This document shows positions 1 through 50,747 of a stretch of DNA of 50,747 nt, in pieces (position 1 is the first letter of the stretch; each line of letters opens with the position of its first letter). Source of the DNA: Nitrospirales bacterium (lineage in GTDB: Bacteria; Nitrospirota; Nitrospiria; Nitrospirales; UBA8639); contig JAJEJG010000022.1 of assembly GCA_022828225.1 (NCBI GenBank), positions 1 through 50,747 on the forward strand. The letters run 5' to 3'. The position numbers were made by a program, and so were the translations under genes. The notes below the pieces were generated by a model that saw nothing but the letters and a program-made list of their open reading frames with translations, was not told the origin of the DNA and made no database searches.

Positions 1-54
1 GAGGACACAACGCAGCCATGCGCCCGATAGTGCACTAAATCAGAGGTTCCTTAG
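1..54 (-). repeat. End of MITE-like inverted-repeat element (copy 1, cut by window edge)
   Basis: On the minus strand these bases read TAAGGAACCTCTG and continue through CACTATCGGGCG to GTTGTGTCCTC. This matches the left end of the element at 35319-35467 with only a few mismatches over 54 bases. The copy runs off the window start, so its full length is unknown. It lies about 20 bp downstream of the O-methyltransferase stop codon. The outer end is flanked by TA. Confidence 0.75.
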
Positions 55-73
55 ATGAAGAGCAGGACAGGCG

Positions 74-748
74 TCAGGTATTCATTGTGTCCTGTTTCAG
101 ACCTTCATTCCTGTACCGGACAACCAGGACGCCATCTCTGAGAGTCACCAACACCGATGTGACGCGAGGGTCCGCAGCCACAACCCGGCTCAAATCCTGA
201 AGCGCCTCGGTCGCGCCGTCAGGGGCCGGATGCTTGAGGACCGCACCACTCCAGAGGACATTGTCAATGAGCATGACGCCTTGCGGAGCCAACAACTCCA
301 AGCCTCGTTGATAATAATCGACATAGTTGAGTTTGTCCGCATCGATAAAAATCACGTCGAACCCACCTTCCAGTGTTTGCATCGTTTCGATCGCCGGCCC
401 GAGCCGCGCCTCGATCTTGCGCCCTGCGGGACTTTGGGCCCAATACCGTTTGGCTAACTCCATAGTTTCGGCATCGATATCGCAAGTGAGCACGGTTCCG
501 TCATCAGGCAGCGCCTCGGCAAAACAAAGGGCGCTATACCCCGTAAACGTGCCGATTTCCAGCACGCGTTTGGCGTTTACCAACATCGTCATCATTTTTA
601 AAAATGCCCCTTCCAACGGACCGACCACCATCTGCGGCAACTCTACGGACCGGTAGGTTTCTTCCCGGAGACGTCGACACACGTCGGATTCCGGCATTGA
701 ATGCGCTTCCGCATAGGCCTCAACTTCAGGCGACACCAACTCTTTCAT
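74..748 (-). CDS. SAM-dependent O-methyltransferase (catechol/caffeoyl-CoA OMT-like family)
   Basis: The 224-residue product has the class I methyltransferase fold of the Methyltransf_3 family, which transfers a methyl group from S-adenosylmethionine to a hydroxyl in a metal-dependent way. Visible motifs are the SAM-binding VLEIGTFTGYSAL, the acidic CDID strand end, the metal-binding IDADKLNY and IDNVLWSG segments. The start at 748 is preferred over an in-frame start 33 bp upstream because GGGAGAG lies just before it. It is a single gene transcribed away from the carboxypeptidase. The substrate cannot be told from sequence. No signal peptide is visible, so it should be cytoplasmic. Confidence 0.88.
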   Translation of the reverse strand: MKELVSPEVEAYAEAHSMPESDVCRRLREETYRSVELPQMVVGPLEGAFLKMMTMLVNAKRVLEIGTFTGYSALCFAEALPDDGTVLTCDIDAETMELAKRYWAQSPAGRKIEARLGPAIETMQTLEGGFDVIFIDADKLNYVDYYQRGLELLAPQGVMLIDNVLWSGAVLKHPAPDGATEALQDLSRVVAADPRVTSVLVTLRDGVLVVRYRNEGLKQDTMNT

Positions 749-905
749 GGATCTCTCCCTTCTCGCGTTTTCCAGCATCAAGAGGTAAAAAGCCGCATCG
801 GAGTTTCCTTATCCCCTTTGCACGTCACCTTGCGTTCGGATGTAGCGCTTTGTACAGTCTTCCTCGTCACGCCCCACGTCCGTTGAATAACAAGAAGCAC
901 CGTAC

Positions 906-2447
906 ATGTCCAATCCAACGCAAACCCTGACCACTCTCAAATCCAAACTCCTGGAAATCCGACACCTCAAGGACGCCTCAGCCCTGTTGTCATGGGATCA
1001 GGAAACCCATATGCCGGCCGGCGGAGGACAAGCCCGTGCCGAGCAACTGGCCACGCTCCAGACCCTGGCTCACGCCAAGTTCATCGCCCCCGGGATCGAA
1101 GACCTCCTGTTGCATCTTATCGATCCGGCAACGGGTTTGGCGAACGCCGACGCCGACGGACTCGATGACGCCTCAAAGGCCCTGCTCCGGGAAACCTGGC
1201 AGGACTTCAGCCGGGCCAAGAAACTTCCATCGAATTTCATCAACCGCCTGGAGCGCGAATGCTCCTTGGCCCAGCAGGTATGGGCCGAGGCCCGCCGGCG
1301 CGATGACTTCCCGCAATATCTTCCCAACCTGCAAACGGTCATCGCCTTGAAGTTTGAAGAGATCGACTATCTGGGCTACGACGATTGCCCCTACGACGCG
1401 CTCCTGGATACCTATGAACCCGGCGCCACCGTGGCGCAACTCCAACCGCTGTTCGCCACGCTTCGTCAGGGATTACTCGATCTGTTGCAACATGTCCGGG
1501 AATCTGCATCTCCGCCGGACGACCGGATACTGTTTCAAACCTACGATGAACAGCAGCAACTTGCGTTCGGAAAACTGGTTCTCCACGCCATGGGATACGA
1601 CTTCAACCGGGGACGCCTGGACCTCTCGGCCCACCCCTTTACCACGGCTTTTCATCCGACGGACGTACGAGTGACCACGCGCGTCTTCGAACAGGATCTC
1701 CCATCCTGCCTGTTCAGTTGCATCCATGAAGGAGGACACGGCCTCTATGACCAAGGCCTGCCCCAGGAGCACTACGGCACTCCATTGGGCGAATCGCTTT
1801 CTCTCGGCATCCATGAAAGCCAATCGCGGCTATGGGAAAACAACGTGGGGCGATCCAAAGCTTTTTGGACGCATTTCTTCCCCTTGCTGCAACAACACTT
1901 TCCGCCACAACTCGGGGCCGTGTCCCTGGAGACCTTCCATGCCGCCCTGAACAGGGTGAAGCCGTCACTGATCCGGGTGGAGGCGGACGAAGTCACGTAC
2001 AACCTGCACATCATGGTGCGTTTTGAAATAGAACTGGCCTTGATTGAAAAACAGGTTGCAGTCAAGGACCTGCCCGGTCTGTGGCGGGAAAAGATGCAGG
2101 AATATCTGGGGATCGCTCCCGAACGGGACGCCGACGGCGTGCTGCAGGACGTCCATTGGTCCCTGGGAGCCTTGGGCTACTTTCCCACGTATACCCTGGG
2201 GAACCTCTATGCGGCCATGTTTTTTGAGCAGGCCTGTCAGGACGCCACCTCATTGAAACTCGACATCCAACGAGGCCACCTGCTTCCACTCAAAGATTGG
2301 CTCAACCGCAACATACATCAGTGCGGGCGGCAATACTCGTCCGCCGACCTCCTAAACCGGGTCACCGGTCGCGAGCTGAGCGTCGATCCGTTCCTCTCAT
2401 ACCTCCGAACCAAAATCGGCGACGTGTACGGCTTCACCAACGCTTGA
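906..2447 (+). CDS. Metallocarboxypeptidase, M32 (Taq) family
   Basis: The 513-residue protein matches the usual length of M32 zinc carboxypeptidases, which remove C-terminal residues from peptides in the cytoplasm. The zinc site HEGGH is at about residues 274-278 and is followed by the family motif GIHESQSRLWEN. The C-terminal part carries the conserved VEADEVTYNLHI and LGYFPTYTLGNLYA segments. There is no signal peptide. The ATG at 906 has only a weak purine-rich upstream stretch but fits the family N-terminus. It is divergent from the O-methyltransferase across about 150 bp and appears monocistronic. Confidence 0.93.
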   Translation: MSNPTQTLTTLKSKLLEIRHLKDASALLSWDQETHMPAGGGQARAEQLATLQTLAHAKFIAPGIEDLLLHLIDPATGLANADADGLDDASKALLRETWQDFSRAKKLPSNFINRLERECSLAQQVWAEARRRDDFPQYLPNLQTVIALKFEEIDYLGYDDCPYDALLDTYEPGATVAQLQPLFATLRQGLLDLLQHVRESASPPDDRILFQTYDEQQQLAFGKLVLHAMGYDFNRGRLDLSAHPFTTAFHPTDVRVTTRVFEQDLPSCLFSCIHEGGHGLYDQGLPQEHYGTPLGESLSLGIHESQSRLWENNVGRSKAFWTHFFPLLQQHFPPQLGAVSLETFHAALNRVKPSLIRVEADEVTYNLHIMVRFEIELALIEKQVAVKDLPGLWREKMQEYLGIAPERDADGVLQDVHWSLGALGYFPTYTLGNLYAAMFFEQACQDATSLKLDIQRGHLLPLKDWLNRNIHQCGRQYSSADLLNRVTGRELSVDPFLSYLRTKIGDVYGFTNA

Positions 2448-2648
2448 TGAAAGCCGTAACGCCCTCTCACGCACCCGGCTTGCCGGCCAGATCCGCAAAA
2501 ACGTCGCTCGCCTGACACCTGAGGATACACCATCGCATTCCGGAGTGGACGGTCCATTCCGTTTCTTAGTGTCACAACATACCGACCGGCCGGAAGAGAG
2601 AGGCACACCCCCCCTATCAATCAAGGATTTATCCGTTTTCCGTCTTTC

Positions 2649-2663
2649 TGGCACGTTCCTTGC
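2649..2663 (+). promoter_or_regulatory. Sigma-54 (-24/-12) promoter
   Basis: The sequence TGGCAC, five bases, then TTGC followed by T is an exact match to the RpoN-holoenzyme consensus TGGCAC-N5-TTGC. It ends 68 bp before the start codon of the secreted helix-hairpin-helix gene, which gives an expected transcription start near 2675. The preceding 200 bp (2448-2648) hold no gene and would be the place for an activator site, but I see no clear palindromic enhancer there. rpoN itself is in this window at 31307-32833. Confidence 0.8.
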
Positions 2664-2731
2664 TCAATTAAGAATTAGAAATGATTGACGCAACTTTTTC
2701 CATTCACCATTTTTCACAAGGAGGAACAGCC

Positions 2732-3052
2732 ATGAGACACATCCATCAATTGAACCGGTCGCATTTCACGATCAGCATCCTGGCGCTGATGCTCATCGTC
2801 AGTCTGTCGGGAATGGGGTTTGCCGCCGATGGACAGGTGGACCTGAATACCGGCACCGCCAAAGAGCTTCAACAATTGCCGGGAATCGGCAAAGGGTTGG
2901 CCAAGCGGATTGTCGACTACCGCACTGCCAACGGGCCGTTCAAAACCGTGGAAGACTTGATAAAGGTCAAAGGCATCGGCAAGAAAACGTTCGCCAAGAT
3001 GCAGGATCGCCTTACGGTCGGGAGTTCACCGCAGGTAGCCGCATCAGAATAA
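2732..3052 (+). CDS. Secreted ComEA-like helix-hairpin-helix protein
   Basis: The 106-residue protein has an N-terminal signal peptide of about 35 residues (hydrophobic ISILALMLIVSLSGMGFAA). It is followed by a single (HhH)2 domain with the hairpins LPGIGKGLAKRIVDYR and VKGIGKKTFAKM. This is the ComEA family of non-specific DNA-binding proteins, which in competent bacteria pull DNA into the periplasm. AAGGAGG just before 2732 decides the start over an in-frame ATG at 2681. It is a stand-alone gene behind a consensus sigma-54 promoter and in front of a long GC-rich hairpin. Function in competence is inferred from the domain only, because stand-alone ComEA-like proteins are widespread. Confidence 0.85.
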   Translation: MRHIHQLNRSHFTISILALMLIVSLSGMGFAADGQVDLNTGTAKELQQLPGIGKGLAKRIVDYRTANGPFKTVEDLIKVKGIGKKTFAKMQDRLTVGSSPQVAASE

Positions 3053-3101
3053 GTGAAGTGCTTTTATGGATCGTGGTTGGGAACCGGCCACGCGAAGAGT
3101 G

Positions 3102-3139
3102 GGGTCGGGTCGGAACAATCGGCCCGGCCCAACTCCGTT
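3102..3139 (+). terminator. Hairpin, likely terminator of the ComEA-like gene
   Basis: GGGTCGGGTCG (3102-3112) can pair with CGGCCCGGCCC (3120-3130) as an 11-bp stem with two G-U pairs and a 7-base loop. A short GTTTTG follows a few bases later. It lies between two convergent genes. The weak U tract leaves the termination call uncertain. Confidence 0.5.
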
Positions 3140-3162
3140 TTGCCGACATAACTAACCGGCAA

Positions 3163-3732
3163 CTATGAGCCCAGGGCCTTATTCAGGAGAGCCAGCGTTT
3201 TGGCAGGAACGAAAAAATCTCCGGTGACTTCGATGCGGGATGGGACCAGCACGATGGAATGAAACGGAATATCCCGGACACATAACTTTTCCTCGGATCG
3301 ATCGACCACGCTGATTTCAACGTCTTCCACGGATTTCGTGATCTCTCCCACGTCCTGAGGCCCATAGATCGCCACGATGGATTGCAGAATCTCCACGACC
3401 TGTTCATTAGCCTCAACACCGGGAATCACCTCTTCTTCCACCAAAGGGATACATTCTTCCGCGGAACCGACGACGTCGAAATTCTGGAGTCGTTCTTTCT
3501 TTCGCAAAGCCAACAGGTCATTATCGAGATCTTTGCTGAAGGCTCCATAGGGAAACCGCATGAATTCGTAATGCAACCCGCGCACCCCTTTGCCGAGCAT
3601 TTGCAATTCGGCCAGAAAAATCAGTTGGTGCACCTTGACGTCGCTGACCATGGAACATTCTTTTTCCTCAGCCACGTGCAGCGCATAGACCAACAAGGTC
3701 CGGTCAATCGTGATCTCTTGCGGTTTTCGCAT
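3163..3732 (-). CDS. Panacea/SocA-like (DUF4065-type) domain protein
   Basis: The 189-residue product starts with a helical segment LLVYALHVAEEKECSMVSDV, followed by KVHQLIFLAELQ and HYEFMRFPYGAFSKDL. This layout (short helices, 'K..KL/HQLIFLA', then 'F.R..YGPFS') resembles the Panacea/SocA antitoxin-like domain. The C-terminal half (about residues 100-189) is acidic and not recognised. The protein is soluble with no signal peptide. Panacea proteins often sit next to a toxin gene, but none is adjacent: its neighbours are the ComEA-like gene (convergent) and fur (divergent). I regard the family call as moderate. Confidence 0.5.
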   Translation of the reverse strand: MRKPQEITIDRTLLVYALHVAEEKECSMVSDVKVHQLIFLAELQMLGKGVRGLHYEFMRFPYGAFSKDLDNDLLALRKKERLQNFDVVGSAEECIPLVEEEVIPGVEANEQVVEILQSIVAIYGPQDVGEITKSVEDVEISVVDRSEEKLCVRDIPFHSIVLVPSRIEVTGDFFVPAKTLALLNKALGS

Positions 3733-3841
3733 ATCGAGTGTCTCAACAAGAAGGGGATCCTAACGAGCCGCGAGAAGACCCGTCAACACAAGGGAAACAC
3801 AGCTATTCTTGGGCATATCGTTTACGAGATGCGATTCCCGC

Positions 3842-3870
3842 TTGACCCTTCGACCGTATTCCGGTTAAAT
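3842..3870 (+). promoter_or_regulatory. Sigma-70 promoter of fur
   Basis: TTGACC (3842-3847), a 17-bp spacer and TTAAAT (3865-3870) form a good vegetative promoter, placing transcription start about 25 bp before the fur start codon. Downstream GATATTCATTGTTAT partly resembles a Fur box and could give autoregulation. That is a weak match. Confidence 0.55.
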
Positions 3871-3901
3871 AGGTTCCCCATACGCGTGGATATTCATTGT
3901 T

Positions 3902-4390
3902 ATGGCGAAGCCCACCAAAGAGCTTGAGATTCTCAAGCAGCACCTTTCAAAAAACGGCCTGAAACTGACCCGTCAACGCGAGAACATCCTCACGACTTTT
4001 TTGAAGATGGAACACGTGACGGCCGAACAGATGTACCGGCTGCTTTCCAAGAAAGACCCCCATATCGGCTTGGCCACAGTCTACCGCACGCTCAAACTCC
4101 TGTGCGATACCGGCCTTGCTCAAGAGCAACATTTCGGCAGCCAGACACAGTTCGATAACGTGGCCCACAAAGGGCACCACGACCATCTCATTTGCACGGT
4201 GTGTGATAAAATCATAGAATTCGAGAATTGCCAGATCGAAGAACTGCAAGAAGAAGTCGCCAGAAAGAATGGTTTCACCATTCGCACCCATAAACTGGAA
4301 TTGTACGGCACTCCCATGCAGTTGCCGAACGGTGATTGCAAAAATTGCGGGCGAGACCTGGAAGCCTTGACAAGAGGAAGACCACGTTGA
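3902..4390 (+). CDS. fur: Fur-family ferric uptake regulator
   Basis: The 162-residue protein has the Fur winged-helix DNA-binding domain at about residues 10-90 (LTRQRENIL, then GLATVYRTLKLL as the recognition helix). A metal-binding dimerisation domain follows, with GHHDHLICTVCDKIIEF and a second CKNC pair near the C-terminus. The HHDH signature and neighbourhood favour Fur rather than Zur or PerR, although these paralogues are hard to separate by eye. It uses Fe(II) as corepressor. A ferric iron ABC importer follows in the same direction about 150 bp downstream. No Shine-Dalgarno sequence is obvious before the ATG. Confidence 0.88.
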   Translation: MAKPTKELEILKQHLSKNGLKLTRQRENILTTFLKMEHVTAEQMYRLLSKKDPHIGLATVYRTLKLLCDTGLAQEQHFGSQTQFDNVAHKGHHDHLICTVCDKIIEFENCQIEELQEEVARKNGFTIRTHKLELYGTPMQLPNGDCKNCGRDLEALTRGRPR

Positions 4391-4411
4391 GGCAACAGAT
4401 TCGGCAGCATA

Positions 4412-4528
4412 GAGATTTTTGATTGCTGATTTTGGATTTAAAACCCTTTCAATCCGCATTCCGCAACCACAAATCGTTCCACCATTCTCATAAATTGAGA
4501 TTTTTGATTTTTGATTGCTGATTTTGGA
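4412..4528. repeat. AT-rich direct repeat pair
   Basis: A 25-base unit containing TTTTTGATTGCTGATTTTGG occurs at 4412-4436 and again at 4497-4528, where it carries a 7-base internal duplication. The copies are 85 bp apart, and the stretch between them is also low in complexity. The second copy ends about 15 bp before the fbpA start. The similar repetitive CAATCCACAATCCACGATTC runs into the fbpA signal-peptide codons. Confidence 0.7.
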
Positions 4529-4543
4529 CAAGAAAATTTTGAC

Positions 4544-5584
4544 ATGAAAATATTGCAATCCACAATCCACGATTCGCTATCACACATCGTTTTACTATTC
4601 GCAGTAGTAGTGCCCCTGAGTCTCCCTACTTGGAGCTATGGCGATGACACGCTGGTCGTGTACTCCGGGCGGGCCGAACGGCTTATTCAACCGGCAATCG
4701 AAGCGTTTCAGGCCGAGTCCGGCATCCACGTGCAAATGCTGACGGCAGACAGCACCGCGTTGATCAACCGGCTGCGCATGGAAGGAGAGCGAACTCCGGC
4801 AGACGTGCTCATCACCAATGACGCCGGCACCCTGGAACGCGCGCGGGAATTGCAATTACTCCAGCCCGCGACCGTTTCTGACTTGGAGAAAACGATTCCC
4901 AGCCGTTTCCGAGCCCCGGACAACAGTTGGATCGGCTTGTCCGGCCGGGTTTGGGTGGTCGTCTATAACACCACTATGACCCGTCCTGGTGCCATCTCGT
5001 CCATCCTGGATCTTGCCGGCCCGCAATGGAAAGGCAAGATCGCGATCCCCAGTGCGGGCAGTGTGTACTTGCAGACGGGCGTGTCGGTGATCCGTGCGTT
5101 GCAAGGTGACGAGATCACCACTAGGTTCCTGCGAGGGTTAAAGGAGAATGCCGGGGCATTCGTGTACGGAAAGAATCGGCAGATCGTGGCGGCCGTAGCG
5201 CGCGGAGAAGTGGCCGCCGGCCTGGTCAATCACTATTACATCAACCGCCACCTGGCCAAACACCCCGATGCGCCGATCGCCCCGCTCCTGACGGACCAGG
5301 GGGATCAGGGTATGGGTGTCGTTCTGAATGCTGCGGGGGCAGGCATCACCGCACACACCAAACACTTGGCGCAGGCCCAGGCACTGATCCGATTTCTCAT
5401 CTCGCCCAAGGGGCAACAAACGTTTGCGGACGTGAACAAAGAATATCCGTTGAATCCTCACGTGACGGCTGCGCCCGAGCTGTTACCGCTTCAGAGTTTT
5501 CAGGTAGCCTCCGTCCCGTTAAGCCGATTGGCTCAACTCCGCGATCCCACGATGACCGTCATTGAAGACGTTGGACTCCGCTAA
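4544..5584 (+). CDS. fbpA: Ferric iron ABC transporter, periplasmic iron-binding protein
   Basis: The 346-residue protein begins with a signal peptide of about 35 residues (HIVLLFAVVVPLSLPTWSYG) and belongs to the Fbp/AfuA family of periplasmic Fe(III)-binding proteins. It opens with the typical LVVYSGRAERLIQP strand. The motif VNHYYINRHL supplies the tandem tyrosines that coordinate ferric iron in the family. A TTG 33 bp upstream is in frame but lies inside the AT-rich repeat, so the ATG at 4544 is preferred. Its 3' end overlaps the permease gene by about 23 bp. Iron regulation by the adjacent Fur is likely, but I found no clear Fur box here. Confidence 0.9.
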   Translation: MKILQSTIHDSLSHIVLLFAVVVPLSLPTWSYGDDTLVVYSGRAERLIQPAIEAFQAESGIHVQMLTADSTALINRLRMEGERTPADVLITNDAGTLERARELQLLQPATVSDLEKTIPSRFRAPDNSWIGLSGRVWVVVYNTTMTRPGAISSILDLAGPQWKGKIAIPSAGSVYLQTGVSVIRALQGDEITTRFLRGLKENAGAFVYGKNRQIVAAVARGEVAAGLVNHYYINRHLAKHPDAPIAPLLTDQGDQGMGVVLNAAGAGITAHTKHLAQAQALIRFLISPKGQQTFADVNKEYPLNPHVTAAPELLPLQSFQVASVPLSRLAQLRDPTMTVIEDVGLR

Positions 5585-7175
5585 CCCTTTTCCCTCACTG
5601 CCATCCGTCCGTTTTCGTTTGCCTTCTCCGGTTGTCCTGCTCGGCTTTTGCATGGCCGTTGCGCTCATGCTGCCGTTGCTCTACGTAACCTTTTCGGCCT
5701 TAACGGCAGACCCGGCAATCTGGCGACGACTCTGGACCACGCGGGTCCCTGAACTGTTCTTCAACACGATCTCCCTCTCCCTGGGCGTCGCGGTCATCAA
5801 CCTGACCCTGGGCATCTCGTTGGCCTGGATCCTCACCCGCTACGCCTTTCTCGGGTCGAAGGTATGGGATTGGTTGCTGATCTTGCCCTTGTCGATCCCC
5901 TCCTACGTCCTGGCCTACACCTATACGTACCTGTTGAAACGCGGGGGGGCGCTGGAACACGCATGGCAAACGATTGCCGGGCCGGAAGCCGGTCTTTTTT
6001 CACCGTTCAGCTTTACGGGTGCCGTGCTCGTGCTGGCCTTGAATACGTTTCCGTTCGTGTACCTGCTGGCTCGTTCGGCTTTCAAGAATTTCAACGTCTC
6101 TTTTGAAGAAGTTGCCCGCACGACCGGAGCCAATCGCGTGACGACGTTTTTCCGGGTGTCACTGCCGCTCATCCGCCCATCGCTGATCGCGGGCCTGTTC
6201 CTGGCGATTCTCTACGTCGCATCCGATTTCGGCGCGGTTTCGCTGTTGCGCTTTCAAACCTTTACCTACGCCGTGTACCAGCAAATGACAGGCCGTTTCG
6301 ACAATACGGCCGCCGCCTGTTTGAGCCTGGTCCTGGTAGCCTGCGCGTTTGTCTTTCTGTTCGGCGAGCGATGGTTCCGGCAGCGAAGCCGGTTTTACCA
6401 AACCACCGGCCGGTATCGAAAACCCGTGCCGCAACCCTGCGGATCTCTTTCGACCCTCCTGTTTACCGGCTACCTGCTTCTCGTGTTCGGAGCCGCATTC
6501 GGCCTGCCGGTACTCCTGCTGATTCAATGGACCGCCCGGGCAGCATCAGCCGGTGATATAACTCATCAGTTCTTCGGCTACGTGTGGAACAGCGTTTCCT
6601 TGTCAGGGCTCACGGCTACCGCGGCTGTAATTTGCGGGATTCCCCTCGCCTATCTGGCGTGCCGGCGCCGGACCTGGGTCGGTACCTTTTGCGTGCAAGG
6701 GGCCTATACCGGCTACGTGCTGCCCGGGCCGGTCGCCGCGCTTGCGGTCCTGGTCCTGGTCTCCCAAACCGTTCCCCAACTGTACGGCACGATCCTGGTC
6801 CTGCTCATGGCGTATCTGGTCCATTTTCTCCCGGCGGCGCTGCAAGGAATGGAATCCACGCTCCAGCAACTCACTCCGAATCTCGAGGAAGCGGCGCGAA
6901 GCCTTGGGGCCCGCTCCCTGCGTACGTTCTTTCAGGTAACCCTGCCGTTAGTGCGGGGCGGATTTCTGAGTGCCTGGATCCTGGTGTTCGTCCAATGCAT
7001 GAAGGAATTGCCGGCTTCACTTCTGTTGCGACCGGTGGGGTTCGATACCCTCGCCGTCAGGATTTGGCTCGAAGCCAGTGAGGAACTGTATCAATTGGCG
7101 GCACCCCCGGCTTTGCTGATCGTGGTCATTACCATCCCAGTCGTGCTACTATTGATGCGAAAAGATCAAACGTAA
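5562..7175 (+). CDS. fbpB: Ferric iron ABC transporter, fused permease
   Basis: The 537-residue inner-membrane protein contains two complete permease halves in one chain, about 12 membrane helices, as is usual for FbpB/SfuB. Each half has an EAA loop, EEVARTTGANRVTTFFRVSL and EEAARSLGARSLRTFFQVTL, which contacts the ATPase. The first membrane helix follows about 25 residues from the start. The start is a TTG overlapping the end of fbpA, which suggests translational coupling, and no better codon lies before the first helix. It forms the importer with the flanking fbpA and fbpC. Confidence 0.9.
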   Translation: MKTLDSANPFPSLPSVRFRLPSPVVLLGFCMAVALMLPLLYVTFSALTADPAIWRRLWTTRVPELFFNTISLSLGVAVINLTLGISLAWILTRYAFLGSKVWDWLLILPLSIPSYVLAYTYTYLLKRGGALEHAWQTIAGPEAGLFSPFSFTGAVLVLALNTFPFVYLLARSAFKNFNVSFEEVARTTGANRVTTFFRVSLPLIRPSLIAGLFLAILYVASDFGAVSLLRFQTFTYAVYQQMTGRFDNTAAACLSLVLVACAFVFLFGERWFRQRSRFYQTTGRYRKPVPQPCGSLSTLLFTGYLLLVFGAAFGLPVLLLIQWTARAASAGDITHQFFGYVWNSVSLSGLTATAAVICGIPLAYLACRRRTWVGTFCVQGAYTGYVLPGPVAALAVLVLVSQTVPQLYGTILVLLMAYLVHFLPAALQGMESTLQQLTPNLEEAARSLGARSLRTFFQVTLPLVRGGFLSAWILVFVQCMKELPASLLLRPVGFDTLAVRIWLEASEELYQLAAPPALLIVVITIPVVLLLMRKDQT

Positions 7176-7239
7176 CCTCGCCCCCTGCCATGGGTTCATC
7201 TTCGGCAAGCTCCGCGGGCATGATTCCTCCGACACGAAT

Positions 7240-8301
7240 ATGACTGCTCCCGGCGACAACCCCATAGTGCTCGAACTGAGGGAAGTGACCTGCTCGTATG
7301 ACACCGGCTCCCCGGCGGTGATGGGCATTACCTTCTCGGCGCGGAAAGGCGAGATCATCTGTTTGTTGGGACCATCCGGATGCGGGAAGACCACGACGCT
7401 TCGAGCAATCGCGGGATTCGAACCGGTGGCCTCCGGCGAAATCAGGTTGAACAGCAACGTCGTCTCGACAACTGGCCGGCACGTCTCGCCTGAACAACGG
7501 CGGGTCGGCATGGTGTTCCAGGACTATGCTCTCTTCCCCCACTTGACGGTACGGGATAACGTGGGCTTCGGACTGGCCTCAGCCACGGCGGACGACCGTC
7601 GCGGACGAGTTGACGAAATGCTGTCTCTTACCGGGCTTACTGAATTCGCCGGGCGATATCCGCACGCCCTTTCCGGCGGCCAACAGCAGCGCGCGGCATT
7701 GGCGCGAGCCTTGGCCCCACAACCCGTGTTGCTTTTGTTGGACGAACCCTTCAGCAACCTGGACCCGGATACGACTGAACGTATGCGTGTGGAACTCCTG
7801 CACCTGCTGAAATCCACTGAAACAACCGCCGTGCTCGTGACGCATGATCATGAAGAAGCCTTTGCCATGGCAGACTACGTGGCCGTCCTGAACAACGGGA
7901 AACTCGAACAATTCACCACACCCGAAACGACCTACCATCTCCCGGTTTCACGCTTTGTCGCGGAGTTCGTGGGGCAGGCCGATTTCATTCCCGGAACCGT
8001 TCGCGACTCCGTGGTCGTCACGCAACTCGGTACGTTCCCGGTCCCCCCGGATTACTTGGGCACCCCCGAGGTCGTGGTCATGATTCGGCCGGACGACGTG
8101 CACATTCGTGAAAACAAGGATGGTGACGGAACAGTGATATCCCGCCAGTTTCGCGGCTCGGAGATCATTTACGGAATCCGCCTGGGTTCCGGCGACTTCG
8201 TGCATAGCAGCGAAGCATCGACCCGGTTCTTTGCCCTCGACTCGAAGGTGGAGTTGGAAGTCATTGCCACCCATACGGTATTATTCGACAGAAAGGCCTG
8301 A
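7240..8301 (+). CDS. fbpC: Ferric iron ABC transporter, ATP-binding protein
   Basis: The 353-residue ATPase has Walker A GPSGCGKTT near residue 45, a Q-loop in VFQDYALFPHL, the signature LSGGQQQRAALARAL, Walker B LLLLDEPFSNLD and the switch histidine in VTHDHEE. The last 110 residues form the TOBE-like regulatory domain found in FbpC/PotA-type ATPases (for example VVMIRPDDVHI). It energises import through FbpB. It is separated from fbpB by 64 bp without a terminator, so it is cotranscribed. Confidence 0.92.
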   Translation: MTAPGDNPIVLELREVTCSYDTGSPAVMGITFSARKGEIICLLGPSGCGKTTTLRAIAGFEPVASGEIRLNSNVVSTTGRHVSPEQRRVGMVFQDYALFPHLTVRDNVGFGLASATADDRRGRVDEMLSLTGLTEFAGRYPHALSGGQQQRAALARALAPQPVLLLLDEPFSNLDPDTTERMRVELLHLLKSTETTAVLVTHDHEEAFAMADYVAVLNNGKLEQFTTPETTYHLPVSRFVAEFVGQADFIPGTVRDSVVVTQLGTFPVPPDYLGTPEVVVMIRPDDVHIRENKDGDGTVISRQFRGSEIIYGIRLGSGDFVHSSEASTRFFALDSKVELEVIATHTVLFDRKA

Positions 8302-8305
8302 AAAA

Positions 8306-8327
8306 CCTGACGCGTGGGTGCGTCAGG
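8306..8327. terminator. Perfect hairpin downstream of fbpC
   Basis: CCTGACGC (8306-8313), a 6-base loop and GCGTCAGG (8320-8327) make a perfect 8-bp stem a few bases after the fbpC stop codon. It is preceded by five A residues but not followed by a T run. It would therefore be a stronger rho-independent terminator for antisense than for sense transcription. It may instead protect the 3' end of the fbp mRNA. Confidence 0.5.
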
Positions 8328-8373
8328 TGAACAAGGCCGGGAGGCCCAATTCGCAATCTCAGCATTCAGTGTT

Positions 8374-8379
8374 TATAAT
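8374..8379 (+). promoter_or_regulatory. Possible -10 element upstream of the Spy-like gene
   Basis: A perfect TATAAT lies about 105 bp before the Spy-like start codon, in the gap after the fbpC hairpin. The best -35 candidate, TTCGCA 18 bp upstream, is weak, so an activator would probably be needed. Confidence 0.35.
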
Positions 8380-8483
8380 GTTTTTATGGATGAGGTTGTC
8401 AGGCTGGAAACGCTGTACCTCAAAACCCTTTGTCCCATCGCCTGAACGTTTGTAACGTCTTTATCTTTTAGGAGGAACAGAAC

Positions 8484-9182
8484 ATGAGAATTCATGAACC
8501 ACCTTCATGGTTTTTACCCGTATCCTTATTGACCATTTTCTTCCTGCTGGTCACCGTTCCGGCCTTTGCCGATCCTCATGGCTTCATGCGTGGAGATTCC
8601 AAGAGTATGTCTTCGAGTTCATCTCCTCATGGCCCTTCCGGTTCTTATGGCCGTGGCGGGCATCCTTCAAAATCTTCGTATGAGGGGTATAAAAAACACC
8701 ACGCCAAGAGGCCCGGTCATGGTGGTATGAGTTCCACTCATCCCGGGAAACATCAAAGTGCAGCGGATTTTATTAAGCATATCTTAAAATTCAAAGAAGG
8801 AATGAGCCTGACGACCGAACAGGAGCAGCAACTCCACGCACTGAAGACGGATTACAAGCGAACCCGGATCAAGATGAAGGCTGAAGTGGATTTGGCCAAT
8901 GTTGATTTACATGAAGTCCTGAAAAACGAGAAGGCGAGTCTGGCTGACATCGAAAAAGAATTCAACAAGCTTCATACCTTAAAAACGAAGCTGTATATGG
9001 CGTCAATCAAAGCTAAGCGGGACGCCAAAGGCGTGCTGTCCGACGAGCAACGCACACGGATGGGCAAAATTCACCAACGCATCAAATCCCATGGCGGCAA
9101 CATGGCGCACTCCGGTGATTATTCCAAGTACAAGAAAAGCAAGGAAAGCATGGGCCACGGATTCAAGGGACACATGAAGTAA
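8484..9182 (+). CDS. Spy/CpxP-like periplasmic protein with His/Gly/Ser-rich region
   Basis: The 232-residue protein has a signal peptide of about 29 residues (LLTIFFLLVTVPAFA). A low-complexity segment rich in Ser, Gly, His and Lys follows (about 30-95), then a helical domain with the LTxxQ-type motifs LTTEQEQQLHALK and LSDEQRTRMGKIH. This is the layout of the Spy/CpxP/zinc-resistance family of periplasmic chaperones and metal sensors. The C-terminus is again His/Gly/Lys-rich, which may bind metal. AGGAGG precedes the ATG closely. A terminator follows directly. Its role next to the iron importer is unknown. Confidence 0.75.
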   Translation: MRIHEPPSWFLPVSLLTIFFLLVTVPAFADPHGFMRGDSKSMSSSSSPHGPSGSYGRGGHPSKSSYEGYKKHHAKRPGHGGMSSTHPGKHQSAADFIKHILKFKEGMSLTTEQEQQLHALKTDYKRTRIKMKAEVDLANVDLHEVLKNEKASLADIEKEFNKLHTLKTKLYMASIKAKRDAKGVLSDEQRTRMGKIHQRIKSHGGNMAHSGDYSKYKKSKESMGHGFKGHMK

Positions 9183-9210
9183 CTCATTCAGTTGCAACAT
9201 TCGATAAAGA

Positions 9211-9240
9211 AAAGGGTCGCCTCGTGCGGCCCTTTTTCTG
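9211..9240 (+). terminator. Intrinsic terminator, probably bidirectional
   Basis: AAAGGGTCGC pairs with GCGGCCCTTT around a CTCGT loop and is followed by TTTTTCTG. The mirror-side AAAGAAAAGGG provides a T-rich tract on the minus strand, so it can also end transcription of the convergent apbE operon. Confidence 0.8.
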
Positions 9241-9262
9241 TCACAAACTATACCCGGACAGA

Positions 9263-10288
9263 TTAAGGTTGCAGGCTCAACTGTAACCGATCCTGCAATC
9301 CTGAAGAGACGGATACGGCCCCATCCGCGCCGACGATCACGCCTTCAACTCCAGACAGGCTTTCAAGCAACGCCATGCCTTTTTCCGGCCCCATAACGAA
9401 GATGCCGGTATCCAGGCCATCAGCCAACACCCCGGTTTTCGCTACGACGGTCACGCTCTGCGAGAGACGCGCGGGCTGAAGCGTTTGAGGATCGAGAATG
9501 TGATGATAGCGAATGCCGTCTTTCTCGAAATAGCGTTGATAATCACCCGCCGTGGAAACGGCTTCATCTTCGAGTTCGAGTTGCCCGATCGTGATCCCGT
9601 TCTCCTTTCGCGGATGTTGGATGCCGAATATGAACCGTTGGCCGTCAGGCAACCGTCCAAAGGTTTTCATATCTCCGGAAATCGCGACTACACCCGCCGA
9701 AGCACCGGCTTCCTGCATCACACGGGCCGCGAAATCCGCTGCATAGCCCTTGCCAATACCGCCGATATCCACCCGCATCCCGGAACGGGCCAGAAACACG
9801 GTACCCGCCTCCCTATCGATATGAATAGCGGAAAGATCCATGAGAGGACGCGCGGCTTCCAATTCCTCATGCGTCGGGACGCGCCCGTCCCGACTGACGT
9901 TCCAGGCCTCGACGGCCGGACCGACGGCAATATTGAAGCCGCCTTCCGTCAACCGGGCCATTTCCAAAGAATGCTCAAGAAGTTCGATCGTTTCCGGACT
10001 TGCCGCAACGGCTCGATGCCCGGCCGCGGCGTTGATCCGTGACATTTCGCTGTCTGGAATCCACGTGCTCAGGATCTGCTCCAAACGATGAATTTCCGCG
10101 AACCCTCGCTCAATCGCCCCGTTGGCCAGTTGTTTGTCCTGAGCCACTGCAGTCAGAAAGACCAGAGTGCCCATATGCATCTGGCCGCGCTTAACCACGT
10201 GCGGTGAAGCGGCATGTCCCGGCAGGCCCGGCCAACACACGAACAAGACACCCAGGAACGCGAGCAAGACAAGACGAATCGGTTTCAT
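9263..10288 (-). CDS. apbE: ApbE-family FAD:protein FMN transferase
   Basis: The 341-residue protein has an N-terminal hydrophobic export segment (LVLLAFLGVLFVCWPG) and the ApbE fold. ApbE covalently attaches FMN from FAD to a threonine or serine of exported redox proteins, using Mg2+. Conserved family segments are VDIGGIGKGYAADFAARVM, the SGDYQRYFEKDG strand, HHILDPQT and the metal-site ADGLDTGIFVMG. The ATG at 10288 is preferred because the longer frame runs back into the upstream lipoprotein gene. It starts 16 bp after that gene's stop codon. The likely target is the FMN-binding protein encoded at 13600-14304. Confidence 0.9.
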   Translation of the reverse strand: MKPIRLVLLAFLGVLFVCWPGLPGHAASPHVVKRGQMHMGTLVFLTAVAQDKQLANGAIERGFAEIHRLEQILSTWIPDSEMSRINAAAGHRAVAASPETIELLEHSLEMARLTEGGFNIAVGPAVEAWNVSRDGRVPTHEELEAARPLMDLSAIHIDREAGTVFLARSGMRVDIGGIGKGYAADFAARVMQEAGASAGVVAISGDMKTFGRLPDGQRFIFGIQHPRKENGITIGQLELEDEAVSTAGDYQRYFEKDGIRYHHILDPQTLQPARLSQSVTVVAKTGVLADGLDTGIFVMGPEKGMALLESLSGVEGVIVGADGAVSVSSGLQDRLQLSLQP

Positions 10289-10304
10289 TGTTATAGATGG
10301 CAAG

Positions 10305-10889
10305 TCATCGGCGGCGGAAATATCTGGCGTTCGGTTGCCCGTCAACCATGAACCCGCGCGTTTCGAACGTCTCGGGTTTCGGCAAAACCGTTGCAATGAG
10401 CGTGCGTTTCGACCCAAGCACTGCGGAAAATTTCTTTGAGAACTCCGCCTCTCCTTCGAGGATACGGATTCTCACGTGGCGAATGGTCCGAGGCGTTTCA
10501 AGCTCTATTTGCCACGAGCCCAAATACGCCAGTTTTTTCTCGGGAACGCGAAAAGCCAATTGGACATGGGATTCCACCCTGAACGGACCTTCACTGAATT
10601 GCAAACGGTCAACAACATACCGTCCCGCCGGCAGTCTGATGGAAAACACTCCCGATTCGGCATCCACGTTCACCCGTGATCGCACTCCGGTTTCTTGATT
10701 CGTCAGGAGAAAAAACCTCAATTTGGCAGGATAGTTACGCGGATAACGGCCATCGGTCTCGACTTGAATATAGCCGAACGCCAATTCATGCGTCGTCGAA
10801 TCCGGCGACGTGCCCTGAGGCACAGAAACGCAGCCCGCCACCAGAACGAGTGCAAGGTTCGCTAAAAAGATTTTTTTGCCGCCGCCCAC
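10305..10889 (-). CDS. Lipoprotein of unknown function upstream of apbE
   Basis: The 194-residue product starts at a GTG with GGGGTGG upstream. It has a lipoprotein signal peptide with lipobox LVAGC (Cys about residue 20). The rest is beta-rich, with alternating strands such as RYPRNYPAKLRFFLL and FSIRLPAGRYVVDRLQF, suggesting an Ig- or transthyretin-like fold. I do not recognise the family. Being 16 bp upstream of apbE it is surely cotranscribed with it. It may be an accessory protein of the flavin module, anchored in the inner or outer membrane. Confidence 0.7.
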   Translation of the reverse strand: MGGGKKIFLANLALVLVAGCVSVPQGTSPDSTTHELAFGYIQVETDGRYPRNYPAKLRFFLLTNQETGVRSRVNVDAESGVFSIRLPAGRYVVDRLQFSEGPFRVESHVQLAFRVPEKKLAYLGSWQIELETPRTIRHVRIRILEGEAEFSKKFSAVLGSKRTLIATVLPKPETFETRGFMVDGQPNARYFRRR

Positions 10890-10961
10890 CGGACCACCCC
10901 TGCAGCCTCACGACCGACAATCCGTTAACATTCGTTGACGATTCCCTACCCGCTCACCCAA

Positions 10962-10984
10962 CCCTCTCCCGCCACGGGAGAGGG
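10962..10984. repeat. REP-like hairpin, CCCTCTCCC family
   Basis: CCCTCTCCCG and CGGGAGAGGG form a perfect 10-bp stem with a 3-base loop, preceded by CTCACCCAAC. The same hairpin type recurs at 25031-25049. This is the kind of extragenic palindrome common in many Gram-negative genomes. It lies between the divergent lipoprotein-apbE and porin units. Confidence 0.75.
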
Positions 10985-11060
10985 CGAGATGAAAGCCGGA
11001 TGTCTCATTCTATCAATACGAGCAACGGGTTGCAGTCATATTTTTTATTTTGGAATAACG

Positions 11061-11106
11061 TTGACAGATCACCGAAAATTCTATATTTTAATAACCGTTA
11101 TCAAAA
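11061..11106 (+). promoter_or_regulatory. Sigma-70 promoter with overlapping Fur-like operator
   Basis: TTGACA (11061-11066), a 17-bp spacer and TATTTT (11084-11089) give a strong promoter. Overlapping its -10 is a near-perfect palindrome at 11086-11106 whose core TAATAACCGTTATCA resembles the 7-1-7 Fur box TGATAATNATTATCA, with three differences. A repressor bound there would block RNA polymerase. The tract around it (11036-11200) is much richer in AT than the genes. It precedes the Com-like and porin genes. Confidence 0.65.
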
Positions 11107-11195
11107 TCAATTTTGACAAAAATAAAAATCATTTTTATTTTTTTGTGAACTTGCGAAGAATTTATTACGTTCCCACTAATGTTCTTTTCAACACA

Positions 11196-11393
11196 ATGAA
11201 TTTTGATAAAAACTCCCGGTGGCTGGGAAAGCAACTCAAACCTGCCGAAGCAAGATGCGAATGCGGTCAACTCATCGCAAAACTTCGCGGGGATATGCTC
11301 GAAGTCAAGTGCAAACGCTGCAAACGGATTGTCTCCATTTCCTACAACAGTCTGAAGGAAAGCGAAGTCATTTTGGCGCCATGCGCGCAGTAG
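11196..11393 (+). CDS. Com-like zinc-ribbon small protein
   Basis: The 65-residue protein contains CECGQLIAKL and, further on, LEVKCKRCKRIVSI. The four cysteines are arranged as CxC and CxxC. The pattern 'C.CG.L.AK....LE.KC.RCK' resembles the Com zinc-finger proteins, known from phage Mu as an RNA-binding translational activator of mom. The start at 11196 is chosen because upstream in-frame sequence is AT-rich intergenic DNA. It lies about 90 bp after the Fur-like operator and 140 bp before the porin gene, without a strong terminator between them. The family call rests on the motif only. Confidence 0.65.
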   Translation: MNFDKNSRWLGKQLKPAEARCECGQLIAKLRGDMLEVKCKRCKRIVSISYNSLKESEVILAPCAQ

Positions 11394-11532
11394 CCGAAGA
11401 GTGAGGACGTTGATAAGGAGGCCGGCGAATCCATTAAACGCTGAATATATCAAGACATATCGTGAGGGCCACAAGAGCCCCTTTAGTGACCAGAGGACCG
11501 GCAAGAGTCCCCAACAAGAAGGAGGTCGTCCG

Positions 11533-13023
11533 ATGCGGCGATTTTTTTTGATCGCGGGGGCCTTGGCAGTCCTCATGATTATGCCACAGGCAAATATTTG
11601 GGCTGAGGATGCGGAATTTACTCCCGCCCAAATGAAACAGATACGCAAAATGTTTGAAGAGTGGTCAAAGCAACAGAGGCAACAACAGCCGCCAGCGGTG
11701 GCGACGCCACCGGCGGGAGCCGTGGCGCGGCCGCCGGCGCCACCGGCCAAAAAGAAGTCTTCCATGCCGGGCATGGGTGACACCACAAAACAATCAATCC
11801 GATATGGCACGGAATTCTCGGGTGGCAGCGGCCTGCAGGGCGGACGGACCATTTACGCCAGACCCTTCGTCAAGGCTCCGAAAACCATCCTCGGGGGTTA
11901 CATCGATTTCACGCTCACGAAATGTGACAACGGGGGAGCACGGGATTGTGACAAGAAGTCGGGATTCGACCAGGAACGCTTCGTGCCGTTCTTCTACTCC
12001 CAAGTCACGGACCGGCTCAGCGTGGCAGCGGAACTCGAGATTGAACACGGCGGACCCCAGGGCAACCAGGGGGACGGCGACATCAAGATGGAATTCGCCA
12101 CCATGGACTACCGGTTCAACGACGCGTTCAACCTGCGCGGCGGCATCATCCTGGTGCCCATGGGCCGGTTCAACCTCATCCACGACTCGCCCCTAAACGA
12201 TTTACCTCTGCGGCCAATGGTGAGCCGTTCGATCCTGCCTTCCACGTTCGCCGAGAGCGGGATTGGCTTTTTCGGCACGATCTATCCGAGCGCGCTGTCC
12301 AAAATCGACTACGAATTTTACGTCGTGAATGGCTTTGTCGGCGATAACGGCCAGCTTAACGATGGTGCCGGGACGCGATCGTCTCGCGGAAGTCTGAAAA
12401 AGGATAACAACGAAAACAAGGCGATCGTCAGCCGTGTCTCGTTCAGCCCGATGTTGGGCGCCGAGATAGCCGGATCGGTGCACCACGGTAAATGGGACAG
12501 TAAGGACAAATATGACCTGACCCTGTTCGCCGTCGACGGGGCTCTGCAACGAGGGCCCTTTGAACTCATGGGTGAAGCCGCCTGGGGCAACGCCGAAGGG
12601 CCCAAGTATACGGTTGTGAATGAAGGGACGACCGTATTCAGTACGGATGATGACGACTCATTTAGGCGCCGAACGCCGCTAAAAGGTGACAAAACCTTCA
12701 TCCTCCCTGAAAACATGTTCGGATACTACGTGCAATTGAATTACCATTTCATGCCGCAAGGGCTCACCAGGGCCCTGCCCAGCTATTTCGGCCAAGACTC
12801 GACGTTTACGGGCATCCTTCGTTACGGAAGGGCGGATGCCAACACCAATTCCGACACCAACAACTCGACTGACGAAGAACGATTGACCTTGGGGCTCAAT
12901 TTCAGGCCGGTAGAAGATTCGGTCATCAAGTTCGCCTATACGTGGAACAGGAGGGGCGTGAACAATCCTACGGGAGCCACGAATCACAACGGGTTCCAGT
13001 TCAACTTGTCGTCGTACTTCTAA
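11533..13023 (+). CDS. Outer-membrane porin (phosphate-selective porin O/P-like)
   Basis: The 496-residue protein has a signal peptide of about 24 residues (FFLIAGALAVLMIMPQANIWA). A short helical/coiled segment (KQIRKMFEEWSKQQRQQQ) and a Pro/Ala linker follow, then a beta-barrel of alternating strands ending in the aromatic FNLSSYF expected for outer-membrane insertion. The region from about residue 90 resembles the OprO/OprP-like porin group. GGAGG just before 11533 selects this start over an in-frame ATG 132 bp upstream. It is the first large gene of a probable operon with the three genes that follow. Substrate specificity is unknown. Confidence 0.8.
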   Translation: MRRFFLIAGALAVLMIMPQANIWAEDAEFTPAQMKQIRKMFEEWSKQQRQQQPPAVATPPAGAVARPPAPPAKKKSSMPGMGDTTKQSIRYGTEFSGGSGLQGGRTIYARPFVKAPKTILGGYIDFTLTKCDNGGARDCDKKSGFDQERFVPFFYSQVTDRLSVAAELEIEHGGPQGNQGDGDIKMEFATMDYRFNDAFNLRGGIILVPMGRFNLIHDSPLNDLPLRPMVSRSILPSTFAESGIGFFGTIYPSALSKIDYEFYVVNGFVGDNGQLNDGAGTRSSRGSLKKDNNENKAIVSRVSFSPMLGAEIAGSVHHGKWDSKDKYDLTLFAVDGALQRGPFELMGEAAWGNAEGPKYTVVNEGTTVFSTDDDDSFRRRTPLKGDKTFILPENMFGYYVQLNYHFMPQGLTRALPSYFGQDSTFTGILRYGRADANTNSDTNNSTDEERLTLGLNFRPVEDSVIKFAYTWNRRGVNNPTGATNHNGFQFNLSSYF

Positions 13024-13046
13024 ACGAAAGGAAGCTTCACCCGTCT

Positions 13047-13502
13047 ATGGGCAGTCACGTTGTTCTTTCCTTGTTTTTGGTCGTCTCCACGGTGGGGTGC
13101 GCCGCGGTTTCCGGCGCGCCCAGCACCGTGAAGGCGGCCTGTTCCTATGACCAGGCCTGGTCCGTGGCCCTCTCAAGCATGGATGAATTCGTGTTGACTC
13201 AAGAGGATAAAAACAAGGGGGTGATTGAAACCGATTGGGCAACCTTTGCTTCCGAGCGAAGTATTGGGGTGTTCCAACGCCAGGGCAACAAGGAACGCGC
13301 GCGGTTTTTTGTGAACGTCGAAGCGGCCCGGCAGCCGGTCACGATCTCGGTCCGGCAAACCCGGGAGTTTTTTTCTCCCGTGGGCGCGCGGTCGCAAGGC
13401 ATAGCCTGGAAACGCATTCCTCCCAACGCCGAGGAAGAACGGCGTCTGGTCCAACGCATTACCAATCAACTGCTGAGTGAGGGATGTACGGTCGTCGGTT
13501 AA
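13047..13502 (+). CDS. Small exported protein, possible lipoprotein
   Basis: The 151-residue product has a short signal sequence (VVLSLFLVVSTVGCAAV). The Cys in STVGC could be lipidated, although Thr at -3 is not ideal for a lipobox. The mature part, with DQAWSVALSSMDEF and later RFFVNVEAARQPVTISVRQT, resembles small outer-membrane proteins that assist neighbouring export or redox systems, but I cannot name a family. It starts 23 bp after the porin stop codon and precedes the FMN-binding gene, so all are probably cotranscribed. Confidence 0.65.
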   Translation: MGSHVVLSLFLVVSTVGCAAVSGAPSTVKAACSYDQAWSVALSSMDEFVLTQEDKNKGVIETDWATFASERSIGVFQRQGNKERARFFVNVEAARQPVTISVRQTREFFSPVGARSQGIAWKRIPPNAEEERRLVQRITNQLLSEGCTVVG

Positions 13503-13547
13503 TACAAAGTCTTGGGGGGCCACACGAATGAAGGGACAGAAGAGAAA

Positions 13548-13580
13548 GACACTGGATTCCCGCTTTCGCGGGAATGACGG
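13548..13580 (+). repeat. Dispersed palindromic repeat with GATTCCCGCTTTCGCGGGAA core
   Basis: The palindrome TTCCCGC-TTTC-GCGGGAA is followed by TGACGGATTC. It is a very common bacterial intergenic repeat, whose translation typically gives DSRFRGNDG, as it does here in the frame of the FMN-binding gene. It lies between a possible upstream start (13528) and the preferred start (13600) of that gene. Confidence 0.75.
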
Positions 13581-13599
13581 ATTCGGGTTGTGGTTGACG

Positions 13600-14304
13600 A
13601 TGTTCAGACCACTCCGGTTTGCGGTTATTTTTTCTGTTTGCAGTGTTTTAACGGTGTTTTCTTCTTCCCATGTCCTCGCCCAAGGCGGACCTCAGGAACA
13701 GATCTGGGACCATGAGCTCAATCGCTGGCTCACGCCGGAGGAACTGGGTCATCTGGAAATTTATTTTACCGAGGACGAAGCCGCCAAAGTCATGTTCCCG
13801 GATTCCGAAAAGATCCGCCGGGAAACCCTGCAATTGACGGCCGAGCAAAAGGCGTTTGTCGAACAAGTCATCGGCTGGGAATTCCCGGAATACACCTTCG
13901 ACGTCTTCATCGGCGAAACCCAGGGGAAGGTCGACGGCTACGCCGTCATCCAGAATACCATCGGCAAGCATCGCCCGATTACGTACATGGTGGGCGTGAC
14001 CGCGACAGGCGAATGCATGAACTTTGAAGTACTGGTGTACCGGGAAGCGAGGGGTAACGAGATCGCCACCAAACGCTTCAATTATCAGTACCACGGGAAA
14101 ACCATCGGAGACCCCATACGGATCAATCGGGATATCATCAACATCACCGGAGCCACGATGTCCGTACGTTCCGCGAGCGCCGGGGTGAAACGCGTGCTCG
14201 TCCTGGTGAATGAATTCTACTTGAAGCCTCGCGGTCTCGGCAGAGACGTCCTGGCGGCCAACAAGCAGGAAAAAGGGTTTTTTGAAACTCTCTTGGGGCT
14301 CTAA
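13600..14304 (+). CDS. Periplasmic FMN-binding domain protein, ApbE flavinylation target
   Basis: The 234-residue protein has a signal peptide ending near LAQGG and a C-terminal FMN-binding domain at about residues 105-206. The motif NITGATMS (Thr-183 to Thr-186) is the flavinylation site type seen in NqrC/RnfG-like proteins, where ApbE links FMN to the threonine. The middle part contains TAEQKAFVEQVIGWEFP. A start at 13528 is also in frame but would translate the dispersed repeat into the leader, so 13600 is preferred. It lies between a small exported protein and a four-helix membrane protein, and apbE is encoded 3.3 kb away on the other strand. Confidence 0.85.
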   Translation: MFRPLRFAVIFSVCSVLTVFSSSHVLAQGGPQEQIWDHELNRWLTPEELGHLEIYFTEDEAAKVMFPDSEKIRRETLQLTAEQKAFVEQVIGWEFPEYTFDVFIGETQGKVDGYAVIQNTIGKHRPITYMVGVTATGECMNFEVLVYREARGNEIATKRFNYQYHGKTIGDPIRINRDIINITGATMSVRSASAGVKRVLVLVNEFYLKPRGLGRDVLAANKQEKGFFETLLGL

Positions 14305-14406
14305 AGAAAGCAAAGTGGTTATACTCCCTCCGCGGGAGGGATACCGATGACAGACAGGGCTCAATGACGGAAGGAGGTCAGGGCTCTACGTGAAGCTTCG
14401 ATTGCA

Positions 14407-14919
14407 ATGCGGAATTTCAATACCCGGTTTCGACTACGCGACACCGACCGGCAGATTCGGTTGGTGTACACGTGGTTCCTGCTCCTGATGTTCGTGGGAT
14501 TCGTCTTCACCTTTGTCTGGGCGCACAGTATGACTGACCTGACGCCGAAAGGCATTGCCCTGCACTATCGCGGATCTCCTGAAAATTTCGGCGAGCCCAT
14601 GTCCTTCGGGCAATTGGCTGAAACCACGCACTTTCACTTGTTTACCATGCCCGTGGTGTTCATGATCATGGTGCACGTCTTGTACCTGACCATGGCCAGC
14701 CCTGCCGTGAAAGTATGGACCACGTGGGCCGCCTTTGCGGGCGTTACGTTGGATCTCATATCGCCATGGCTGATTACCTACGTTTCTCCCCTCTTCGTGA
14801 TGACCCTGTTGACAGGCGACGTTCTGATGACGGTTTCGTTTTTGATTATGTTTGCGATTCCCATGTACGAGATGTGGATTTTGAACCATCCCTTTATGAT
14901 GCGGGGAGACTCCGAGTAA
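14407..14919 (+). CDS. Four-helix inner-membrane protein of the flavin cluster
   Basis: The 170-residue protein has four predicted membrane helices at about 18-40, 76-97, 103-126 and 129-158. Helix 2 contains His-75, His-77 and His-90, and His-75/His-90 are 15 positions apart as in heme-binding helices of b-type cytochromes. Further histidines lie at 40, 53 and 161. I do not recognise a named family. A strong AAGGAGGT lies 29 bp upstream of the ATG, too far for normal use, and a 9-codon reading frame (14364-14393) lies between. It is the last gene before a strong terminator. A role in passing electrons to or from the FMN-binding protein is inference. Confidence 0.7.
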   Translation: MRNFNTRFRLRDTDRQIRLVYTWFLLLMFVGFVFTFVWAHSMTDLTPKGIALHYRGSPENFGEPMSFGQLAETTHFHLFTMPVVFMIMVHVLYLTMASPAVKVWTTWAAFAGVTLDLISPWLITYVSPLFVMTLLTGDVLMTVSFLIMFAIPMYEMWILNHPFMMRGDSE

Positions 14920-14985
14920 CGACTGAACCTTTCTGAGCAGCGGCCTTCATTTCCGTCCGAAACGCCCGAGACTGTGAGTCCAGAG

Positions 14986-15019
14986 CCCAAGCATGCCGTA
15001 GGCATACTTGGGTTTTTTT
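14986..15019 (+). terminator. Strong intrinsic terminator of the porin/FMN cluster
   Basis: CCCAAGCATGCC pairs with GGCATACTTGGG across a GTA loop with one mismatch and is followed directly by seven T residues. It closes the transcription unit that starts near 11090. Confidence 0.9.
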
Positions 15020-15052
15020 GTTGAGGGAGTGGGAAATTTCCCATTCCTTAAT

Positions 15053-15240
15053 GCCGGGAGGCAACCTCCTCCTGATAAGCCTCCCGGCCCCCTACTAATC
15101 CACAAAGAGAGAAAGTGCCCTCACTCTCCTCTGCAACTCTTTCTGTGAACACACCCGTGGTTCGCTGGCAATGAACTCAAACATAGGTGCTGAGCGAGAC
15201 ATTCGAGAAACCATTTTTTTAATTCTGCCCGCGACTCCGC
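15053..15240. repeat. Degenerate dispersed repeat, copy A
   Basis: It shares the stretch AACCTC-TCCTGATAAGC, then CCCCCTA and ATCCA, and about 90 bp later GGC-ATGAACT and GAGC with copy B at 16341-16505, in the same order and orientation. On the minus strand a short frame reads FEFIASEPRV, similar to ISKFIAGRLHV in copy B. This hints at a small coding family or a structured element. Confidence 0.5.
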
Positions 15241-15288
15241 CAGCCCTGAAATCTCCTTGGGACTTCTTCTTGGCCATTCAAATAAGTA

Positions 15289-15317
15289 TTGATAAGGTAG
15301 CGAAAACGGTTTATATT
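15289..15317 (+). promoter_or_regulatory. Orphan sigma-70-like promoter
   Basis: TTGATA, a 17-bp spacer and TATATT form a near-consensus promoter in the gene-poor region. No clear gene follows for 600 bp. Confidence 0.4.
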
Positions 15318-15933
15318 CCGCTCATCCCCGTTGATTTTCTATTTGAATTGACGCAAGGTCCCGCCCTGCCGGCGCAAACTCGGAGCGCCGCAGTTTCTTC
15401 GCTTGCCGAGGATGCAAGGAAGGTGTCTGGGTTCGTCGGTGTTGCATGAAGAGATTCTGGAGCATCGACGAGGCCCTTCGAAGAAATTCGATATCATTCT
15501 TGATCATAGGACACAGTCGTACGAGAACGCCCAGCTACGGCTTTTGTTATCAACGCCAACATCCAAACAATCGGAAAGGAGACACATTGCCCAAGACTGC
15601 ACGGCATCCAGACCATGGCCGACAGAAAAGAGTGATCTGATTTGTTAAGAAAAGGTGGTAAAGGAAGTGCGCGCACTCATTCATGATTGCAACAACACCG
15701 GAAGGGTCCTGATCATCCGGAATGGCCTTTACGGCCCGGGACCGTATTCCAAAACACTGGCCGGCCTTGACCAACGACGCACTGGAAAAGGACGTTTCTC
15801 TCCGGTCATTGCGCACTGGTTTGTCCATGCCATTCAGCAAATTACCGAACGGTTCAAAGGACCAACAAGGATGGCTGAGACAAAGCTGGGGCTTCTATCA
15901 ACCTTTACCATCACACAATAAGGAGGTAGATCC

Positions 15934-16173
15934 ATGCGGTACATTCACCACATCACTCGATCTTTTGTCGTGCTCAGTCTGCTGGCGTTCGTTCTTGTTC
16001 TTGGTTTCTCCGGCATGGCCATGGCTAATGACAAAGCAGCCGACATGAAACCTGCCGAGGCCCAAGCAGACGGCGAAAAGAAGGCCGATGACAAGGGCGA
16101 TGGTGAAAAGAAAGCCGAAGGCGAGGGCGAAAAGAAAGCCGAAGGCGAGAAAAAGGCAGAGGAAGCCAAGTAA
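15934..16173 (+). CDS. Small secreted Lys/Glu/Ala-rich protein
   Basis: The 79-residue product has a signal peptide of about 32 residues (VVLSLLAFVLVLGFSGMAMA). A short mature part made of imperfect Gly-Glu-Lys-Lys-Ala repeats follows (for example GEKKAEGEGEKKAEGEKKAE). AAGGAGGT lies just before the ATG. The leader resembles that of the ComEA-like protein at 2732: both begin MR(H/Y)IH and both end the hydrophobic part with SGM. No family or function is recognised. A strong terminator follows, so it is expressed alone. Confidence 0.75.
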   Translation: MRYIHHITRSFVVLSLLAFVLVLGFSGMAMANDKAADMKPAEAQADGEKKADDKGDGEKKAEGEGEKKAEGEKKAEEAK

Positions 16174-16200
16174 CAACCTTTCTGCCGAAACACTCTTGTT

Positions 16201-16242
16201 GCGGAACTGAGGCCCCGGCGGCCTCAGTTCCGCCCTTTTCTT
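16201..16242 (+). terminator. Strong intrinsic terminator
   Basis: GCGGAACTGAGGCC and GGCCTCAGTTCCGC form a perfect 14-bp stem with a 5-base loop followed by CCTTTTCTT. It ends the Lys/Glu-rich peptide gene. Confidence 0.9.
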
Positions 16243-16506
16243 ATATCCTGCGTCTATCCTTCCTGTAAAAACTCTTCCTCACTCCCTGTCTATGCGGAAC
16301 ACATACCAGAACGTGACAGAGGAAAATTGCCAACGAATTTAAGGGGGACTCGAACCTCATCCTGATAAGCTCACCGCCCCCTATTCATCCATGATGGCGG
16401 TTGTTTGAAATTGTGCTCAAAAGCCACGTCTTTCAAACATGAAGTCTGCCGGCGATGAACTTGGAAATCAGCGTTGAGCAATATACGCCACGATTTATTT
16501 CTTCCG
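16243..16506. other. Intergenic stretch between terminator and TonB receptor gene
   Basis: No gene is seen apart from a 28-codon minus-strand frame (16433-16519). That frame overlaps the end of the TonB receptor gene in another register and has GGAG before its ATG. Most of the stretch is repeat copy B (16341-16505). Confidence 0.4.
16341..16505. repeat. Degenerate dispersed repeat, copy B
   Basis: This is collinear with copy A at 15053-15240 and about 93 instead of 100 bp long between the two best conserved blocks. It ends within 2 bp of the TonB receptor stop codon. Confidence 0.5.
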
Positions 16507-18552
16507 CTAATGGTCCCATCTCCACGTAAGTCCTCCCATCACCATTCTCGGCATACCCGGCACGAAATGGAGATCTTCCACACCGCCAGCGGGCTCTCCT
16601 GCCACGCGCGAGGCGTAGGAAAATTGTGCTTGCCGCCAATCGGTGTCCGTCACGTTTCGGATGCTGAGGAACGCCTCCAACCCGCCGGAGGCGAAGCTGA
16701 TTGGGAATCTGTAGCGCATAATGACGTCGAACACGGTGAAGGGCTCCAGTAACACACTGCGATCTTCGACGGCCGCACGACTGCCCACGGTAAGCATTTG
16801 CAGGGTGCCGGAAAAGTTACGGGGCAGACGCGTGGTCACTGATGAAAACGCCGTGAATTCAGGAGCCAACGGGACGGACTGACCTGTTTGGCGAAATTCG
16901 GCGTCGGTATACGTCACGTCCCCTCGTATGGAAAGCCACTTCCATGGAGTCAAACGCAGGCTGAATTCGGCCCCCATCCTTCGTGACGCTTCACGAATTT
17001 CCGTCGTGCCTTCGTCGCCGACAAAGACGAGTTCCGATTCAAGGTCCAACAACCACAGCGTTGTGAGGACTTCCATCCAGTCCCGGGGACGCGTTCGGAG
17101 TCCTATTTCGTAGCCGGTGGCCTGTGGAAGCGTGTCGGCGGAACGGTTCGCCACGACGTCACGGGCGTCGTTGCTGTGAAAACCCGTGCCGAGGTTCAAG
17201 AAGAGTTTCGTGTCGGCCCACGGACCGAGGATTATGTTTCCCTTGAGACTGGCAATAGCGTCGGAGGCGCGACCTTCGGGGCGTATAGTGCAGGCGTTTC
17301 CGCACCGGTCATCGACGTCGAAGGTGAAGACGTCGACGCGGCCACCGCCCGCGAAGCGCAACCAGGGAAACACCTCGGCATCGAGTTTGAGATACGGCGA
17401 ATAGGAGGCTTCCAAAATATCGGATTCCTGGGTTGTCGCCAAGGTGTTCCGTTTCCGTTGCGTGCCCAAGCGGACGCGGGCATCATCGACCCGCGTTTGG
17501 AACCCGACCGTCGCCATAACTTCGTGATCCGCCAATCGCAGCAGGTGTTGATAGCCAACGTCGCTGCCATAGACCCAGCGTCGATCTTTCTGCTCGATCC
17601 CGTCGCCGTTGACCGGATCATTCAGCAAGAAAGTGAAATTGGTGAACAACGAGAGTTGATAGTGCTGGGTCCAGACTTTGGCGAACACCTTCTTCATCGG
17701 AGACAAGTCATAATGGTAATCGAGACGGGCCGTGGTGCGAGCCGTTTCTCCCCCTTCGGATGGGTCTATGGCTCCGAAGCGATCGAGACGGCCCGTGCCG
17801 ACTTCCCTCAACGGAATCTGGCCCGATCCGTTCCAACGCCCGTAATGCTGCGTCAGAGTGAAACGCAACCGGGATTCGGGTGTGGGATCAAAAGAGATCT
17901 TGGCCAAGCCGTTGTAGCGTATATTGCGATTCACGAAGAGGAACGGACCGTCGGTGTAGTAAAACTCCCCGGCAAGAAGGGTACGAACGTCGTCCTGCAC
18001 GGGCGACGTCATGAACAGGTGTCGCTGCGTGTTGAACTGGCCACCACTCGTCTGCACCACGGTCTCGGGGACGACCTCACGTGTCACGTAATTCACGGCC
18101 CCCGCCGTCGCAAAATCGCCATATTCGACGTGATAGGGACCCTTTTTCACAACGATTTCCCGAATGGTTTCCGGAATGATGAAGTTCAGGTCAGCGTAAC
18201 CCTGTCCATGCGCATGGCTGCGAAGATTGACCGGCATGTTGTCCACGTGGAGCGCAAGGTCCGTCCCATGATCGCCGTCGAACCCGCGAAGCAAAAATTG
18301 GTCGGCTTTGCCCGCGCCCCCTGAATGTTCGAGGGTGATGAGTCCAGGCGCCAAGCGGAGAAGATCTGCCGGGCGGCCTTGAGGTTGGAGCACGATGTCC
18401 TCATCCGGGATAATCCGGTTGGACGATGCCGCTATCTGACGCTCAGCTTTGACCACTACCGCCGGCAAGGTTTGCACAACCTCGGGGGTGTGCGCTTTAC
18501 CCTGAATCGGGAGAACCAAGCCCAAGATGACCAGTAAGAATTTCTTCTTCAT
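16507..18552 (-). CDS. TonB-dependent outer-membrane receptor
   Basis: The 681-residue protein has a signal peptide (KKKFLLVILGLVLPIQGKA). The plug domain at about residues 40-160 includes LLRGFDGDHGTDLALHVDN and IREIVVKKGPYHVEYGDFAT, and the 22-strand-type barrel includes TGYEIGLRTRPRDW and FEAFLSIRNVTDTDW. Such receptors use TonB energy to import siderophores, cobalamin or other metal complexes, and the ligand cannot be read from the sequence. The ATG at 18552 is chosen because GGGCGGATC lies before it and the signal peptide begins there. The protein ends in WRWDH rather than the usual terminal Phe. Nearness to fur-fbpABC suggests iron. Confidence 0.88.
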   Translation of the reverse strand: MKKKFLLVILGLVLPIQGKAHTPEVVQTLPAVVVKAERQIAASSNRIIPDEDIVLQPQGRPADLLRLAPGLITLEHSGGAGKADQFLLRGFDGDHGTDLALHVDNMPVNLRSHAHGQGYADLNFIIPETIREIVVKKGPYHVEYGDFATAGAVNYVTREVVPETVVQTSGGQFNTQRHLFMTSPVQDDVRTLLAGEFYYTDGPFLFVNRNIRYNGLAKISFDPTPESRLRFTLTQHYGRWNGSGQIPLREVGTGRLDRFGAIDPSEGGETARTTARLDYHYDLSPMKKVFAKVWTQHYQLSLFTNFTFLLNDPVNGDGIEQKDRRWVYGSDVGYQHLLRLADHEVMATVGFQTRVDDARVRLGTQRKRNTLATTQESDILEASYSPYLKLDAEVFPWLRFAGGGRVDVFTFDVDDRCGNACTIRPEGRASDAIASLKGNIILGPWADTKLFLNLGTGFHSNDARDVVANRSADTLPQATGYEIGLRTRPRDWMEVLTTLWLLDLESELVFVGDEGTTEIREASRRMGAEFSLRLTPWKWLSIRGDVTYTDAEFRQTGQSVPLAPEFTAFSSVTTRLPRNFSGTLQMLTVGSRAAVEDRSVLLEPFTVFDVIMRYRFPISFASGGLEAFLSIRNVTDTDWRQAQFSYASRVAGEPAGGVEDLHFVPGMPRMVMGGLTWRWDH

Positions 18553-18674
18553 TGATCCGCCCGGATCGCAAACAAGCGTCAACGCCCATCTTGCGACCAG
18601 CCTGGAGTTCCGACACAACGTTGACTGATACTTGCGTCACCGTAATGCGCATGATCCCGTTCCCAGGCCAGATG

Positions 18675-18703
18675 TCACTAGCGTGGGCTTAAATAAACGT
18701 CAA
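18675..18703 (-). promoter_or_regulatory. Sigma-70 promoter candidate of the TonB receptor gene
   Basis: On the minus strand TTGACG (18698-18703), a 17-bp spacer and TAGTGA (18675-18680) lie about 120 bp before the start codon. No Fur-like palindrome overlaps it. Confidence 0.4.
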
Positions 18704-18830
18704 ACCCATTCGCGGCACGGATTGAGGATCACGGCATGGACAATCTTGTGCGTCTGAATCCGGAATAAGATGTTAATCTGATCGACACAATGAAGTGTGC
18801 ATCGGGACATGGACTGGATACAGGAATTCT

Positions 18831-18856
18831 GCTTGGCGAGCCAAGCCCGAGCTTGG
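18831..18856. other. Three-arm sequence with two mutually exclusive hairpins
   Basis: GCTTGG (18831-18836), CCAAGC (18841-18846) and GCTTGG (18851-18856) are separated by four bases each. The middle arm can pair with either neighbour but not both. It lies in the 3' region of glnD, 5' of the TonB gene promoter on the minus strand. Confidence 0.6.
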
Positions 18857-19010
18857 TGACTGCCATGTGATGAGACAGGATCGACGATGACGCGGGACAC
18901 TTGCCTTGGAAAAAACAAACCTGGCTTGCACGCAGCTATGACTGATATTGGTTAATCACCGTTCATAGATCGCCATTCGTTGACAAAAAACAGTGACCCC
19001 TCGCGTTTCC

Positions 19011-21809
19011 TCACGTGACATCGTCATATTGCAAAAATCGATCGACCCGTTCTTTCAATCTCGTTTGAATGGATTCGCACGTCCCGCCGTCTTCAACTTT
19101 GTTTCCCTTTTTTTCCGTGACGTAAAACACGTCCACGACTTGGTCGAGGCGCGTTCCGATCCTGGCCGAATGCACCGAAAGCCCGAGGTCATATAGCGTT
19201 TTGGCGATCTCATGCAGCAGGCCTTGTTTGTCATCGGCAAACACGTCGATTACAGTAAAGTGGTCCGACGTATCATTATCGATCTTGACCTCGGTGCGGT
19301 TCCGGCGAATCGGTTTTTGGCTCCCAAAGGACACGCGTCGATTCTGTGCCATAAAGGCTTCAATCGAGAGTTCTCCTTTCAACACACTGACGATCGCCTT
19401 TCCCACTTTTTCCAACCTCGCCGGCGTCGGCTCGCTGCTGAAATCAGGGTCTTTGACCCAAAAGGTATCTACCACAACGCCGTCAGGTTTTGTCACAATC
19501 TGAGCGTCAAGCACCCGCAGGCCCTTGGCAGCCAACACGCCCGTCATCTTCATGAACATCCCGGACGCCATGGAATCAAAAGCAATGAGCGAATACTCAC
19601 AGACCTTGAGTTCACGGTTGTAGGTGGAGACAACACCGGGACGCTCCATGGTCAAGGATCGGATGACGGAAAGGTGGGCAATGATACGATTTTTGGCCGT
19701 GCCGGAAAGATACCGTACCGGAAACGTCTCCAATTGGCTCTTGACCCACTCACGGTTCGGAGGAGCCTGGCTCTCGTCAGCTTGTTCACCTGCCGCCACG
19801 TGGGAAGCCGACGATTTCCAAGCCGCAAGGACCTCGTGCGTGACGTCCTCGATGTGCGAAGCGGATTCCACCCCTGCGCTTTGTCCGGACACTTCAGGAA
19901 GGGACATAAGATAGAGTTCAATCAACAACGCTTCTTTCCATTTCGTCAGCACGCCCGGCCCCACCGCCGCAATGTCCGCGGCCGTCAGAAGCAAGAGTTG
20001 TTTCAAGCGTTCGGGAGCATCCACGGCCCGGCTGAACGTGTGCCGCACTTTTTCATCATGAGGATCCCGTCGAAAAGCCGTATTTGCCATCAACAGGTGT
20101 TCATGAACCAGGAACTCCAGGGTTCGGGATTCTTGTACATCAAGTCCTAATCTGACGGATACGTCCTGAGCGATCTTTCGGCCGACTTCGCTGTGGTCTT
20201 CAGGGAGGCCTTTCCCCACGTCGTGAAGAAGCACGGCCAGGTGCAGAAGATCCTTCTCTCGAATTTCCTGGTACACCTGGCCCAACATTCCCGGTTGTTT
20301 CCCTAACGTCTCGACTTTTTTCACGGCCAGGAGGCTGTGTTCGTCCACTGTATATTTGTGGTATTGGTTGAATTGCATGAGGCCCCGTACACGACCAAAA
20401 GCGGGAATCAGTTTTTCCAAAACCCGAGCCTGATGCATCGACGTCAAGGTATCGGCAACTGCCTCGGGTCCTGACAATATTTCTCGAAACCCCCGACTGA
20501 CGTCCTGGGTAGCAAACAGATGGTCTGGTACGCCTTCCATGTGGCGATGAATCTCTTCCAGCACCAACCCATCAACCGGTACGCCTTGTTTTTGCGAGAC
20601 CTGAAAGAGGCTCAAGAGATGCTTCGGATCATCAAGGACCTGCATGATTTTGTCCTCATGGATGGACAACTTCCCGTCAACCGTTTGAAAAAAGCCGTCG
20701 ATCAACGGAGCCGGCCACAGTCGTCTGAGGCGAGTCCAGAAGTTTGCGGAATCTGCACGCTCCACAAATCGCATCGCACGCTGATGAATACCGGTAGTCA
20801 GACGATAATACTGCTGCATGAACTGTTCGACGCCCAGCAGATGCGGTTCATCACGATAGCCAAACTCTTCAGCCATGCGCACTTGTTCGTCGAACGACAA
20901 TATTTCCTGGGCGCGCCCTGCGCCCAAATGGAGCAAGGCGCGCACTTTGAACAAAAACTCTCTTGCTTCGAGCAAGGCCGAATAATCATGATGCGCCAAG
21001 ACGCCACGATCGACCAACTCCTGCAACGTGGAGGCTTGGTATCGGGCCATGCCGACCCATTGCAGCAAGTGGGCGTCTCTTAACCCACCTTTACTTTTCT
21101 TGACGTTCGGTTCCAAGAGAAACACGGTTTCCCCGAACTTGGCATAGTCCTGCTCCCGTTCTTCGAGTTTCTCGCGGATGAAATTCCCCACTCGTTTTCC
21201 CAGCACGCGCTTGGCAAACCGTCGTTGAAACTCTTGAAAGACGACCGGATTGCCGACCAAAAACCGTGACTCCATCAATGCCGTTTTAGCCGACAAATCC
21301 CCCTCTGCCACGACCATACAATCGTGAATCGACCGGACACTATGACCCACCTGAAATCCCAAATCCCATAAATGATGAAATACCTGCTTGGAGAGATCCT
21401 GGACAACCGTGCCGCCGCCGGCGCGATAAAGCATCATGACGTCGATATCGGAAAACGGAGCCAGTTCACGTCGGCCGTACCCTCCCACGGCCACCAGACA
21501 ACAGTGCTGCATGCCCGAAGACGTATCACCGCTCAGTTGCCTGATCACGCTTCGATATCTGCCGATCAGGACCGTATCCACGAGGAAGGTAAAATCCGAC
21601 ACGACTTCCGTCCCGGACGCCCCTTCGCGCAATCGCCCGAGCATGCCTTCACGGCGTGCCTCAAGGACGGCTTGCGTGGAGGTCGCCCCCGATTGAGACG
21701 AACCCACTACTTGTTCCATAGGTTCCTGATTCACCGACGTGCCCCTGTGACGTTGTCGTACACCACGTTCCTGATTTCCTCGTATACCGGCTTGAACATT
21801 GTGCGTCAA
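19011..21809 (-). CDS. glnD: Bifunctional uridylyltransferase/uridylyl-removing enzyme GlnD
   Basis: The protein (932 residues from the TTG at 21809) has a nucleotidyltransferase domain with VAVGGYGRRELAPFSDIDV, a central HD hydrolase domain with LLHDVGKGLPEDHSEVG, and two C-terminal ACT domains near SLIAFDSMASGMFMKMTGVL and FTVIDVFADDKQGLLHEIAK. GlnD senses glutamine and adds or removes UMP on PII proteins, setting nitrogen assimilation. The TTG overlaps the nadE stop codon. A GTG at 21731 with AGGGG upstream, or an ATG at 21719, may be the real start, since the extra N-terminus has no family match. It is translated from the nadE transcript. Confidence 0.93.
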   Translation of the reverse strand: MTHNVQAGIRGNQERGVRQRHRGTSVNQEPMEQVVGSSQSGATSTQAVLEARREGMLGRLREGASGTEVVSDFTFLVDTVLIGRYRSVIRQLSGDTSSGMQHCCLVAVGGYGRRELAPFSDIDVMMLYRAGGGTVVQDLSKQVFHHLWDLGFQVGHSVRSIHDCMVVAEGDLSAKTALMESRFLVGNPVVFQEFQRRFAKRVLGKRVGNFIREKLEEREQDYAKFGETVFLLEPNVKKSKGGLRDAHLLQWVGMARYQASTLQELVDRGVLAHHDYSALLEAREFLFKVRALLHLGAGRAQEILSFDEQVRMAEEFGYRDEPHLLGVEQFMQQYYRLTTGIHQRAMRFVERADSANFWTRLRRLWPAPLIDGFFQTVDGKLSIHEDKIMQVLDDPKHLLSLFQVSQKQGVPVDGLVLEEIHRHMEGVPDHLFATQDVSRGFREILSGPEAVADTLTSMHQARVLEKLIPAFGRVRGLMQFNQYHKYTVDEHSLLAVKKVETLGKQPGMLGQVYQEIREKDLLHLAVLLHDVGKGLPEDHSEVGRKIAQDVSVRLGLDVQESRTLEFLVHEHLLMANTAFRRDPHDEKVRHTFSRAVDAPERLKQLLLLTAADIAAVGPGVLTKWKEALLIELYLMSLPEVSGQSAGVESASHIEDVTHEVLAAWKSSASHVAAGEQADESQAPPNREWVKSQLETFPVRYLSGTAKNRIIAHLSVIRSLTMERPGVVSTYNRELKVCEYSLIAFDSMASGMFMKMTGVLAAKGLRVLDAQIVTKPDGVVVDTFWVKDPDFSSEPTPARLEKVGKAIVSVLKGELSIEAFMAQNRRVSFGSQKPIRRNRTEVKIDNDTSDHFTVIDVFADDKQGLLHEIAKTLYDLGLSVHSARIGTRLDQVVDVFYVTEKKGNKVEDGGTCESIQTRLKERVDRFLQYDDVT

Positions 21810-23584
21810 CGCTTGACGTATCGATTGGTAATCGGCATCCGGCGATCTTTCCCTAGCGCTTTTTGCGTGATTTTGATCCCGATCGGAGCCTGGCGGCGTT
21901 TGTATTCACTACGGTCAACCATGGCCATCACGCGCCGGACGGTTTGCAAAGGAAACCCCCTGTCCACGATTTCCCGAAGTGAACGTTCTTGTTCAACGTA
22001 CGCTTCCAGGATGGGGTCAAGGACGTCATAGGGCGGCAGGGTGTCCTGATCGGTTTGATCGGGCTTGAGCTCGGCCGACGGCGCCCGGGCGATGATCCGT
22101 TGGGGAATCACGGCCTTGCCATGGGCGTCAACGGCCTTGCGGTTCCGATACCCGGCCAAGTCATAGACCAGGACTTTGGAGATGTCTTTAATCACGGCGA
22201 ACCCGCCGGCCATATCTCCGTACAGGGTGGCATACCCGACGCTCATTTCACTCTTGTTGCCGGTCGTCAGGACCAAGTCTCCGAACTTGTTGGACAGAGC
22301 CATCACAAGGGTACCACGGATGCGCGCCTGGAGATTTTCTTCCGTGGCATCGGACGCGCGTTCGCCGAACGTTCCAGACAGGGTCCGCACGTATTGTTTC
22401 CAGAGACGCGTAATCGGAATGGTCAATAACCGAACGTTCAACGCCTTCAGCAAGGCTTTGGCGTCGACGCGGCTTTCCGGCGAGGTAAAGGGTGAGGGCA
22501 TGAATACCCCCGTCACCCGGTCAGGTCCAAGAGCATCCGCGGCAATCACAGCAGTCAGGGCCGAATCGATCCCTCCGCTGACCGCGACCAACACGCGGCG
22601 AAAACCGTTCTTCCTGACGTAGTCGCGCACACCAGTCACCAAGGCCCGGTAGATTTGTTCCAAATCGTCAGGCAAGTCCGGATTTGTGAGCGGCACCGGC
22701 TTATTCGGTTTTCGTCGCGGCACCGGAAACAGCCTGACTCGCTTGACGGGATACCGTTGCGTAAACCGCGTGTCCCTACCCGATGAACGAGCCTTTCCAT
22801 CAAACGACAGGTCGGTCACCAGCAGTTCTTCTTCAAAGGCCCGGGCCCGCGTGAGGACCGTTCCCGTTCGATCAACGATCATACTGTTTCCATCAAAGAC
22901 GACTTCGTCCTGACCTCCGACCATATTGGTATAACTCACCATCACGTCGTTTTCCGTTGCGCGTTGCACCAACATGCGTTCCCGCGTCCGTCCTTTTCCC
23001 ACGTGATAGGGGGAGGCGTTGATATTCAGGATCAATTGCGCTCGCCCGACAAAGACCTGGTCACGCGTCGGCCCGCCGGCGTACCAGATATCCTCACAGA
23101 TGTTCACGCCAAACCGCACGCCCTGGACCTGGCAGACCAGCGCCCTTTTGCCGGGCGAAAAATACCGGCTTTCGTCGAATACCCCGTAATTCGGCAGGAA
23201 CGTCTTTCGGCAAGTGGCCACGACCTGCCGGTCATGAATCACCGCGGCTGCATTGAACACGTGCCGAAGCCCCGAGGGCACGACCAAGGGAGCCGAATTC
23301 CGCAAACGAATCCTTCCACCTTCTTCAAGATATCCGACGATCACGGTGAGGCCCCTGCACTGTGTCGTCAACCATAGAAGGGCTTGATACGTGTCGCGGA
23401 GAAAGCTCGGGCGTAAGACCAGGTCTTCAGGCGGATAGCCGGTGATCGCCAGTTCCGGGAAAACAACAAGATCCGCACCAGCCCGACGGGCGCGCTTCAC
23501 CCATTGACCCATCGCACGAACGTTCCCGTCCACGTCGCCCACGACGGGATTCATCTGAACCATGGCAAGTCGGCAAGTCTGCAT
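21806..23584 (-). CDS. nadE: Glutamine-dependent NAD+ synthetase
   Basis: The 592-residue two-domain enzyme has an N-terminal nitrilase-type glutaminase with catalytic Glu in FPELAITGYPPEDL, Lys in RKTFLPNYGVFDE and Cys in GVNICEDIWY. The C-terminal synthetase has the ATP-binding loop VAVSGGIDSALTAV and NKSEMSVGYATLYGD. It amidates nicotinate adenine dinucleotide to NAD+ with glutamine as nitrogen donor. The ATG at 23584 fits the family N-terminus. An intrinsic terminator with a 9-base U run ends 4 bp before this ATG and no Shine-Dalgarno site separates them, which suggests attenuation. It overlaps glnD. Confidence 0.93.
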   Translation of the reverse strand: MQTCRLAMVQMNPVVGDVDGNVRAMGQWVKRARRAGADLVVFPELAITGYPPEDLVLRPSFLRDTYQALLWLTTQCRGLTVIVGYLEEGGRIRLRNSAPLVVPSGLRHVFNAAAVIHDRQVVATCRKTFLPNYGVFDESRYFSPGKRALVCQVQGVRFGVNICEDIWYAGGPTRDQVFVGRAQLILNINASPYHVGKGRTRERMLVQRATENDVMVSYTNMVGGQDEVVFDGNSMIVDRTGTVLTRARAFEEELLVTDLSFDGKARSSGRDTRFTQRYPVKRVRLFPVPRRKPNKPVPLTNPDLPDDLEQIYRALVTGVRDYVRKNGFRRVLVAVSGGIDSALTAVIAADALGPDRVTGVFMPSPFTSPESRVDAKALLKALNVRLLTIPITRLWKQYVRTLSGTFGERASDATEENLQARIRGTLVMALSNKFGDLVLTTGNKSEMSVGYATLYGDMAGGFAVIKDISKVLVYDLAGYRNRKAVDAHGKAVIPQRIIARAPSAELKPDQTDQDTLPPYDVLDPILEAYVEQERSLREIVDRGFPLQTVRRVMAMVDRSEYKRRQAPIGIKITQKALGKDRRMPITNRYVKR

Positions 23585-23587
23585 CGC

Positions 23588-23628
23588 AAAAAAAAACGCC
23601 CTCTTCCCTTCGGGGGAAGGAGGACGCC
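23588..23628 (-). terminator. Intrinsic terminator directly before nadE (possible attenuator)
   Basis: On the minus strand CTTCCC-CCGAA-GGGAAG is the core of a longer stem (GGCGTCCTC with GAGGGCG, one bulge), followed by nine T residues. It ends the GAF-GAF-ANTAR transcript and also lies downstream of a promoter at 23666-23694. Any nadE message starting at that promoter must therefore pass through it. An in-frame extension of nadE from ATG 23638 would run through the hairpin. Confidence 0.8.
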
Positions 23629-23665
23629 TTTGTCCCATCAACCGTTCATGAGTCGTCTGTTGGGC

Positions 23666-23694
23666 TTGTACCAACGATCCGGAGGGCCTGTCAA
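23666..23694 (-). promoter_or_regulatory. Sigma-70 promoter candidate of nadE-glnD
   Basis: On the minus strand the consensus TTGACA (23689-23694) is followed after 17 bp by GTACAA, or after 18 bp by TACAAG. It lies 29 bp after the ANTAR gene stop codon and would give a leader of about 75 bases ending in the terminator hairpin. Confidence 0.5.
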
Positions 23695-23722
23695 GGAAAC
23701 GCGATAGAGGACCGATCGTCGG

Positions 23723-25024
23723 TCACGACTGATCCATGGATCCACCTTCCAATTCTCCGGCCAGAATGACGGCTTCAGCAATCTCTCGCATGGATTTTCG
23801 CATGTTCATGCTTTGACGCTGGAGCAACCTGAACGCATCGGCTTCCGACAATTTGCGGGAATGCATGAGGTAACCCTTGGCTCGTTCGACGAGTTTCCTG
23901 ACAGTCAAGGCTTCCTGCATTTCAAATGATTTTTCCATGAGACGCGTGTGCTCAATGGCTACCGCCGCCTGGTTGGCAATGGCCTGCATGATTTTGATTT
24001 CCTTGTCGTCAAAGGCATGCAACGTGGAGGTGTACGTATTGAGCACACCGATAACCTTTTCCTTGCTCAGCATGGGCACCGACAATAACGAACACAGCGA
24101 CTCTCGTTTGGCCAGATCCTGGTAAAAAAACTCTTTTTCCTTCTTCACGTCAGACACGTAAATCGGCCGTTGTTCTTTGACCGCCCTCCCGCTGATACTC
24201 TGGCCGATCCTGAGCGGAGGTTTCCGGCGATAGGCTTCGCTCAGGCTCTGGGTCGCCGCAATACGCAACCGTTGGCTCTCCTCGTCAACCAACATCAGTG
24301 AACAGATCGTCGAGTCCATCATCTGCGCCGTCGTCATCACGATCAACTGCAGAACTTCCTCGATCACGCGATTGGAGGCGACGGTTTCGGAAACCTGGGA
24401 CAGGGTATCCAGTTGTAACGTTTGCCGCTTCATTTCATCATACAAGCGAGCGTTTTCGATGGCACCCCCGACCTGGTTCGCAATCGTCGACAGCAGCGCC
24501 AGTTCAGCGTCCTGATAGCGCCTCGCCCGCTTGTGTTGCACGTTAATGACCCCGATGACATTGCCTTTGGTCACCACGGGAAGCGAGACAAACGCCTGAT
24601 ACCGGTCTTCCGGCAAATTGTGAAATAACTTAAACCGGGGATCATCGCTCGCGTGGCGAGGAATGACCACCGGCACCCTTTCCTGGGCCACCCAGCCCGT
24701 AATGCCTTCTCCCAATCCCACGGAAATCCGGCCGATGAGCTTGGGATGGGGATTCTTGGATGAGCGCAAGACGAGTTCGTCCCGATTCTCCGAGACGAGA
24801 TACAACAAACAGGAATCGGCTTTCGTGACTTCGACCACCACTTCGACGATCTGTTTGAGCACGGCTTCCAAATCGAGCGTGCTGCTGATCGACTCGCTAA
24901 TCCGGTACAACACTTCCACTTCCCGCGTTCGTTCACGCAAGACGGCCTTGACGTCCGGTTTGGACCTCTTGGGGGACTTCTTCGCCGGCGTTTTCTTTCT
25001 TGGAGGCATCTCAAGCATGTCCAT
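23723..25024 (-). CDS. GAF-GAF-ANTAR antiterminator-type regulator
   Basis: The 433-residue protein begins with a Lys/Pro-rich basic segment and a short coiled coil (VLRERTREVEVLYRISESIS). Two GAF sensor domains follow (about 45-200 and 215-365), then a C-terminal ANTAR domain with KLVERAKGYLMHSRKLSEAD and AFRLLQRQSMNMRKSMREIA. ANTAR domains bind paired hairpins in leader RNAs and prevent termination, while GAF domains sense small molecules. The start at 25024 is preferred because the longer frame runs through a REP-like repeat, whose GGGAGAGGG end serves as the ribosome-binding site. It sits 63 bp downstream of aroB and just before the nadE leader terminator. Confidence 0.85.
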   Translation of the reverse strand: MDMLEMPPRKKTPAKKSPKRSKPDVKAVLRERTREVEVLYRISESISSTLDLEAVLKQIVEVVVEVTKADSCLLYLVSENRDELVLRSSKNPHPKLIGRISVGLGEGITGWVAQERVPVVIPRHASDDPRFKLFHNLPEDRYQAFVSLPVVTKGNVIGVINVQHKRARRYQDAELALLSTIANQVGGAIENARLYDEMKRQTLQLDTLSQVSETVASNRVIEEVLQLIVMTTAQMMDSTICSLMLVDEESQRLRIAATQSLSEAYRRKPPLRIGQSISGRAVKEQRPIYVSDVKKEKEFFYQDLAKRESLCSLLSVPMLSKEKVIGVLNTYTSTLHAFDDKEIKIMQAIANQAAVAIEHTRLMEKSFEMQEALTVRKLVERAKGYLMHSRKLSEADAFRLLQRQSMNMRKSMREIAEAVILAGELEGGSMDQS

Positions 25025-25030
25025 GTTTCC

Positions 25031-25065
25031 CTCTCCCCGCGGGAGAGGGTTAGGATAAGGGGTCT
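25031..25065. repeat. REP-like hairpin, CCCTCTCCC family
   Basis: CCCTCTCCCCGCGGGAGAGGG is followed by TTAGGATAAGGGG, the same palindrome type as at 10962-10984. It lies between aroB and the GAF-GAF-ANTAR gene, and its purine-rich arm is just upstream of the latter's start codon. Confidence 0.75.
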
Positions 25066-25068
25066 TGC

Positions 25069-26160
25069 TCAACTGAACTGCGCATGCCACCGTCTCACCA
25101 CGCGCGGTTCCAGCGGCAAGACTTGAACTCTGCCTATCGACCGGGGAAGCACGCAATAGATGGTGCCACCCGCCACCTTTTTATCATGGCCCATAGCCCG
25201 CCAGAATTTCAAAAAATTATGGGCCGGCATCCGCTCGGGAAGGCCCGTTCGCCGTATCAGGGCACACTGTCTGTCCACCGCAGCCGCCGAGCACAACTCC
25301 AAGTGATGGGCCAGGTGGGCCTCATGCACCATACCGATTGCTACGGCTTCGCCATGGATATATTTTCGGTACCGGCTCAGAGCTTCCAACGCGTGACCGA
25401 TCGTATGTCCATAATTCAAAATCCGACGCAGACCCGATTCCCGTTCATCCTTGGCCACCACCTTGGCTTTGATTTCACAGCAACGCTTCACGACCGTTTG
25501 GACGTCCGTCTCCCGCATATCGAGAATGTGTTCCATCCGGTCCTCCAAGAACGCGAAAAACCTTCTATCGGCAATGACCCCGTATTTAATGACTTCCGCC
25601 ATCCCGGCCAACCACTCACGCTTGGGGAGAGTCCGCAACGTATTCGTATCGGATACCACGAGCGCCGGCTGGTAGAACGCGCCGATCAAATTCTTCCCTG
25701 AGGGATGATTGACCCCGGTTTTCCCGCCCACGCTGGAATCCACTTGGGCCACCAGCGTGGTCGCCACTTGAATGAAAGGGATGCCTCGCAGATACATCGA
25801 CGCGGCAAAACCGGTGATGTCCCCAATGACTCCTCCCCCCAACGCCACGAGCGCGGACCGGCGTTCGAATCGATGCTTGACCAATTCATCGACAATGGAC
25901 GAGGCCCACCGAAGCGTTTTGGTCCGCTCACCTTCAGGAATGCTGATCAGGTGACAGGTGAAGCCCGCCTTGACGAGCGCCTGTTTGAGCGATGCCCCAT
26001 ACAAACGGGCCAGCGCCGGATTGGTCACGACGCCGACTTTCCCGGACAGACCCAATCCCTGCAAATATGCTCCCATCCGGTGAAGGCTGCCGGGAGCGAT
26101 CACGATGTCGTAACTTCGCTTGCCGAGACCGACTTTTACAATTTCATTCGAGCGAGTCAT
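25069..26160 (-). CDS. aroB: 3-dehydroquinate synthase
   Basis: The 363-residue cytoplasmic enzyme converts DAHP to 3-dehydroquinate, the second step of the shikimate pathway, using NAD+ and a divalent metal. Visible family segments are the nucleotide-binding VALGGGVIGDITGFAASMYLR, the substrate-site QVDSSVGGKTGVNHP and NLIGAFYQP, and the metal-binding ILNYGHTIGHALE with HGEAVAIGM. Its length is normal for the family. It starts 63 bp after the aroC stop codon in the same direction, so the two shikimate genes are probably cotranscribed with the pil genes upstream. Confidence 0.95.
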   Translation of the reverse strand: MTRSNEIVKVGLGKRSYDIVIAPGSLHRMGAYLQGLGLSGKVGVVTNPALARLYGASLKQALVKAGFTCHLISIPEGERTKTLRWASSIVDELVKHRFERRSALVALGGGVIGDITGFAASMYLRGIPFIQVATTLVAQVDSSVGGKTGVNHPSGKNLIGAFYQPALVVSDTNTLRTLPKREWLAGMAEVIKYGVIADRRFFAFLEDRMEHILDMRETDVQTVVKRCCEIKAKVVAKDERESGLRRILNYGHTIGHALEALSRYRKYIHGEAVAIGMVHEAHLAHHLELCSAAAVDRQCALIRRTGLPERMPAHNFLKFWRAMGHDKKVAGGTIYCVLPRSIGRVQVLPLEPRVVRRWHAQFS

Positions 26161-26223
26161 GAGCAGCCAGGCACTCGGCTTTTCCGGTTGAACGATACCA
26201 TCGGTTGAAGATGGGGCAAGAGA

Positions 26224-27384
26224 CTAGAAATTCTTCACGTATTCCTGGTACGCGTCGTAATTTCGTTTCATTTCATCGACGTTGTCGCCGGCGAACTTCT
26301 CCAACATGGCATTGGCCATTTCATAGGCAATGACGGCTTCCCCTACCACGCCGGCAGCGGGTACCGTACAGATGTCGGAACGTTCCACCGTAGCTTCGAA
26401 GGGTTTTTTCGTCTGGATATCCACGCTGTTCTTCGGTTGATACAGGGTGGCAATCGGCTTCATGGCGACCCGCACGACAATAGGTTGGCCGTTCGTTATG
26501 CCGCCTTCCAAACCACCGGCATGATTGGTCTCTCTAGCAAAGCCGGGTTTGATGTCACTGGGATAAATGTCGTCATGGACTTCAGATCCCAGGCGACATG
26601 CAGACTCGAACCCCATGCCGATTTCCACCCCTTTCATGGCCTGAATACTCATGGCCGCCATGGCCAACCGCGCGCTTAAACGCCGGTCCCACTGTGCGTA
26701 ACTACCCAACCCGATCGGAGGATTGGTGACGACCACCTCGAAGACGCCGCCCAGGGAGTCACCGTTCCGTTTCGCCGATTGAATTTGTTCGATCATCTGT
26801 TCATTCGCTTCCGGATCGGGACACCGGACTTGAGACTGTTCAGCCCGTTCATACGCTACCAAAGGATTATCCACCCGCGGAATCGCCACCGCGCCGATGC
26901 GGGTCGTATAACTCACCACCCGCATGTCAAATTGCGACAAAAGGGCCTTGGCCACGCCGCCGAGGGCCACACGGATGGCCGTTTCTCTCGCACTGGCCTT
27001 CTCGAGCACGTTGCGAATGTCCCGATGCCCGTATTTGATGGCCCCCACCAAATCGGCGTGCCCGGGTCTCGGGCGGGTGACGACGCGTTCTTCGGACGGG
27101 GGACCCGGTTCGGCCGCCATGATCTCCTGCCAGTTTTCCCAATCCCGATTACGAACCAGGAGGCCCAACGGGTTGCCCAACGTTTTCCCTTTTCGAACGC
27201 CGCAATAGAATTCCACCTGATCCTTCTCAATTCGCATCCGGCCTCCGCGACCATACCCGCCCTGCCTCCTCGCAAGGTCCTGATTGATCATTTCCGCGGT
27301 GAGCGGAAGCCCGGCCGGGACCCCTTCCAACACGGCCATCAGTCCCTTTCCATGGGATTCACCGGCATTCAAATAACGCAACAT
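26224..27384 (-). CDS. aroC: Chorismate synthase
   Basis: The 386-residue enzyme uses reduced FMN to make chorismate from EPSP, the last step of the shikimate pathway. It starts with LRYLNAGESHGKGLMAVLEG. It carries the conserved GRGGRMRIEKDQVEFYCGVR, RPGHADLVGAIKYGHRDIRN, RASARETA-type (KASARETAIRVALGG) and NHAGGLEGGITNGQPI segments. The length is typical of the long bacterial form. It begins 25 bp after the pilP stop codon, which places it in the pilMNOP operon, a common arrangement for aro genes next to pil genes. Confidence 0.95.
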   Translation of the reverse strand: MLRYLNAGESHGKGLMAVLEGVPAGLPLTAEMINQDLARRQGGYGRGGRMRIEKDQVEFYCGVRKGKTLGNPLGLLVRNRDWENWQEIMAAEPGPPSEERVVTRPRPGHADLVGAIKYGHRDIRNVLEKASARETAIRVALGGVAKALLSQFDMRVVSYTTRIGAVAIPRVDNPLVAYERAEQSQVRCPDPEANEQMIEQIQSAKRNGDSLGGVFEVVVTNPPIGLGSYAQWDRRLSARLAMAAMSIQAMKGVEIGMGFESACRLGSEVHDDIYPSDIKPGFARETNHAGGLEGGITNGQPIVVRVAMKPIATLYQPKNSVDIQTKKPFEATVERSDICTVPAAGVVGEAVIAYEMANAMLEKFAGDNVDEMKRNYDAYQEYVKNF

Positions 27385-27409
27385 GTTCCACCTTTATCCG
27401 TCTGAGTGT

Positions 27410-27877
27410 TCAGGAATCCCCGCCGAAACGCGGTTCTCGGATTTCGGGTTCTTCGTGCAACCAATACGTTTTCTCCGCTGGAGACGTTGCCGTCTCTCCC
27501 ATCGCCGAAAGAGTCACGCTGTGCTCCGTGATGCGTTTCACGACTCGGGAATAGCTGGAAATGACCTGTCCCGGCATGACGATGAGTCGTTCACCCCTCT
27601 CGAATTCCAACACGGCCCAACGGCCTTGAGCGGATAACATCGTTCCCACAACCTTCACGGTTTGAGCACTGCCATCACGCCCCTGTACGGCAGAGCCCAC
27701 AGACGTTGGAAGCACAACCGTTGACGCAACGAAAGGATCGCGATAGCGATCCGAACTATAGCTGAACGAGGGTGAAGGCTTTTGTGTGTTGACCACCACC
27801 TGACCATTCGGTCCCCCATGAACTCCACCAACGCTCCAGCACGCGACGCACATAAGCACTGACACGACACGCATCAT
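27410..27877 (-). CDS. pilP: PilP-like type IV pilus assembly protein
   Basis: The 155-residue product has an N-terminal export signal (VVSVLMCVACWSVGGVHG) and the short HR-like pattern YRDPFVA. A compact beta domain follows, with VKVVGTMLSAQGRWAVLEFE and LIVMPGQVISSYSRVVKRI. PilP links the PilMNO inner-membrane platform to the PilQ secretin. No clear lipobox cysteine is placed as in classical PilP. It lies 12 bp after pilO and before aroC. The call leans on position as well as motifs. Confidence 0.75.
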   Translation of the reverse strand: MMRVVSVLMCVACWSVGGVHGGPNGQVVVNTQKPSPSFSYSSDRYRDPFVASTVVLPTSVGSAVQGRDGSAQTVKVVGTMLSAQGRWAVLEFERGERLIVMPGQVISSYSRVVKRITEHSVTLSAMGETATSPAEKTYWLHEEPEIREPRFGGDS

Positions 27878-27889
27878 GAGGTTACGCCT

Positions 27890-28504
27890 CTACCCTGTGA
27901 TTGTTCCGGCAACGGACTTCTCTCTCTGTTCGACCTCAGCCGCCTGAAAACCCGTCAATTCAATGGAGGCTTGAATGGCATGCCCCGGATTTGCGTCACT
28001 CCGTTCCCGGGCGTGAAAGTCCAGCGATCTCAACGTCAACTTGTTGGGTAGCGTTTGAAGCTCTTCGAGAAAGTGAGCAAGCGCATGATACCCTCCCTCG
28101 GCGTGAAGCCTAAGCGTGACGCGACGCACGTTGGTTTCCGGAAGTAGGACAGGCTCTTCTGACTCCCAGGATGTCAGTGCCACGTCAACCGATTGCGCTC
28201 TCTCCAGAATACCTGCGAGCATGTGATCCATGGGTGCTGCCGACGGTCTCTTCTGTATTGCGAGTCGGCCGGTCAGCCTGCCGATTTCCTCTTTGAGCGT
28301 TTCCAGTTCTCGATCCGGTCTTGACGTGACAAGTTGGTGGTCCAGTGATCGAAGGGTCTGTTGAAACGCCCGGAAGCGTTCCCGATGCGGTTCCACGACG
28401 AATTGAAACAGGATGATCGACGTCAACCCTGCACAGAGGAGCAGGAGGATGGCCTTTTGGCTCTTAGGCGTGTCTTCCACCCAATCAAGAATTCGTTCCA
28501 GCAT
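27890..28504 (-). CDS. pilO: Type IV pilus inner-membrane platform protein PilO
   Basis: The 204-residue bitopic membrane protein has a short cytoplasmic N-terminus, one membrane helix (AILLLLCAGLTSIILFQFVV), a coiled coil (about 45-85) and a periplasmic alpha/beta domain with RRVTLRLHAEGGYHALAHFLEEL. This is the PilO layout. It pairs with PilN in the alignment complex of type IV pili. It overlaps pilN by 20 bp, indicating translational coupling. Confidence 0.85.
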   Translation of the reverse strand: MLERILDWVEDTPKSQKAILLLLCAGLTSIILFQFVVEPHRERFRAFQQTLRSLDHQLVTSRPDRELETLKEEIGRLTGRLAIQKRPSAAPMDHMLAGILERAQSVDVALTSWESEEPVLLPETNVRRVTLRLHAEGGYHALAHFLEELQTLPNKLTLRSLDFHARERSDANPGHAIQASIELTGFQAAEVEQREKSVAGTITG

Positions 28505-29057
28505 GATTCGGCGAGTCCATCAAGATGTTCATTGAAAATTGAAAGAGATCCGGCAACTCCACGTGAGGACCGGCGTCGACGACTTCGACCGGCCCAAGCT
28601 TTCCGTGCTTTTCGAAATCCTTTGCGAGTTTCAACACATCCTGGAGGGACCGGGCGACACCTGACAACGTCACCTTTGCATCCTTTGCCTGAAGATGCAA
28701 CAACCACACGTCCAGAGGATCAACCACCCGGCTGATGATCGCAAGCAGGTGAATGGGGCGATCCAACTCACTCGTCAAGGCATTAACTCTTTCTTGTTCC
28801 GCCACCATGGCTTGCCGTCGTTCTTCCAGTGCCAAGACCTCCTGTTGCGTTGTTTGCAGCACCGCGACACGAGCCTGTTTGGCTTGCACTTCCCGTTCAA
28901 GCCGTTGCGTCGCCTGTGTGATGTCGATGGCGACCCATCCCCAAATCGCACAGACGCTCGCCACGACGCAGAGCCCCGCGATCAACTCGGACTTGGCGCG
29001 CTTCCGCACCAGACGGTCATCGGATCGTTGGCTTCTCAGTAAATTAATGCTCACCAT
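28485..29057 (-). CDS. pilN: Type IV pilus inner-membrane platform protein PilN
   Basis: The 190-residue protein starts with the PilN signature INLLRSQR, the segment that binds PilM. One membrane helix (LIAGLCVVASVCAIWGWVAI), a coiled coil rich in Gln/Glu and a periplasmic ferredoxin-like domain follow, ending near PDLFQFSMNIL. The start at 29057 is chosen because it restores the family N-terminus. A longer frame runs antisense-like through pilM. It overlaps pilM by 14 bp. Confidence 0.87.
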   Translation of the reverse strand: MVSINLLRSQRSDDRLVRKRAKSELIAGLCVVASVCAIWGWVAIDITQATQRLEREVQAKQARVAVLQTTQQEVLALEERRQAMVAEQERVNALTSELDRPIHLLAIISRVVDPLDVWLLHLQAKDAKVTLSGVARSLQDVLKLAKDFEKHGKLGPVEVVDAGPHVELPDLFQFSMNILMDSPNHAGTNS

Positions 29058-30129
29058 GGTTGTCCTGATGCATGGCCAACCCCACGGCCACCCCTCCGAG
29101 GTGGGCCGAAGCCGAAAGTCGATCCCGGCGATCACCCGAACATTCGATTTCCTCAAAAGGATCGAACTGGAGAGTCGGAATTCCCAACGCGTCGTGCAAC
29201 ATACTTCGCAACCGTGGATTGTTCGATTGCCCGCCGCACAGAAAGAGCTTCTCCACGTCGAGTTCAGGATAGCGATCCAAGACAGACTCGACACAGCATG
29301 TGATTTCCCTGACGACCTCCGCCATAGCCCGGAAATTCTCAGGGGAATCGGTTCTTGCCTGAAACGAACCGTGACTGGCCGCGCCCTCGCCGGGTGCCCC
29401 GTCAACGGCAGTCAGGTTTGATGACGTTTCATTCAAGATGACGTCGCGGACCACGAGAGGCTGCTCATCTGCGACAACGACGATATTCATTCCACTTGCC
29501 CCTACGTTGACAATCGCAAACGACCTTCCCCGTGAGGCCCGACGTGTACGCATAATTGTCTTCATTAACGCGAGACCATCGACGTCACACACGACCGGAT
29601 GAACCCCGATTTCTTCCAGCATCGTCTTGCGACTTTCAACCACCTGCTGCTTGGCGGCTACGAGCAACAGTTCGAACTCTTCCGAGGCAAGTCGAGGCCG
29701 AGGCAGAATCGAATAATCAAAATAAATGTCATTCATTGCATACGGAATGTACTGACGGCCTTCCCACGTCAAGTATTCATCAAGGGCATCCGCCTTGACT
29801 CCGGACACGCGTATCCGCTTGACCATCACCGATGGTCCGGACACGGAGATGGCCACGGGACTGCCGAGGAGGTCACATTCTTGAAACAGTTCGGTTAGTG
29901 AGGCTTTGAGCCTGGGGGAAGAGTGGATGGATTCCTCTTCCGCCACCCTTGATTCAAGACGACGCACGCCGAATCGTTTGAGACGATACCCGCCGGCACG
30001 TTGCTCAAGCTCGATCAGCTTGATCGCGGAAGACCCGATGTCCAAGCCGACACGGATCTGCGGTCGTGACAATGCCTCGGTCCATTTCCGGAGTCGCTTC
30101 CTCATCGGCTGTCCATGGCGAGGGCTCAC
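29044..30129 (-). CDS. pilM: Type IV pilus assembly ATPase-like protein PilM
   Basis: The 361-residue cytoplasmic protein has the actin-like fold of PilM, with the phosphate-binding VGLDIGSSAIKLIELEQ near residue 28, the inner FAIVNVGASGMNIVVV and the adenosine-site FLCGGQSNNPRLRSMLHDAL. It binds the N-terminus of PilN under the membrane. The start is a GTG with GGGAGGGCAG directly upstream, and an ATG 24 bp later is an alternative. It is the first gene of pilMNOP-aroC-aroB. No pilQ secretin gene is found in the window. Confidence 0.88.
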   Translation of the reverse strand: MSPRHGQPMRKRLRKWTEALSRPQIRVGLDIGSSAIKLIELEQRAGGYRLKRFGVRRLESRVAEEESIHSSPRLKASLTELFQECDLLGSPVAISVSGPSVMVKRIRVSGVKADALDEYLTWEGRQYIPYAMNDIYFDYSILPRPRLASEEFELLLVAAKQQVVESRKTMLEEIGVHPVVCDVDGLALMKTIMRTRRASRGRSFAIVNVGASGMNIVVVADEQPLVVRDVILNETSSNLTAVDGAPGEGAASHGSFQARTDSPENFRAMAEVVREITCCVESVLDRYPELDVEKLFLCGGQSNNPRLRSMLHDALGIPTLQFDPFEEIECSGDRRDRLSASAHLGGVAVGLAMHQDNHGEH

Positions 30130-30173
30130 CTGCCCTCCCAGGCAATATCCTTGACGTTTTGCTCAAAGGATTT

Positions 30174-30202
30174 AACCTACACTGTTCTCAATTGACCGTC
30201 AA
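30174..30202 (-). promoter_or_regulatory. Sigma-70 promoter of pilMNOP
   Basis: On the minus strand TTGACG (30197-30202), a 17-bp spacer and TAGGTT (30174-30179) lie 45 bp before the pilM GTG. The 210-bp gap to rapZ holds nothing else I can identify. Confidence 0.5.
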
Positions 30203-30342
30203 ACAATGGCGATTTGGCTCAACTGCCGAGGAGATTTCTTGACGAAGAGTTCACGAGAAGCAACGCGTGATGTGTCAATGCAGCATCCGAGAAAGAAACC
30301 GGCCACAGCGCGAAAACGCGCCAGGCAGGAAAACTCTGTGCG

Positions 30343-31233
30343 TCAATATTCCGAACGATCCAGGTCCCGATGCCTGAGGGTGACGTTGTAACCTAAGGGT
30401 GAGAACAGTTCTTGTACCTTGTGGGCAATCGCGACGGAACGATGCCTTCCGCCCGTACAACCGATGGCGATGGTCAAATAGCTCCGTCGTTCTCGCTCAA
30501 ACAGCGGAAGGAGAAAGGCGAATAAGTTTCTCATCTGTTCGAGAAACCCCTGTGCCTCTTCGTTTTCAAGCACGTACTGCTGTATGTTTTCTTCATTTCC
30601 CGTTAACGGCTTCAACTCCGGAACGAAGTGTGGATTTTGCAAGAATCTGACGTCAAACACGAGGTCGGCTTCGTAAGGCACGCCAAACTTATAACCAAAT
30701 GTAATCACGGAAACCTTCATCGAGTGCCGATGCTCATGGTCGCCGTACTGCTGCACCAACCAATCGCGAAGTTCATGAACGGTCAACTCTGACGTGTCCA
30801 GGACTCGATCCGCACGAGCACGTAATTCACCAATGCGCTGCCGTTCGACCCGGATCCCTTCAAGCACGGGCTGCCGGGGAAGGAGCGGATGGGGTCGTCG
30901 GGATTCCGAAAATCGACGAGTCAAGACCATGTCATTCGCTTCCAGATATAACAGTTCCACGATGGAGACGTTCGCTTGGAGCCGTTCTAGATTTTCGGAA
31001 AAATCCGAAAAAAATTCGCGTTCGCGAATGTCAATGCACAAGGCTATCTTTCGAACAGTGTGGCTGCGCTGGCTGCAAAACTCTGCAAATGACAGGAACA
31101 GCGCCGGAGGGAGGTTGTCGACGCAGAAGAAGCCCAGATCTTCGAGACATTTCAGGGCTTGGGTTTTTCCTGAACCGGATAAACCCGTGACGATCACGAG
31201 ATGCAGTGAACGTTCCGATCCGGTATCAGTCAC
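30343..31233 (-). CDS. rapZ: RNase adapter protein RapZ (YvcJ family)
   Basis: The 296-residue P-loop protein has Walker A VTGLSGSGKTQALKCLEDLG near residue 15, FCVDNLPPALF and the C-terminal family signature GCTGGRHRSVAIAHKV. In enterobacteria RapZ directs RNase E to the small RNA GlmZ and so controls amino-sugar synthesis. In other lineages the role is less clear. It lies 73 bp after rpoN, the usual neighbour, but the hpf and ptsN genes often found between them are absent. Confidence 0.92.
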   Translation of the reverse strand: MTDTGSERSLHLVIVTGLSGSGKTQALKCLEDLGFFCVDNLPPALFLSFAEFCSQRSHTVRKIALCIDIREREFFSDFSENLERLQANVSIVELLYLEANDMVLTRRFSESRRPHPLLPRQPVLEGIRVERQRIGELRARADRVLDTSELTVHELRDWLVQQYGDHEHRHSMKVSVITFGYKFGVPYEADLVFDVRFLQNPHFVPELKPLTGNEENIQQYVLENEEAQGFLEQMRNLFAFLLPLFERERRSYLTIAIGCTGGRHRSVAIAHKVQELFSPLGYNVTLRHRDLDRSEY

Positions 31234-31306
31234 GTCGACCTAAGGTGAGTCTTTGTCATCGGGAAAAACAATACGGGGGTGAAGCGCCATCACGGAGCGG
31301 GCCGCT

Positions 31307-32833
31307 TCAATAAATCCGTTTCCGCTGGCTGGCCGTGGCTATGTTGAGTTCCACTCGATATTTGGCAACCGTCCGCCTGGCAATAACGATCCCTCTGGCG
31401 CGCAACCTCGACACAATCTCCTGATCTTTCAAAGGTTTCGCGGGATTCTCCTGCGCAACCATTTCACGGATCAACTCACGCACCGTGATCGAAGATAAGT
31501 CTTCAGCACCCGGTTCCGCACGCTGAATGCCGGCGTTAAAGAAATATTTCAGTTCCAACATGCCCTGAGGGCAATACATGTATTTATTGGTCGTCACCCG
31601 ACTGATGGTCGACTCGTGCATGCCGACGTCTTCAGCTACCTGCTTCAGGACGAGTGGCTTCAAATACTGAATGCCTTTTTCCAGAAAAGCTTCCTGAAAC
31701 GTGATTAAACTTTCTACGACTCTCAGAATTGTCTTGTTCCTCTGCTCAAGACTGCGGATAATCCACTGCGCCCCCCGCAGTTTGTCCTCCAAATAGGCCT
31801 TCGTGGCGTCTCCATCTCCACGTTTCGTTCCCAACATGTCCGTATAATACGGATTAAGACGCACGCGGGGCATCCCATCGTCATTGAGGACTACCCGCCA
31901 TTTGTCTTCATCCTTGAAGACGAACACGTCCGGCACAATCACCTGGTTATTGTCGGAACCATAGGGTCGGCCCGGTTTCGGTTCCAACCCTTCAATAATA
32001 TGCACGGCCTCTACAATTTCTTCGACGGACCTCCCGACGGCTTTGGCAACAGTGGAGTATCGCTTTTTCTGGAGATCGTGCAGATGGCCCTTGATTATCA
32101 ATTCAAGCAATGATTCCTGACGAGTACCGCCATGCGCGTATCCGTTGCCGATAGGATTATGGAGGTGGCGAAGTTGAATCAATAAACATTCCTGCAGATC
32201 CCGGGCCGCAATCCCCAGCGGATCGAACGTTTGAATCAAGGACAACACGGAATCCACTTTGGCGACGGAGACCCTCGCTTCTTCGGCAATTTCCTCGATC
32301 GACGTTCGAAGATACCCGTCTTCATCGAGATTGCCGATGAGCAAATGACCGATGGTTTTTTCTTCTTCATCTTCGGAAGAAAGCCGTAACTGCCACAGCA
32401 GGTGATCTTCCAACGTAGACGGCTTGGTCAGCGTTTGGTCATAAGAAGGAAAATCCCCTTCCGGCAACGTTCCGGACTCGCCACCCCTCGGTCGCCAGTC
32501 ACTTTCAAAATAGTCTTCCCATCCCCCCGGCGAGAGCGGTTCGGAAAATTCATGAACGGCCACGGACTCGATCTCGCTCCCTGAATCGCGGGCACCGGCA
32601 TCAGAACTGCCGCTGACCTCTCCTTCTTCTTCGGGGGCCACCTCTTCCGGTGTAGGCCCGTCTCCCTCATCGGCATCGACACTCGACTCTTCAAGAAGTG
32701 GATTCTCCAGTATTTGTTGAGCAAGAACCTGCTGTAATTCCAGTCTGGATAACTGCAAGAGCTTGATGGCCTGTCGAAGTTGGGGTGTCATCACCAACTT
32801 CTGACTGAGCCGAAGATCGAGTTTGAGTTCCAT
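31307..32833 (-). CDS. rpoN: RNA polymerase sigma-54 factor
   Basis: The 508-residue sigma factor starts with the glutamine/leucine-rich activator-interacting region (LRLSQKLVMTPQLRQAIKLL). An acidic linker follows (about 60-110), then the core-binding domain, the HTH (VGMHESTISRVTTNKYMYCP) and the RpoN box ARRTVAKYRVE near the C-terminus. It directs transcription from -24/-12 promoters and needs an AAA+ activator. The start at 32833 fits the family; a longer frame reaches back into lptB. The gap to lptB is 28 bp, so it is part of the lptCAB operon. At least one consensus target, at 2649, is in this window. Confidence 0.95.
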   Translation of the reverse strand: MELKLDLRLSQKLVMTPQLRQAIKLLQLSRLELQQVLAQQILENPLLEESSVDADEGDGPTPEEVAPEEEGEVSGSSDAGARDSGSEIESVAVHEFSEPLSPGGWEDYFESDWRPRGGESGTLPEGDFPSYDQTLTKPSTLEDHLLWQLRLSSEDEEEKTIGHLLIGNLDEDGYLRTSIEEIAEEARVSVAKVDSVLSLIQTFDPLGIAARDLQECLLIQLRHLHNPIGNGYAHGGTRQESLLELIIKGHLHDLQKKRYSTVAKAVGRSVEEIVEAVHIIEGLEPKPGRPYGSDNNQVIVPDVFVFKDEDKWRVVLNDDGMPRVRLNPYYTDMLGTKRGDGDATKAYLEDKLRGAQWIIRSLEQRNKTILRVVESLITFQEAFLEKGIQYLKPLVLKQVAEDVGMHESTISRVTTNKYMYCPQGMLELKYFFNAGIQRAEPGAEDLSSITVRELIREMVAQENPAKPLKDQEIVSRLRARGIVIARRTVAKYRVELNIATASQRKRIY

Positions 32834-32861
32834 CGCCACTATCCGGACTGGCCCGACACGT

Positions 32862-33590
32862 TCAGAGCCGAAAGCGTTCGCCCAGGTAAATTTCTCTGAC
32901 CTTGGGACTCTTGACAATGGCTTCCGACGTACCTGCTTCAAGGATCGTTCCTTCATTAATGATATACGCCCGATCGGTTATGGAAAGCGTTTCTTGCACG
33001 TTATGATCCGTCGTCAGGATACCGATATTCTTTCTTTTCAGGGACTGAATGATTTTTTGGATGTCGGCGACCGCGATGGGATCAATGCCGGCAAAAGGTT
33101 CATCCAACAATAAGAACTGAGGGGTCGTGGCCAGAGCCCTCGTAATTTCCAATCGACGACGCTCGCCTCCGGACAGCGTATAGGCTTTGCTGTATCGAAT
33201 ATGGCCTAATCCGAGTTCGTTCAATAAACTTTCCAAGCGTACCCGACGCTCATCCCCGGAAATGTCCAGGGTTTCCAGAACGGCACAAATATTATCTTGT
33301 ACGGATAATCGACGGAAAACCGATGCTTCTTGCGGGAGATAGCCAATACCTCGGCGGGCCCTTTGGTACATCGGCAACGCCGTAATTGGATCCTGATTTA
33401 AGAGAATCTGCCCATGATCAGGCTCGCAAAGGCCAACCACCATGTCGAAAATGGTCGTTTTCCCTGCTCCGTTCGGCCCTAATAGACCGACAATTTCTCC
33501 TGACTCGACATCTAAAGAGACGCCTCGCACGGCATCCCGGCCTTTGAAACTCTTGCGTAGTTCCTTGACGGAAAGCCTGGAGTACGCCAT
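32862..33590 (-). CDS. lptB: LPS export ABC transporter ATP-binding protein LptB
   Basis: The 242-residue ATPase has Walker [14 protein letters not shown]-loop [13 protein letters not shown], signature [16 protein letters not shown], Walker [14 protein letters not shown] and H-switch TTDHNV, all typical of LptB. It powers extraction of LPS from the inner membrane by LptFG and transfer to LptC and LptA. A start 15 bp upstream is also in frame, and neither has a clear Shine-Dalgarno site. It lies between lptA and rpoN. Confidence 0.95.
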
Positions 33591-33634
33591 GACGAGCTGT
33601 AACATGTCAGCGATGGTCCACGGCCTGGCTGCCC

Positions 33635-34159
33635 CTACTCTTCGAGAATCACCACGTGGGACCCGCCCTCGACGACACTCCGTTCTTCTTTTAAAAACAT
33701 GGTCATTTGGGCTCCCTTGATCTTGGTCCCACCTTGCCAGGCCACCGGCGACTCCGTCAGCACAAGTTTTTCTTCATCTTTATAATACAACGCGCGCCCA
33801 CACGTCGCTTTCCCATCCGATTTCTCAATGACCACTTTGCCGTTAGCCTCGATACGGTCAACCTGATTTGCGGTCCCCTCTTCCGTTTGCCGGCTTCCAT
33901 TTTTCGCGCTCTCCTTGAACGTTACCACCATGTGGTCCGAGCGCATGACAAAGTTCCCTTTCTTGAAGACCACCGTTCCTTCGAAGATCGTCTGTCTGGA
34001 TTTTCCTTGGACGGTCATTGTCTCTGACGTAATCGTCGTTTCCTCTTTTTTCTGGGCAAAGGCGCAAGGAACGGCCTGCGCCGACACAAGGCCAAAGACG
34101 AGCAATCCGATGAAGATCGAGTGACCGTATTCAAGACGTAATGTGGACGTGGACATCAT
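33635..34159 (-). CDS. lptA: LPS transport periplasmic bridge protein LptA
   Basis: The 174-residue protein has a signal peptide ([21 protein letters not shown]) and an OstA-like jellyroll domain with [38 protein letters not shown] and [15 protein letters not shown]. It forms the periplasmic bridge for LPS between LptC and LptD. It overlaps lptC by 29 bp and precedes lptB, the usual order. Confidence 0.88.
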
Positions 34160-34697
34160 CGAGAACTCCTAATTTTTCTGTTTTCAACTCTGCAACCAAC
34201 CCGCTACCCGTTATGATCAATCCCGGACCGTGTATGGTGACCGGCCTATCCGTGCTGATGGTCTGCTCTGCATCCACCCAGTGTACGTGCGGGGTCAGGA
34301 TTGTGTATCCATTGACCAAATCAATCGTAATCAATTCATCTTCGTTTCGTAGATCAAAATCGCCGCTGGCCGTATTGATCGTTCCTTCGTCAGCCTCCAA
34401 CTCCATGTTTTGCCCTGCCTTGCCGAACAAACGAACCTGAACGCGTTTCAACAGGACGTGTTGTTCGGATTCACGGCTTTCCGCTTTTAGCGCTTCCACC
34501 TCCCATTGGACCCGCCCGTCTTCGGTTTGCCGGTATACAAAACCCTCGATACCAGCATCGGTCGTTTCAAAGACCGGTTCCGTTACAACAGGGAGAGGTT
34601 GATTGGACTGCATTTGCTGCATGAGGACATACCCGAGAAAGCCCGCCAAACACAGGGTCATCCCCCTTAGAATCCATCGAATCCATGAGCGAAACAT
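34131..34697 (-). CDS. lptC: LPS export protein LptC
   Basis: The 188-residue protein has an N-terminal membrane anchor (GMTLCLAGFLGYVLMQQM) and a periplasmic beta domain with VQWEVEALKAESRESEQHVL, ELEADEGTINTASGDFDL and STDRPVTIHGPGLIITGSGL, as in LptC. It passes LPS from LptBFG to LptA. It is the first gene of lptC-lptA-lptB-rpoN-rapZ. A weak promoter, TTTACT-N17-TATTGT on the minus strand, lies about 40 bp upstream. The 190-bp gap to rplQ holds no other gene or clear terminator. Confidence 0.87.
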   Translation of the reverse strand: MFRSWIRWILRGMTLCLAGFLGYVLMQQMQSNQPLPVVTEPVFETTDAGIEGFVYRQTEDGRVQWEVEALKAESRESEQHVLLKRVQVRLFGKAGQNMELEADEGTINTASGDFDLRNEDELITIDLVNGYTILTPHVHWVDAEQTISTDRPVTIHGPGLIITGSGLVAELKTEKLGVLDDVHVHITS

Positions 34698-34887
34698 AGG
34701 TTAGCACGTCAAGATGGCTTGGAAGGAACTTGAAACACAATACCATACGCCCCCAACCAAGTAAACCAAACGGCCGTTCAGATGCGCTGATGCTCGACTA
34801 TGAATGGGAAATCCGCGGGGGACAGGCTGTCATGTCACGGACTCCCGTAAGGCCGGACATGCGAGGAGGAAGAGACTGCCAAAAAGC

Positions 34888-35295
34888 TTATGACGCCTTG
34901 TCTTCGGTCACCGGTTCGTCCACGTCTACACTCACCGGCCCGCGTTCAATCAGTTCAACCGCCACAAGTTCCGCGGCATCCCCGGGGCGCCGTCTCGTTG
35001 GGATGATCCGAACGTACCCTCCGGACCGGCGATCGAACCGTCCGGCAACGTCACCGAATAACTTGGAGACGACGTCTTTTTTTCGGATAAAAGTCAAGGC
35101 TTGCCTGCGCGCGTGCAGAGACCCTTCTTTCCCCAGGGTGATCATTCTTTCTGTCAGGCCGCGAAGCTCTTTCGCTTTGGCCTCCGTGGTCTCGATACGT
35201 TCGTGTTCCAGTAACGCAGTGACCAAGTTCCGAAACATCGCGTGCCGATGTTTGGTATTTCGCCCTAATTGTCTGCCTTTTTTTCGATGTCGCAT
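34888..35295 (-). CDS. rplQ: 50S ribosomal protein L17
   Basis: The 135-residue protein starts with MRHRKKGRQLGRNTKHRHAM, the L17 signature, and carries RNLVTALLEHERIETTEAKA and YVRIIPTRRRPGDAAELVAV. It binds 23S rRNA near the tunnel exit. The acidic tail after residue 120 is a modest extension. As the last gene of the alpha operon it would normally follow rpoA closely, but here a 149-bp inverted-repeat element lies between, so its expression depends on read-through of that element. Confidence 0.97.
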   Translation of the reverse strand: MRHRKKGRQLGRNTKHRHAMFRNLVTALLEHERIETTEAKAKELRGLTERMITLGKEGSLHARRQALTFIRKKDVVSKLFGDVAGRFDRRSGGYVRIIPTRRRPGDAAELVAVELIERGPVSVDVDEPVTEDKAS

Positions 35296-35318
35296 TCCGT
35301 CGCTCTCTTGATAATATG

Positions 35319-35467
35319 TTAAGGAACCTCTGCTTTATTGCACTATCGGGCGTATGGCTGCGTTGTGTCCTCGCTCAACCCTCACCTATCTCTCTGATAA
35401 GCCTCGGGTTTCGCTCCGGGACGCCTTGCCCTGCATCCCGCTATCACAATAAATCAAAGGTTCCCTA
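35319..35467. mobile_element. MITE-like element with terminal inverted repeats (copy 2)
   Basis: The left end TTAAGGAACCTCTGCTTTAT is mirrored at the right end, which reads TTAGGGAACCTTTGATTTAT on the minus strand. Similarity continues about 10 bp further inward. The ends are flanked by TA, as expected for elements moved by IS630/Tc1-type transposases. It is 149 bp long and has no gene. It fills the gap between rpoA and rplQ, and its last three bases form the rpoA stop codon TAG. A 54-bp match lies at 1-54. Confidence 0.75.
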
Positions 35468-36460
35468 ATGCGATTGGTTGTTGGTCTGCGCCAGGGTTTC
35501 TCGTCTCAGGCCCAAGCTCAACCCCATTTCAGCCAACACTTCCTTGATTTCATTGAGCGATTTTTTTCCGAAGTTTTTGGTTTTCAGCATCTCGATTTCC
35601 GTCTTCTGCACGAGGTCTTCAATGGTCTTGATATTCGCATTTTTCAGACAATTCGCGGCACGGACGGAAAGTTCCAGTTCATTGACGCTTCGAGCCAAAT
35701 GTTTATTCAATTCGGCTTGTGTTTCCTCGTACGCGGAATCATGCTCCACTTCTGTCATTTCTTCATTGGGAATGCAAATAGCCAAATGTTCCCGCAGAAT
35801 AGAGGCCGAAGAGGATACGGCCTCTTGCGGGGTGATACTGCCGTCGGTCCAAATCTCAAGATTCAATTTGTCATAATCGGTCACACGGCCGACCCGGGCA
35901 TTCTCCACGTGAAAGTTCACACGCTTAATCGGGGAAAAAATCGAGTCGACGGGGATGACGCCGATGGGCAACCCTTCCTCTTTATTGCGTTCCGCCGGTA
36001 CGTACCCACGACCCGGTTTCACAATCAACTCCATGTCGAGCATCCCGTCTTTGTCCAACGTCGCGATATGCAGTTCCGGGTTCAAAATGGTGATGTCCGC
36101 GTCATGCTGAATATCGGCGGCACTGACTTCACCAGGCCCTTTCTTCTTTAACCGCATCGCCTTCGATTTGTCGGTATGCAGCTTCAACCGAAGATTCTTC
36201 ACGTTCAGGATGATAATGGTCACGTCTTCCGTAACACCGGGAAGGGTGGAAAATTCATGAAACAACCCTTCGATCTTGACAGAGGTCACGGCCGCCCCGG
36301 TTAACGAGGACAACAATACGCGTCGCAGGGAATTCCCGACCGTGGTTCCAAACCCGCGTTCAAAGGGCTCTGCCGTAAACTTACCATAGGTGGGCGAGGC
36401 TGTTTCCTTTTCCAATTCCAGCCGCATCGGCAACTGAAAATCCTTGATCCCTTTGTTCAT
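35465..36460 (-). CDS. rpoA: DNA-directed RNA polymerase subunit alpha
   Basis: The 331-residue subunit has the N-terminal dimerisation domain with [20 protein letters not shown] and the C-terminal domain (about 250-325) with [20 protein letters not shown] and [20 protein letters not shown], which contacts promoter UP elements and activators. The ATG at 36460 has AAGGGAG upstream; an in-frame codon 15 bp earlier is less likely. The stop codon TAG belongs to the adjoining inverted-repeat element, so the last residues may have changed when it inserted. Confidence 0.97.
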
Positions 36461-36532
36461 TACGCTCCCTTTCACCTCAATCCGGCATAGCCGAGATATC
36501 GGCTCACATCCGGCTCGCCAACTCGTTCCCTG

Positions 36533-37159
36533 CTAGCGAGAATATAATTCGACAATGATCTGTTCATTGACCGGGGCCCCGATGTCATCTTTCGTCGGAA
36601 ATGCCCGAATCGTCCCTTTCAACGCATCACGGTCACAGTCGATCCAGTTGACGCCAGGCAGGTTGTCGGCGGCATCCGCCGCCGCTTTAATCGCCACTAA
36701 TTCCGCACTCCGCGGCCTGACTTGAATCACGTCTCCCATGGCCGTCGTATACGAAGGAATGTCGGTTTTCCGGCCATTGACCAAAATATGACCATGATTG
36801 ACCAATTGGCGAGCCTGCTTACGCGAAAATGCCAATCCGATCCGGTAGACGACGTTATCCAGCCGTCGCTCAAGCAACGCCAGCAGGTTTTCACCCGTCA
36901 CGCCCTCCTGACGTTCGGCGCGCTCGAAGAGTCCGCGAAACTGGCGCTCCTGTACGGCGTACATCCGACGCAATTTCTGTTTCTCACGGAGCTGCATGCT
37001 GTAATCCGTGACTCGAGGTCGAGCTTGTCCATGTTGCCCCGGAGGATAACTTCGACGTTCGATCGCACACTTGTCGGTCATGCAACGGGTTCCCTTAAGG
37101 AACAGCTTGACACCTTCCCTTCGACAAATCCTGCATACTGGACCACGATAATTTGCCAC
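36533..37159 (-). CDS. rpsD: 30S ribosomal protein S4
   Basis: The 208-residue protein carries [20 protein letters not shown] near the N-terminus with a C-x2-C pair, the family [11 protein letters not shown] segment and an S4 RNA-binding domain ([32 protein letters not shown]). It is a primary binder of 16S rRNA and in many bacteria represses its own operon. It lies 70 bp after rpsK and 72 bp before rpoA. Confidence 0.97.
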
Positions 37160-37229
37160 GTCTCTAGCCTCTCACTTTCAAAACTTCAGATTCCACCTTG
37201 GCGCGTCTGAAGGTTGAGTCCATCACCGC

Positions 37230-37613
37230 TTACACCCGTCGCCGTTTCGGCGGCCGACATCCATTATGGGGAACCGGCGTCACGTCACGAATCAAATTCA
37301 CGCGCAGGCCCACGGACTGCAGCGCGCGCACCGCCGACTCACGTCCCGATCCCGGGCCGTTGACGTACACGTCGATCTGGCGCATACCCTGCTCCATCGC
37401 TTTTCGGCCAGCTGCTTCCCCCACGCGCGTCGCCGCAAAGGGCGTACTCTTCCTGGCCCCTTTGAAGCCCAAACCGCCCGCGTTCGACCACGACACCGTG
37501 TTCCCGCTCATGTCGGTAATGGTGACCAATGTATTGTTAAAAGACGCCTGAATATGGGCAATGCCCATTTGCACGATTTTTTTCTCTTTTTTCCGACCTT
37601 TTTTTACGCTCAT
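37230..37613 (-). CDS. rpsK: 30S ribosomal protein S11
   Basis: The 127-residue protein shows [40 protein letters not shown] and the C-terminal [18 protein letters not shown], all standard for S11 of the platform of the small subunit. It follows rpsM by 20 bp in the alpha operon. Confidence 0.97.
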
Positions 37614-37633
37614 GCTGTCACCTGAATGGCTGT

Positions 37634-38002
37634 TTATTTTTTGGACCGGCCGATCGACGCCCGTTTCCCTTTCCGGGTTCGTGAATTCGTCTTGGTTCGT
37701 TGACCACGCACGGGAAGCCCTCTTCGATGACGAAGCCCTCGATAGGTTCCCGTATCGATCAGACGTTTGATGCTGAGAGTGATTTCCTTTCGAAGATCCC
37801 CCTCCACCGTGTAATCTTTATCGATCGTCTCACGAAGTTTGACAATGTCTTCCTCACGGAGATCCTTGACGCGCACGGCAGAATCAATGCCGGTCTTCTG
37901 TAAAATCTTCCTGGCGCTCCACGGCCCGATCCCGTAAATATAAGTCAAGCCTATCTCAATGCGTTTGCCCACGGGCAGATCAACGCCTGCTATCCGAGCC
38001 AT
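37634..38002 (-). CDS. rpsM: 30S ribosomal protein S13
   Basis: The 122-residue protein has [38 protein letters not shown] (helix-hairpin-helix-like) and [20 protein letters not shown], the S13 signature. It sits in the head of the small subunit and contacts P-site tRNA. It follows the short rpmJ gene by 35 bp. Confidence 0.97.
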
Positions 38003-38037
38003 GTCTCCTCCTTCTTCACCTGACGCGGCCTTCCGCC

Positions 38038-38151
38038 TTACCCTTGTCTCTGCTTGTGGCGAGGGTTACTGCATCGGACCCGAACGATGCCACGTCGTCG
38101 GAAGACGATACATTTAGAACACATCGGTTTAACTGACGATTTGACTTTCAT
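38038..38151 (-). CDS. rpmJ: 50S ribosomal protein L36
   Basis: This 37-residue gene encodes [20 protein letters not shown] followed by [17 protein letters not shown]. The three cysteines and one histidine (C-x2-C, C, H) form the zinc ribbon of the zinc-type L36. Length and position between infA and rpsM are as expected. AGGAGAGGCAGCTCTC lies upstream of the ATG and acts as ribosome-binding region. Confidence 0.97.
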
Positions 38152-38169
38152 GAGAGCTGCCTCTCCTAG

Positions 38170-38388
38170 CTATTTGAAGCGATAGGTGATCCGTCCCCTC
38201 GTGAGGTCATACGGAGACAACTCCACGGTCACTTTATCGCCCGGAAGAATGCGAATAAAATGCATCCGCATCTTCCCTGAAATATGTGCCAAAATCTTAT
38301 GTCCACTCTCCAATTGAACCCGAAACATGGCATTGGGCAACGTTTCCATGATCACCCCTTGTACTTCAATGACGTCTTCCTTTGCCAT
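38170..38388 (-). CDS. infA: Translation initiation factor IF-1
   Basis: The 72-residue protein is one S1-like OB fold starting [20 protein letters not shown] and ending [12 protein letters not shown], the canonical IF-1 length and sequence. It blocks the A site during initiation. It lies between map and rpmJ with gaps under 20 bp. Confidence 0.97.
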
Positions 38389-38406
38389 CAGCCTAAAACC
38401 GCGTCA

Positions 38407-39180
38407 CTATGAATTGACGCTGACCTGCTCCTTGACCGTCGTCAAAATCACGGGTGGTCCTTCGGGTTGGACCGCCACGGTATGTTCAAAATGCGCCGAC
38501 AGGCTCCCGTCTTTCGTGACGGCGGTCCATTGGTCGTCCAACACTTTCACCTGCGGCCCTCCGACGTTCACCATCGGCTCGATAGCCAACACCATTCCGA
38601 ACTGAAGACGCGAGCCTTGCCCCGGACGTCCATAATTGGGAACTTGCGGCTCCTCATGAAGTTGCCGGCCTATCCCATGCCCCACAAAATCCCTCACGAC
38701 GGAAAACCCGTGTGCTTCCACGTACTGTTGAATCGCATGACCGATGTCGGACAGCCGGTTCCCGACCCGGGCTTGATCGATCCCCTTGTGCATCGCCGCT
38801 TCCGTCACCTTCAGCAGGGTTCCGATGTCGTCCGAAACCTGACCCACGGGCACCGTCACGGCCCCATCGCCATAAAATCCCTGAACAATCGCCCCCAAGT
38901 CAAGCCCGACGATGTCCCCTTCCTTCAGTTCCCGATTGGAGGGAATCCCATGCACCACTTCATGATTCACCGAGGCACAAAGGGTGTTGGGGAAACTACG
39001 GTACCCCTTGAAGGCCGGAACCCCGCCGTGGTCACGAATGAACGTCTCTGCCAGTTCGTCCAAATATAACGTGGTGACCCCGGGTCTGACCTCCTGTTGT
39101 AACACCTGGTGCGCTTCAGCCACAATCTTCGAAGCTTGGGCCATCAGCGCAATTTCTTCCTCGGTCTTGAGCATGATCAT
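38407..39180 (-). CDS. map: Type I methionine aminopeptidase
   Basis: The 257-residue enzyme removes the initiator methionine from new proteins. The metal ligands are visible in VGLDLGAIVQGFYGDGAVTV (two Asp), FVGHGIGRQLHEEPQVPNYG (His), LAIEPMVNVGG (Glu) and SAHFEHTVAV (Glu). A start at the second Met, 6 bp later, is equally possible. It follows adk by 6 bp, the usual secY-adk-map-infA order. Confidence 0.95.
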   Translation of the reverse strand: MIMLKTEEEIALMAQASKIVAEAHQVLQQEVRPGVTTLYLDELAETFIRDHGGVPAFKGYRSFPNTLCASVNHEVVHGIPSNRELKEGDIVGLDLGAIVQGFYGDGAVTVPVGQVSDDIGTLLKVTEAAMHKGIDQARVGNRLSDIGHAIQQYVEAHGFSVVRDFVGHGIGRQLHEEPQVPNYGRPGQGSRLQFGMVLAIEPMVNVGGPQVKVLDDQWTAVTKDGSLSAHFEHTVAVQPEGPPVILTTVKEQVSVNS

Positions 39181-39186
39181 GTAGCG

Positions 39187-39834
39187 CTACGCCCTGGACA
39201 ACAATGCCGACAACCGCTCCTGGACTTGTTCAACAGATCCCGCGCCGTCCAATTCGGCCAACACCTGTTTCTCTTGATAATAGTCAATCAAGGGTGACGT
39301 TTGCTCTTCATAGACCACCAGCCTCGATTCCACCGTCTCCCGTTTATCGTCGCTCCGTTGCACGAGGGCCGCCCCGCACTCGTCACAGCGCCCATCCTGC
39401 TTGGGCGGCACGTAATCGACGTGATACACCGCCGAGCAGGCTGAGCAACTTCTTCGTCCGCTCAACCGCTTCACCACTTCCTCTCGGGGGATCACGAAAT
39501 AGATGACCCGATCCAGCGACACCCCCTGATCCTCAAGAATACCGGACAACGCGTCGGCCTGAAGAATGGTTCGAGGAAATCCATCAAGAATAAATCCCTT
39601 TTCACATTCGGCGGACGAAATTTTTTCCGCGACGAGGCCGATCACCACGTTGTCGGGTACAAGTTCTCCTCGCGTCATGTATTGCTGGGCTTCAAGCCCC
39701 AACGGCGTCTTTTGGGCCACACCCGTTCGCAACAAGTCCCCCGTGGAAATTTTTGGTATCGTCAATTTGGCCGCAACCATTTCGGCCTGCGTACCCTTGC
39801 CCACTCCGGGCGCACCGAGAAAAACCAGTCGCAT
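39187..39834 (-). CDS. adk: Adenylate kinase
   Basis: The 215-residue long-form kinase has the P-loop LGAPGVGKGTQ at the N-terminus, the AMP-binding ISTGDLLRTGVA and FILDGFPRTILQADAL, and a LID domain with four cysteines (CSACSAVYHVDYVPPK and CDECG) that probably bind zinc. It balances AMP, ADP and ATP. It follows secY by 6 bp. Confidence 0.97.
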   Translation of the reverse strand: MRLVFLGAPGVGKGTQAEMVAAKLTIPKISTGDLLRTGVAQKTPLGLEAQQYMTRGELVPDNVVIGLVAEKISSAECEKGFILDGFPRTILQADALSGILEDQGVSLDRVIYFVIPREEVVKRLSGRRSCSACSAVYHVDYVPPKQDGRCDECGAALVQRSDDKRETVESRLVVYEEQTSPLIDYYQEKQVLAELDGAGSVEQVQERLSALLSRA

Positions 39835-39840
39835 GGCGTG

Positions 39841-41154
39841 TTAACCGCTCCGGCCTTTCAACTTTCCCTTGGCCAAAAAGCCCTCATAATTCCGCATCAG
39901 CATGTGAGACTCGATTTGCTGAGCGGTATCCAACCCGACCCCCACGACAATCAACAACGAGGTCCCACCGAAATAAAAGGGCACGTTCAACTTATATATC
40001 AACAATTCCGGGATCACGCAGACGATCGCCAGGTAAATGGAACCGGCAAACGTAATCCGGGTGAGAACCCGGTAAATATAATCGGCCGTGCGCTGCCCAG
40101 GACGAATACCCGGAATAAAGCCTCCATACTTTTTCATGTTGTCTGCCATATCGACCGGATTCAACACGACCGCCGTATAGAAAAAACAGAAGAAAATAAT
40201 CATGCTCACGTACATCAACGTATAGACGACCGAGCCCGGCGCCAAATGCGCCCCCAAGGCCTGCACCCACGGCACCTGAATAAATGAGGTAATCGTGGCC
40301 GGAAAGGCAATAATGGAAGACGCAAAAATCGGCGGAATCACGCCTGCCGTATTGATTTTCAAGGGAATATGAGTGCTTTGCCCCCCGTACACCCTGCGTC
40401 CGACAACCCGTTTGGCATATTGAACCGGAACCCGTCGCCTTCCGCTTTCCAGGAACACGATAGCCGTGATCACGGCCAACATGCTCACAACCAACAGGAT
40501 CAGGAAGAGCAGGCTCAGTTCCCCGACCCGGTACATTTCAAAGGTTTGGGCAACCGCGCTTGGAAGACGGGCGACGATCCCGGCGAAAATGATCAGCGAG
40601 ATGCCGTTCCCCACTCCGCGCTCGGTGATTTGTTCACCCAACCACATGAGGAAGGCAGTTCCCGCGGTCAGAGTAATCACGGTCATGAACCGAAACGGCC
40701 AGCCCGGCTCCAACACGTATTGACCGCCGTTCATGCCTTCGAGCCCCAGGGCGATCCCGAACCCCTGGATCAGGGCGATCCCGATGGTGCCGTAGCGGGT
40801 ATATTGAATGATCGTCTTTCTTCCTCGTTCACCCTCCTTGGCCAGTTTCGATAAATGCGGGATTACCACCGTCAAGAGTTGCAGGATAATCGACGCACTG
40901 ATGTAGGGCATGATGCCCAACGCAAAAATCGTTAACCGTGATAGCGAACCTCCGGAAAAAATATCCAGGAACCCGAGGAGGGCTCCGCCTTGATCCAATA
41001 AGAATTGCGCCAATTCATCATTGTTGATCCCCGGAGTCGGAATATGAGCTCCAATCCGGTACACAGCCAACATTGCCAACGTAAACAGGACACGGCTACG
41101 TAACTCCGGTATTTTAAGGATGTTCTGGAAGCTCGTAATGAGCCGTTCAAGCAC
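39841..41154 (-). CDS. secY: Protein translocase subunit SecY
   Basis: The 437-residue membrane protein has about ten helices and family segments YRIGAHIPTPGIN, LGIMPYISASIILQLL, GIGNGISL-like VGNGISLIIFAGIVARLP and PGQRTADYIYRVLTRITFAG. It is the channel of the Sec translocon. The start is a GTG at 41154 that overlaps the rplO stop codon by 8 bp, which gives translational coupling. A longer frame begins inside rplO and lacks family similarity. Confidence 0.95.
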   Translation of the reverse strand: MLERLITSFQNILKIPELRSRVLFTLAMLAVYRIGAHIPTPGINNDELAQFLLDQGGALLGFLDIFSGGSLSRLTIFALGIMPYISASIILQLLTVVIPHLSKLAKEGERGRKTIIQYTRYGTIGIALIQGFGIALGLEGMNGGQYVLEPGWPFRFMTVITLTAGTAFLMWLGEQITERGVGNGISLIIFAGIVARLPSAVAQTFEMYRVGELSLLFLILLVVSMLAVITAIVFLESGRRRVPVQYAKRVVGRRVYGGQSTHIPLKINTAGVIPPIFASSIIAFPATITSFIQVPWVQALGAHLAPGSVVYTLMYVSMIIFFCFFYTAVVLNPVDMADNMKKYGGFIPGIRPGQRTADYIYRVLTRITFAGSIYLAIVCVIPELLIYKLNVPFYFGGTSLLIVVGVGLDTAQQIESHMLMRNYEGFLAKGKLKGRSG

Positions 41155-41590
41155 GGCCGATGACCTTGGCTTGTCCGCCCGCCTGTTCAATCTTCCGAAG
41201 AGCCGACTGACTGAATTTATGCGCTTCAATAGTCATGGGCTTGTCCAGCTCTCCGACACCAAGAATCTTGATGGGCTTTGACTGCTTCTTGACAATCCGC
41301 TTCTCATAGAGGACCTGAGGAGTCACGTTCTGGTCGAGGGCAGCTAGGGTTTTGAGATTGACCACGGCGAATTCGATGCGAAACGGATTGTGAAATCCTC
41401 GTTTGGGCAACCTCCGTGCGAGCGGCATTTGACCACCTTCAAATCCCGCGACGTTCGCCCGCCCGGAACGGGCGAGCATACCTTTATGCCCCTTGCCGGC
41501 CGTCTTTCCCAACCCCGAGCCCGGACCGCGCCCTAAACGTTTTTTCGATTTCCTGGAACCCGGCGCCGGCTGCAATTGATGAAGTTTCAT
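41147..41590 (-). CDS. rplO: 50S ribosomal protein L15
   Basis: The 147-residue protein has [39 protein letters not shown] and [17 protein letters not shown], the L15 signature. It binds 23S rRNA late in assembly. It overlaps rpmD by 4 bp and secY by 8 bp. Confidence 0.97.
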
Positions 41591-41778
41591 TGATCGTTGA
41601 CCTCAACGAGATGCTTGACCTTTTGGAGCAACCCCAACACCTGGGGCGTCTTGGGGCGTTGCACCGTTTGATGGAGCTTTCGTAACCCAAGCCCCTGTAA
41701 ATACAGGCGCTGTTTATGGGGTCGTCCGATGGGACTATGCTTCAGCGTAATGGAAAGCTGATCAGGAGATTGAGACAC
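41587..41778 (-). CDS. rpmD: 50S ribosomal protein L30
   Basis: The 63-residue protein with QLSITLKHSPIGRPHKQRLY and PQVLGLLQKVKHLVEV is a normal bacterial L30. The GTG at 41778 is chosen because GAGGAAC lies at the right distance upstream; another GTG 15 bp earlier lies too close to the rpsE stop codon for that site to act. Confidence 0.93.
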   Translation of the reverse strand: MSQSPDQLSITLKHSPIGRPHKQRLYLQGLGLRKLHQTVQRPKTPQVLGLLQKVKHLVEVNDQ

Positions 41779-41799
41779 AGCACTGTTCCTCACACCACG

Positions 41800-42297
41800 T
41801 TAGAGTGACGGCTCATTCGAGACCTGACGGAGTTGCTTGACGTCTTCCGGGCCTTTGAGTTGAGACAAGCCGGCCAACGTCGCTTGCACCACGTTATAGG
41901 GATTGCCGCGGCCCAGAGTCTTCGCAATGATATTGTGCGCCCCGAGCACTTCCAAAACGGCTCGAACCGCCCCACCCGCGATGATCCCCGTCCCTGCTTT
42001 CGCCGGTTTCATGTATACGTGCTCCCCACAGAAACGCCCGTGCACATCATGGGGGATACTGCCGTTTCTCAGAGGGACCTGAAGCAGTTGCTTCTTGGCC
42101 CGGCCAACGGCTTTGGCAATGGCCGGCGGCACCTCGGTGGCCTTGCCCTTGCCGATGCCAACCCATCCCTGTCCATCCCCGACCACGACCAGCGCGCTGA
42201 AAGAAAATCGCTTTCCGCCTTTGACTACTTTCGCCACCCGGTTAATCGAAATTAACTTGTCTTTAAGGTTCAATTCTTCGGGGTTGACTTGTTGCAC
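41800..42297 (-). CDS. rpsE: 30S ribosomal protein S5
   Basis: The 165-residue protein shows [39 protein letters not shown] and [20 protein letters not shown], the S5 signature. It helps keep decoding accurate. It begins with GTG and follows rplR by 18 bp. Confidence 0.97.
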
Positions 42298-42315
42298 CGA
42301 ATGCCATCCTCTTCG

Positions 42316-42681
42316 TTAAAAGGCCAGACCACCTTCACGGGACGCGTCCGCCAAGGCTTTGACCCGTCCATGATACAGTCGCCCGTTCCGGTCGAACACG
42401 ACGTCGGTCACCTTCGCAGCCTTGGCCCGCTCGGCCAACAATTTCCCGACGACTTGCGCGGCCTCTTTCGACGAACCGGACTTTATGGTTTCGCGCAGTC
42501 CGGCGTCCATGGATGACGCAGCGGCCAAGGTGAGACCCGCAACGTCATCGACAACTTGGGCGTAAATGTGTGCATTGCTTCGAAACACGGTCAGTCTGGG
42601 CCGTTGAGACGTACCCTGAACTTTTTTTCTGACTCGTGTTTTGCGTCGCTCCAACCGGCGACGTTGCGTCTTGAGATTCAT
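42316..42681 (-). CDS. rplR: 50S ribosomal protein L18
   Basis: The 121-residue protein with [20 protein letters not shown] and [20 protein letters not shown] ends in REGGLAF, as L18 does. It carries 5S rRNA into the large subunit. It follows rplF by 3 bp. Confidence 0.97.
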
Positions 42682-42684
42682 ATG

Positions 42685-43224
42685 TTATTTCTTCCCGGCT
42701 TTCCCGGCTTTCTTAATCAGGACTTCACCTGCGTACCTGATGCCTTTTTGCTTATAGACGTCGGGCGGTCTCACGCGGCGAATATTAGCGGCCGTCTGGG
42801 TCACGACCCGTTTATCAATACCTTTGATGGAGATCATGGTTTGCTTCTCAACCGACGCCTGCACGCCTTCCGGGATCGCCACGGTCACAGGATGCGCAAA
42901 ACCGACGTTTAACGTCAGCGCTTGACCCTGCACTTGAGCCCTGTACCCCACCCCGGTCAATTCCAGTGTGCGTTCAAACCCCTTGGTCACACCCTCGACC
43001 AGATTTGCCAGTTCAACACGTGTCAGTCCATGGAGGGCTTTGACGCGCGGCGCATGCCCCCGCCGACCCACCTGGATAGCTCCCTCGTTGATGGTCACGT
43101 CAATCCCGTCGGCGAGTTCCCACCCCAATTGGCCCAGAGGCCCCTTGACGGAAACGGAACTCCCTTCCACCTTCACCTCGACGGTGGAGGCCAGTGCAAT
43201 TGGTTTGATACCGATCCTAGACAT
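42685..43224 (-). CDS. rplF: 50S ribosomal protein L6
   Basis: The 179-residue protein begins SRIGIKPIALASTVEVKVEG and has LELTGVGYRAQVQGQALTLN and RRVRPPDVYKQKGIRYAGEV, the duplicated L6 fold. It lies near the GTPase centre and follows rpsH by 45 bp. Confidence 0.97.
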   Translation of the reverse strand: MSRIGIKPIALASTVEVKVEGSSVSVKGPLGQLGWELADGIDVTINEGAIQVGRRGHAPRVKALHGLTRVELANLVEGVTKGFERTLELTGVGYRAQVQGQALTLNVGFAHPVTVAIPEGVQASVEKQTMISIKGIDKRVVTQTAANIRRVRPPDVYKQKGIRYAGEVLIKKAGKAGKK

Positions 43225-43269
43225 CGTTGACCTGACTGCTTCGTTGGGATGAACCTGTTCGTTCCAGCC

Positions 43270-43674
43270 CTACCAAACGTGACACAACACCTCTCCTCCG
43301 ATACTCTGCTGTCTGGCCTGCCGGTCGGTCATGACCCCTCTCGAGGTCGACAGCACCGCAACCCCCAGCCCGCCCCGCACTCGAGGAATGGAGGAAACCC
43401 CCACGTACACGCGCTTGCCGGGCTTACTGACTCGTTTGATTTTCTCGATCACGGGTTTCTTTTCCCGTCCGGGGACATACCGCAATTCCACCTGAAGACC
43501 CGGATGCCCATTGAGCGTGGTGGGCGAGAAATTTTGAATAAACCCCTCGTCCTTAAAGACGGCAAGCACGTTGGCCTTCAATTTGGAGGCGGGAACGTTG
43601 ACCGTCGCATGCCCCCGTCGAATGGCATTCATGATGCGAATAAAAAGATCGGCAATTGGATCAGTCATACTCAT
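43270..43674 (-). CDS. rpsH: 30S ribosomal protein S8
   Basis: The 134-residue protein has TDPIADLFIRIMNAIRRGHA and the C-terminal GLGVAVLSTSRGVMTDRQAR with GGEVLCHVW, typical of S8. S8 binds the central domain of 16S rRNA and in enterobacteria represses the spc operon. An internal ATG 6 bp later is a possible start, but AAGGG spacing favours 43674. Confidence 0.97.
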   Translation of the reverse strand: MSMTDPIADLFIRIMNAIRRGHATVNVPASKLKANVLAVFKDEGFIQNFSPTTLNGHPGLQVELRYVPGREKKPVIEKIKRVSKPGKRVYVGVSSIPRVRGGLGVAVLSTSRGVMTDRQARQQSIGGEVLCHVW

Positions 43675-43711
43675 AACGTCATACCCTTATCATCCGCAGC
43701 CTGGCGCCGGG

Positions 43712-43897
43712 CTACCAACTCGACTTGGTGACCCCCGGAATGTTTCCGCGCAGGCTATGCAGCCGGAAACAAATCCGGCACATGTGGAAGCGGCGCAAAA
43801 AGGCCCTCACGCGACCACAGAGAGGGCAGCGATTATATCGCCGGACGGGAAATTTCGGCTCAGCCGCCTGCTTGTTCCGTAATGCTTTTCTTGCCAC
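43712..43897 (-). CDS. rpsN: 30S ribosomal protein S14, zinc type
   Basis: The 61-residue protein has [20 protein letters not shown], two CxxC pairs that bind zinc, and ends [10 protein letters not shown]. This is the short zinc-binding type rather than the 100-residue form. The GTG at 43897 has GGAGG five bases upstream, which decides against the longer frame. It lies between rplE and rpsH. Confidence 0.95.
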
Positions 43898-43923
43898 GCA
43901 AGCCTCCGTCTCAAGCACTTAGT

Positions 43924-44517
43924 TCAACGAAACGGCATGCCGAGATGACTCAGCAAGGATTTAGCCTCGTCATTTCGTTGAGCGCTCGTCACAATGGTAA
44001 TATCCATCCCGTGGATGGCTGCCACGTCGTCATATTTGATTTCAGGAAAGGTCAACTGCTCCTTTAACCCGAACGTATAGTTACCACGGCCATCAAACGC
44101 CTTGGGGGAAACTCCCCGAAAATCCCGAATCCGGGGCAAGCCAACGTTCAGCAAACGATCCAGAAATTCATACATCCGGCTACCGCGAAGCGTGACCTTG
44201 GCTCCGATCGGCATCCCCTGTCGCACCTTGAAACCGGCGATGGCTTTCTTCGCCTTGGTCACGACGGGCTTCTGCCCCGTAATCAAGGCCAATTCGGCCA
44301 CGGCACTTTCCAGCAACTTGACCTCTTGAATGGCTTCTCCCATACCAACGTTCAGGACCACTCTTTCCACGCGAGGCACTTGCATCGGGTTGGCATACGA
44401 GAATTCCTTCATCATCCGGGGGATCACCTCATTCCGGTAGAGATCTCTTAACCGCGGAGGCGGTCCTGCCTGTGCAGCCTTGGGTTTGGCCGCCGGTTTG
44501 GTTTCTTTTTTCGCCAT
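43924..44517 (-). CDS. rplE: 50S ribosomal protein L5
   Basis: The 197-residue protein has a Lys/Ala-rich N-terminal extension of about 20 residues before the family start [19 protein letters not shown]. It carries [40 protein letters not shown] and [20 protein letters not shown]. It binds 5S rRNA and P-site tRNA. Its ATG shares one base with the rplX stop codon (TGATG). Confidence 0.96.
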
Positions 44518-44879
44518 CACACCTTATCCAACACGTCATCAGGACTTTTCTGTAAGACTCGAACCCGACGACCATCATCCAATCGTTTGATTGCGACCCG
44601 TGAAGGCTTCCCCAAAGCCTGGGAATACACCATGACGTTTGAAATCGCCAGGGGCGCTTCACGTTCCAAAATGCCGCCTTGCTTCATTTTTTGGGAAGGC
44701 TTCGTGTGCCGTTTAATCACGTTGATTTTTTCCACCGTCACCCGGCTTGTCCGTGGATCCACGTGCAAGACCTTCCCCATTTTCCCCTTCTCCCGTCCGG
44801 CAATCACGATCACCGTATCGCCCTTGCGAATACGCGATTTCGTCACCGAGGGGCTTCCATTCGCCGTTCGGGTCCCCAT
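44517..44879 (-). CDS. rplX: 50S ribosomal protein L24
   Basis: The 120-residue protein has the KOW motif in [20 protein letters not shown] and the conserved [20 protein letters not shown] and [12 protein letters not shown]. It starts assembly of the large subunit. It is a few residues longer than average at both ends. It follows rplN by 5 bp. Confidence 0.96.
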
Positions 44880-44884
44880 GGGTC

Positions 44885-45253
44885 CTACAACACCTCCGGA
44901 GCAAGAGAAATGATTTTCATGAACTTCTTTTTCCTTAATTCCCGGGCAACAGGCCCGAAGATTCTCGTGCCCACGGGATCCCCTTGATTATTCACCAGCA
45001 CACACGCGTTGCGATCGAAGCGAATATAGGAGCCATCCTCGCGGCGCCGGCTCTTTTTCGTTCGCACGATCACCGCCTTGACCACGTCGCCTTTCTTGAC
45101 GGACGCTTTGGGTATGGCTTCTCGAACCGACACGACTACAATGTCGCCGATGCCTCCATACCGCCGGCGGGTCCCACCCAACACGTGAAAACACCGCACG
45201 CTCTTCGCGCCTGAATTATCCGCGACGTCAAGATAACTGTAATTTTGAATCAT
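44885..45253 (-). CDS. rplN: 50S ribosomal protein L14
   Basis: The 122-residue protein begins [20 protein letters not shown] and contains [20 protein letters not shown] and [20 protein letters not shown], a canonical L14. It forms an inter-subunit bridge. It lies 30 bp after rpsQ. Confidence 0.97.
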
Positions 45254-45283
45254 CGGAACACCACGCCATTTCCGGTTCGCCGT

Positions 45284-45553
45284 TTACGCCGACGGGTTCT
45301 GTTCGCCCCGCTCGACTATGGCCGCCACCCGCCAATGCTTATCTTTGCTGAGCGGGCGCGTCTCCACGATTTTCACGCGATCGCCGATCCGGGATTCATT
45401 TTTTTCATCATGGGCCTTCAACTTGGTCAGACGTCGCACAACTTTTCCGTACAACGCGTGCGACACCAATCTCGGGACCGCCACAACGACCGTTTTATCC
45501 ATCTTATCGCTGATCACGCGCCCATACGATGCGCGCTGCCGTCTTACAGTCAT
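45284..45553 (-). CDS. rpsQ: 30S ribosomal protein S17
   Basis: The 89-residue protein has the OB-fold segments [20 protein letters not shown] and [20 protein letters not shown] followed by [12 protein letters not shown], the S17 signature. It is an early binder of 16S rRNA. It follows rpmC by 6 bp. Confidence 0.97.
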
Positions 45554-45559
45554 ATCTCG

Positions 45560-45772
45560 TCAACCCTCGCCTTTCGATTGCGCCGACGCTCGCTTTTCAC
45601 GGAGGACGGTCTTGGCCCTGGCCACGTCCTTCCGTGCCTGACGAATTTTCATCGGATTTTCAATTCGTCCAAGGGCATGTTGGCAGCGGAGGTGAAACAA
45701 TTCCTGCTTCAACTCATGCACCTTTCCGACCAATTCTTCCGCTTCCATGCCTTGTAATTCTTTGACGTCCAT
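45560..45772 (-). CDS. rpmC: 50S ribosomal protein L29
   Basis: The 70-residue helical protein has LVGKVHELKQELFHLRCQHA and RIENPMKIRQARKDVARAKT, a standard L29 at the tunnel exit. The ATG at 45772 is chosen over the TTG directly before it. It follows rplP by 9 bp. Confidence 0.96.
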   Translation of the reverse strand: MDVKELQGMEAEELVGKVHELKQELFHLRCQHALGRIENPMKIRQARKDVARAKTVLREKRASAQSKGEG

Positions 45773-45781
45773 CAATGCGCC

Positions 45782-46201
45782 TCAGACGGGATATTCGCCT
45801 CTGGCGACAAATTTCGTCGCCAACGGCAGTTTGTGACCGGCTAAACGAAACGCCTCTTCCGCGACGCTTCTCGTCACGTCATCCATTTCGTAGAGAATAC
45901 GACCGGGCTTCACCACGGCCACCCAGAACTCGGGGTTCCCTTTACCCTTCCCCATTCGCACTTCCGCAGGCTTCTTGGTGACGGGCTTATCGGGGAAAAT
46001 CCTCGTCCAGATTCTCCCGCCACGCTTGACGTGGCGCGTCATCGCGATTCTCGCAGCCTCGATTTGCCTGGCGGTAATCCGGCCGGGCTCGAGAACCTTG
46101 AGCCCGAACTGACCGAAAGACACGTCACCGCCACGGTAAGCCTTCCCCCGCATGTTGCCTTTTTGCACTTTTCGAAACTTAACTTTTTTCGGAGCTAACA
46201 T
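45782..46201 (-). CDS. rplP: 50S ribosomal protein L16
   Basis: The 139-residue protein begins [20 protein letters not shown] and has [40 protein letters not shown] and [20 protein letters not shown], the L16 signature. It helps place A-site tRNA. It follows rpsC by 68 bp. Confidence 0.97.
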
Positions 46202-46269
46202 ATTTCAGGTCCATCAAGTCTTTGCGTATCCGCATCAGACGCTCTCATCCGTGCGGTATCTATCGCTCT

Positions 46270-46935
46270 CTACAACAAATTCAGCGACGCTTCGTCTTTC
46301 ACCGCGTTCGGCAACTCGGCATCACCTTTATAAATCCACGCCTTCACCCCGATAATCCCCATGGTCGTATGAGCTTCCGCAAACCCGTAATCAACGTCAG
46401 CCCTGAGCGTATGAAGCGGAACCCGGCCTTCCCGATACCATTCCGTCCTGGCAATTTCATTGCCGCCCAACCGTCCGGCACACGACACCCGAACACCTTG
46501 AGCCCCCAAGCGAAGCGCCGAAGCCACGCTTCTTTTCATGGCGCGACGAAATGAAACGCGTTTCTCCAATTGCAAGGCGATGTTTTCAGAAACCAACTGC
46601 GCATCCAACTCCGGCTTCTTGATTTCCTTCACCGTCACGTAGACTTCCCGGCCATACCGTTGCTCCAGCATCGCCTTCAACTTATCAACCTCCGCACCCT
46701 TTCTCCCGATGATAATACCGGGACGGGCCGTGTATATGATCACCTTCACCTGATTTCCGGAACGCTCGATTTCTACCCGTGAAATACCGGCGTGAAACAA
46801 CCGGGATTTGACCGTCTGACGAATCTCGACATCCTCATGCAGTAGTTTCACGAAATCTTTTTTGGCGTACCACCGGGAATTCCACGTCCTGGTGTACCCC
46901 AGACGAAAACCATATGGATGTGTTTTTTGTCCCAT
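46270..46935 (-). CDS. rpsC: 30S ribosomal protein S3
   Basis: The 221-residue protein begins [20 protein letters not shown]. It has a KH domain with [20 protein letters not shown] and the C-terminal family part [20 protein letters not shown] and [10 protein letters not shown]. It forms part of the mRNA entry site. It follows rplV by 51 bp. Confidence 0.97.
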
Positions 46936-46986
46936 ACTCCGGTTCTACCTCGCTCCGTCAACGGAAACGGTTGCCCATGACTTCCC

Positions 46987-47334
46987 CTAGGAATCCTCTT
47001 TCGTCGGAGAAACTGCTATCGTCAAATGACTGGTTCGCTTATGGATGGGATTCGCCCTACCCATGGACCTGGCTCGAAACCGCTTTAAAACGGGGCCTCC
47101 ATCGACATAGGCTCTTGAAATTTTCAACGATTCCGCATCCCCCAGTTCCTGTTGTCCGGCATTCGCGACCGCGGAATGCAACACCTTTTCCACGACCGGA
47201 GCCGCGGCCCTGGGCAAATACTTGAGAACGGTCAACGCCTCGGACACACCACGCCCGCGAATGAGGTCGACAACCATCCGCACTTTTCGCGGCGTCATTC
47301 TCACGTAGCGCAAGACTGCCTTTGCTTCGGCCAT
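46987..47334 (-). CDS. rplV: 50S ribosomal protein L22
   Basis: The 115-residue protein has [40 protein letters not shown] and the tunnel-loop [20 protein letters not shown], as L22 does. It lines the exit tunnel. It follows rpsS by 33 bp. Confidence 0.97.
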
Positions 47335-47367
47335 AAGATCCCTTCCCTACTGCTTCCTCAAGTCACG

Positions 47368-47655
47368 CTACTTTAATGGAACGGCCTTTTCCGATTTGGC
47401 GGCTCCATGCCCCTTAAAAAACCGGGTCGGAGAAAATTCTCCAAGTTTATGCCCAACCATATTTTCCGTCACATAGACCGGAAGAAACTTTTTCCCGTTG
47501 TGTACCGCAAACGTATGACCAATCATTTCAGGGATAATAGTAGAACGACGCGACCAGGTCTTGATGATTTTCATATCGCGAGAGTCGTTCATTCTTTCCA
47601 CTTTTTCCAGGAGGTGGGTATCAACAAACGGTCCTTTATGAATCGAACGCGGCAT
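47368..47655 (-). CDS. rpsS: 30S ribosomal protein S19
   Basis: The 95-residue protein begins [20 protein letters not shown] and has [20 protein letters not shown] and [15 protein letters not shown], the S19 signature, in the head of the small subunit with S13. It follows rplB by 15 bp. Confidence 0.97.
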
Positions 47656-47670
47656 CGACGCTGGGTCTCC

Positions 47671-48498
47671 TTATTTCGTCCGTCTGGAGATAATGAATTT
47701 CGACGACTGTTTCTTCTTCCGGGTCTTGAAGCCTTTGGTCGGAACCCCCCAAGGGGAAACGGGATGAGGGTTGCCTTGCCCGGACTTCCCTTCGCCCCCG
47801 CCATGAGGATGGTCGACCGGATTCATCACGACCCCTCGGACGTGGGGCCGTTTTCCCATCCACCTGGAACGACCGGCCTTCCCCACGGAAACGTTCTCAT
47901 GATCGAGGTTCCCAATTTGGCCTACGGTGGCCATGCACGTCCCCAGGATCCGACGCATCTCACCCGAGACCAGACGAACCTGAACGTATCGGCCTTCCCG
48001 GCCCATCACTTGACAGGAAGCGCCGGCGCTCCTTGCCACCTGCGCGCCCTTCCCCGGCTTGAGTTCAATATTATGAATGGTCGTCCCAAGCGGCATCAGC
48101 GACAAAGGAAGCGCATTGCCCGGACGAATGTCCGAACCGGGACCGGCCTGAATCGGGTCTCCGGCCGACAAGCCGACGGGAGCCAGGATATATCGCTTTT
48201 CCCCGTCCGCATACGCGATCAACGCGATACGAGCCGAACGATTGGGATCATACTCCACCCTGACGACCTTCCCGGGCACCCCGACCTTATTACGCTTGAA
48301 ATCAATGACACGGTACAGGCGCTTATGCCCGCCGCCACGAAATCTTGTCGTAATCCGCCCGAAATTGTTTCGCCCTCCGGAACTTGCCAGGGACGTGGTC
48401 AGGCCCTTTTCAGGCTGCTCCTTCGACAGCGACTTGTCCTTGATAACCGTCATACCGCGCCGGCCCGGCGACGTTGGACGATAGGGTTTAGTCGGCAT
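47671..48498 (-). CDS. rplB: 50S ribosomal protein L2
   Basis: The 275-residue protein begins [20 protein letters not shown]. It has [40 protein letters not shown] and the C-terminal [20 protein letters not shown] whose histidine region is near the peptidyl-transferase centre. It is separated from rplW by 181 bp, unusually far for this operon, because a repeat element lies between. Confidence 0.97.
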
Positions 48499-48557
48499 AA
48501 TGTGTGACCCTTTTCTTCTCTAACTCAAACCACATCGCACATCGCTTTCAAGGCAAG

Positions 48558-48680
48558 GCAGGACGTTCAAAAAGGCCGTCCGGCAAGGCCGCAGGTCCAT
48601 TGGCGCGCGGAGCGTACGTGAAGTACGTGAGCACGACAAGGGATCGAGAACGCCGCTGGCGGCTTTTTTCAACGTCCTGC
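48558..48680. mobile_element. MITE-like inverted-repeat element between rplW and rplB
   Basis: The left end GCAGGACGTTCAAAAAGGCC is mirrored by the right end, which reads GCAGGACGTTGAAAAAAGCC on the minus strand. Inside are GTACGTGAAGTACGTGAG and a GCCGCTGGCGGCTTTTTT hairpin. It is 123 bp without a gene. The right end touches the rplW stop codon (the G of TAG belongs to the element). I recall this type of repeat from Nitrospira-like genomes, but could not check it. Confidence 0.7.
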
Positions 48681-48979
48681 TAAGCACTTTCGTACAGTTC
48701 TACCTTTTCGCCTTCACGCAAGGTGATGATGGCTTTCTTCCAGTCCGGGCGCTTCCCAAGATACCGCCCCTGACGCTTCTTCTTGCCCAAGACGTTCATG
48801 ATGTTGACGGACTTCACTTTAACCTTGAGAACCGACTCCACCGCCTGACGCACTTCGATTCGATTCACGTCGTTCTGTACGACAAAGGCGATGCGGTTCG
48901 CGGAATCCTGAAGTCCCGTAATTTTTTCGGTCAACAACGGCTTTACCAACACGTCATAGGGATCGCGTTTCATGCCCAT
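48680..48979 (-). CDS. rplW: 50S ribosomal protein L23
   Basis: The 99-residue protein has DVLVKPLLTEKITGLQDSAN, EVRQAVESVLKVKVKSVNIM and the loop GKKKRQGRYLGKRPDWKKAI, as in L23. L23 docks trigger factor and SRP at the tunnel exit. It overlaps rplD by 10 bp. Its stop codon abuts a repeat element. Confidence 0.97.
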   Translation of the reverse strand: MGMKRDPYDVLVKPLLTEKITGLQDSANRIAFVVQNDVNRIEVRQAVESVLKVKVKSVNIMNVLGKKKRQGRYLGKRPDWKKAIITLREGEKVELYESA

Positions 48980-49593
48980 AACTCCTGCACGTTCGGCAAT
49001 TCATCCTTCAAGACCACGAGCATTTGGTATCGAAGCACGTCGTACACCGTGAGTTCTTCAGGCAACACGGCTTTCACTTGAGCCAAATTTCTCGTTGCAC
49101 GAAACACGGCGTCATTGCCTTTCCCCACAACGAAAAGCACCGGGCCCGTTGCACCCAATTGCTTCACCGTTTGGGCCATCAATTTGGTCTTGGGTTCAGG
49201 AAGAGAGAGTTCGGAAAGAACGAGAAGTTCCCCTGCTTCCATCTTGGAAGACAAGGCACTTTGCATGGCCTTTCGATACATTTTTTTCGACATGGCAGAA
49301 CGATACTTCCGAGGCTGCGGTCCGAACACCACCCCGCCGTGACGCCACACCGGCGAACGATTCGAACCCGCGCGAGCGCGTCCCGTATGTTTTTGCCTCC
49401 ATGGTTTCTTGCCCGTTCCGCTGACGTCACTACGACCTTTCGTGCTTGCGGTGCCTTGCCGAAGCGACGCGAGTTGCATGACGACTGCGGAATGAACAAG
49501 CGACCCATGAGGCTGAGTTCCGAATACGCTCTCACTCACCTCAACGGTGCCTACGGACGCCCTGTTTTGGTCTACGACTTCTATCGAGGCCAT
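48970..49593 (-). CDS. rplD: 50S ribosomal protein L4
   Basis: The 207-residue protein has the tunnel-loop RQGTASTKGRSDVSGTGKKP, TGRARAGSNRSPVWRHGGVV and FGPQPRKYRSAMSKKMYRKA, the L4 signature. In enterobacteria L4 also represses the S10 operon, though that control is not visible here. It follows rplC by 9 bp and overlaps rplW. Confidence 0.97.
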   Translation of the reverse strand: MASIEVVDQNRASVGTVEVSESVFGTQPHGSLVHSAVVMQLASLRQGTASTKGRSDVSGTGKKPWRQKHTGRARAGSNRSPVWRHGGVVFGPQPRKYRSAMSKKMYRKAMQSALSSKMEAGELLVLSELSLPEPKTKLMAQTVKQLGATGPVLFVVGKGNDAVFRATRNLAQVKAVLPEELTVYDVLRYQMLVVLKDELPNVQELWA

Positions 49594-49602
49594 ATCGAGG
49601 TA

Positions 49603-50226
49603 TTACTCCTCCGCCTTCCGGATAAGGACCAAGCCACCCACGGGACCGGGAACGGCCCCTCCGATAAGAACAAGATTCTCCTCCGGCCGGGTTTCGATCA
49701 CCGTCAACCCTTTCACAGTGACCTGCTTATTTCCCATTTGCCCGGGAAGCTTCTTGTTTTTCAGGACACGCGAGGGATACGAACTACACCCGATCGACCC
49801 CGGCGCACGATGAAACATCGAACCATGACTGGCCGGACCACCACCAAAATTGTGACGTTTCATCACGCCCTGGAACCCTTTTCCTTTGGAGGTTCCCTGG
49901 ACGTGCACTATTTCACCTTTTTCAAAAAGATCTGCCGTCACGGCGTCTCCCACCTGACATTCCGGCACGCAACGAAACTCCCGCAAATACCTGAACAGAT
50001 TCTCTTGCCCGGACGAACGCAGATGCCCCACTTGCGCCTTGGTGAGTTTCCGCTCCTGAACCTCCGCATAGCCGAGTTGCACCGCATCGTACCCATGACG
50101 GTCTTTCGTCTTCACGGCCGTGACGCGACAAGGCCCAACTTCAATCACCGTTACCGGATGCAGACGACGATTTTCATCGTAGAACTGCGTCATGCCCAAT
50201 TTTTTTCCTATCAACCCGCTAACCAT
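49603..50226 (-). CDS. rplC: 50S ribosomal protein L3
   Basis: The 207-residue protein begins MVSGLIGKKLGMTQFYDENR and has GTSKGKGFQGVMKRHNFGGG, ASHGSMFHRAPGSIGCSSYP and KLPGQMGNKQVTVKGLTVIE, typical of L3. The ATG at 50226 matches the family start; an in-frame TTG lies 15 bp upstream. It follows rpsJ by 34 bp. Confidence 0.97.
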   Translation of the reverse strand: MVSGLIGKKLGMTQFYDENRRLHPVTVIEVGPCRVTAVKTKDRHGYDAVQLGYAEVQERKLTKAQVGHLRSSGQENLFRYLREFRCVPECQVGDAVTADLFEKGEIVHVQGTSKGKGFQGVMKRHNFGGGPASHGSMFHRAPGSIGCSSYPSRVLKNKKLPGQMGNKQVTVKGLTVIETRPEENLVLIGGAVPGPVGGLVLIRKAEE

Positions 50227-50260
50227 TCGACACTCTGCCAATCATCAAGGATCACGTCAC

Positions 50261-50578
50261 TTAAAGCTTGATCTCCACGTCCACACCTGCAGCCAAGCTC
50301 AATTTCATGAGCGCATCCATGGTTTCCGGGGTGGGCTCAAGAATATCCAACAAACGTTTATGCGTCCGGATTTCAAATTGCTCGCGAGATTTCTTATCCG
50401 CATGCGTGGATCGCTGAATGGTAAACTTTTCAATCCGGGTGGGAAGCGGAATGGGACCGGCAACACGCGCGCCCGTTTGCTTGACGGTGTCCACAATTTC
50501 CCGAGCCGATTGATCGAGGATCCGATAATCAAACCCCTTCAACCGGATACGAATACGTTGATCTACGCTTACCACCAC
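50261..50578 (-). CDS. rpsJ: 30S ribosomal protein S10
   Basis: The 105-residue protein has [40 protein letters not shown] and [20 protein letters not shown], the S10 signature. S10 also works as NusE in antitermination. It starts at one of two consecutive GTG codons, with AAGGAAT upstream. It lies 19 bp after tuf. Confidence 0.96.
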
Positions 50579-50597
50579 TGGATTCCTTCCTTAACTC

Positions 50598-50747
50598 TTA
50601 CGCGAGGATTTCGGTCACGACGCCGGCGCCCACCGTGCGGCCCCCTTCGCGCACCGCAAACCGTAACCCCTGCTCCATCGCAATCGGCGCGATCAGTTCC
50701 CCCTCGAACGTCGTGTTGTCCCCCGGCATCACCATCTCCACCCCTTC
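50598..50747 (-). CDS. tuf: Elongation factor Tu, C-terminal part (cut by window end)
   Basis: The last 49 codons are present: [20 protein letters not shown], then [20 protein letters not shown], the strongly conserved C-terminal beta-barrel of EF-Tu, followed by TAA. The rest lies beyond the window. Its place directly before rpsJ is the common str-S10 junction. Confidence 0.95.

Follow-up and report, generated by a model that had tools for sequence, protein, structure and literature searches.

The window (the whole 50,747-nt stretch of Nitrospirales DNA analysed here) carries a gene for a protein with two GAF domains and an ANTAR domain directly upstream of nadE-glnD. The question raised by this locus is whether the protein controls the two downstream genes through the leader that separates them, as the original prediction had proposed, and whether its control extends to other genes in the same genome.

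The GAF-GAF-ANTAR protein and its neighbourhood

The domain assignment of the original prediction was borne out by Pfam, which placed two GAF domains before an ANTAR domain (residues 369-420). The latter matched PF03861 with an E-value of 4.6e-19 and 68.4 bits against a curated cut-off of 27.3, which places it in the family. In a whole-genome search, this was the only ANTAR protein encoded by the window's genome. An internal ATG at approximately 25009 is a possible real start of the gene. At its 5' end there is also a palindrome, CCCTCTCCCCGCGGGAGAGGG (25027-25060, read as NPLPRGEG in frame), which looks like a dispersed repeat and would inflate the longest ORF.

On the minus strand, the gene order is aroC, aroB, the GAF-GAF-ANTAR gene, a gap of 138 nt, nadE and glnD (Table 1). 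The identities of nadE and glnD also held, both scoring above their NCBIfam cut-offs. There is a 4-nt overlap between the glnD ORF and the nadE stop, and the adjacency of the two genes is kept in many relatives, while the aroC-aroB-ANTAR synteny is largely kept among relatives as well. Orthologs of the ANTAR protein were present in 50 of the 59 genomes searched (the window's genome counted), with an identity of about 72% when Nitrospirales genera are compared and of about 55% for Acidobacteriota.

When the ANTAR domain was aligned with EutV, using the RNA-contact residues given in PMC8934654, R142, K143, E146, K149, E160 and M172 were identical, and two contacts showed conservative changes (K147R and Y164F, the latter position being F in Rv1626 too). 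The nearest solved relatives of the first GAF domain include the GAF domains of PEP-protein phosphotransferases (3ci6, 3trc). Since glutamine regulates PtsP, the phosphotransferase of the nitrogen PTS, it is by analogy a candidate ligand of the GAF domains, which we offer as a lead only.

Table 1. Features of the nadE-glnD locus in the window, and related leaders elsewhere in the same genome
Feature	Position	Strand	Evidence or context
aroB	25069..26160	-	upstream neighbour of the ANTAR gene; outside the switch
GAF-GAF-ANTAR protein, 433 aa	23723..25024	-	Pfam GAF_2/GAF x2 + ANTAR PF03861
-35 element TTGACA, nadE leader promoter	23689..23694	-	invariant in 10 aligned species of the genus
-10 element TACAAG, 18-nt spacer	23665..23670	-	block TCGTTGGTACAA nearly invariant in the genus
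P2 antiterminator hairpin (putative) GGAC-AAAGGC-GTCC, A1 + G4 hexaloop	23622..23635	-	genome pattern match, R1, alignment
Intrinsic terminator stem-loop	23597..23627	-	RNA folding and alignment
Terminator U tract, 9 T	23588..23596	-	sequence; ends 3 nt before nadE ATG
nadE, glutamine-dependent NAD synthase (CN_hydrolase + NAD_synthase)	21806..23584	-	NF010588 above cut-off
glnD, [protein-PII] uridylyltransferase	19011..21809	-	TIGR01693 above cut-off
Leader	C7:72332-72382		R1 E 0.0016; before BBP2 porin-amtB-glnK-amtB-glnA operon
Leader	C14:3034-3087		R1 E 0.03; before porin-urtA...urea transporter-urease (ureC) cluster
Leader	C22:206401-206452		R1 E 4e-4; before sensorless NifA-like sigma-54 activator

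A hexaloop hairpin overlaps the terminator of the nadE leader

The promoter-like TTGACA that had been pointed out downstream of the ANTAR gene starts 28 nt after its stop codon, and the same element was seen in other genera, where the -10 element is TATAAT-like. From this promoter, a nadE transcript is predicted to start near 23658, so that about 70 nt would be transcribed up to the end of the U tract. The intrinsic terminator expected before nadE folds at -31.0 kcal/mol. It went unreported by a simple terminator scan of the window, probably owing to a bulge in the stem, and an Rfam search of the window gave no family over its gathering score and nothing meaningful at a lax threshold.

The original prediction had seen no clear ANTAR hexaloop here, which has to be corrected. 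A 14-nt hairpin, P2 (GGACAAAGGCGTCC), with the hexaloop AAAGGC, whose A1 and G4 match those of ANTAR targets (PMC3369931), lies inside the 5' arm of the terminator and is conserved in relatives. Its 3' arm, GTCC, is the start of the terminator 5' stem (GTCCTCC...GAGGGC), therefore P2 and the terminator are mutually exclusive. With P2 forced, the leader folded at -19.9 kcal/mol, and the modelled cost of approximately 11 kcal/mol would need to be offset by bound protein or by the kinetics of transcription. A covariance model built from nadE leaders (R1), which was used together with a hexaloop pattern search of the genome, matched the P2 of the window at 6.6e-14, the window leader being a training member of R1. 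The GACCGA/TCGGTC hairpin (23710-23724) noted in the original prediction was rejected as an ANTAR target: its loop has only 3 nt, it overlaps the ANTAR stop codon and so precedes the promoter, and its sequence varies among relatives.

The overlap of P2 and terminator, an arrangement known from ANTAR systems, was retained in most nadE leaders of Nitrospirales, with 36 distinct leaders in which GGAC-[RANGNN]-GTCC overlaps a terminator. In ten aligned species of the window's genus, the -35 and -10 elements, P2 and the terminator stem were nearly invariant, with GGACAA(A/T)GGCGTCC in all ten, whereas the stretch between the -10 element and P2 varied in both sequence and length. Across genera, six-base P2 loops had G at position 4 in 73 of 73 cases and A at position 2 in 69 of 73, with position 1 often being G, and a U tract of 7-10 nt after a G+C-rich stem was conserved. 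Several lineages have kept the ANTAR gene and lost the nadE leader (G002, G007, G009); the same combination was found at L013-L015, L070, L075, L077, L080, L089 and others, and in some lineages the ANTAR gene and nadE abut with no leader between them. Judging from these alignments, nadE is a frequent, not universal, predicted target of the switch. In one family (f2; L085-L094), the nadE leaders contain two successive hexaloop-terminator units, i.e. tandem attenuators, and a separate hairpin such as TAGCAC-GATGAT-GTGCTA was also seen upstream of nadE.

The P1 hexaloop and its absence from the window leader

A P1-type hexaloop upstream of P2 was found in 77 of 95 leaders, compared with 8.7% of dinucleotide shuffles. 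For the covariation analysis, P1 was picked by its loop and closing AC/GT only in 63 distinct leaders; the next three stem pairs were formed in 100, 81 and 92% of them, against 85, 41 and 79% after arm shuffling, and none of 5000 shuffles reached the observed pairing sum, showing that the outer stem pairs covary.

Many other genera do have P1 at nadE, and it is also present at other targets. In the window and the five congeners scanned, no P1 could be recognised at nadE, leaving the leader there without the first element of the dual-hexaloop arrangement, and in two genomes (G008, G011) the promoter is so close that little room remains for it. Two other leaders of the window's genome have the complete arrangement of P1, linker and P2-terminator: the urt leader, with P1 GGAAAAC-GAGGAA-GTTTTCC and P2 GGAC-ATTGAC-GTCC, and the NifA-like leader, with P1 GCAATGAC-AAAGTC-GTCATTGC and P2 GGAC-AATGAAC-GTCC, the latter having a 7-nt loop. 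The genome's own amtB leader (L140, G000:C7 at about 72400) has lost approximately 7 nt, including the P1 hexaloop, compared with G003 and G011; this change, from gtcgagacatcggtgtctcggc to gtcgagtgtctcggc, means that a canonical P1 is absent there too.

Related leaders precede other nitrogen genes

The hexaloop pattern alone gave 29 matches in the genome and 40 in a reversed control, which is the chance level. What rises above chance is the hexaloop with an overlapping terminator, its conservation, the covariation of P1 and the co-occurrence with the ANTAR protein. Three further leaders were recognised in the genome, upstream of ammonium, urea and NifA-like genes (Table 1); their R1 E-values are modest, and it is the shared anatomy and gene context that carry the argument for a predicted regulon. 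In these three leaders the terminator lies well before the start codon.

Most of the other R1 matches examined in relatives were located before amt, urt, NifA-like, nirC(-cynS)-nirA and nrtA-type genes. In N. moscoviensis, a leader with P1, P2 and terminator precedes a nadE-amtB-glnK-glnD-glnA cluster, and in Omnitrophota a homologous ANTAR gene is the immediate upstream neighbour of amtB-glnK, whose leader contains several hairpins of this type. Loop size is specific to the class of target: P2 loops have six nucleotides at nadE, amt and urt, and seven (e.g. AATGAAC, AATGGGC) in 16 of 16 NifA-like and 6 of 9 nitrite-transporter (FNT) leaders in relatives. One R1 match in the genome, C7:2549-2612, was rejected, being an attenuator-like terminator before pyrR-pyrB and probably a PyrR attenuator with a weak match; h63, h66, h67 and C22:183634 were judged to be chance terminators, and Acidobacteriota records gave weak R1 matches only (0.03-1). 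Beside the amtB-glnA operon (L140), two adjacent genes that lie on opposite strands were noted (7731-10019 and 10062 onward, counted on the reverse complement), the first nucleotidyltransferase-like in appearance and the second of the GlnE adenylyltransferase family.

Co-occurrence of the protein and the RNA motif

All 50 ANTAR-bearing genomes had an R1 match at E<=0.1, whereas eight of the nine ANTAR-less genomes had none and the ninth had a marginal match (h66) that looks unrelated. Over the 59 genomes, which are not phylogenetically independent, the co-occurrence gave a Fisher value of 4e-9, and perhaps two or three events account for the joint losses behind it.

In one genus, five ANTAR-less genomes (G043, G046, G049, G051, G056) all encode AmoA and are thus comammox-type, while the ANTAR-bearing congener does not. 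All five lack both the ANTAR gene and the leader, so that aroB abuts nadE; an ordinary GGAG ribosome site precedes nadE, and Amt was not found. When 77 genomes of that genus were considered, the ANTAR gene was present in 1 of 48 amoA-positive genomes, the exception being 54% complete, and in 13 of 29 amoA-negative genomes. The idea that ANTAR loss is tied exclusively to amoA is weakened by the 16 amoA-negative genomes that also have no ANTAR gene, therefore the loss extends beyond comammox. That amoA-bearing Nitrospira hardly ever have the regulator suggests that a nitrogen-starvation switch was dropped where ammonia is the fuel.

Discussion

Hexaloop-terminator overlap, EutV-type contacts, co-occurrence and joint absence together support the reading that the GAF-GAF-ANTAR protein is, very probably, a trans-acting antiterminator of a nitrogen-acquisition regulon. 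The part of the original prediction in which the protein lets transcription into nadE-glnD has therefore gained comparative support. Beyond that prediction, the switch would serve a regulon wider than these two genes, and it looks like the main nitrogen-starvation switch of the cell.

Protein architecture, RNA motif, terminator overlap, conservation, co-occurrence and target genes are all read from sequence, and from them we infer RNA binding, readthrough, what the signal is and which way the response goes. By default, transcription of nadE-glnD would stop at the leader terminator. The GAF domains may report the metabolic state, most likely nitrogen limitation, and the ANTAR domain would then bind and hold the P2 hairpin (GGAC, loop AAAGGC, GUCC), which would keep the 5' arm of the terminator unpaired and allow RNA polymerase to read into nadE-glnD. 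The same action is envisaged at amtB-glnK-glnA, at the urea uptake/urease operon and at the NifA-like sigma-54 activator, which could coordinate nitrogen uptake with PII signalling, with NAD synthesis from glutamine and with a transcription cascade. Activation under nitrogen limitation is proposed because of the identity of the target genes.

Intergenic terminators are common, and hexaloop patterns taken by themselves are no more frequent in this genome than expected by chance. The terminator before nadE could be the plain end of an aroC-aroB-ANTAR operon or a constitutive attenuator, with the P2 palindrome merely a part of its stem. This is highly improbable, as the terminator is separated from the ANTAR stop by a conserved promoter and reaches to 3 nt before the nadE ATG, G4 and, mostly, A2 of the P2 loop are kept across genera, and the same element precedes unlinked nitrogen operons and is missing from genomes that have no ANTAR gene. 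The leader could also act on translation, in addition to or instead of transcription, if ANTAR binding to P2 freed a ribosome site in the 3' arm of the terminator: the GAGG/GAGGG there is the only Shine-Dalgarno-like stretch before nadE, the U tract nearly reaches the start codon, actinobacterial ANTAR-target RNAs act on translation (PMC8164766), and an ordinary GGAG site precedes nadE in ANTAR-less genomes. However, a conserved U tract after a G+C-rich stem is what termination calls for, and the distance between terminator and start codon at this genome's other three targets speaks against it, making a translational role unlikely.

For the window's genus, another explanation is that the nadE switch is decaying, i.e. 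P1 has been lost, the ANTAR protein is inactive at this leader and nadE is expressed by leaky readthrough. In genomes where P1 is unrecognisable at nadE, the urt and NifA-like leaders do have it, and three congeners have also lost P2. On the other hand, the near-invariance of P2 and the terminator stem in ten species, within variable surroundings, indicates continuing selection, and we regard decay as rather doubtful. Because P2 is strictly conserved, we favour, tentatively, the possibility that nadE-glnD in this genus is under a working single-hexaloop switch, while the same protein uses P1+P2 leaders elsewhere in the cell. Judged by sequence, the protein belongs with the ANTAR antiterminators; the window leader falls short of a full dual-hexaloop ANTAR-target RNA, yet it should work alike. 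Antitermination in E. faecalis depends in vivo on both hexaloops (PMC3369931, PMC8934654), although an ANTAR dimer makes contact with only one of them at any time (PMC8934654).

Among the closest known systems is EutV of E. faecalis, which shares nearly all of the RNA-contact residues and whose eut leaders have A1+G4 hexaloops with a P2 overlapping an intrinsic terminator (PMC3369931, PMC8934654). EutV is, however, a phosphorylated REC-ANTAR response regulator of ethanolamine genes, whereas our protein has two GAF domains and nitrogen genes as predicted targets; the leaders differ from those of eut in that P1 is unrecognisable at nadE in this genus, position 1 of the P2 loop is often G, and two target classes have mostly 7-nt loops. 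NasR of Klebsiella is likewise a one-component ANTAR antiterminator of a nitrogen operon (PMC7496416, PMC3369931), but it senses nitrate/nitrite through a NIT domain and its known target is the nas operon, whereas here sensing would fall to two GAF domains and at least four operons are predicted to be controlled. Ramesh et al. (2012) predicted ANTAR nitrogen regulons in Desulfotomaculum, Pelobacter and others, with leaders before PII, ammonium and urea transporter, nitrate/nitrite and glutamine synthetase genes as in our case; their main text names no Nitrospira, nadE, glnK, amtB or characterised GAF-ANTAR protein (PMC3369931). Glutamine-dependent NadE was tied to nitrogen status via PII by Santos et al. 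(2020), and nadE clusters with PII genes (PMC7196632). That link is control by protein-protein contact, whereas the antitermination predicted here would set the expression of nadE with glnD and, in N. moscoviensis, of amtB-glnK as well. A further case is GnfL/GnfR of Geobacter, in which an ANTAR response regulator controls genes for nitrogen fixation and ammonium. Our search of the open-licence literature found no account of ANTAR control or of a main nitrogen regulator in Nitrospira, no nadE-glnD antitermination and no characterised GAF-ANTAR antiterminator, such absence being weak evidence. ANTAR nitrogen antitermination as a kind is therefore already known; the GAF-GAF protein, its occurrence in Nitrospirales and Omnitrophota, the predicted nadE-glnD and NifA-like activator targets and the P1-less variant appear to be new.

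The P1-less nadE leaders make the need for both hexaloops directly testable. If the single-hexaloop switch is true, it would mean that the recruitment hairpin is dispensable for some antitermination in vivo, and nature would have provided a way to test the revised ANTAR model. For the family, these findings give a likely function to a conserved GAF-GAF-ANTAR protein and would tie glutamine-dependent NAD synthesis to nitrogen uptake at the level of expression, beside the PII-NadE contact. They provide a concrete candidate for the main nitrogen regulator of the Nitrospirales, nitrite oxidisers and comammox bacteria included.
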